This document shows positions 1-29,076 of a stretch of DNA of 29,076 bases, one piece after another. A program made the translations under genes and the position numbers. The stretch covers positions 1 through 29,076 of the IMG/VR virus record IMGVR_UViG_3300021579_000030; one strand, given 5' to 3'. Every line of letters begins with the position of its first letter. The first letter of the stretch is position 1. The notes beneath the pieces are model-generated. The model searched no databases. It was not told the DNA's origin and saw only the letters and a list, made by a program, of their open reading frames with translations. The stretch is from a virus.

Positions 1-43
1 ATCCCCTCTGTATTTAAACAATTTCGCATAAGGAAACACAATA

Positions 44-421
44 ATGGCCTGGTCATTTCTAACTCCAGTAAAGAACGCACGCGCTGATGCCATAACAACA
101 CAGGCAGGAACAAGTGCAACATTAAAAATTTATACATCGGCATACGGCACCTTGCTAGCAACTTGGACATGGTCAGGAAACGTGTTCGCTTCCGCATCTA
201 GCGGAGCCGTGTCAATGAATAACCCAACTACTAACCCCGTAACTCCGGCGGCTAATGGCACAGCTGCCATTGCTAAGCTCATCAAGTCCGACGGAACTAC
301 AGTGATCATTCAGGATTTGACTGTCGGCGTATCTGCATCAGACGTTATTGTTTCAAATGCATCATTCGTTACCACATCGCCGGTTACGCTGAACAGCTTC
401 ACTATTACCGAAGCAGCTTAG
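44..421 (+). CDS. Small beta-rich tail/virion protein, paralogue 1 of 4
   Basis: A 125-residue protein rich in Ser, Thr, Ala and Val with no charged clusters, as expected of a phage structural beta-sandwich. The core (LKIYTSAYGTLLATWTWSG, then a C-terminal strand ending NSFTITEAA) lines up with the proteins at 4934, 5540 and 6339, which share an IYSG...GTLL...T pattern and a closing T-IDxF-like strand; I infer a shared family. This copy is the shortest and most diverged: it lacks the WxF and GWFR stretches of the 4934 and 5540 copies. AAGGAA lies about 9 bases before the ATG. It ends at TAG, which overlaps the Shine-Dalgarno region of the next gene (8-base gap). The exact virion role is unknown. 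Confidence 0.75.
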   Translation: MAWSFLTPVKNARADAITTQAGTSATLKIYTSAYGTLLATWTWSGNVFASASSGAVSMNNPTTNPVTPAANGTAAIAKLIKSDGTTVIIQDLTVGVSASDVIVSNASFVTTSPVTLNSFTITEAA

Positions 422-428
422 GTGCGCC

Positions 429-863
429 ATGACCGATTTATATACAGAGCTAACGACAGGGCCGCTTAAAGACGAAATCGCTCCGTATATAAAAACGGGA
501 GACGATGGGGCAATTTATGAGATCCTGCATAAAAAAGACATTGATGTTTTTGGTATCATCTCATCACACGATATATGCCAGTATTTCATGCTGACGGATG
601 TTCTATTGCCTATCGAGGAATCCACATCACCCGCTTGTAAAGTGGCTAACAGGGCGCTGGCGTTATTTCCAGAGTTCGACTTGGCCTTACCCTATGTGGC
701 TGCTAAATTCGCTGCAATTCTTGATGCGTTGATAGCTGAGAATATGATTACTCAGGAGCATAAGCAAACGCTTATGTATATAGCCACTAAGAAAATAAGC
801 CGAGCACACCAGCTAAATATTGAGGCAAACATTACTGATATAGCGCAAGCTCTTAGGGGTTAA
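429..863 (+). CDS. Hypothetical phage protein, helical, virion-cluster member
   Basis: A 144-residue mostly helical protein. The start (MTDLYTELTTGPLKDE) and the end (KKISRAHQL...NITDIAQALRG) resemble a recurrent small phage protein found beside tail genes, in which an N-terminal 'Y-x-L-x-x-E-I-x-x-x-P-L' motif is followed by helices and a closing SRA(E/Q)xL...DIxxAL segment. No enzymatic motif is visible. AGGTG lies 5 bases before the ATG and the gene follows its neighbour by 7 bases, so the two are probably co-translated. Function unknown; family resemblance is from memory and unverified. Confidence 0.7.
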   Translation: MTDLYTELTTGPLKDEIAPYIKTGDDGAIYEILHKKDIDVFGIISSHDICQYFMLTDVLLPIEESTSPACKVANRALALFPEFDLALPYVAAKFAAILDALIAENMITQEHKQTLMYIATKKISRAHQLNIEANITDIAQALRG

Positions 864-865
864 AA

Positions 866-1315
866 ATGAGTACATTAGCGAGCGTACAAGGGTCAAGAAC
901 TTCTTTAACCGTAACAGGTTTTAGTACATTAGCATCAGCAACTTATGTTGCTTCAAGTGCTTATAATGCCAGCACCAACAAACCACTGGATGTTATTATC
1001 GAGGTAGAAGCTGCTACGACTAATACACCATCTGGTAACAGACAGGTAGTGGTATTTGTACAAACCTCTTTAGATGGCTCAAATTTTCAAACAGGCCCGA
1101 CTTCTGGTACATCAACTACTGATGAGCAGAATTTAACATTTGTTGGTACATTGCCGATGAATAGCGTTACTACAACACAAAGAAAAGCCTTTAGTCTTTA
1201 TACAGCTATGGGATTCATACCACAACAATTTAAAATTGTTTTAAAAAATGATCTAGGCGTTGCTCTAACGTCAGGCGCTGCTTATACGGCAGAGATTTCC
1301 GGCACTATAACCTAA
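866..1315 (+). CDS. Phage virion protein, beta-rich, unknown role
   Basis: A 149-residue Ser/Thr/Ala-rich protein of predicted beta strands (DVIIEVEAATTNT, RQVVVFVQTSLDGSNF, FKIVLKNDLGV, AYTAEISGTIT). The pattern 'V-F-V-Q-T-S-L-D-G-x-N-F' is typical of small virion proteins that describe a beta sandwich. AGGGGTTAAAA gives a good ribosome site just before the ATG, and the gene starts 3 bases after the preceding stop, so it belongs to the same operon. No signal peptide, no cysteines. It probably contributes to the tail or head decoration. Confidence 0.7.
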   Translation: MSTLASVQGSRTSLTVTGFSTLASATYVASSAYNASTNKPLDVIIEVEAATTNTPSGNRQVVVFVQTSLDGSNFQTGPTSGTSTTDEQNLTFVGTLPMNSVTTTQRKAFSLYTAMGFIPQQFKIVLKNDLGVALTSGAAYTAEISGTIT

Positions 1316-1332
1316 TAGGTTTATAATCCGGC

Positions 1333-3189
1333 ATGAGCACTAAAAAGAGATCAAATCAACCGCAGCAAATAACCCCAATTGATTGGAGCAATCCTTTAAC
1401 TAGAAGGTTAGTCTTATGTCATAATGCTGTTGAAAAATATGATTCTGCACTTGGAAAGATAATACCTGTATCTGGTAATACAAGAAGTATTCTAAATAAT
1501 GCGATAGGGCAATCTTACTCCGGTGCTAACGCTAGAGCTGATTACAGTACCTTTCGTCCAATACCAATCGACTCGTCATCTTATACCATTCTTGCATGTG
1601 GTGTATGGCCTGCTACTGGCAGAGGACATGCCTTTAGCCAAGGCTATCAAGTATCTCCTTATCCTCAATATACGCTTGCTTACGGTATCAGTAATACAGG
1701 GGCAGGCGCTAATGGAACGGTAACTCTATTCGAATATAGCTCACCTAACGTACTTAGTAGTGCTACTGTTTCAGGTGCTGCTGATGGAAAATACCATTGT
1801 GTTGTAGGCCGAAGAAATGGCAGTGCATCTAACACTACAGTTTGGATAGACGGTATATCAAAAACTGTTAGCACAAATGGAAATGACGGCACAATAAATA
1901 GTTCTGGACAGTCAAACCAAACAACCTCAATTGGTAATGATGCTAACTACTCCTCAACTGGTCGTGAGTTTAATTCACCACTTTTTCTAGTATTAGTCTG
2001 GAGTAGGGCTTTAGCATATAGTGAAATTAAAGCAATATCTGACAACCCTTGGCAGGTATTTGCTCAGCAACGAAGTCCATTAGCACTAATTACCCCCCCT
2101 GCTGCAACAGAAACAGCTAGTGCAAGTATCACGACATCTGCACCATCCATAGCAATAGTCGCTTCTGGCGACGCTTCTGCAGCAGCATCAATAACTACCC
2201 TTAACCCTGCTATATCTGCTGATGTTACAGGTCAATTTAATTCATCGGTAGCTATCACCACGGTTAACCCGACAATAGCTATAAATGCAACGGGTGATGC
2301 TGGCGTAAGCTGCTCTATTACGACGGTAAAGCCAACATTTGACATAAGCGTATATCTAGAAGTATCAATTCTAGATGGATTTATAACGACACCTGCACCC
2401 TTTATTAGCATCAATGTAAGTGAAGGTGTAACAGTATCATTAGATGCAGCCATTACTACCTCAGCACCAGTCATTGCTGTTACGGTAAGCTCCAATATTA
2501 TCGCATCTACTTCAGTAACAACGGTCGCACCAACCGTTGCTGCTGTCGCAACCAGTCTGACAAATGCAGATGTATCGATAACCACAGCATCACCTGTTGT
2601 AGCGGCCAGCACGACAGTTGGATTTGTTGCAATCTCATCAATAACGACATCTAATCCTGTTATTGCTGCTGACATTACCTTTGCGCCGACAGTCTTAGTT
2701 GACATTACAACAAGCAGGCCAACTGTATCGGCAGCCGTTACGGTAAGCGTGTCGGCAATTGCGTCAATACAGACAGTTGCGCCAATAATTTCAGCAGCAG
2801 TTACTGGATTAGCGACAACAAGCGTATCTATAACAACGGCAAACCCGGTTATAGATTCTCTTGTCTACGAATTGAGAATAGCTAATGCGGCGATAACGAC
2901 ATCAAATCCGGTTATTTCCGCAAATACATCAGGCTATGCAAATACTGACGTAATTTTAACAACGCTATCGCCTATAATAACTATAGGCGCTGATTGTTTA
3001 AGCATTGCTGATGTTACTCTTACAACCAGCCTGCCTTTTATAGCAGGGACTGTGCTTGATAAGGATTATGCACAGTATGTGGATTGGGCAATAGCTGAGC
3101 ATCAGCATTATGAAGTGGTATCGGAGAGCAGGAATTACACAGTTATCTGCCCGCAAATGGCCGGAATTGTAATAGAAGCCAACAGGTAA
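1333..3189 (+). CDS. LamG/concanavalin-like tail protein with fifteen 21-residue repeats
   Basis: A 618-residue protein in two parts. Residues ~15-245 look like a concanavalin A-like (LamG) jelly roll: strands around SSSYTILACGVWP, GKYHCVVGRRNG, TTVWIDGISKTV, and the closing 'WSRALAYSEIKAISDNPWQVFA', a hallmark of phage LamG domains. Residues ~265-575 are tandem repeats of about 21 residues keyed on ITTxxP. A short C-terminal tail follows, with YVDWAIAEHQHYEV. The likely role is host-surface or glycan binding at the tail. The Shine-Dalgarno sequence is weak and the leader is only 17 bases. Extended shadow frames on the opposite strand reflect the repeat composition and are not genes. Confidence 0.8.
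   Translation: MSTKKRSNQPQQITPIDWSNPLTRRLVLCHNAVEKYDSALGKIIPVSGNTRSILNNAIGQSYSGANARADYSTFRPIPIDSSSYTILACGVWPATGRGHAFSQGYQVSPYPQYTLAYGISNTGAGANGTVTLFEYSSPNVLSSATVSGAADGKYHCVVGRRNGSASNTTVWIDGISKTVSTNGNDGTINSSGQSNQTTSIGNDANYSSTGREFNSPLFLVLVWSRALAYSEIKAISDNPWQVFAQQRSPLALITPPAATETASASITTSAPSIAIVASGDASAAASITTLNPAISADVTGQFNSSVAITTVNPTIAINATGDAGVSCSITTVKPTFDISVYLEVSILDGFITTPAPFISINVSEGVTVSLDAAITTSAPVIAVTVSSNIIASTSVTTVAPTVAAVATSLTNADVSITTASPVVAASTTVGFVAISSITTSNPVIAADITFAPTVLVDITTSRPTVSAAVTVSVSAIASIQTVAPIISAAVTGLATTSVSITTANPVIDSLVYELRIANAAITTSNPVISANTSGYANTDVILTTLSPIITIGADCLSIADVTLTTSLPFIAGTVLDKDYAQYVDWAIAEHQHYEVVSESRNYTVICPQMAGIVIEANR
2125..3060 (+). repeat. Fifteen tandem 63-bp coding repeats (ITTxxP unit)
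   Basis: The protein repeat is ITT(S/V/A/L)xP followed by a VIAAxVTG-like strand and a variable tail. I count fifteen copies of the ITTxxP-type core; thirteen units are 21 residues and two near residues 335-380 are 22-23. DNA copies are strongly diverged, so selection is on the protein pattern. The regular strand-turn-strand period suggests a fibrous beta array, inferred only. Confidence 0.85.
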
Positions 3190-3218
3190 CGTAATCAATA
3201 TTTATAGAAAGGTGCAGC

Positions 3219-3716
3219 ATGTTATATCCATCCACAAGTAAAGGCCCATTCAAAATGAATGGCGTTTATGGAAAAGACAGCAAACGCAACATCGGCATTA
3301 TTTACCGACCTGATACATGGCAAGCCGACACGGTTTATCTTAGTGTAGATGGAAGCTTTAATGTTGTCATGCCAACTGTTTTTAAGGGTTTTTATTTTAG
3401 GGTAATTAATCCAGGGAAATCTGGAGCTACAGAACCCGTGTGGCCTACACAGGCAGGCGATACAGTGGAGGACGGAGCAACCTTCGAGGCTGTGGCTTAT
3501 AACCTGTTGCCGATAAACGAGGACATTTCCACATCAACGTTTACAGCAAGCCATGGTGTGACTCTGTATGGGGCAATAAATACAGCTGGAACAACGCACG
3601 TAATGATTTCAGACATACCTGACGGAGTAACGAGTTTTACTGTAGCCAATCATATTGTAAAAAGTAATGGTGAAGAGGAGTCTGTAAGCTTGCTTTTCAA
3701 AGTAGCCGAAAGATAA
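3219..3716 (+). CDS. Phage structural protein with carbohydrate-module-like segment
   Basis: A 165-residue protein. Residues ~30-90 carry the pattern TWQADTVYLSVDG...FRVINPGKSGATEPVWPT, ending in GDTVEDGATFEAV. This W-x-x-x-x-x-Y...SG-x-x-EPxWPT...DG signature is common in tail proteins of many tailed phages and resembles small carbohydrate-binding modules. The rest is a beta-rich domain ending VSLLFKVAER. AAAGGTG precedes the ATG by 5-6 bases. A gene-free leader with a palindrome follows, so this may be the last gene of its transcription unit. Confidence 0.75.
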   Translation: MLYPSTSKGPFKMNGVYGKDSKRNIGIIYRPDTWQADTVYLSVDGSFNVVMPTVFKGFYFRVINPGKSGATEPVWPTQAGDTVEDGATFEAVAYNLLPINEDISTSTFTASHGVTLYGAINTAGTTHVMISDIPDGVTSFTVANHIVKSNGEEESVSLLFKVAER

Positions 3717-3727
3717 AACTAATTAAC

Positions 3728-3746
3728 AATTAAACGTTGTTTATTT
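3728..3746. promoter_or_regulatory. Operator-like inverted repeat upstream of the tail-hub gene
   Basis: AATTAAAC, three bases, GTTTATTT. The right arm differs from the left by one base. The same site, perfect, occurs at 27588-27606, and a near copy at 28041-28059. It lies 72 bases before the 3819 start codon, in the 100-base gap between genes. A possible -10 element TATAGT follows at 3763-3768. A regulator is inferred; none is identified. Confidence 0.5.
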
Positions 3747-3780
3747 AATCTCCATAAGTTGATATAGTAGTTGCACAAAC

Positions 3781-3794
3781 CCGCTATCCTGCGG
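3781..3794 (+). promoter_or_regulatory. Short GC hairpin in the leader of the 3819 gene
   Basis: CCGC, six-base loop, GCGG, 24 bases before the start codon. A hairpin of the same stem sequence and loop size is at 5439-5452. No U-tract follows, so it is not an intrinsic terminator. Confidence 0.4.
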
Positions 3795-3818
3795 CGTTAA
3801 ACCTGATAAGAAGGTTCG

Positions 3819-4919
3819 ATGATTATTAATTTATTTCTGGGAATCCATAACCAGAATCATCCTAGGTCAATACCAGATAACGCATTAGCCGACGCGGTTA
3901 ATGTGGACATTGATAACGCAGGCGCTATCCTGCGAAGACAAGGTTATTCGCTATCGCAAGCCATAACCGACGTTACCTCTGCTTATTCAACTATCAATCA
4001 AGAAGGCTACGTCGTAGCATCTGGAACGCTGTATCGTGTTAAGGATGATCTAAGTCTTGTTCCACTGGCGTTATCAACCGCAACCCAATTCTCCGATATT
4101 AACGGCATTCTGTTCACCAATGACGGCTTGAAGGTGGATTCAGATAACGTTGTTGACATAAAAATCACAGCACCAGAAATACCTCCGGATATAACCATTA
4201 CGGCAGGAAATCTTGAACCTGGCACATACAGCGCCTGTTATTGTTTTAAAGCATCTAGTGACCTTGAGGGCGGTTCTTCGCCCATTGCTACAGTAGAGTT
4301 GACTACCACTGGGGGCATAGAAATAAATCCAGTAACTACCCCAGCAGGGCTTTCCGTTAATTACTACCTAACTGATTGCAATGGCACCGTTTATTATGAC
4401 GCCAATGGCGCACAGCTAAACCCTGTACAGATTTTGGCGGAAAGCTACCCAGATAATATTGAAACCATAGCCTGGCATGAAAGCCGCTTATGGATAAGCA
4501 AAGCGCTGCCTAATAAGTCGTCCATCATCTGGTTTTCAGCGCCTTTTCATTACCATTTGTATAATCTGCAAGCTGATTATATTATCGTACAAGGGCATGT
4601 TAGGGCGATGGCATCGGCTGGCGATGTGCTGATTATCGCAACTGACGACGGCATTTACGCTTATAACGACAGCGTGGTTAAGTTGTCCAATTACGGTGTC
4701 ACGAAGGGCCGGTCTATGGTCAAGACGTCCGCAAATGAGGTCATGATATTTACCAATCGTGGCGTGTGTGTTGGCATGCCGTTCAGGAATATAACCGATA
4801 AAAAGGCATCTTTCCCGCCGGGTGAACAGTGCAGTTCCGCGCTGGTTGAAGAGAATGGCATGAGAAAGTTTGTGGCACTGTCTGATGGTTATGGGGCGCC
4901 TTATAACGCTCGGTTTTAA
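3819..4919 (+). CDS. Probable tail hub/nozzle-type structural protein
   Basis: A 366-residue protein opening MIINLFLGIHNQNHPRSIPD, then NALADAVNVDIDNAGAILRRQGY, a recurring opening in podovirus structural proteins of the size class of tail-tube/stabilisation proteins: 'F-x-G-I-N-N...DAVNVDI-x-x-x-G-x-L-R-R-x-G'. The remainder has propeller-like strand repeats (ASGTLYRV, FSDINGILFTNDG, WHESRLWISK, DDGIYAYND, MIFTNRGVCVG). It ends LSDGYGAPYNARF, similar in style to the 'GxxxPYN' end of those proteins. AAGAAGGT precedes the ATG. The role as tail hub is an inference from position and pattern. A separate leader with an inverted repeat and a hairpin suggests its own transcriptional start. Confidence 0.65.
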   Translation: MIINLFLGIHNQNHPRSIPDNALADAVNVDIDNAGAILRRQGYSLSQAITDVTSAYSTINQEGYVVASGTLYRVKDDLSLVPLALSTATQFSDINGILFTNDGLKVDSDNVVDIKITAPEIPPDITITAGNLEPGTYSACYCFKASSDLEGGSSPIATVELTTTGGIEINPVTTPAGLSVNYYLTDCNGTVYYDANGAQLNPVQILAESYPDNIETIAWHESRLWISKALPNKSSIIWFSAPFHYHLYNLQADYIIVQGHVRAMASAGDVLIIATDDGIYAYNDSVVKLSNYGVTKGRSMVKTSANEVMIFTNRGVCVGMPFRNITDKKASFPPGEQCSSALVEENGMRKFVALSDGYGAPYNARF

Positions 4920-4933
4920 ACATAATAAAAACG

Positions 4934-5431
4934 ATGGCTACCAAATACTCAACCGATCTTTTAAATAGACTAAATAAAGAAAGCGACCTTGGCGTTCGCG
5001 CCTCATTGTTATGCGAGATATTCAAAAACAGTGTTATACGCATATATACAGGAGAGCAGCCGGATAGTGCTGATGATGATGCAACTGGGACATTCATGGG
5101 GAATATAACCGAAAATGGTGAGGCATTTACTTCAGGATCACCTAATAACAGCTTAAATTTATTTAAGATGCAATCCGATTACTTCGGATGTATAAGCAAG
5201 GACTATGCAACATGGAAATTTAGAGCGATTGCTAACGGAGCCATGGGGTGGTTTAGGCTTGAAACAAGCGACGCAAGCGACAAGCAAGATAGTGGAAATC
5301 TATACAGAATTGATGGCTCTATAGGGTGTATGGGCGCTGATATGTTGGTAACGCACCCAAATGTTGTAGCTTATACTCCAGAGAATGGTAAAGAGATAAT
5401 AATCGATGCATTTACTATACGGTGTTTATAA
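4934..5431 (+). CDS. Small beta-rich tail protein, paralogue 2 of 4
   Basis: A 165-residue protein with the family pattern: VIRIYTGEQPDSADDDATGTF, then TWKFRAIANGAMGWFRLET, RIDGSIGCMGADMLV and a closing strand IIIDAFTIRCL. It aligns along its full length with the 5540 product (VIRFYSGAQP, GTIGWFRF, RIDGSVGITSGDMRV, ITIDAFNVI), so the two are tandem duplicates that have diverged strongly. It carries an N-terminal SLLCEIFKNSVIRIY segment and three to four cysteines that the 5540 copy mostly lacks. No clear Shine-Dalgarno sequence precedes the ATG, which lies 14 bases after the previous stop. Virion role unknown. Confidence 0.75.
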   Translation: MATKYSTDLLNRLNKESDLGVRASLLCEIFKNSVIRIYTGEQPDSADDDATGTFMGNITENGEAFTSGSPNNSLNLFKMQSDYFGCISKDYATWKFRAIANGAMGWFRLETSDASDKQDSGNLYRIDGSIGCMGADMLVTHPNVVAYTPENGKEIIIDAFTIRCL

Positions 5432-5438
5432 GATTCAT

Positions 5439-5513
5439 CCGCCAGTGTGCGGAAGGAAGTAGCCGCAATCGCCCGGTTTAAATAGGCGACCATTATACGC
5501 GTCGCGATGACGC
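5439..5513 (+). promoter_or_regulatory. Leader with two hairpins before the 5540 gene
   Basis: First hairpin 5439-5452: CCGC, six-base loop, GCGG. Second hairpin 5499-5513: GCGTC, five-base loop, GACGC. The second, with its downstream flank through the Shine-Dalgarno sequence, closely matches 6298-6312. Neither has a U-tract. A role in translation or RNA stability of the following gene is possible. Confidence 0.5.
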
Positions 5514-5539
5514 CAAACTCCTAACAAAAGGAAACTCAA

Positions 5540-6016
5540 ATGGCAGTTAAATTTTCAACAGGCACGCTTACCCGCTTGCTGGGCAAGAACGGCACAGATA
5601 CCGGAGCCGATGGCTTGCGCGGCATCTTCACTAATTGCGTTATCCGGTTTTATTCCGGTGCACAACCGGCGACGGCAGACGCGGCACCAACTGGAACATT
5701 ACTTGGAAGTGTCACCATTGCAGGTGGCGCGTTCTCTCATGGATCTTCTACCAACGGCCTAAACTTTGGAGCTCCCATCGGCTCAACACTAGCCAAAGCT
5801 TCGGCTGAAGACTGGAAATTCAAAGGTGTTGCTGCGGGAACAATCGGATGGTTTAGATTCCAGGCGAATGCGACTGACGATAATTCTTCAAGCACAACTC
5901 TGCCCAGAATCGATGGCTCTGTTGGCATAACGTCTGGCGATATGCGCGTGTCTACCGTAACCTCAGCGGTAAACTCGATCATTACGATTGACGCGTTTAA
6001 CGTCATTCCTTCATAA
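5540..6016 (+). CDS. Small beta-rich tail protein, paralogue 3 of 4
   Basis: A 158-residue protein giving the clearest view of the family: N-terminal LRGIFTNCVIRFYSGAQP, then TGTLLGSVTIAGGAF, a central WKFKGVAAGTIGWFRFQA, PRIDGSVGITSGDMRV and a final strand ITIDAFNVIPS. It is beta-rich, without a signal peptide or membrane segment, and consistent with a repeated subunit of the tail. AAAAGGA lies 8 bases before the ATG. The gene has its own 108-base leader with two hairpins, unlike the tightly packed genes upstream. A tail role is inferred from the neighbourhood only. Confidence 0.78.
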   Translation: MAVKFSTGTLTRLLGKNGTDTGADGLRGIFTNCVIRFYSGAQPATADAAPTGTLLGSVTIAGGAFSHGSSTNGLNFGAPIGSTLAKASAEDWKFKGVAAGTIGWFRFQANATDDNSSSTTLPRIDGSVGITSGDMRVSTVTSAVNSIITIDAFNVIPS

Positions 6017-6081
6017 CGACTATTTTACGGGTTATAAAAATGAGTTATTTTAAAAATTACAGAAAAAAAAATGTGTAGCCG

Positions 6082-6243
6082 ATGCGCCCTTATTTACTAG
6101 GTGAAGACCTAACTGGGATATCTGTTAATAAGGAAGATACCCCTGAGTTAGGTGGCATGATTGCTATAAATACGAATAACAAAGAAGATATGTGGTATGT
6201 CGGCAAAGCATTTTTTGAAGAAAATTATGAAGAAGCTGATTAA
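6082..6243 (+). CDS. Small phage protein, possibly truncated by an in-frame amber
   Basis: The open frame encodes 53 residues (MRPYLLGEDLTGISVNKEDT..., then ELGGMIAINTNNKEDMWYVG, ending EENYEEAD). The acidic, well-ordered sequence looks real. In the same frame, ATG at 6040 gives MSYFKNYRKKNV, then TAG at 6076-6078, then PMRPYLL. The basic opening YRKK joined to (Q)PMRPY reads like one protein interrupted by CAG-to-TAG; I recall similar small phage proteins with such a beginning, unverified. There is no good Shine-Dalgarno sequence before 6082; a weak ACGGG precedes 6040. Either translation restarts at 6082, the gene is a pseudogene, or the amber is read through. Function unknown. Confidence 0.6.
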   Translation: MRPYLLGEDLTGISVNKEDTPELGGMIAINTNNKEDMWYVGKAFFEENYEEAD

Positions 6244-6297
6244 CTTGTAACGTCGCTATATAAATGTGACGTTTAACATCAACTCATATCTTTATCC

Positions 6298-6312
6298 GCG
6301 TCGTGATGACGC
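6298..6312 (+). promoter_or_regulatory. Leader hairpin before the 6339 gene
   Basis: GCGTC, loop GTGAT, GACGC, then a flank ending in AAAAGGA that matches the leader at 5499-5530. Just upstream, AACGTC and GACGTT (6249-6273) form a second, looser inverted repeat. No U-tract follows either. Confidence 0.5.
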
Positions 6313-6338
6313 CAATTTCCTACTAAAAGGATATAAAC

Positions 6339-6776
6339 ATGTTGAAAGCATCAACTGGTTTAAGAAACTACATGCTGGACACCGGGTCGCTTAAGGCAGC
6401 GCTGGCGCTAGGCAAAATTTACATCTATTCAGGGGCCGTACCTACAGACGCTGACGCGGCTGTAACGGGTACGCTAATCTGCACCATCACCGAATCAAGT
6501 GGCGGCACAGGTCTAACACTTGCGACATCAGCGACAACTGGAACTATCACCAAAAACGGCACTACATGGTCAGGTGTTGTATCAGGGTCAGGAACACAGA
6601 CGGCGACCTACTGGCGTTTTACTGCGGTTGGTGATACAGGTGTTTCATCTACGACTGAAAAGAGGTTACAAGGTTTAGCAGCTACGTCAGGTTCAGAGCT
6701 TGTTATGACTAGCACCTCGTTGACTAATGGCGCTACCCAAACTATTGACTACTTTAGTGTTGCAATGGGTGCATAG
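6339..6776 (+). CDS. Small beta-rich tail protein, paralogue 4 of 4
   Basis: A 145-residue protein: KIYIYSGAVPTDADAAVTGTL, then a Ser/Thr/Gly-rich centre, TATYWRFTAVGDTGVSS, LQGLAATSGSELVMTS and a closing QTIDYFSVAMGA. It matches the IYSGAxPxxADAAxTGTL and TIDxF landmarks of the 5540 product. AAAAGGA lies 8 bases before the ATG and the leader hairpin is shared with 5540, so gene and leader were probably duplicated together. It ends at TAG exactly where the paralogues end, so TAG acts as a true stop here. The broken HNH gene starts 6 bases later in the same frame. Confidence 0.78.
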   Translation: MLKASTGLRNYMLDTGSLKAALALGKIYIYSGAVPTDADAAVTGTLICTITESSGGTGLTLATSATTGTITKNGTTWSGVVSGSGTQTATYWRFTAVGDTGVSSTTEKRLQGLAATSGSELVMTSTSLTNGATQTIDYFSVAMGA

Positions 6777-6782
6777 GAATAC

Positions 6783-7571
6783 ATGAAAACATGTAGATTA
6801 TGCAAATAGTATAAGGATTTATCTGAGTTTTACGTAAGGAATGAAAGCGGGAAACTTAGAACAGAATGCAAAGTTTGTTTTAATAATGCTGTTAAAGAAA
6901 GAAATGTTAATCGTAAATCTGAAATACAGATAAAGAAAAGAAAATATTATCAAAATAACAAGGATGTCTTATCTGAAAAAGCAAAAATTTTCAGGTCTAA
7001 TAACAAGGATGTTTTATCAGCTAAGAGTAAAGAATATTATCAGGCTAATAGAAAACAAGGACTGGTCTATCAAAAACAACATTATAGGAACAATAGTGAG
7101 AAAGTCATAGAGTACCAAAAAGCATATGCTGCTGAAAATATAATTACAGTTAAGCGGTATAAACGCAATCATTATGAAAGAACTTGCGGAGTTATAACTA
7201 ACGGTATATCGAATGAGCAAATATTAAATAGAGGAAAACGCAAGCAATATGGAAAAGATTATAGACGATCAAATAGGGATAAGTGCAATGCTAAATATAA
7301 CGCGTATATAGCTAAAAAGATAAATGCTACGCCATCATGGGCAAACAAATTTTTCATTGAGGAGATATATAACTTGACGTCAATAAGAACGAATATTACA
7401 GGATTCTCTTGGCACGTAGACCATATAGTTACACTAAATAGTAAGATAATATCTGGACTGCATTGTGAAGCTAATTTACAGGTAATTCCAGGATTCTTTA
7501 ATCAAATAAAGAATAATCTATTTTGGCCGAATATGCCTACACATATATCAAGAGATCCCGCAAATGTCTAA
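6783..7571 (+). pseudogene. HNH endonuclease gene interrupted by an amber codon
   Basis: From ATG 6783 the frame reads MKTCRLCK, TAG at 6807-6809, then YKDLSEFYVRNESGKLRTEC and onward uninterrupted to TAA at 7569. Around the stop it forms a CxxC...CxxC zinc-binding opening (CRLC...CKVC) usual for these endonucleases. The middle is Lys/Tyr-rich with repeated YYQxN units. The C-terminus has the HNH core: WHVDHIVTLNSKIISGLH, then NLQVIPGFFNQIKNN. The family is free-standing homing-type endonucleases of phages. No in-frame ATG lies between the amber and the HNH core, so only an 8-residue peptide is made unless the stop is suppressed. AGGAA precedes the ATG; the end overlaps the next gene by 8 bases. 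AT-rich compared with its neighbours, which suits insertion. Confidence 0.8.
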
Positions 7572-8526
7572 TACCATCGTTGCATTGGGAGGTACTGGAT
7601 TTATACGATCTACTGATAACGCGGTATCATGGTCTAGTGGGTCGTTCCCATCGGGATTCAGCGCTGCGGCGATAGCCTGGAATGGTACTGTGTTCTGTGT
7701 AGCACCTGGAACAGGAGCTTCTACTGTAACATCGCCTGACGGTTTAACATGGACAGTGCATTCTGGCGTACTTCCGCACACAGGCGAATGGGCTTGCATA
7801 GCCTGGAACGGCTCAGTATTCTGTGCAATAAGGCGCTTTGCATATTCTAATCAATGCGCCACATCACCAGACGGAATTACATGGACGCAGCATGAAATAG
7901 GCGTTGATGGGAATCAATATAGTCGCATAATATGGAATGGTCATGTTTTTTGTGCGCTTGATCAAAGCGTAGTAGCGACATCTGCTGACGGAATTGCATG
8001 GACTGAGGTATATTTGCCAGACACCGGGGGCTCCCCAGCTACTGACATCGCGTCACTAGCTAACGGTACGATGTGTATCGTGTGCGGAGCTATTTATCCT
8101 ACTGACTTTAGCAATAAGTACTCGCTTGCATCAACTGATAATGGGGCGACATGGACGCTAGGAACATCAACAATTGGAATTGGTGTCAATAATTATATTG
8201 CTTCTAATGGCACAAAATTTGTGACAGTTGGCTATTATGACCAATGCCACACGTCAACTGATGGACTTAACTGGACAAGCCACACCATAGGCTCTTATCA
8301 GGCCATGTCTTGTATTGCCTGGAACGGTAGTGTATTTTACGTGCAGGCTACCAATAGCGGCCCTGGTGGAAACTCATCGCCTGATGGGGAGACATGGACT
8401 TATGATGGATGGTCTTCGGGTACTTTTTCTTACATTGGCGTTGCTTTCGATCCATTTTCAGCTCCAGCGTTACCAGCCACAGGATTCTGGACAAACCTCG
8501 TAGAAAGCACCCAAACCTATGCCTAA
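7564..8526 (+). CDS. Asp-box (BNR-like) beta-propeller tail protein
   Basis: A 320-residue protein with about seven Asp-box motifs: STDNAVSWSS, SPDGLTWT, SPDGITWT, SADGIAWT, STDNGATWT, STDGLNWT and SPDGETWT. They alternate with IAWNGxVFC strands, spaced about 40-50 residues apart as in a sialidase-like propeller. No Arg triad or other catalytic set is evident, so binding rather than hydrolysis is the cautious reading. The start overlaps the end of the HNH pseudogene and the stop abuts the next ATG directly (TAA then ATG). Probable role in a tail fibre or host recognition, inferred from the fold and operon position. Confidence 0.8.
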   Translation: MSNTIVALGGTGFIRSTDNAVSWSSGSFPSGFSAAAIAWNGTVFCVAPGTGASTVTSPDGLTWTVHSGVLPHTGEWACIAWNGSVFCAIRRFAYSNQCATSPDGITWTQHEIGVDGNQYSRIIWNGHVFCALDQSVVATSADGIAWTEVYLPDTGGSPATDIASLANGTMCIVCGAIYPTDFSNKYSLASTDNGATWTLGTSTIGIGVNNYIASNGTKFVTVGYYDQCHTSTDGLNWTSHTIGSYQAMSCIAWNGSVFYVQATNSGPGGNSSPDGETWTYDGWSSGTFSYIGVAFDPFSAPALPATGFWTNLVESTQTYA

Positions 8527-9891
8527 ATGAGCACGATAATCATTGGCGATATTGCCGAGGGGCAGAAGTGGTGGGGTGAGGCTGAGTTTTTAAAGTCTCA
8601 ACTACTGGCTACCTACAAGCAAAGCGGCGTCATGCACACATGGAAACGTGTCACTGATAGCGTCAAGATATTTGCAAAGCTCGATAACGGTATTCCGAAG
8701 GCGTTTATTTATGCAGACACAGCGCATGGCGCTTATGTTTTTGGCCTCGATAATATGGGACAGCTGGGTGTTGACACTTCCATACCAACTGAATGGATTA
8801 CTTACCTGCAAACATGGGATGGTATTCCAAGTATTTTGCTGTTACCTATCTCCTCACTTATCGCCAGAAATGTTAAGGATGTGGCTGCAGGCTCCTACCA
8901 CACGCTGATTGTTACAAGTAACGGCGACCTATATACCTGTGGAGATAATACTTACGGACAGCTTGGTCTTGGCGATACGACAGTAAGGCCATCATTTGAG
9001 CTTGTTGGCAAAGGATTCGTGGCTGCTGCTGCAGGATTTGCCTTCAGCTTGGCGCTAAAAAAGAATGGCGATCTGTATGCATTTGGACAGTATCGCTTTA
9101 ATGCGTCTGGATCTCCTAATTATGATATAGGCACATCTCCTGTATTAATAGGATCAGGATTTGCAAAAATAGCAGCCGGACATCGGCACGGATTGGCAAT
9201 TGCCAACGATACGCGCTTATATAGCTTTGGTGTTGGCGCTCAGGGTCAGTTAGGAAATGGCGACCATGGCAATCATTACTCTCCCGTATTGATTGGTGAA
9301 AGGTTCACTGAAATAGCTTGTGGAAACTTCCACAGCTTTGCAATAAAGGAAGATGGCGCATTATATGGGTTCGGGAATAATCAAGAGGGGCAGCTTGGTC
9401 TGGGCCAATTTGGTTATGTAGACTATGCTTATCATGAAAGATTGCTGCCCACAGTAATTGGAGCAGGATTTTCAAAAGTATATGCTGGAGACACTGTAAG
9501 CGCGGCCATTGATATTGACGGAAATCTATACACATGCGGGTCAGGTGATGCTCTAGGCTTTGGTCTATCTGTTCCTGAGCTTGCATCATTAACTTTGGTA
9601 GATAGCGGATTTGTCAGCACAGATATTAGTAGTGGGTCAATGCACGCCATTAAAAAAGATGGATCACTGTGGGGCTGTGGTGGCGGCGACACAGGATCCC
9701 TGGGAAACATTGATTATTCGTACCGACCCACATTAACCAGGATTGATCTTGGTGATTATGATTATCTGAGTGAGCCTTCGCCGTTTTTAAGATACCCTAA
9801 AAAGGCCGCTAAGGTATCACAAGGCCAGGGTCACGTTATTGTTATGACAAGAGAGTCATCTAATGAGCAATACCCTTACCAAGTTATTTAA
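8527..9891 (+). CDS. RCC1-like beta-propeller virion protein
   Basis: A 454-residue protein with repeated RCC1 signatures: YVFGLDNMGQLGVD, LYTCGDNTYGQLGLGD, LYSFGVGAQGQLGNGD, LYGFGNNQEGQLGLG and two degenerate units, each followed by an SPxLIGxxFxxIAxGxxHSxAI segment. This makes about six or seven blades, enough for one propeller. RCC1 repeats are better known in eukaryotic exchange factors but also occur in bacteria and phages, where they serve as binding scaffolds. The gene starts on the base after the preceding stop and its 3' end overlaps the next gene by 29 bases. Probably a tail-associated protein, tentatively host-binding. Confidence 0.85.
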   Translation: MSTIIIGDIAEGQKWWGEAEFLKSQLLATYKQSGVMHTWKRVTDSVKIFAKLDNGIPKAFIYADTAHGAYVFGLDNMGQLGVDTSIPTEWITYLQTWDGIPSILLLPISSLIARNVKDVAAGSYHTLIVTSNGDLYTCGDNTYGQLGLGDTTVRPSFELVGKGFVAAAAGFAFSLALKKNGDLYAFGQYRFNASGSPNYDIGTSPVLIGSGFAKIAAGHRHGLAIANDTRLYSFGVGAQGQLGNGDHGNHYSPVLIGERFTEIACGNFHSFAIKEDGALYGFGNNQEGQLGLGQFGYVDYAYHERLLPTVIGAGFSKVYAGDTVSAAIDIDGNLYTCGSGDALGFGLSVPELASLTLVDSGFVSTDISSGSMHAIKKDGSLWGCGGGDTGSLGNIDYSYRPTLTRIDLGDYDYLSEPSPFLRYPKKAAKVSQGQGHVIVMTRESSNEQYPYQVI

Positions 9892-12052
9892 AGAAGTTTA
9901 CACGCTAATTCCAGGCTACACGGTAAGACGCTGGAATCCGCCGACATCTCATACAGTTTATACCTATTACACCACCACGGTACAAGACCCTATTCCGCGC
10001 GTCATCCCGTTTGGAGTGAATGTACAATATAACCCTGGCGATATAGTCTTGACAGGGTACTGGAAGTACAACACAGCAACAGGGTCAGATGAGTTCATTT
10101 ATTACCGGACTGATAAGGCCACGCTGGTTTACGAGGTCAGAACCGTCAATCACGTAGATTCCTATGTGGTTACTAATCCTGGTTATTATTCAGATGACAT
10201 AGTTCCTGATACCTACGCGTTATCATATGCTCCTAATCTGGGCTGGAACGCTGCGGCAATATCAGTTCCACCACTGGTGGGCAATGGTAAGGCGTCGTTT
10301 TCTATTCCTATAGGAACATCAGGCATTGTCTGCGGGTTAAACCCGGTTCCTACGAGTTCAGGCGTTGATTACTTTGAAATACCGCACGCGATCTATTTCA
10401 CCAAGGGTAATTTTCTTGTCTCGGAACATGGCGCTCTAAAAACAAGCGCTACAGCCTATGTGTCAAGCGATGTATTTTCACTTACCCGTATCGGGCAGAA
10501 CATTTACTACGCCAAGAATGATGTGGTGTTTTATGCGTCTACACTGCCGTCATCCGGCACGCTGGTTATGGATTCGTCCATATATTCTGGCGGTGATACG
10601 ATTGTTGATGCATCGATAGTAAACACCACGACGACAACACCTTATGGCAAGATTGACGTTACTCTGTCCGGTCTTGGCGTGTTTGCTGCAACTGCGGCAA
10701 GGGCTGAGATCATAGCATCGTTAAACAGCATGACTGCATCGGCGACTAGTCCGTCAGTCACTGGAATCAGCGGAATATTGCTAAGTCTGACGGCGCTCGG
10801 CTCGTCAGGTTATGAGTATTACAACGAGATCAACGTCAGTTTAAACAGCTTAACAGCAAGCGGATATACTGGATGGTTTGCTCCCGATCCGCCTGTCTAT
10901 ATCGCCTGTGCATTTATGCCGATGGTGTGTGATGCAGGCGGTACAACGGGAGGCAATACGCTGCCAAGCGTTATGTACATGCCATCCATGGACGTGTTGG
11001 CAACCAGCCATGCGGGCGCGGGATCAGCGCATACTTACGCTGACATCATAGTTTCGCTTAATTCAATGACGGCTGTGTCTGGAAATCTGGCGCCTCCTGG
11101 CAGTTATGGTGTCATTGGCTTCCCTGTCTTTGAAATCACCGCACATGGCTATGAAACCAAGCTAAACACTGCGACGATTAATTTTACTGACTTTACTATC
11201 AGTAGTTATGCTGGGGCTAATGCAAACATAGACTTTGTAACCCTGTCTGCTTATGGGACTGGCAGTCATGTTGATAGCGGCAGTGCAACCATTAACTTTG
11301 TCAGCTTTACGCTGTCAGGAACAGGGACGGGCTATGGTAATTCAAGTTCTTCCATTGGCTTTATCAGTTCCACGATAACGGCTTATGGCGGTGGTTTTGG
11401 TGAAATAGCTATCCCCAGCTTTGCTATAGCAGCAATCGGCTCAGGATCAGAAACCGGCCATGCAACCATTGATTTTGTCAGCTGGAGCATTAGCGGTACA
11501 GGCACGTTTGCTGAAACAGCCAGCGCCAGCATAGTCTTCTCAGCGTTTCAATCATCGGTTGTCTATGCAAACATACCGTTTGTAAGCTTTGCTGCAAATG
11601 GGGTTGGCAGTACGGCCATAAATAACACAGTGGCTTATGTGCTTAACATCGCTACCGAGGAAAGCACACGCTATACTAATTATGATTTTATGCATATTAT
11701 CACCATTGGTGGCAAGCATTACGGCGTTAAATCCGATGGGCTATACTTGCTTGAAGGCGACACGGACAATGGATCGGCTATCAATGGTTCAATAACCACA
11801 AAGGATTCTGACCACGGCGCCTATGCAAGCAAACGCATGGCATACGTATATATGAACAGCGACTCATCGACGACCATAACCCCATTTGTGGATGGCGTTG
11901 AGAAGCCTAAACATGCAAGCTCGTTCGGTGGCCGTAAAACCAAGATGGCAAGAGGCAACAAGGGTAGATATTGGCAGCTTAAGATAGAGAATATAGTTAC
12001 CCTGCAAGGCATGGAAATATTACCCGAAGCCACACAAAGACGAGTAAAATAA
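9863..12052 (+). CDS. Large beta-repeat phage structural protein
   Basis: A 729-residue protein. Residues ~1-240 describe numeric-field-like beta strands (VIPFGVNVQYNPGDIV, YYRTDKATLVYEV). Residues ~245-580 are irregular repeats of xxxVSLNSMTASG- and ATINFVSFTLSGTG-type units. The C-terminal ~130 residues (KHYGVKSDGLYLLEGDTDNG, KRMAYVYMNSD, GNKGRYWQLKIENI, ending EILPEATQRRVK) match in style a conserved end seen in podovirus structural proteins. The repeats parallel the ITTxxP array in the 1333 gene, but with a different motif. The start overlaps the RCC1 gene by 29 bases. Likely an extended tail or fibre subunit. Confidence 0.75.
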   Translation: MSNTLTKLFKEVYTLIPGYTVRRWNPPTSHTVYTYYTTTVQDPIPRVIPFGVNVQYNPGDIVLTGYWKYNTATGSDEFIYYRTDKATLVYEVRTVNHVDSYVVTNPGYYSDDIVPDTYALSYAPNLGWNAAAISVPPLVGNGKASFSIPIGTSGIVCGLNPVPTSSGVDYFEIPHAIYFTKGNFLVSEHGALKTSATAYVSSDVFSLTRIGQNIYYAKNDVVFYASTLPSSGTLVMDSSIYSGGDTIVDASIVNTTTTTPYGKIDVTLSGLGVFAATAARAEIIASLNSMTASATSPSVTGISGILLSLTALGSSGYEYYNEINVSLNSLTASGYTGWFAPDPPVYIACAFMPMVCDAGGTTGGNTLPSVMYMPSMDVLATSHAGAGSAHTYADIIVSLNSMTAVSGNLAPPGSYGVIGFPVFEITAHGYETKLNTATINFTDFTISSYAGANANIDFVTLSAYGTGSHVDSGSATINFVSFTLSGTGTGYGNSSSSIGFISSTITAYGGGFGEIAIPSFAIAAIGSGSETGHATIDFVSWSISGTGTFAETASASIVFSAFQSSVVYANIPFVSFAANGVGSTAINNTVAYVLNIATEESTRYTNYDFMHIITIGGKHYGVKSDGLYLLEGDTDNGSAINGSITTKDSDHGAYASKRMAYVYMNSDSSTTITPFVDGVEKPKHASSFGGRKTKMARGNKGRYWQLKIENIVTLQGMEILPEATQRRVK

Positions 12053-12067
12053 GCCGCTAGACACTTT

Positions 12068-12081
12068 GCGTCGTGAGACGC
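12068..12081 (+). promoter_or_regulatory. Leader hairpin before the 12104 gene
   Basis: GCGTC, loop GTGA, GACGC. This is the same five-base stem as at 5499 and 6298 and is placed 22 bases before the start codon. The flanks otherwise differ, so the stem itself seems conserved. Confidence 0.5.
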
Positions 12082-12103
12082 CCTTCCTTTTAAGGAATTA
12101 TCA

Positions 12104-14050
12104 ATGTCAGTTGATACATTAATTGAAAATGCCACAATCAGGGCTAACGCATACTCAGGATATGCGCTAGATACCGCTAACGAGCTCCGTAATTTTGCCA
12201 CCTATGTAGATACCAATCTTTATCTTCCAGGCACTATTGATGCAGACGGGAATTATGTGACAGGTCTTGATTTGTCACATGTGGCTTTGCCCACGTATGA
12301 AAAGCCGGTTAAAGACAGTGTGGCAATGCCGGTTTATGAGCCTCCTTTGTCGTCATTTCCTATTGCCCCAAACCTGTCCGACATCCCCAATATAACGATC
12401 CCTGCGTCTAGGGCAGAGCCTACAGTAAATATTTCCGGGCTTTTCCAGCAGGTAGCACCCTCAACAAATCTTCCAGACTTTACCGAGGCGGAACCTGATT
12501 TAAACATCGATGCGCTCATATCCGAGATGAACACTATCGCTGCGCCGGTTATTCAAAGCTTTGATATGCCTTCGTTATCGCCGTTATCTCTTAGAGACAC
12601 ACCGTCCATTACCATCCCCGGCTATGATGCGGTGGCTGCTCCTGACCAGCTTGCTGAGCCAGTCGATTATGCGGCGGCAATGGACGCTAAATACCAGCAA
12701 ATGCTGCCTGAGATGCAGGCTTTCATTGATGATAAGGTTTCCGTATGGATAGCCCAATATGCGCCAGAATATACCGAATGGAGCGCGTCCTTAAAATCCA
12801 AGGTAACAGCAGCACTGACAGGTGAAGTATTGCCTGAGCAGTTTGAGACCGCCATGTTTACCCGCGCAAGAGGTAGGTCAGAACAGGAGTTTGCCAAAGC
12901 CGAGCAGGATTTGCTGGATGGCTTTTCAAAGCGAGGATTTTACGAGCCACCAGGAGCGTTGTTATCAGGCTTGCACACTGGCCGGTTAAAAAATGCTGAA
13001 GCATTAGCCAATCAATCAACTGATATTTATCTTGATAAGCGTCGCACGGAAATACAGCATCTTCAGTTTGTTATGGGCATGGCGTCGTCGCAGATACAGA
13101 GCACACGCAATGTGGCTATAAGCTATGCGGGGACTATTGGTTCGACGATGCAGCAGTCGGTTGCCTATGCTTCAGAGGTGGCAGATAAGCTAGGCAATAT
13201 ATTTGAGCACCTGGTTAGTCGATCTGAGCTTACCATAAGAATTATGGAGGTGCTTAACAGCCAGTACGAGGTTAAGTTAAAGGCTGCTTTAGCAAGTCTT
13301 GACGGCTTTAAGACAGAACTTGATGTCGAGAAAACCAAGAAAGAAGTAGAGCTTGATCAGCTTAGGTTTATAGAAACAAGGATTAATGCTCAAGCTCAGG
13401 AAGTTAACCGCTATTCTGCGTTGATTGATGCGGTAAGCAAGAAATCTGCTATGGAAGAGCTTAAGCTTAAAGGCTACTCGATAAGATCCGATATTTTTAA
13501 AAATAGAACACAGGCACAGATGGCTAGTTTTGACGCTTACAAAGCGGCTATTGAAGGCGACAGGGCCAAGATGGACGGTGAGTTGTCAAAGATAGATATG
13601 TATAAGTCGCTGATAAGCACAGACCAGATGAGCCTTGATTCACAGACAAAAGCATCAAATGCTATTGCAGCGCATAACGACGCCAAGATTAAAGCCTTTG
13701 AAAGCGCTGGCGATGTTTATAAGCTTGATGCGGCAGCGGCCTTACAGAAGTTTACCGCCTATGCAGAGGTTAAGAAGCTGTCACAGACCATTTACGGGCA
13801 GGAACTAACCAACGCTATCGAAGCTTATCGTGCTGATCTCGAAGTCCCAAAGATCATGATGGACGCTATCATCAAGCAATATGAGCTGTCGGTTAATACT
13901 GCGATAGAAGAGGCGGTATTGAAGATCAAGAAACTTGAAATCAGCGAGAACGCAATGAGAAGCGCTGCGGATAATTTCGGCAGCATCGCGCAAGGTTCTA
14001 TAGGATCACTAAATACTATGGTTTCCAGCGCTATCAGCGCATCGGCTTAA
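12104..14050 (+). CDS. Internal virion-type helical protein
   Basis: A 648-residue protein. Residues ~1-190 are Pro-rich with repeated LPxYExP and PxLNI-type segments. Residues ~190-648 are almost wholly alpha-helical, with long charged coiled-coil stretches (for example ELDVEKTKKEVELDQLRFIE and FDAYKAAIEGDRAKMDGELS). No enzyme motif, no membrane segment. Its position directly before a disordered protein and the giant polyvalent protein suggests a core or ejection protein of a short-tailed phage, or an adaptor. AAGGAA lies 8 bases before the ATG and the 51-base leader carries a recurring hairpin. Confidence 0.65.
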   Translation: MSVDTLIENATIRANAYSGYALDTANELRNFATYVDTNLYLPGTIDADGNYVTGLDLSHVALPTYEKPVKDSVAMPVYEPPLSSFPIAPNLSDIPNITIPASRAEPTVNISGLFQQVAPSTNLPDFTEAEPDLNIDALISEMNTIAAPVIQSFDMPSLSPLSLRDTPSITIPGYDAVAAPDQLAEPVDYAAAMDAKYQQMLPEMQAFIDDKVSVWIAQYAPEYTEWSASLKSKVTAALTGEVLPEQFETAMFTRARGRSEQEFAKAEQDLLDGFSKRGFYEPPGALLSGLHTGRLKNAEALANQSTDIYLDKRRTEIQHLQFVMGMASSQIQSTRNVAISYAGTIGSTMQQSVAYASEVADKLGNIFEHLVSRSELTIRIMEVLNSQYEVKLKAALASLDGFKTELDVEKTKKEVELDQLRFIETRINAQAQEVNRYSALIDAVSKKSAMEELKLKGYSIRSDIFKNRTQAQMASFDAYKAAIEGDRAKMDGELSKIDMYKSLISTDQMSLDSQTKASNAIAAHNDAKIKAFESAGDVYKLDAAAALQKFTAYAEVKKLSQTIYGQELTNAIEAYRADLEVPKIMMDAIIKQYELSVNTAIEEAVLKIKKLEISENAMRSAADNFGSIAQGSIGSLNTMVSSAISASA

Positions 14051-14094
14051 ATAATTCTATCTTAGAAAATATATCTATCGCCGGGAGGATGATA

Positions 14095-15483
14095 ATGGAT
14101 AACGTAAAAAAGAAACTGGATTTAAACTATATTCCTGACCGGACCATAGTCGGTGGATGGGATTCTAGCAAGTTAGCTAATAATGTTATAGCGCCTGTTG
14201 CTAATGCTAGCGTCAATGCCATGCAGGGGATAAGAAACATACCCAGAGGGCTAAGCTATGCTGGAGGTGCAATAAAAACAGCTGTCCAAACGCCATCAAG
14301 AATTCTATTTGGCGACAAAGGCTTTCAAGCAATAAATAATGCAGGCTCAAATGCTATTGATTATGCTAATAAAGGGCTGTCCAATGCTACGCAAAAATAC
14401 AAGACAGGTTCAAAAGATTATGGCGTTGCTGGCGGATTAATGGGTTTGGCGTCAGGAGAGGGCGAGGCTAATACATCTGATAAGAGCGTTAGTAATAATC
14501 CACCTCCTGCAGCTACTGGTAACTCATTAATTCCATACCCTCAATGGGGAGTTACTGGCGATAAAAACGTTAGTAAGCCTGATGTAAATACAGCAATTCC
14601 AAATAACAGGATGGTTAATGGCTTACCTGCCGCCATGTCATCTGAAAAAATAGCTGGCAATGGTGACAGGTCTTACACAATGCAAGGCGACAATGGCAAG
14701 CATTATCAATTGGATATTGCGCAGACCGGAACTGGAAAAAACGGCTATGGCAACTTTGATGTAAAAAGCAGCAACGGCCAAGCAGGTACGGTATCAGCTT
14801 CACCTGGCTTGATGAAGAACTATCTGGCGAATAAGGGCAGTTTCGGTGTTGCTGGCCTTAACTCAGCACTGGACAGGATGCAAAAACAACCTGAGGCAGT
14901 TCAACAACCACAGCAAATTCAGCAACCTATGGGCATGCAGCAAATTCCTACTAACGACTACACCAACGCCATAAATCATTATGTGGATGTGCTTAATTCG
15001 GCGGCTCCTACTGATTCCTTTGACTCCATGATTGCCCATAAGAAATCTGTGGCACAGGCTCTTTCAGGTTTACAGGCATTATCAGGATTGCAGCAGCACA
15101 CCCAGCAAAACGCAGTAGCCAGAGAAGGTCTTGCTGCTGATTACCTAAACCGTCAGCAACAAAACGAAATTGATCGTAAACGTGCTGAGTCAGATGCCGC
15201 ACAGAATGAATTTAATCAGCAGCTCGGACTTGGGAAGTTCGCCTATGGCATGCAAAAGGATCAAGCAGATCGAATGGCAAATCAGAAACCTGTGACACTT
15301 AAAACAAAATCCTATGACGAAAATGGCAATGCTATTGAAACTGAAGATTTAGTTGATCCAGTGACAGGCAGAAAGATTGCAGGAAGTAATATTCCTTCAA
15401 AACCTGAAATAAGGTATGACGCAAAAGGTAATGCTTATACAAAAGACAAAGATGGAAATGTTGTTCCATATAATGGGGGTTAA
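14095..15483 (+). CDS. Internal virion-type disordered protein, Gln-rich
   Basis: About 462 residues from the ATG at 14095. I prefer that start because the strong site GGGAGG ends 6 bases before it, while the ATG at 14089 directly touches the site. Residues ~20-100 are Ala/Gly/Asn-rich with amphipathic helices. Residues ~180-240 look folded (SYTMQGDNGKHYQLDIAQTG). Gln runs follow (QQPQQIQQPMGMQQ), then helices. The end (YDAKGNAYTKDKDGNVVPYN) is a short repeat-like tail. No catalytic motif. It immediately precedes the giant gene (2-base gap), so a joint ejection or core role is inferred. Confidence 0.65.
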   Translation: MDNVKKKLDLNYIPDRTIVGGWDSSKLANNVIAPVANASVNAMQGIRNIPRGLSYAGGAIKTAVQTPSRILFGDKGFQAINNAGSNAIDYANKGLSNATQKYKTGSKDYGVAGGLMGLASGEGEANTSDKSVSNNPPPAATGNSLIPYPQWGVTGDKNVSKPDVNTAIPNNRMVNGLPAAMSSEKIAGNGDRSYTMQGDNGKHYQLDIAQTGTGKNGYGNFDVKSSNGQAGTVSASPGLMKNYLANKGSFGVAGLNSALDRMQKQPEAVQQPQQIQQPMGMQQIPTNDYTNAINHYVDVLNSAAPTDSFDSMIAHKKSVAQALSGLQALSGLQQHTQQNAVAREGLAADYLNRQQQNEIDRKRAESDAAQNEFNQQLGLGKFAYGMQKDQADRMANQKPVTLKTKSYDENGNAIETEDLVDPVTGRKIAGSNIPSKPEIRYDAKGNAYTKDKDGNVVPYNGG

Positions 15484-15485
15484 TT

Positions 15486-18400
15486 ATGGGCGTTAATTGG
15501 GATGAATTAAGCGTCAGTCATCCAGGTGTTAATTGGGACAAATTGAGCGCGACTAAACCTGTGCCGAACGACACTTCAACCAATGCCGCGGACATCGGCA
15601 GACTTGGCTTACAAGGCGTTACTGGTGTTGGTGGTGCAATAGGCTATGGTCTTGAAAAAACCGGCATAGCGCCTGAATTTGGCCGTACTTTGCAGGATTC
15701 TGATCTAGCGGTGCAGGAGAAATTAAAAAGCCATTTATCGCCAGCTATGCAAGACGCGGCGGCACAGCCGCTTATCACCGATCAAGGCGAGTTTAACTCT
15801 AATTTTGGTTTGCGTTCATTAGCTGCCAATGTGGTTCCATCAATACCGGGATCAATTGCCATGGGTATGGCGGGAGGGCCGTTAGCGACAGGTGCGACCA
15901 AGGTTTTGCAAGCATTAGGTGTGGGCGCAAAGGCTGCCGGAGTAGTTGGCAGAGGCTTAGGTTTTGGTACATCAGAGGGTGTTTTTTCTGGCGCTCAAAA
16001 TGCTGAACAATGGGGCCATGAACAGCGTGCCAGACCGATAAGTGATTTCGCCAGGCATCCCGCATGGGGACAAGTCCTACAGGATAATAACAATGATCCT
16101 GTAGCAGCTAAAGAAGCGTTAATCAATCAGGGACAGAGTGACATATTTAAAGATACCACATTAAAGACTGGCGGCTTGTCTGCACTCACAGGCGGCGGCA
16201 TGTATGGCGTGTTGAGAGGTGCGAAAGCAACGGCTGCTGATGCAGCAAGATACGGTTTTCTAAAGACGACAGGGAAAAGTGTTGGCACAGAAGCCTTGCA
16301 AGAAGCGCCACAAAGTTATTACGAGCAGAAAACAACCAACCAGGCGACTAAGGATTATGTAGACCCAAATCAGGACGTAAACCAGGGGGCAGTTAATGCA
16401 GGCTTGGTCGGCGGGATATCTGGCGGCGTTATGGGCCTTGGTGGTGGTGTTGCTGGGCTTGGCTTTAGACATCAGACTAAAGTATCTCCACTAACAGGCG
16501 AACCTGTCCCCGAAGTAACACCAGACAGCGGTGCTTTAACCAATGCTTTAAACAATGGCGCTGTTACACAAACAAACACAGCAGATATTATCAACAATGC
16601 CGGTAATCTGGCTGACCAGCTCTATGGCAACGAAGCGGACTTAAATGGCGAACAGGCGACAAGGGGAAATAACAATGTTTCTGGAACAGAAAGTGGAGGC
16701 ATTGGAGAACGCAATGCTGCTCCTACAAACATCGATGAACGTACTTCAATCGGAGAACCAAGAGCTGCACCAGCGTCTGACCAGGCTGGAGCAGGATCAG
16801 GAGACGCAGGTCAAAATTTACAAGACAATCACTTAAGTACTGCTGATGCAATTACACGCGACTTTAATGAAACAGCAACTACCACACCACTCGCAGACGC
16901 GATCCCATCAACCTCACAGGAGACTAGCAATGGCCGGAAAGAAAACACCAGCGAAAAGCAAGACACCAATGCCCCGCAAGAAAGGCTGCTAAACCAGGGT
17001 GCGCTCGGTAATACGGGCGCATTTATTACTACGCAACAATTAAACAATGACAACGCTCAAGCAACAACTAACCAAACTGTATCATCACAACCTGAAGCAC
17101 GGGGAGCAGATACAAGTACCGCCGTTAATACTCAGTCTGGTACAGAGCAAGCGCCAGGGCAATCTGTTCAAGAGGCAGGTCAAGCTTCTATTGTTGATAA
17201 AGCAACTGGCTTACCGTTTACCACCAAGTCATCAGCGTTAAAGGCGTTAAGCAGTAAGACTGCTTATCCAGAAGCCACACCAGCTACGCATGAAATCAAG
17301 GGCAGTCCAGATACAGGATTTGTGCTTGCTCCTAAACAAATACAGCAAACCAATGAAAATAACACCGCCGGACGACAACAGGTTCAAGCACCAACTACAG
17401 ATAACGCGAGTACTGGCGAGGCTGAAGCAGGGGCGCAACAAAATAAAACCGAAGCTCAGTCGGTGGATTCACAACCGGCGGTTACTGGCTTAGCAACTAC
17501 CGAGCTTTCCTCGGCAGTTTCCGACATGATCAACAATGAGGTCATGAAGCCTGTTGTCTCTAAGTCTATACGCGATGATGGGCAGAAGGTTCTTGATGCG
17601 CATGCAACCGGCGATATTGAGACGCTGAAAGCGCTGCAAAATAAATACGCCATGGAGACTAAGCGAGGCGCTGATGCAGTGCATAAGGCAGCCACACTGT
17701 CGATTAAGCATTATGATCAGCAGGCAATCAAGCAACCGGCAAGCAATTCTCAACAAGCTTCTGGGCAACAAGCTTCTAAACAGCATGTCTCTGAGCAACA
17801 AAAGCCATCGGTTACTGCACAGTCTATCCCGGACAAATACAAAAGCGATATGAATAAGGAAGCAGTTTCTTCTCTGCTACCTTTTAATATTTTTGGCAAC
17901 AAGTCACATCTGCTGGCTAACTCCATCGGTAAATTAATGGAGTCAGCTGCGAAATCAAGCACCCGAGTGATAGATGCATTTGGCGGTAGCGGAGGCTATA
18001 CGCATTACCTTGCGCATACCGGTGCATTACCTAAAGGTTCTATCTTAAATGAATTTGACCCTATGCGTGCGATTGCCCATAAGCAAATTAAGGATAATCC
18101 AAACGCGGTTCGTGATGCGGCTCAGGGTTTTGAGGATTATGTTCTTAGTAAACTTGATATTCCCACATCAAATATCGGCAATGAGCATGTTGATAATTTA
18201 AAAAGGATTAGGACAGAACTCACCCAATGGGCGCGTGATCAATTACATGCGCACGCTATTCCCGGGCAGGATTATGTTGCTAAAGGCAAGAGTAATACAC
18301 CGATTGAAATGCAGGACAACCCAAGTACGGCTGGTCTGTATTACTTCCTACAATCACAATCATTCAACTTTATCCCTATACAGTCCGACACCAGCAGCAC

Positions 18401-21400
18401 AGGCAATTTTAGAGTGCCTGGATTTGCCTTTATTACTATTGACAATAAAACAGGGAAGGTCAAGAAATTTGGCCGTGGTAAGATTTACCTTGATAACAAG
18501 AAAGAAATTATCAAGAATGCATCTGAGCGTACCAAGAACGTTGATACTCGGCGCGGGAATGGCTGGGAATTAATCAGGGATGAAGCAGGTAAAGGCGATC
18601 TGGTAACGGTAGACACTAGTTACTTGAACAAAGGTAAAGTTAAAACTTCCAATTACAGCAAGGCGACTGAAGAAGACGCTAATCCTGATGTTTATTTACA
18701 GAAAGTCACTGATAATCTCTTGCCTGCCTGGGAGCGTGGAGCTAAGCTTGTTATCACTAATAACTGGAATGATGACGTAGCGAATACGCTTGAGTCATTA
18801 GGCTTCCATGTTTACCAAACCCAGCGTTCAGACGCACTTCAAACCGGAGATAACAATGAACTCGTCGCCCTCAACTTCGACCCAGGAACCAATGAGATTT
18901 ACAGCACAGGAGAATCTTTGGCTAATGAGCCTTCCGGACAAACTGCTGGAGAAGTTAACACTACAGGAAATGGCAACACTGGTCAGAACGGACAGCAGTC
19001 AGTGGCCCCAGGAACTAATCAAGAAGGTGGAACCGTACATCGACCTGACGGAGGATTAGACGAGCCGACATTATTTAGCAAGAAGACCGAAGAAACCACT
19101 CGATTTGGCAGCAAGGTATTCAATGGCAAGCTAATCCCCTGGGTAAAAACATGGATGTGGGGTGGTGATGGTAATGCCGCTGGGCATTTCAGTTTTCCGT
19201 CTGATGCTTTAATCAGGCAGTCATCTAAATACGTTCCTAAAAAAACAGTGACGCTTTATCGCGCACATGACAAAAATATAAAAGATTCTGCTCTGCAGTC
19301 ATGGACTCATGATAAGGACATCGCCCAGCAAATGGCCGAAGATTCTGGGCGAGAATTAATATCCAGAGAATTTGCGCCAGAACAAATACTGATAGATCTA
19401 TCCTTGTTTGATAAGTCAGTGCAGCAGCATATTCTTGAGCATAACTGGGATGAGGTTATTGTAGCCACTGGTGATGCGGCTGCATATATTCAAGGCGTGC
19501 GGGAGCAATCGGAACAAGCGCAGAGCAAGTTCAGCAAAGCATCATCACAAGATGTAGGCATCCTGAAGGAATATGCCAAAGACGATGATATCTTCAGGCA
19601 CCCGATAAGCGACAAAATAACAATCCGTGGAATCATGGAGGATATAGCACCTGATTTTAGCTATGTAGGCGTTCAGCACATAGGGGCTATGACTCGCTAT
19701 ACTTTCATGACTGATAAGGCACAAAGCTTCTTTGTAATGGAAAATGAAGGCAATGTATGGATAGATGTAAGCGAACTAACAGAGGGCAGTCGTGGCAATG
19801 CTATTTATGCGGCAGTAGGTAATTATGCAGCCAATACGGACAAGGTTTATATCGGCTATCCTGAAGGCTTAACCAAAGCTGCTGTTATTGCCAGGAACAA
19901 AGCCATGCTGTCGCTGGCTTTGCGTTATGGCCGGGTGGACTTTCTTGCGCCATCAAAAGAGCAGTTAAAAGGCGATGCTGCCAAAGGTATACCGCCGTTA
20001 AAATGGGATGGCGACTATGTTGACAAGGTCAGTGCCTTGATAGACACTGTCACCTCCCATCTATACGCAAACATACCAGAACTTAAGGGCTATAAATATG
20101 ACTTCGACAATGAGCAATTTGAAGACAGACTTGGACGCCCAGCAGGCAAGGGATGGCTTCATAGAATTATCGGCTCAGCAAGTGGAAGAGCATCTAAAGC
20201 GGGTGAGACGACATTACGCCAAGGTGTTTTCCTCCAGTCCCTTACATCAAGCACGCGCGGCGAAAAATCCGAATTACTGGAACGAATTCAATCCGGGATG
20301 CTGGAATCTGCCAGACGACGCGGAATAGATGGCATATTCAGCAAGCAGCAGAATAATGTAGCCAACCCACACACCAAAGCCAGCCTGTTAACCGCCATGC
20401 GGGACAGGCTTGACAAAGAATACGGCAAAGGCTGGAGTGACAGACTGCTTGCTACTGACAAGTTTAAGATTATTGGCAGGGATGAGGCCATTGCTATTGG
20501 CGGAGCGAAGGCTGCTGGTGCTCAGGGCTTTTATAATGCCAAGGATGATACATCATACCTGGTGGCCGAAAACATTGGCAAGACTGATGATCTTAAGGGC
20601 TTACTATTACACGAAATTTCTACTCACCAATTATCACTGATCCGCACCGACCCAGAATTCCAAAGCATCCTCAAGCAGCTTGAAAATCTGCATAAGCTTG
20701 GCAACAAGAAAGTCAAGGAGGCTTTTGACCGGGTTCCAAAAGATACTAATCCTAAGCATGTATGGGAAGAGACGGCTGCCTATCTCGTCCAATATTCACC
20801 CGACCTACCTATATCCAGAAAAATAATCGCCTGGTTCCGTAACGCCATCCGCGCTATCGGCAAGGCATTACCACCACTGGACCGCCTGCGTTTTTACCGC
20901 TGGGCCGATGAGCTAGATGAGAATGACATCGTATTTATAGCAAATGCGGCGTTGCGGTCGGCTCCTGATAGTTTGGTGTTTGATCAGGTGGGGCGTAATG
21001 GCGGCATCATGACCAGTGCCTTTGCTCCTGATAAGGTAAAGCCAGATTATAAAGGCGAGTATTTCCATGGCGATGCTGATGTTAACAAAGTCATGCAGTC
21101 AAATGGACTAGTAGTTATAAAAAACCCTACCAGAGCACGATCCTTAAAATTAGCTGATGCGGATATGTATTCAGATATAAGAGGGGTAGTTGATAACGCG
21201 ACAGGGAATCTTTATATAGCCAGTAGCTCATCATCTTTGCATGATTCGATAATAGACGCTGCCGGACTTCCTAATAATGGCGACTATGACAAGCTTAATA
21301 TTCCTGCAAAGGCTATTTATAGTTATCCTCGTAATATTTTTTCTGATGATATTTCTGGCGATGGCGTAAAATACAGCTTTGCCGGCCAGCATTCTGCAAC

Positions 21401-24400
21401 CGCAGACACTTACCTGTTAGACACCGCCAAGCAGCGTCTTGAATCTGGAGAGGATGCTGAGCAAGTTAGGCAAGATACTGGATGGAGCATTGGCGATGAC
21501 GGTAAACCTCGCTACGAAATCAGCGACAAAGACGCAGCCTTAACCAATACGGCACAGGATGCAATCATAGAAGCCAATCCTGATACCGTTTATAGTCTTG
21601 ACGAGGTGATTAATCATCCCAGGCTGTTTGCTGCCTATCCAGCTATGAAGAACCTTCACGTGAAGTTTGGTCAACCTGGAGAAATATCAGGCTCTTATCA
21701 TAATGGTGTTATCGAGCTAGGTAAAAACAACGATAAAATATTATCGACCTTGCTCCATGAAATACAGCACGGCATTCAAAACGTGGAAGGTTTCGCCCGT
21801 GGCGGTTCAGTAAACGGACTTGGTTATTCTGACTTCAGTGAGCACTACAAACACAGGCTTGACACGTTGCGAGACCTGGCTGATGAAGAGCGCAAAGCAG
21901 GAAATGAAGCCAAGGCTAAGGTATTGGAAACGCAACGGGCGCAGTTGTATTATCCAGCTCAATATGAAGCATACCTGCGGTTGGCTGGCGAGGTTGAGGC
22001 GCGTAACACAGAAGCGCGAATGAACATGAGTGATGCGGAGCGCAAGGCTACATCGCCCAAGGCAACAGCGGACACGCCATATAGCGATGTCGTGGTGGTG
22101 TTTAGCGGTAAGCGGATGGATAATGCGCCGCCTCCTGCTAACGCTAATCCAATAGGTCTGTCGAAATGGTTCAATAAAGCAAAAGACTTTGTATCTGGTA
22201 ATGACAGATCAGTAAACAGCCTTGGCGACATTGATTCTATTCTTGCTACCGGAAAGATGCCGCAAGACAAGACTGATATGCAAAGCGTTATGGATAAGGC
22301 CGCAACAATGCTGGTTGATTCATCTCGTCCTTTTGACGTATGGACGCGGAAGCTTGCTAACCAAGTGTTTTCTGGGGAGTTGATACTTGCCAAAGACAGG
22401 GCTAAACGACGCACAGCCATCTTTGAGAAGGAGGCTATGGACAACTATCTTAAGCCTCTGGCTAAAGTTATCGCCAGCATTGCAAAGGAGCATAACCTTG
22501 ATTATAGGGCAGCTAAAGAACTCGCCGGGCAATGGATGACGGTGCGCTATGCGCTGGAAAAGAACCAGGATTACATTAGGCAAGATCAAAAATCCGTTGA
22601 TGATGCGCAAGCTGCCCTTGATGATAAAATAGCACTTGATAAAAAAGAGTTGGCCCAAGGAAAGATTGACGCGCTGCCAGCTAATGGCGCTTTAAAACAA
22701 GCATTATCCAAGGCTAAGACAAAGCAACAGGCAAGACTTTCAGCCATTAATGAACAGCGGCGTATTGATCCCACAGAAGAATCCCTAGCATCGGGCTTAG
22801 CTGGCGGATATAACGACTTTACTGCGCAGCTGTACAAGGATGCCATTGAAAATAAAATCCCCGTAGCGAAGCTTAATGAAGCCTCTAAACATGTCTACGA
22901 TATGCTGGCATGGAAGCTTAATAAAGACCTAGCAGACGGCAAAGTAACCCAGGCTATTGTTGATACCTGGCATAACTCTCCACATTATGTTCCTCTTACC
23001 GGAGATCCAAGTGTGGATGAATCAGAGGATTCTTTATTTTCACATGGCAGCATTAACCAGCAATCAGACAAACAGGCAAAAGGGCGTTCTGGAAGTATTG
23101 CGCAGAATGGTATCGATGCGGCTACTGAGCAGGTACAAAAATCAGCGCGGTTTCATGGCTGGGCTGATTTCAAAGACAAATTTACTCAAATCTATGATGA
23201 ACTTATTCAAAATGAATTAGATGACGGACTAACGCAACAAAAGGCCCAGCATGAGGTTTCAAAGAAATACGGTATTGATAGAGCACCGGAGACAGCATTA
23301 ACTCGTCCATCAGACACCGGACTTATCATTCGCAAAAATGGCCGCAGCTGGGTTTATGATATTAATGATAAGGCGGCGATGGATGCGTTACGCAGTGTCA
23401 ATAAGGAAGATGTTTCCAGCGTATTGCAGCCTGTTGCCTGGTTTACACGTTCCTATGCCCGCATGGTGACGCAATTAATGCCTGGATTTGGTGCGATCAA
23501 TGCGATACGTGATACTTGGGAGCGGTCCGAGAATATTCGCACACGGGCCTTGCCTGGTTATGAAAACATCAACATGGATAAGGTTGCGCGTAACGCCATA
23601 AAAACAGCCGCGAATCCGAAGCTGATTAAGAAATTAATGGGGGTCATGTTTGAAGGCACTAAATTGGCTAATAAGTTCACCGTCAACGAAAACGACCCGG
23701 ATATTAAAACTATCAGAGAGATGATTAGCGAAGGCGGAACCTCAACAGTTGGCGATTATCTAAGCGCGACCAGTGCCACGCTATCAAAGCAAATGAAAGA
23801 TTCGTTGAAATTGTCAACGCAAGCGATGGATGTAGTTAGTGCCTGGAACAACTCCTTTGAACTGGTTTCAAGCTATTCAATTTACAAGGCATTACGGGAC
23901 GCTGGTGTCGATAAAAAGACAGCGGCTAGTGGCACTCTTAACCTAATGAATTTTGGTAAACAAGGAACCGTTGTCGGGCCATTAAAAGCGTTATATGTGT
24001 TTACCAACCCAACCATGCAAGGCGGCCATCAGCTCTTGCAAACATTGGGCACCAAGCATGGTCAGTACCGTGCAGCTGCTTATCTGGTGGCAGGGATTAT
24101 GCTGTATACCTTCCTAAGATCCGGCGATGATGACGACGAGATTGGCATTAACAAGAGAGATGAACTGGGTAATTTTGTACTTGAGCGCAACATCCCCATC
24201 AAGATTGGCGACAACGAGTATTTTAAAATCCCTGTTGGTTTCGGATTACCGCAGTTGGCTTGGTCAACGGCTGTCAATATGAGCAAGTTCATGTTTGGAG
24301 AGCAGGACGCAGTTGATACCGGCGCTGAAATTATGAAGTCGTTTGCCAGGACATTAGCCCCTGTGCAGCCTAGTGAAACATCGATCTCAAACCATCCGTT

Positions 24401-25040
24401 AATTTGGGCCACCCAAACTTTTACGCCACAGATAGCCAAACCATTAGCTAATATTGCACTGGATGTGAATACGTTTGGATCACCGCTTACGAATGCAAAG
24501 TTTAATAAAGCCGACATTGCCAATGCCTTGCAGGGTCGTAAATCAACGCCAGAAGCATATAAGATGATAGCTTTGGAACTGGCTAAGTTTGGCATTAACG
24601 TTTACCCTGAGCAAGTTAGAGAGATTATCAAGGGCTATGCTGTAGGGCCTATGAATGAAATTATTAAGGAGATGGTGGATAACCCTCATAAGGAAAGCAT
24701 AGGACGGAATACAGTGTCACCATTGTTTGATAGGTATATTTCTATGCAAGACAGGTCAGATTTAAAAGAGCGTCTGTATTATCGTTATCGTGACAGAATG
24801 AACAAGGTTATGGTAAAGAAGTCGGTTGGTGATGAATTGTCACCAAGAGAGGAAAGTCTTGCCAAGCTTTCAGTTAGTGTTAAAAGAATTGAGGGCAGGG
24901 CAAATGGCAAACTTGCTGCGGCTTCAAGAGTAGAGAAAAGACATAAACATTTTATTAGCCCATACCGTAGACAGGCCGATAAGCTTCACGAAACGGCTAT
25001 GAAGCTGGTGTTCGATAATTTTAATGCGGCTGCTGAATGA
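15486..25040 (+). CDS. Giant polyvalent phage protein (MTase-, ART- and peptidase-like domains)
   Basis: A 3184-residue multidomain protein. Residues 2-21 hold two GVNWDxLS repeats, then Gly/Ala-rich hydrophobic helices to ~330. Residues ~335-780 are mostly disordered. Residues ~790-1125 resemble a D12-class adenine methyltransferase: DAFGGSGG at 830-837, NEFDP, but DTSY at 1043-1046 where DPPY is expected. Residues ~1195-1345 resemble an ADP-ribosyltransferase: YR at 1258-1259, SWT at 1272-1274, E1323. Residues ~1355-1540 carry a WIDVSELTEGSRGNAIYAA-type domain seen in other polyvalent proteins. HEISTH at 1709-1714 and HEIQH at 2091-2095 (with GEVEAR near 2169) mark two metallopeptidase-like domains. 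The C-terminal ~780 residues resemble LPD38, with a hydrophobic segment near 2865. Such proteins are packaged and ejected to counter host defence; that role is inferred from the family. Confidence 0.85.
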   Translation: MGVNWDELSVSHPGVNWDKLSATKPVPNDTSTNAADIGRLGLQGVTGVGGAIGYGLEKTGIAPEFGRTLQDSDLAVQEKLKSHLSPAMQDAAAQPLITDQGEFNSNFGLRSLAANVVPSIPGSIAMGMAGGPLATGATKVLQALGVGAKAAGVVGRGLGFGTSEGVFSGAQNAEQWGHEQRARPISDFARHPAWGQVLQDNNNDPVAAKEALINQGQSDIFKDTTLKTGGLSALTGGGMYGVLRGAKATAADAARYGFLKTTGKSVGTEALQEAPQSYYEQKTTNQATKDYVDPNQDVNQGAVNAGLVGGISGGVMGLGGGVAGLGFRHQTKVSPLTGEPVPEVTPDSGALTNALNNGAVTQTNTADIINNAGNLADQLYGNEADLNGEQATRGNNNVSGTESGGIGERNAAPTNIDERTSIGEPRAAPASDQAGAGSGDAGQNLQDNHLSTADAITRDFNETATTTPLADAIPSTSQETSNGRKENTSEKQDTNAPQERLLNQGALGNTGAFITTQQLNNDNAQATTNQTVSSQPEARGADTSTAVNTQSGTEQAPGQSVQEAGQASIVDKATGLPFTTKSSALKALSSKTAYPEATPATHEIKGSPDTGFVLAPKQIQQTNENNTAGRQQVQAPTTDNASTGEAEAGAQQNKTEAQSVDSQPAVTGLATTELSSAVSDMINNEVMKPVVSKSIRDDGQKVLDAHATGDIETLKALQNKYAMETKRGADAVHKAATLSIKHYDQQAIKQPASNSQQASGQQASKQHVSEQQKPSVTAQSIPDKYKSDMNKEAVSSLLPFNIFGNKSHLLANSIGKLMESAAKSSTRVIDAFGGSGGYTHYLAHTGALPKGSILNEFDPMRAIAHKQIKDNPNAVRDAAQGFEDYVLSKLDIPTSNIGNEHVDNLKRIRTELTQWARDQLHAHAIPGQDYVAKGKSNTPIEMQDNPSTAGLYYFLQSQSFNFIPIQSDTSSTGNFRVPGFAFITIDNKTGKVKKFGRGKIYLDNKKEIIKNASERTKNVDTRRGNGWELIRDEAGKGDLVTVDTSYLNKGKVKTSNYSKATEEDANPDVYLQKVTDNLLPAWERGAKLVITNNWNDDVANTLESLGFHVYQTQRSDALQTGDNNELVALNFDPGTNEIYSTGESLANEPSGQTAGEVNTTGNGNTGQNGQQSVAPGTNQEGGTVHRPDGGLDEPTLFSKKTEETTRFGSKVFNGKLIPWVKTWMWGGDGNAAGHFSFPSDALIRQSSKYVPKKTVTLYRAHDKNIKDSALQSWTHDKDIAQQMAEDSGRELISREFAPEQILIDLSLFDKSVQQHILEHNWDEVIVATGDAAAYIQGVREQSEQAQSKFSKASSQDVGILKEYAKDDDIFRHPISDKITIRGIMEDIAPDFSYVGVQHIGAMTRYTFMTDKAQSFFVMENEGNVWIDVSELTEGSRGNAIYAAVGNYAANTDKVYIGYPEGLTKAAVIARNKAMLSLALRYGRVDFLAPSKEQLKGDAAKGIPPLKWDGDYVDKVSALIDTVTSHLYANIPELKGYKYDFDNEQFEDRLGRPAGKGWLHRIIGSASGRASKAGETTLRQGVFLQSLTSSTRGEKSELLERIQSGMLESARRRGIDGIFSKQQNNVANPHTKASLLTAMRDRLDKEYGKGWSDRLLATDKFKIIGRDEAIAIGGAKAAGAQGFYNAKDDTSYLVAENIGKTDDLKGLLLHEISTHQLSLIRTDPEFQSILKQLENLHKLGNKKVKEAFDRVPKDTNPKHVWEETAAYLVQYSPDLPISRKIIAWFRNAIRAIGKALPPLDRLRFYRWADELDENDIVFIANAALRSAPDSLVFDQVGRNGGIMTSAFAPDKVKPDYKGEYFHGDADVNKVMQSNGLVVIKNPTRARSLKLADADMYSDIRGVVDNATGNLYIASSSSSLHDSIIDAAGLPNNGDYDKLNIPAKAIYSYPRNIFSDDISGDGVKYSFAGQHSATADTYLLDTAKQRLESGEDAEQVRQDTGWSIGDDGKPRYEISDKDAALTNTAQDAIIEANPDTVYSLDEVINHPRLFAAYPAMKNLHVKFGQPGEISGSYHNGVIELGKNNDKILSTLLHEIQHGIQNVEGFARGGSVNGLGYSDFSEHYKHRLDTLRDLADEERKAGNEAKAKVLETQRAQLYYPAQYEAYLRLAGEVEARNTEARMNMSDAERKATSPKATADTPYSDVVVVFSGKRMDNAPPPANANPIGLSKWFNKAKDFVSGNDRSVNSLGDIDSILATGKMPQDKTDMQSVMDKAATMLVDSSRPFDVWTRKLANQVFSGELILAKDRAKRRTAIFEKEAMDNYLKPLAKVIASIAKEHNLDYRAAKELAGQWMTVRYALEKNQDYIRQDQKSVDDAQAALDDKIALDKKELAQGKIDALPANGALKQALSKAKTKQQARLSAINEQRRIDPTEESLASGLAGGYNDFTAQLYKDAIENKIPVAKLNEASKHVYDMLAWKLNKDLADGKVTQAIVDTWHNSPHYVPLTGDPSVDESEDSLFSHGSINQQSDKQAKGRSGSIAQNGIDAATEQVQKSARFHGWADFKDKFTQIYDELIQNELDDGLTQQKAQHEVSKKYGIDRAPETALTRPSDTGLIIRKNGRSWVYDINDKAAMDALRSVNKEDVSSVLQPVAWFTRSYARMVTQLMPGFGAINAIRDTWERSENIRTRALPGYENINMDKVARNAIKTAANPKLIKKLMGVMFEGTKLANKFTVNENDPDIKTIREMISEGGTSTVGDYLSATSATLSKQMKDSLKLSTQAMDVVSAWNNSFELVSSYSIYKALRDAGVDKKTAASGTLNLMNFGKQGTVVGPLKALYVFTNPTMQGGHQLLQTLGTKHGQYRAAAYLVAGIMLYTFLRSGDDDDEIGINKRDELGNFVLERNIPIKIGDNEYFKIPVGFGLPQLAWSTAVNMSKFMFGEQDAVDTGAEIMKSFARTLAPVQPSETSISNHPLIWATQTFTPQIAKPLANIALDVNTFGSPLTNAKFNKADIANALQGRKSTPEAYKMIALELAKFGINVYPEQVREIIKGYAVGPMNEIIKEMVDNPHKESIGRNTVSPLFDRYISMQDRSDLKERLYYRYRDRMNKVMVKKSVGDELSPREESLAKLSVSVKRIEGRANGKLAAASRVEKRHKHFISPYRRQADKLHETAMKLVFDNFNAAAE
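16675..16836 (+). CDS. Nested +1-frame leucine-zipper microprotein
   Basis: A 53-residue protein read in frame +1 within the giant gene. GGGGA lies 7 bases before ATG. Hydrophobic residues occupy positions 3, 7, 10, 14, 17, 21, 24, 31, 35 and 38 with Asn at 28: an unbroken alternating 4-3 heptad, and Asn in the core is typical of dimeric zippers. Surroundings are Glu/Gln/Lys (LEQKVEAL, ENQELHQRL, RLEQDQE). Codons are ordinary (CTG, GAG, CAG). In the giant frame the same DNA is Gly/Ala/Ser/Asn linker rich in GGA. Such a zipper by accident is very unlikely. It may be a true nested gene, or a former gene now overprinted. Function unknown; it could oligomerise. Confidence 0.65.
   Translation: MFLEQKVEALENAMLLLQTSMNVLQSENQELHQRLTRLEQDQETQVKIYKTIT
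16930..16992 (+). CDS. Nested +1-frame basic 20-residue peptide
   Basis: The peptide is MAGKKTPAKSKTPMPRKKGC, Lys/Pro-rich, in the same +1 frame as the zipper ORF and 93 bases after it. AGGAG lies exactly 7 bases before the ATG, an ideal ribosome site. The frame is open further upstream (to 16846), but no ribosome site precedes that ATG. It is so short that chance cannot be excluded; its basic composition and the spacing favour a real or formerly real gene. Function unknown. Confidence 0.45.
   Translation: MAGKKTPAKSKTPMPRKKGC
18856..19059 (+). CDS. Nested +1-frame 67-residue protein
   Basis: Reads in frame +1 from ATG 18856, with GGAG 6 bases upstream. After a Ser/Thr opening, the sequence FTAQENLWLMSLPDKLLEKL, LQEMATLVRTDSSQWPQELI and KKVEPYIDLTED looks like a small folded helical protein with a Trp and acidic tail. 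Codons are ordinary, whereas the giant-protein frame here is a Gly/Asn/Gln linker (TGNGNTGQNGQQSVAPGTNQ) between the methyltransferase-like and ART-like domains. It ends at TAG 19057-19059. A second in-frame ATG at 18892 has AGGAA just 3 bases upstream. No family recognised. Either a nested gene or an overprinted relic. Confidence 0.6.
   Translation: MNSSPSTSTQEPMRFTAQENLWLMSLPDKLLEKLTLQEMATLVRTDSSQWPQELIKKVEPYIDLTED
20098..20328 (+). CDS. Nested +1-frame 76-residue protein
   Basis: Frame +1 from ATG 20098, with AAGGG 8 bases upstream. It contains an amphipathic helix (LSAQQVEEHLKRVRRHYAKVF), then SSPLHQARAAKNPNYWNEFN, PGCWNLPDDAE, an ordered-looking Trp/Asn/Pro end. Codons in this frame are common, while the giant frame at 20290-20330 uses AGA, CGA and ATA. 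However, the giant frame here (YDFDNEQFEDRLGRP, GETTLRQGVFLQSL) also resembles conserved polyvalent-domain sequence, so this would be true dual coding rather than a linker. Confidence is lower for that reason. Ends at TAG 20326-20328. Confidence 0.5.
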   Translation: MTSTMSNLKTDLDAQQARDGFIELSAQQVEEHLKRVRRHYAKVFSSSPLHQARAAKNPNYWNEFNPGCWNLPDDAE

Positions 25041-25068
25041 TGGGGTGGATTTAACTATTCAGTAAGAT

Positions 25069-25108
25069 AATAGGGTGGGTAGGTTTTATTTAACCTACCC
25101 ACCCTATT
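25069..25108. terminator. Strong hairpin between convergent transcription units
   Basis: A perfect 17-bp stem (AATAGGGTGGGTAGGTT and its complement) with loop TTATTT. It lies 28 bases after the stop of the giant gene and 31 bases before the end of the first minus-strand gene. There is no long U-tract on either side (plus side AAAAAG), so it may block both directions by structure. This explains the gap 25041-25139. Confidence 0.7.
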
Positions 25109-25139
25109 AAAAAGCATTTAATTGTGGTATGCATTGTTA

Positions 25140-25313
25140 TTACATAATATGCAAGCACTTAGCGGAGTAAACGTGTAAAACACCCCTACTATCTTCCACC
25201 ACATACCGCTCTACACCTGACAGCTTTTCAAACGCGGCGACTACAATACCTTCAAAGGTGTAGTCTCCGCCTATCTTTCTTACCTTGTCGCCTACTACAA
25301 AAATTTCACTCAT
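25140..25313 (-). CDS. Small phage-type protein, beta-rich (57 aa)
   Basis: Reads on the minus strand from ATG at 25313: MSEIFVVGDKVRKIGGDYTF, EGIVVAAFEKLSGVERYVVE, DSRGVLHVYSAKCLHIM. The pattern 'GDxVRKxGGDYxFEGxVVxxFxKxSGxxRYVVEDxRGxLHxxS' is a recurrent small protein in proteobacterial phages and prophages, probably an SH3-like barrel. AAGGAA lies about 5 bases before the ATG. The gene follows the next upstream gene (25323-25589) by 9 bases, in the same direction, so they are co-transcribed. Function unknown. Confidence 0.8.
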   Translation of the reverse strand: MSEIFVVGDKVRKIGGDYTFEGIVVAAFEKLSGVERYVVEDSRGVLHVYSAKCLHIM

Positions 25314-25322
25314 AAAATTCCT

Positions 25323-25589
25323 TTATTTATTCATCATTACAATAGCATCACTCATCCTACACATTTCATCACGGCTGGATTTAGCAAGGGCCGCATAGAT
25401 TTTCTTCTGTCGTCCTGATGCGCTGCTCATAAGCCGTTTAAATATAGCCCGGTGATCACCTTTAAACTCTCTTGTTATTCCTGCCGTGATAATAGCCGAC
25501 TGGATTTGCTTAAGCTTATCCTCCGGGATTGACGTTAACATTTGCGCCAGAGTCGTGTCTACCACATAATTTTGGTAGGATAAACCCAT
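25323..25589 (-). CDS. Hypothetical small phage protein (88 aa)
   Basis: An 88-residue helical protein (MGLSYQNYVVDTTLAQMLTS, IPEDKLKQIQSAIITAG, ending SDAIVMMNK) with a basic centre (FKGDHRAIFKRLMSSASGRQ). GGGAG lies about 8 bases before the ATG, inside the 3' end of the upstream gene, which it overlaps by 31 bases. Overlap and short spacing indicate translational coupling. No known motif; function not recognised. Confidence 0.65.
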   Translation of the reverse strand: MGLSYQNYVVDTTLAQMLTSIPEDKLKQIQSAIITAGITREFKGDHRAIFKRLMSSASGRQKKIYAALAKSSRDEMCRMSDAIVMMNK

Positions 25590-25846
25590 ACACAGTCTCC
25601 CTCAACGCTGTAACATCCATAAAATAACCATCCAGCTTGGTCTAGTTCTTCGTCAGTCATACGTGCATCGTCTGAACTAACGTGTCTTGCTTTTTCGCTA
25701 TTTTCGTCCAATATGTTTTGTGCGTAAGCAATTGCCTTTTCTGGTGTCAGAAACAGCGTTGCATTAGCATCATAATGGCGGTCTTTAAGCATTACAACAT
25801 AAATTGTGTTATTAATTTCTTCATTCTCCACAATACTCACTCTCAC
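25559..25846 (-). CDS. Hypothetical small phage protein (about 95 aa)
   Basis: An acidic protein of up to 95 residues (NNTIYVVMLKDRHYDANATL, FLTPEKAIAYAQNILDEN, WLFYGCYSVEGDCVWVYPTK). The TPEKAIAYAQ and YSxEGDxVWVYP stretches recall small phage proteins of unknown role that describe argument-like domains. The start is uncertain: GTG codons at 25846, 25840 and 25831 are in frame and the only in-frame ATG is deeper, near VVMLK. GAGAGTGAG just upstream of the 25831 GTG could be its ribosome site. Overlaps the following gene by 31 bases. Confidence 0.6.
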   Translation of the reverse strand: MRVSIVENEEINNTIYVVMLKDRHYDANATLFLTPEKAIAYAQNILDENSEKARHVSSDDARMTDEELDQAGWLFYGCYSVEGDCVWVYPTKIMW

Positions 25847-25852
25847 ATTGAA

Positions 25853-25993
25853 TTAGTTATTTTTATCCTTTGCAAACCATCCAAACCAAGTCCAGCAATC
25901 CGGGCAATATTTGATCTTAATAGACCACATACGGCCCAGTATTTTATTGCCGCACTTGGGACATTCTGTTTGTTCGTTTGGCTCTGGCGTCAT
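25853..25993 (-). CDS. Small zinc-ribbon protein (46 aa)
   Basis: Reads MTPEPNEQTECPKCGNKILG, RMWSIKIKYCPDCWTWFGWF, AKDKNN on the minus strand. Two CPxC knuckles 18 residues apart (CPKC and CPDC) make a compact zinc ribbon. It lies between the antirepressor (26010) and the next minus-strand gene, in the same direction. TAAGGATAACC precedes the start, giving AAGGA at good spacing. Possible nucleic-acid or protein-binding role; no specific family recognised. Confidence 0.7.
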   Translation of the reverse strand: MTPEPNEQTECPKCGNKILGRMWSIKIKYCPDCWTWFGWFAKDKNN

Positions 25994-26009
25994 TGGTTAT
26001 CCTTAAATA

Positions 26010-26969
26010 TTATGACCGTATTTTACTAAGCAATTCGGATTCTTTCATCACAATATAGCCACGCTGCTTGGTTAAATAATCAATGGCTTTTGTTTCAGGC
26101 ATTAATAAGGCATCAAAAGGAATAGATCGTATACTTGGCTGCATGGTGCCAGGATCAAACGACATCACCCATTGTGAGTTCCACATCATGGAAGCAACCA
26201 AGCCGTCAACGGTTTTACTGTCGATTACCGGCCATTGTTCAGGCGGCTTTACTCCTGCCTGTCTCATGGTGGCATTGCAGAATTCAAGGTAATCATCAAA
26301 AGCCAGCCTCGCTTCATTACGGTAAGCGTTGTCGGTTAAGAGCGGGTTGGTTTCTTTGGGCAGGACTTCTTTTGGTAGTACTTCGCCTTCCAATGGTAAG
26401 CGGCTTAATAAGCTCAGTATGTTTATGTAGTTATCCGGTGACACTTCTTTGTAGCTGCAACCGAATTTTTTCTTGATAGCTGACCATTGCCGAATGATGG
26501 CGCCAGCCTGTTTCTCTTTGGGTAGTATTGCAGCGTTAGCTTTCACCATGGCTTTAATGGTGTCCTGCATGTCGAGAGTCAGGCCGCCGGGCAGGGCTAG
26601 TTTTGTTTTTGGGTCTGGGAGTTGGGAAGTAGTGCTTGATAACTGTAGCGCCTTCCTTTCCATCTCCAAAAAGTACCGACGAATCTGACGTCCTTTTTCG
26701 CTGCGTTCGATCATGCCAAGTTCTTTAGCCATGTCGATACTTAGGTGATAGTCGATTTTTGCTTTTGCGCCACTTGGTAGCTGCTCCATAAATTTATGGA
26801 TCAGGTAGTCTGTATTTTCAATAAAACTATATGCCTTTATTCTTTTTTTAATCCAGTCTGAAAAGTCTTGAGCAGATTCTAAAAAGGTATGCAGCAAACG
26901 TGCATCAACAAGTTGGGCGGGTACGCCAGATAATTCACCAGAAAAAACGGGGATAAGTTGATTGTTCAT
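26010..26969 (-). CDS. AntA/AntB-type phage antirepressor
   Basis: From ATG at 26969 (MNNQLIPVFSGELSGVPAQL) the protein has 319 residues. Residues ~1-110 match the AntA/AntB domain: LVDARLLHTFLESAQDFSDW, IKKRIKAYSFIENTDYLI, YHLSIDMAKELGMIERSEKG and RQIRRYFLEMERK. The rest resembles P22AR-type C-termini (AIKKKFGCSYKEV, ILSLLSRLPLEGE). Such proteins inactivate a prophage repressor and favour lytic growth. The frame stays open to a GTG at 27065, but that extension covers the structured leader RNA; I prefer 26969, where the family domain begins. Its ribosome site is weak (GGA about 10 bases away), which fits RNA-controlled translation. Confidence 0.8.
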   Translation of the reverse strand: MNNQLIPVFSGELSGVPAQLVDARLLHTFLESAQDFSDWIKKRIKAYSFIENTDYLIHKFMEQLPSGAKAKIDYHLSIDMAKELGMIERSEKGRQIRRYFLEMERKALQLSSTTSQLPDPKTKLALPGGLTLDMQDTIKAMVKANAAILPKEKQAGAIIRQWSAIKKKFGCSYKEVSPDNYINILSLLSRLPLEGEVLPKEVLPKETNPLLTDNAYRNEARLAFDDYLEFCNATMRQAGVKPPEQWPVIDSKTVDGLVASMMWNSQWVMSFDPGTMQPSIRSIPFDALLMPETKAIDYLTKQRGYIVMKESELLSKIRS

Positions 26970-27189
26970 GATTATAATTCCGTAACGAGTTAAGTACTCG
27001 GCTACACGATGCCAATCATGGAGCCGAACTAAGTGGGTTGGCATACCGGCGTTACGACCGGCCACTCTTTCAAGTGCCCACTTAGCCCGACATAATAACG
27101 ATGCTAAATTTGTGACATAAAAAAACCGCTTTCGCGGCTCAATGCCGTAACGTTTCGAGATGCCAATCCCGTGTCGCCATGTGGACGAC
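26970..27189 (-). ncRNA. C4-like antisense RNA and antirepressor leader
   Basis: Minus-strand RNA upstream of the antirepressor. CTAAGTGGG (27077-27085, minus sense) pairs with CCCACTTAG (27029-27037); with wobbles the stem extends to about 12-13 bp. TTGGCAT, present twice (within 27008-27017 and 27159-27168), is complementary to ATGCCAA (27038-27044). A GTTACGG element is also present twice (26980-26987 and 27145-27152). A hairpin CGGCT...AGCCG spans 26999-27026. An intrinsic terminator separates a ~72-base upstream RNA from this region. The layout matches C4/CI-type control known from phages P1 and P4, where a short RNA pairs with the antirepressor leader. Assignment is by layout and complementarity, not by covariance search. 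Confidence 0.6.
27119..27139 (-). terminator. Intrinsic terminator in the antirepressor leader
   Basis: On the minus strand: AGCCGC, tetraloop GAAA, GCGGTT, within a run of seven U. Short but GC-rich with a stable GNRA loop. It ends a ~72-base RNA starting near 27189 and lies before the antirepressor start, so it acts as an attenuator or matures a short RNA. Confidence 0.75.
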
Positions 27190-27225
27190 GGTTAAAGCAT
27201 AATCCATACAGCTTTAACCTGTCAA
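27190..27225 (-). promoter_or_regulatory. Promoter with overlapping operator for the antirepressor unit
   Basis: Minus strand: TTGACA (27225-27220), 18-base spacer, TATGCT (27201-27196). The -35 box is consensus. A perfect inverted repeat GGTTAAAGC...GCTTTAACC, arms at 27190-27198 and 27211-27219 with 12 bases between, covers the -10 and the spacer. This is the expected position for a repressor site. Confidence 0.7.
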
Positions 27226-27246
27226 TTAATTATCTTATTAGAATAT

Positions 27247-27528
27247 CTATCTCCTATAGCTCCTGTCGATAATAATTGGAGGATTAGTTGCATAGGGATT
27301 ATTTGGAGACTTGCTGCTGTACCTACTGCCATATTCTCCGTAGGGATTGTTTATTGAATCCGAGCTGTATTTACTCCCGTATCTCCCGTAAGGATTACTG
27401 GTTGAGTCACTATCATACTTACTCCCACCAAGCTGTCCTAAATACTTACCAGCCTGGGGGTCGTAGAGTTCTGCTGATAAGGCAACATTAGCAATCATGA
27501 CTAGTATTAATGCAATTATCGTTTTCAT
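27247..27528 (-). CDS. Secreted small protein with NPYG-type repeats
   Basis: A 93-residue protein with a clear signal peptide (MKTIIALILVMIANVALSAE, cut likely after SA). The mature part begins LYDPQAGKYLGQLGGSKYD, then three repeats of SxxNPYGxYGSxYSSxS (SNPYGRYGSKYSSDS, NNPYGEYGSRYSSKS, NNPYATNPP). Similar small exported NPYG-repeat proteins are common as accessory genes in proteobacteria; their function is not known to me. AGAGGTG lies at good spacing before the ATG. It may be a lysogenic-conversion or moron gene, since it is non-structural and exported; that is inference. Confidence 0.7.
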   Translation of the reverse strand: MKTIIALILVMIANVALSAELYDPQAGKYLGQLGGSKYDSDSTSNPYGRYGSKYSSDSINNPYGEYGSRYSSKSPNNPYATNPPIIIDRSYRR

Positions 27529-27549
27529 TTTTCACCTCTTAATTAATAG

Positions 27550-27606
27550 TTGAGTTTAAAGCATAGTTGAAATTAAAATCATGATAAAATTAAACATCGT
27601 TTAATT
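27550..27606 (+). promoter_or_regulatory. Promoter and operator between divergent genes
   Basis: Plus strand: TTGAGT (27550-27555), 18-base spacer, TAAAAT (27574-27579). A perfect inverted repeat AATTAAAC, ATC, GTTTAATT lies at 27588-27606, at the expected transcription start. It lies between the secreted-protein gene (minus) and the Gp49-like gene (plus) and could govern both. Confidence 0.6.
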
Positions 27607-27633
27607 AGTAAATGTTTAATAAGGATGGTAAAA

Positions 27634-27945
27634 ATGAGTTTAAGCAATGAAGAAATAGAAAATGAAATTAATGAAAAAGGACTTAATGCGCCCAGGGTAA
27701 CTCTTCAAAAAATTGAAGATGTTATTGTTAACGAGCAATATCATGTATTCGAAAACACGACGCTTACCGTATGTTGTTTAACACTTGCTAATGGGTTTAC
27801 AGTAACTGGCGAAAGCGCGTGTGCCAGTCCTGAAAATTTTGACATTGAATTAGGCAAAAAAATAGCTATGAATAATGCTAAACAAAAAATATGGATGCTA
27901 GAAGGGTATGCTTTACGCGAGAGATTAGCAGAAATTAATAAATAA
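27634..27945 (+). CDS. Gp49-like phage protein
   Basis: A 103-residue protein (MSLSNEEIENEINEKGLNAP, RVTLQKIEDVI). The C-terminal half carries the family signature: TVCCLTLANGFTVTGESACA, SPENFDIELGKKIAMNNAKQ, KIWMLEGYALRERL. The GFTVTGESACASPENFD and (I/W)xLxGYALRERL motifs are diagnostic of the Gp49-like family found in many proteobacterial phages; biochemical function is not established. ATG at 27625 is in frame, but AAGGA (27621-27625) is 8 bases before the ATG at 27634, so I choose the latter. An operator-like palindrome lies just upstream. Confidence 0.88.
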   Translation: MSLSNEEIENEINEKGLNAPRVTLQKIEDVIVNEQYHVFENTTLTVCCLTLANGFTVTGESACASPENFDIELGKKIAMNNAKQKIWMLEGYALRERLAEINK

Positions 27946-27977
27946 TAGATCAAATATAAAATTGTTTGTTAATCATC

Positions 27978-27991
27978 TCTATCACGATAGA
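27978..27991. promoter_or_regulatory. Inverted repeat TCTATC-AC-GATAGA
   Basis: A perfect 6-bp-arm inverted repeat in the gap 27946-28093, after the Gp49-like gene. A similar symmetric layout is typical of dimeric repressor sites, but no promoter can be paired with it confidently. Confidence 0.35.
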
Positions 27992-28040
27992 CTTACATGA
28001 TTACCCCACCACATGCTATGCCATAATAAAAATATGTTAA

Positions 28041-28067
28041 AATTAAACATCGCTTAATTAAGCGATG
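28041..28067. promoter_or_regulatory. Operator-like site nested with a 20-bp perfect palindrome
   Basis: AATTAAAC, ATC, GCTTAATT at 28041-28059 is a one-mismatch copy of the 27588 site. Overlapping it, 28048-28067 is a perfect palindrome CATCGCTTAATTAAGCGATG with no spacer. It lies 26 bases before the ATG at 28094. A clear -10/-35 pair was not found. Either two proteins or one with two modes may bind here. Confidence 0.55.
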
Positions 28068-28093
28068 ACCTTTGAATCATCATAGGTAAAGTA

Positions 28094-28432
28094 ATGGACA
28101 TTAATATTAACGTCTCTTTTAACGACAAAAAGTTAAAAAAGATTATCACAATACTATCAATTTTTGGAGACAAGATGGCAACTATTCAAGATATTATGGC
28201 CGCAGCCAAAGCAGAGCAAGATGTTATCGTAGCGGCTGTCACCCAAACTAAAGCGCTGGTGACTGAGGTAAAGCAACTGTTAGCGGCTAATGACGTGTCA
28301 GGCGCTCAGGCGTTGCTGGATTCTATCTCGGCTAACAGCGAAGCGCTGATTGCCGCTGCTGCTGAAACTGCCCAAACAACTGCCGCTGTTGATGCGGTTA
28401 ATGGCGATCCGGTTCCTGGTATTGCTCAGTAA
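28094..28432 (+). CDS. Small helical phage protein of the lysis region
   Basis: A 112-residue protein, mostly Ala-rich helix (DIMAAAKAEQDVIVAAVTQT, KALVTEVKQLLAANDVSGAQ, ALLDSISANSEALIAAAAET). The N-terminus (MDININVSFNDKKLKKIITI) is charged, then helical. An internal ATG at 28175 has GGAG about 5 bases upstream, so a shorter 85-residue product (MATIQDIMAAA...) is possible; the first start has AGG at 9 bases and an upstream operator. Helical proteins with such a QxxxxAI...T/L pattern are frequent just before holins in proteobacterial phages. Function unknown. Confidence 0.7.
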   Translation: MDININVSFNDKKLKKIITILSIFGDKMATIQDIMAAAKAEQDVIVAAVTQTKALVTEVKQLLAANDVSGAQALLDSISANSEALIAAAAETAQTTAAVDAVNGDPVPGIAQ

Positions 28433-28564
28433 ATGACAGCAATCAGGGTTAAAAAAATAATCCTGGTGGTACTGGTAGCAGTGGCATGTAATGCCGCTGT
28501 TGCCAATGCCATTAATCATGTTAGTAAGCAGCTTTATTACTGGTGGTGTTTACACTTTGGTTAG
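28433..28564 (+). CDS. Small single-membrane-helix protein of the lysis cassette
   Basis: A 43-residue protein starting at the ATG that touches the preceding TAA. A basic start (MTAIRVKKI) precedes a hydrophobic helix (ILVVLVAVACNAAVANA), then INHVSKQLYYWWCLHFG. The cysteine after VAVA resembles a lipobox, but the -3 residue is Ala, so lipoprotein status is doubtful. Position between a helical protein and a holin suggests a lysis accessory (spanin-like or holin regulator); not demonstrated. The end meets the holin's ribosome site. Confidence 0.5.
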   Translation: MTAIRVKKIILVVLVAVACNAAVANAINHVSKQLYYWWCLHFG

Positions 28565-28572
28565 GTAACATA

Positions 28573-28896
28573 ATGATAGACAAAGACCCGACACAGTGGG
28601 AAATAAGCACATGGATTCTTGCGCTAGCCATGCCGTGCGCCGGTGGTTTAGTAAACTGGTATGGAAAAATAAAAGCTGGGAAAACACGAAAGTTTAGCAT
28701 TATTGAGCTGTTGGGCGAGATGTTTACCAGCGGCTTCGTTGGGCTTGGCGTCTTTATGCTGGCGCAGTCTTATGATATTCCGGTTGGCGTATGTGCGGCA
28801 CTATCCGGTATTAGCGGACACATGGCTACTCGATTACTTTTTGTTATTGAAAACGTAATTGAAAGCAGGCTGCAAAAAGAATTTGATGGGCATTAA
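28573..28896 (+). CDS. LydA-type holin (holin superfamily III)
   Basis: A 107-residue protein from ATG 28573 (MIDKDPTQWEISTWI). Three hydrophobic segments: TWILALAMPCAGGLVNWYG, EMFTSGFVGLGVFMLAQSY and PVGVCAALSGISGHMATRLL, separated by charged loops (KIKAGKTRKFSIIELLGE). The pattern GKxRxFSxxELxGE...GxxGHMxxR is the hallmark of LydA-like holins. These make membrane lesions that release or activate the phage endolysin. AGG lies 7 bases before this ATG; an upstream in-frame ATG at 28543 lies inside the preceding gene and lacks a site. An endolysin is not in the window. Confidence 0.88.
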   Translation: MIDKDPTQWEISTWILALAMPCAGGLVNWYGKIKAGKTRKFSIIELLGEMFTSGFVGLGVFMLAQSYDIPVGVCAALSGISGHMATRLLFVIENVIESRLQKEFDGH

Positions 28897-29005
28897 CAGG
28901 TTTTTATACAGCATGGAGGCGATTAATCTATCCATCATAACTATAGCTGCAGTGTTGATTATTACGATAATAGCCATTGCTTTTATTTCGTCTGACGATG
29001 ATTAG
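28886..29005 (+). CDS. Small membrane protein, possible holin partner
   Basis: A 39-residue frame overlapping the holin end by 11 bases: MGINRFLYSMEAINLSIITI, AAVLIITIIAIAFISSDDD. One long hydrophobic helix with a short basic start and an acidic end, consistent with a type-I-like inner-membrane peptide. A shorter start at 28913 is also possible. No clear Shine-Dalgarno sequence precedes 28886, so coupling to holin translation is plausible. Its role as a lysis regulator is inferred from location only. Confidence 0.45.
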   Translation: MGINRFLYSMEAINLSIITIAAVLIITIIAIAFISSDDD

Positions 29006-29007
29006 CT

Positions 29008-29076
29008 TTAATAGTCATAATAAGCGCCCCAAGGCAATTGGTTGCCATACATTTCTTTAAAATCTTTGTCGTGAAG
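29008..29076 (-). CDS. 3' end of a minus-strand gene entering from the right
   Basis: The minus strand is open from the window edge to TAA at 29008-29010 and gives LHDKDFKEMYGNQLPWGAYY, DY. Only 22 residues are visible, so no product can be named. The stop is 2 bases from the end of the convergent gene at 29005. Confidence 0.4.
   Translation of the reverse strand, partial: LHDKDFKEMYGNQLPWGAYYDY

Follow-up and report, generated by a model that had tools for sequence, protein, structure and literature searches.

The giant polyvalent protein gene of the virus contig analysed here (the window, 29,076 bases at its full length) very probably hosts several overprinted genes, and the frame that we call N4 is best explained as a protein-coding gene lying wholly in its +1 frame. 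Comparison of sequences indicates that N4 is one member of a wider, previously unannotated arrangement. The initial annotation had proposed that small +1 genes are nested inside giant polyvalent genes, and this holds for N4 and for three families, termed A, C and BHI, that occur in many phages.

Four +1 frames in the giant gene of the window

The virion genes of the window lie on the + strand. The giant gene (15486..25040, + strand), the final gene of the virion block, is an open frame of 3184 aa and serves as the host frame of the nested genes; gene order suggests that its product is located in the virion. It contains an LPD37 domain (19560..20252, + strand; aa 1359-1589; Pfam PF18853, E 6e-70) that scores 235.9 bits, above the curated cut-off of 27, and it also matches LPD23, LPD38, phrog_14770 and other PHROGs. 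On the minus strand, an anti-repressor-like gene at 26010-27065 (PHROG anti-repressor Ant, E 1e-49) suggests that the phage is temperate.

Four frames had been listed inside the giant gene, and their positions were exactly confirmed: each is an open +1 frame wholly inside the giant frame on the same strand, with an ATG start and a Shine-Dalgarno (SD) core before it. N1 (16675..16836, + strand) encodes 53 coiled-coil-like aa behind AAGGGG at 16661..16666 (+ strand; anti-SD energy -7.6 kcal/mol). N2 (16930..16992, + strand) encodes 20 aa and is preceded by AGGAG at 16918..16922 (+ strand; -7.4 kcal/mol). N3 (18856..19059, + strand; 67 aa), with GGAG at 18846..18849 (+ strand; -6.6 kcal/mol), lies under the linker 3' of a methyltransferase-like region. 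N4 (20098..20328, + strand; 76 aa) follows AAGGG at 20085..20089 (+ strand; -4.9 kcal/mol), overlaps the C-terminal part of LPD37 and belongs to family A. Its ATG is formed out of TAT-GAC, which encodes the giant's conserved Tyr-Asp.

As had been described, N1, N2 and N3 lie under linker-like giant sequence: the residues GADERSTNPQ make up 89%, 85% and 84% of the giant frame there, compared to 57%, 55% and 61% of the nested frame. For N4, the proposal of a nested +1 gene stood; it lies beneath the conserved C-terminal part of LPD37 and not beneath a linker. The claim that the nested frame has normal codons and the giant frame odd ones did not survive. By the window's codon usage, the giant frame fits equally well or better over N1-N4, and low codon adaptation of the giant frame was seen over N3 (3rd percentile) and N4 (7th percentile) alone.

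Perhaps such frames are by-products of the giant's own conservation and composition? Linkers rich in G, A, N, D and T would leave few +1 stops, and conserved codons would force similar peptides in relatives. In the window, the giant's +1 frame indeed has 149 stops compared to 333 in +2, and in the all-against-all comparison described below, close relatives share many +1 and +2 matches of this kind. With the protein sequence of the giant fixed, the nested frame would be open by chance with a probability of 0.35 for N1, 1.00 for N2, 0.042 for N3 and 0.027 for N4. Because N2 is open in 100% of synonymous recodings, its openness is no evidence for a gene. When the giant's synonymous codons were permuted, 0.98 +1 ATG open reading frames (ORFs) of at least 50 aa with an SD energy of -6 or lower were expected; the giant has 4 (P=0.003). 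Two of these 4 were missing from the earlier list (window positions 17674-17853 and 23017-23220), and their composition looks out-of-frame.

N1, N2 and N3 had no homologues in any search, the matches of N1 being generic coiled-coil only. We noticed by eye a likeness of N3 to family BHI and rejected it: an iterated BHI profile had no match in the window at E<=10 except an unrelated one at 8.1. We conclude that N3 is probably a gene without known relatives, the statistics being suggestive, and that N1 is possibly a gene, on weak evidence; gene status is unsupported for N2. The by-product reading is the default for N2, possible for N1, and possible but less so for N3.

Family A beneath the LPD37 domain

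A tblastn search with the 76 aa of N4 against 50,697 phage records matched Erwinia Pavtokvirus genomes only, and weakly (best E 4e-3). In these phages (PEp14, Pavtok, Stean) the match lies in the +1 frame inside a 15-kb giant gene. Scans of viral contigs with the window's LPD37 stretch and with N4 alone gave nothing usable, and a query designated A1 had no match in genome contigs. From the LPD37 stretch we gathered 118 loci, comprising the window, named phages, a plasmid, bacterial genome contigs and viral contigs. About 105 of the 118 LPD37 giants (79 non-redundant) have a family A relative in +1, beneath the C-terminal part of LPD37, with the consensus core RLKExxSSIPFHAxRAAxxPDYW. A six-frame iterated profile search of the 118 loci gave 108 matches at E<1e-3, of which 102 are in +1 and adjoin LPD37; the other six come from a contig present in two copies, where they adjoin extra LPD37 fragments. 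The giant frame stays open across the family A gene in all cases checked.

The contig with the extra fragments is an observation of its own. Locus L083 and its duplicate L085 (6903-7334, 8754-9029, 9876-10340) carry at least three partial LPD37 C-termini with A frames and no full giant among them. They sit downstream of an LPD37 giant and resemble the orphan cassettes of polymorphic toxin loci.

We then generated 100 synonymous versions of each giant, with its protein unchanged and its codons drawn from its own usage, and used a profile built from the other half of the loci to score the +1 frame. In 78 of the 79 non-redundant family A loci the real sequence scored above every recoding (median, 50.9 compared to 1.8 bits), with halves that were random and not split by clade, so that some relatives fell on both sides, and with dinucleotides and RNA structure not preserved. 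Since the giants are often merely 30-45% identical, little synonymous history is shared across halves. N4 itself scored 33.4 bits against a profile that had not been trained on it, and the best of its 100 recodings scored 9.9. The nested protein is hence conserved beyond what the host frame imposes, and the same test gave this result for all 67 C and all 26 BHI loci (below).

Start signals were examined by counting ATG or GTG codons with an SD energy of -5 or lower within the open nested frame. The SD of the family A start is stronger than in recodings in 75 of 79 loci; only 49% reach -5 (39/79, compared to 21% in recodings). In close pairs, nested identity is not above giant identity (0.65 compared to 0.66). 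Flanking giant sequence differs mostly at codon position 3, as in an ordinary gene (0.456 for C pairs; 0.421 and 0.285 otherwise), and the giant's codon positions 1/2/3 under A differ at 0.249/0.181/0.261. Both frames are held under A, as they are under BHI (0.160/0.081/0.135), and this is the substitution pattern of two coding frames. Support for family A is weaker than for family C.

Families C and BHI beneath linkers

Further families came from an all-against-all comparison of the out-of-frame ORFs under giants. Family C (consensus MNLNNWxxQARxHWKEHxPxxYxxLKxxGxLxxALxxAAEQTxxExSxLExxGxxxxEAWEMVREKYLFPPEE) is nested in +1 in giants of Erwinia, Klebsiella (SopranoGao, LASTA), Agrobacterium (Atu_ph08), Ochrobactrum (POI1126), Vibrio (VvAW1), Microcystis (Mwe-JY07) and Pseudomonas (Itty13) phages. 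The Itty13 giant (locus L121, 3987-16325) is an unannotated open frame of 4112 aa; the annotation instead places large hypothetical genes on the other strand. A scan by C alone, blind to giants, found 72 loci. In the combined set of 70 non-redundant C loci, 68 lie in the +1 frame of a frame of at least 800 aa; of the other two, one lies at the edge of a contig and one in a broken giant. In the broken giant (L136, 4962-5330), an intact C ORF is flanked on either side by breaks in the giant frame.

In PHROGs, C aligns with the C-terminus of phrog_938 (length 2185), in keeping with orf33 of Sinorhizobium phage PBC5. An assignment of C to TnpV (Pfam PF14198) was rejected at 20.7 bits against a cut-off of 27 (E 4e-4).

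The recoding test was unambiguous for C: the real sequence beat every recoding in 67 of 67 loci (median, 122.6 compared to 4.6 bits). Under C, the giant's codon positions 1/2/3 differ at 0.317/0.205/0.179, the reverse of the order in the flanks. Giant position 1 falls on the wobble base of the nested codons; the nested frame is the better conserved of the two. Of 237 pairs, 236 are more identical in the nested frame than in the giant one, and in 65 of 67 loci it is the nested frame that better matches the giant's codon usage. Residue entropy under C is 3.35 bits in the giant frame and 3.89 in the nested frame, compared to about 3.8 elsewhere in giants. Since the C frame is constrained and compositionally normal, the giant's linker there is the low-complexity shadow of a gene. 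The giant sequence over N4 is no such shadow, LPD37 being a conserved domain.

BHI (consensus MSAxxxxLPxWLxxPLxxxVITxxEAWxL...LPxxLxxAAxRIxLLEME) is nested in +1 under low-complexity linkers of related giants in 26 of 26 cases. The real sequence topped all recodings in each of them (median, 46.5 compared to -0.8 bits), and entropy is 3.33 bits in the giant frame and 3.79 in the nested one. For C and BHI, these low giant and normal nested entropies bear out the idea that the linker is an overprinted gene. In both Pavtok and Stean, a single ORF holds all three families.

The by-product reading is refuted for A (with N4), C and BHI, by the recoding tests, by the inverted codon-position pattern under C, by the higher identity of the C protein, and by an excess of SD signals over recodings. 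A start with an SD energy of -5 or lower precedes 65 of 67 C genes and 22 of 25 BHI genes, compared to 28% and 23% in recodings. As an account of the nested frames we now regard it as most unlikely. The earlier proposal that nested genes start at their own SD-preceded start codons is upheld for A, C and BHI. It had named two things that together would count against the nested genes, namely nested frames broken by stops in related phages and a lack of stand-alone homologues; in relatives the frames are conserved, and the search for stand-alone homologues found none for A, C or BHI.

Smaller candidate families also lie in +1 under linkers. Candidate family E, of about 150 aa, occupies the place of C in loci L008 (5297-5752), L023 (4502-4951), L065 (1571-2059), L074 (1781-2287), L105 and L107. 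Candidate families F, G and J were seen in L005 (9437-9922), L014 (2901-3428), L016 (4137-4637), L022 (4095-4241), L102 (2951-3112) and L103 (2885-3031), as well as in L062, L065 and L074. The other components of the comparison were rejected, being mostly Arg/Ser/Pro-rich by-products among close relatives.

Could the nested sequence instead be reached by programmed ribosomal frameshifting, giving a shortened giant with an alternative C-terminus? In PBC5 as deposited (L126, 8700-9309), C shares its reading frame with the N-terminal part of the giant in orf33, and a frame change just upstream, relative to Atu_ph08, splits the giant into orf33 and orf23. Some +1 frames are also open for 200-300 codons upstream (L005, L016, L081, L087). 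However, a single indel relative to Atu_ph08 would account for the PBC5 arrangement, perhaps an error of sequencing or a mutation, and the conserved ATG of C has a strong SD and, in many cases, an in-frame stop two to a few codons 5' of it. Frameshifting is thus very improbable; the SD-led starts and the stop just ahead of C point instead to internal initiation.

Origin, precedents and possible roles of the nested genes

How did the linkers arise? Separate small genes between domain genes may, as the initial annotation proposed, have been read through out of frame when those genes fused, or the small genes may have been overprinted later in an existing linker. The C frame is constrained, compositionally normal and of better codon fit, a point in favor of read-through. 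C or E follows the same giant sequence, SWYMGVKYDPRA, as if one slot had been filled by different small genes. The intact C ORF in the broken giant of L136 and the weak, below-cut-off similarity of C to TnpV also speak for read-through. Against it, codon preference is indecisive for A and BHI, nearly all C loci are nested, and no member of the three families was found alone: phage records hold A and C only within giants, and plasmids hold no stand-alone C. A search of 369 genomes of one class found none either, a weak negative in that it returned no match of any kind; the same model did match one named genome. We rate the prospects of an origin by read-through as somewhat short of even.

Small genes nested wholly in +1 within a larger phage gene, with their own SD, are familiar from the Rz/Rz1 spanins, two lysis proteins that form one complex. 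In PEp14, Rz1 is annotated inside Rz. Unlike that pair, the hosts here are giant virion or polyvalent genes, in which three nested genes or more can occur. They are of the kind described as polyvalent proteins of phages and conjugative elements, with LPD-type domains and DarB-like methylase and helicase parts (PMC5512222); a term search of that text found no mention of overlapping genes. Overprinted viral and bacterial genes likewise comprise two proteins in two frames, one of low complexity, but are mostly single cases (PMC8227390, PMC4683798), whereas the present arrangement repeats under the linkers of a class of giant genes.

The closest precedent is an out-of-frame HNH endonuclease hidden in phage DNA methylase genes, in the ShiLan domain and the Pacc40 insertion (PMC11855218). 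As here, a complete alternate-frame gene with its own internal start lies within a longer phage gene, and its in-frame reading is tolerated as a loop (PMC11855218). We considered whether the present inserts are mobile elements of this type, in which a homing endonuclease is concealed out of frame in a host gene. The geometry is shared, with a harmless loop in frame and a gene out of frame (PMC11855218). However, Pfam, PHROG, NCBIfam and PDB searches of the hidden frame found no HNH or other nuclease. Family A is near-universal, in contrast to a patchy homing element, and lies under a conserved domain and not within an insertion. ShiLan and Pacc40 are patchy, presumably homing insertions of actinobacteriophages and have no SD (PMC11855218). 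The genes described here fall into several unrelated non-nuclease families, are SD-led and conserved across phages of Proteobacteria, and in one case lie under a conserved domain. Hence, a mobile-element account is highly doubtful. We found no description of the A, C or BHI genes in the open literature; bioRxiv and most subscription papers lie outside that scope, and a prior description is possible.

We favor the reading that N4 and its counterparts are genes expressed from within the giant gene. Ribosomes would initiate internally on the giant's mRNA, and a separate, mostly helical protein of 55-150 aa would be made in the infected cell from the very mRNA that yields the giant protein. Where a nested gene lies beneath a linker, the low-complexity sequence of the giant is mainly the small gene read out of frame. 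AlphaFold models of A (pLDDT 73) and C (pLDDT 77) are helical, and neither matched the fold of a known structure. Searches of Pfam, PHROGs, NCBIfam and PADLOC gave nothing above cut-off that names a function. The small proteins might act with or on the giant protein, as an assembly partner or a regulator. We put this forward tentatively as the likeliest role because A, C and BHI are found only alongside giants, and such a role would explain the absence of the small proteins where there is no giant. An independent effector in the host cell ranks next.

Whether giant polyvalent genes can be regarded in general as layered operons is, in our estimate, evenly balanced. They would then hold slots between or under their domains, each with an independently translated +1 small gene, their linkers would largely be shadow, and they would conceal conserved partners or effectors. 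Giants of this type in many phages carry hidden genes, mostly beneath what was supposed to be meaningless linker, and annotations miss this layer of proteins. The absence of A, C and BHI from Pfam, PHROGs and NCBIfam as searched follows from gene callers dropping ORFs that lie within longer ORFs. If translated, these genes would add conserved, uncharacterized proteins to phages of several genera, including named Klebsiella and Pseudomonas phages. They offer a concrete account of some "disordered linkers". With three unrelated pairs and many sequences of each, they also provide a clean system for how a gene functions while another overprints it.

Follow-up and report, generated by a model that had tools for sequence, protein, structure and literature searches.

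Among the described systems closest to the locus considered here, DarB of phage P1 is, according to PMC9024508, part of the virion and believed to pass into the host, and the small separate protein Ulx is listed in a table of the same source as an aid to DarB localisation. In phage JC1, too, mass spectrometry of purified virions revealed a DarB-like giant (PMC9144972). As for genes placed within genes, Rz1 within Rz (annotated, for instance, in phage PEp14) is a small same-strand phage gene inside another one, as the ORF described below would be; unlike the latter, Rz1 encodes a lysis lipoprotein with a known role, and its host gene is small and not a giant. Ordinary gene callers miss nested genes. 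Here we consider a leucine-zipper ORF lying in the +1 frame of a DarB-like giant and compare it with a conserved nested gene, NNW, of related giants.

The analysed window and its giant gene

The window is the whole of the 29,076-base IMG/VR virus record IMGVR_UViG_3300021579_000030. It is a tailed-phage structural-gene region, where main-strand genes, some of them matching phage structural families, precede a giant gene with the following features.

15486-25040, + strand: giant host gene of 3,184 aa, DarB-like/polyvalent type (Pfam LPD37, LPD23, LPD38)
15576-16421, + strand: N-terminal domain common to DarB-like giants (giant residues 31-312), recognized by sequence identity
18468-18827, + strand: part of the giant past the zipper ORF, with a weak resemblance to adenine methylases (Pfam MethyltransfD12, E 0.03, below the cut-off)

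Like other polyvalent giants, the protein unites large polyvalent domains in one chain: LPD37 (E 6e-70), LPD23 (E 5e-18) and LPD38 (E 5e-19), all above the cut-off. Erwinia phages have DarB-like giants with which it shares 32-33% identity over 235-259 aa, and comparable Erwinia phage giants carry the annotation of DarB-like antirestriction proteins. Its N-terminal domain has 65% identity to that of its nearest relative, the IMG/VR sequence L001, and 32% to that of phage ctwe8250, and via these two it is also linked to SopranoGao, Mwe-JY07 and Atu_ph08. Apart from the weak methylase match, the Pfam search yielded no helicase match in the giant of the window; methylase and helicase domains are both found in the giants of PEp14, VvAW1 and LASTA.

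The leucine-zipper ORF

The region downstream of the common N-terminal domain contains the following elements.

16645-16836, + strand: whole +1 open stretch, beginning after a stop, inside the giant gene at offset +1
16661-16666, + strand: AAGGGG, a Shine-Dalgarno-like site 8 nt before ATG 16675, read in the sequence (-7.6 kcal/mol to the anti-SD)
16675-16836, + strand: proposed nested gene, in +1 relative to the giant, for a leucine-zipper protein of 53 aa, with ATG 16675 and stop TAA at 16834-16836
16681-16788, + strand: heptad core, zipper residues 3-38, with 4-3 spacing of hydrophobics
16930-16992, + strand: second short +1 ORF, 20 aa, Lys-rich, sharing the reading frame of the zipper, with an AGGAG site (-7.4)

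The zipper ORF lies wholly within another gene, on the same strand and in a different frame, as overprinted genes do, and has a start signal of its own. An earlier note on this DNA had described here a textbook zipper directly after a strong ribosome site, and both observations hold: ten hydrophobic residues and one Asn (L3, V7, L10, M14, L17, M21, L24, N28, L31, L35 and L38) keep strict 4-3 spacing over 36 residues, and the AAGGGG site pairs more strongly than the 5% quantile of the 1,178 ATGs in the window, though less so than the 1% quantile. Of the 18 listed main-frame starts, only that of the giant itself has a stronger site (-9.6). An alternative upstream ATG at 16645 would give a product of 63 aa, but its site is weak (-3.2). 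The accessibility of the start site at ATG 16675 is only average.

Leu occupies all six d positions, a leucine zipper being taken as d-Leu over at least four heptads, and the one Asn, N28, is at an a position, where this residue favours pairing into two strands. The coiled-coil prediction proposed earlier for the 53-residue product gave a COILS-type score of 1.726 over 28 residues (P 0.9997), computed with the MTIDK table. This is the top coil of all six frames of the window, the best of the giant itself being 1.46. With AlphaFold2 in the single-sequence mode the 53-mer is predicted as one helix (residues 2-52, pLDDT 96.9); the model speaks for a helix, not for a dimer. In its d-Leu residues and its one a-position Asn the ORF product resembles zippers of the GCN4 type, and the scores are close (1.83 for GCN4 vs 1.73). 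In contrast to them, it is without the basic DNA-binding region, the protein consists of the zipper alone, and there is no significant sequence match. It does not qualify as a bZIP transcription factor (PF00170), scoring 16.0 bits against a cut-off of 27.6. In the giant frame the same DNA reads as 50% Gly/Ala/Ser/Asn, in agreement with the linker seen there earlier.

As to the 16930-16992 ORF, an ATG with a comparable site appears in 11% of codon shuffles; this ORF may be a second nested gene or may be due to chance. One more ORF in the same frame as the zipper (16396-16494, 32 aa) combines a hydrophobic stretch with a strong site (-9.4). It was set aside: Gly-rich codons of the giant read as hydrophobic in +1, which makes such an ORF easily obtained by chance, and in L001 the corresponding frame is interrupted by a stop, as judged by eye.

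Tests against chance

In the main null model, synonymous codons were permuted 20,000 times across the whole giant, leaving its protein unchanged. No permutation matched the coil score of the zipper at the locus, nor did any match it anywhere in the +1 and +2 frames of the giant (best 1.724), a count that covers this giant alone and leaves the look-elsewhere effect of a large genome scan outside it. Four stricter local nulls comprised 60,000 shuffles each. The zipper score was reached three times with a linker-only codon pool and four times when, in addition, the junction bases were kept; with the codon pool of the whole giant it was reached in no shuffle, and in one when the junctions were kept. 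The linker-pool nulls are conservative, because their pools include the zipper ORF's own codons. Thus, comparable heptads, the frequent appearance of which in shuffled controls was named in the earlier note as evidence to the contrary, do not arise at appreciable frequency. An ATG with a site at least as strong as that of the zipper occurs in 3.4% of shuffles.

Real phage DNA was scanned as well. Over 348,418 bases, the window and L001 included, all other stretches scoring above 1.6 fall within annotated genes (tables read by eye). Over 2,641,364 bases from 170 records, two other nested stretches outscore the zipper (1.892 and 1.765); each is a long ORF with another long frame on the opposite strand, the DNA having 65-67% GC, and we infer that they are the real genes of their loci. 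When the set was confined to ATG-led ORFs of at least 40 codons enclosed by a longer frame of the same strand (6,562 ORFs in 3,603,136 bases of 243 records), the top three scores belonged to three ATG starts of the zipper ORF. The distinct ORFs ranked after it score 1.600 or less, and five of the next seven are conserved NNW nested genes.

These results bear directly on the possibility that the linker codons just happen to spell a zipper in the +1 frame, which is never translated to any effect. An open frame is easily obtained here: 53 codons stay open in +1 in 6,788 of the 20,000 shuffles (34%), i.e., a frame of this length is not rare in the linker. It is the coil that the shuffles fail to reproduce (0/20,000 and 0-4/60,000), together with its first rank among the nested ORFs of 3.60 Mb and the exact coincidence of coil, ATG and ribosome site, that argue against chance. 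Still, the zipper is a single sequence with no homologue in phages, IMG/VR or GTDB, the codon usage of the host is normal over it, and a 1-in-10,000 event is bound to appear when very many windows are scanned. The ORF is exceptional; yet an event this rare is expected somewhere by chance across many scanned windows, and since a genome scan yields such rarities by chance, the prior matters. Taken together, we regard the chance origin as somewhat unlikely.

Relatives of the zipper and of the giant

No homologue of the zipper was found by tblastn among phage records (one chance match, E 4) or in genome scans of IMG/VR and GTDB, which catch near relatives only. Among PDB sequences nothing was significant (best E 0.065), and Foldseek found no match for the helix. 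The matches of the zipper in Pfam, PHROG and NCBIfam were dismissed as generic coiled coil, as shuffled copies match too: nine heptad-shuffled copies had PHROG matches as good as E 3.5e-4, including one to the family that ranked first for the zipper itself. As for the giant, the only further relative found in IMG/VR was L001, none being found in GTDB genomes or in plasmids, and no relative carrying the zipper stretch was found in the collections searched. In L001 the common N-terminal domain extends up to window position 16454, but the zipper ORF is absent.

The giants of L001 and ctwe8250 are without a strong in-frame coil (best 1.37 and 1.42, respectively), which speaks against the zipper being a relic, that is, a sequence once read in frame, as part of the giant or as a separate gene, and left as dead coding sequence when two compensating indels shifted the giant frame. 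Such a history would fit the words "or was coding" in the earlier note, the intact quality of the zipper and the normal host codon usage; however, a relic would hardly be expected to be so neatly bounded by an ATG, a ribosome site and a stop, and we consider this origin very unlikely.

NNW, a conserved nested gene of DarB-like giants

The nested coils ranking next include several copies of one unannotated gene of about 105 aa, designated here NNW. In Pavtok, PEp14 and Stean it is an SD-led ORF of 105-106 aa, starting with MNLNNWV, in the +1 frame of a giant of roughly 5,000 aa; it lacks annotation in these phages as well as in SopranoGao, LASTA, Atu_ph08, POI1126, VvAW1 and Mwe-JY07. By tblastn it was found in 21 of 50,697 phage records, each match being covered or faced by a long annotated gene, for the most part named DarB-like, methylase or PLxRFG; there was no match in plasmids. 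The phages bearing NNW infect Erwinia, Klebsiella, Pseudomonas, Agrobacterium, Ochrobactrum, Vibrio and Microcystis. The loci are as follows.

L011 and L012, 5578-5892: NNW
L013, 5596-5913: NNW
L173-L180, about 14001-14300: NNW
L181-L245: further NNW loci

In 10 of the 11 genomes read, NNW is in +1 relative to the giant frame. The exception is Sinorhizobium phage PBC5 (L178 7767-14309), where NNW forms the in-frame end of a 2,180-aa protein and, just upstream of NNW, the giant frame opens again; this arrangement may stem from a frameshift in sequencing, from a genuine split or from programmed frameshifting. The IMG/VR scan with ten query sequences returned 65 partly redundant loci, 63 of which lie nested in +1 within a host frame of at least 500 codons, while the remaining two are PBC5 again and a locus cut by its contig end. 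Among the 63 nested loci, 61 have a site of -5 kcal/mol or stronger, and 61 start with ATG.

The NNW product is predicted to be helical (pLDDT 84-92 by blocks, residues 1-70). Five of 47 members match Pfam TnpV at E <0.001 (best 5.9e-6). Among solved structures no natural protein matches NNW by sequence or fold, the best sequence match being a designed helical repeat (E 4e-4); with the NNW model, Foldseek found no significant target in PDB and a single one in BFVD, Q8W6J4, which we take to be the PBC5 protein. No description of NNW was found in the literature on DarB-like/PLxRFG antirestriction or on nested genes, subscription papers being outside the scope of this search, nor in the available parts of PMC5512222 and PMC9144972. 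As far as these searches show, NNW is a conserved gene that has not been described.

At the NNW loci, the constrained frame is the nested one. Conservation of an alternative frame between giants is weak evidence when taken alone, because many clusters follow from conserved host domains, and only the codon-position test was counted as evidence for constraint. In all nine pairs compared, changes are commonest at nested third positions (18, 13 and 38 changes by nested codon position for Pavtok vs SopranoGao). The codon differences in the host frame over NNW, computed for eight of the nine pairs, are almost all non-synonymous: 45 non-synonymous vs 3 synonymous codons for Pavtok/SopranoGao and 16 vs 5 for Pavtok/PEp14, the whole giants of the latter pair differing in 960 synonymous vs 471 non-synonymous codons. 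The alignment score of nested NNW exceeds that of the host frame in 36 of 36 pairs, and in two of these the host-frame identity over aligned columns is slightly above the nested one. In each of ten NNW giants, both host GC3 and the host codon score over NNW are within the lowest 1.4% of windows, and the nested codon score tops all other sampled +1 windows.

Comparison of the zipper with NNW

NNW is like the zipper in its +1 frame, in its ATG with a ribosome site, in its helical product and in its position, as the host frame is a low-complexity linker upstream of the methylase region of the giant. It differs in its length of about 105 aa, in being nested in 63 of 65 IMG/VR loci, in the disturbed codon usage of its host and in sequence, the two being non-homologous. 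Of the three codon signatures of NNW giants, two are present at the zipper: host GC3 drops to 0.21 (0.9 percentile), the giant as a whole having 0.42, and in codon score the nested frame exceeds all other non-overlapping +1 windows sampled from the giant. The value of this score, 0.05 with training on the whole window, lies under the 5th percentile of windows in the giant frame. The collapse of host codon usage is absent, the codon usage of the giant over the zipper being normal (61st percentile).

In PEp14, VvAW1 and LASTA the NNW start precedes the match to an Eco57I-type methylase domain by 293-318 codons, and in the window the zipper ORF comes before the weak methylase match and after the N-terminal domain that links its giant, by way of L001 and ctwe8250, to NNW-bearing giants; the synteny is one of order only, as the spacing to the methylase differs and the methylase match of the window is weak. 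The equal frame offset, the comparable place and the helical product might suggest that the zipper is an NNW homologue diverged beyond recognition. However, searches of the window with NNW profiles built from 10 and 47 sequences gave no match, profile-profile comparison gave a probability of 0.1%, and the conserved Trp, His and Pro of NNW are absent from the zipper, which thus falls outside the family as defined by a profile match. This already disfavoured homology appears extremely improbable to us.

Possible origin and role of the zipper ORF

By analogy and statistics, short of proof, we consider it somewhat more probable than the opposite that the zipper ORF is a genuine nested gene, because it is improbable by chance and because related giants carry a clearly real nested gene, NNW. 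The heptad was earlier called the strongest single proof that the nested frame is or was coding. Coding is indeed the likelier reading in view of the shuffles and the top nested codon score, whereas "proof" is too strong a word for a single sequence with no homologue, with host codon usage undisturbed unlike that of all ten NNW giants, and with the look-elsewhere effect uncounted in the shuffles.

If the gene is genuine, ribosomes on the mRNA of the giant would also initiate internally at ATG 16675 by means of AAGGGG, and the product would be a 53-residue helical protein, presumably pairing as a parallel two-stranded coiled coil. The giant-frame product of the same DNA would be a loose linker rich in Gly, Ala, Ser and Asn and tolerant of double coding. 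As to the function, the most likely one might be that of a small partner made together with the giant and helping in its assembly or packaging. The suggestion derives from the analogy with Ulx of phage P1, a small protein that serves a DarB-type giant and is listed as helping to localise it (PMC9024508); Ulx, unlike the zipper, is encoded by a separate gene adjoining darB, and we find a partner role of the zipper rather doubtful. Comparison of the NNW profile with Ulx, made with NNW, gave no similarity.

In a broader sense, the linker before the methylase in DarB-like giants may be a standing niche for small helical proteins encoded in +1, a slot which different phages fill with different partner proteins; this proposal is tentative and, in our opinion, falls a little short of being evenly balanced. 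NNW and the zipper would then be unrelated occupants: there is no NNW in the window and the zipper is unrelated to it, therefore the zipper, if real, is an independent occupant. It would probably be the younger of the two, since the host codon usage over it is still normal. If all this is true, a conserved gene lies concealed in the largest gene of many phages and a second, unrelated one in a similar position; giant antirestriction genes would then each specify several products, and the low-complexity linkers of giants would be a birthplace of new genes.

Other frames of NNW-bearing phages

In phage Itty13 (L174 8987-21322) the giant frame of 4,112 codons is unannotated, and three long opposite-strand genes are annotated instead. 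In VvAW1-like contigs a second SD-led nested ORF, encoding 42 aa and strongly basic (MSPSKKRQLK...), is located upstream of NNW, with the following starts.

L204, 4828: start of the 42-aa basic nested ORF
L207, 5197: start of the same ORF
L215, 5200: start of the same ORF
L218, 5200: start of the same ORF
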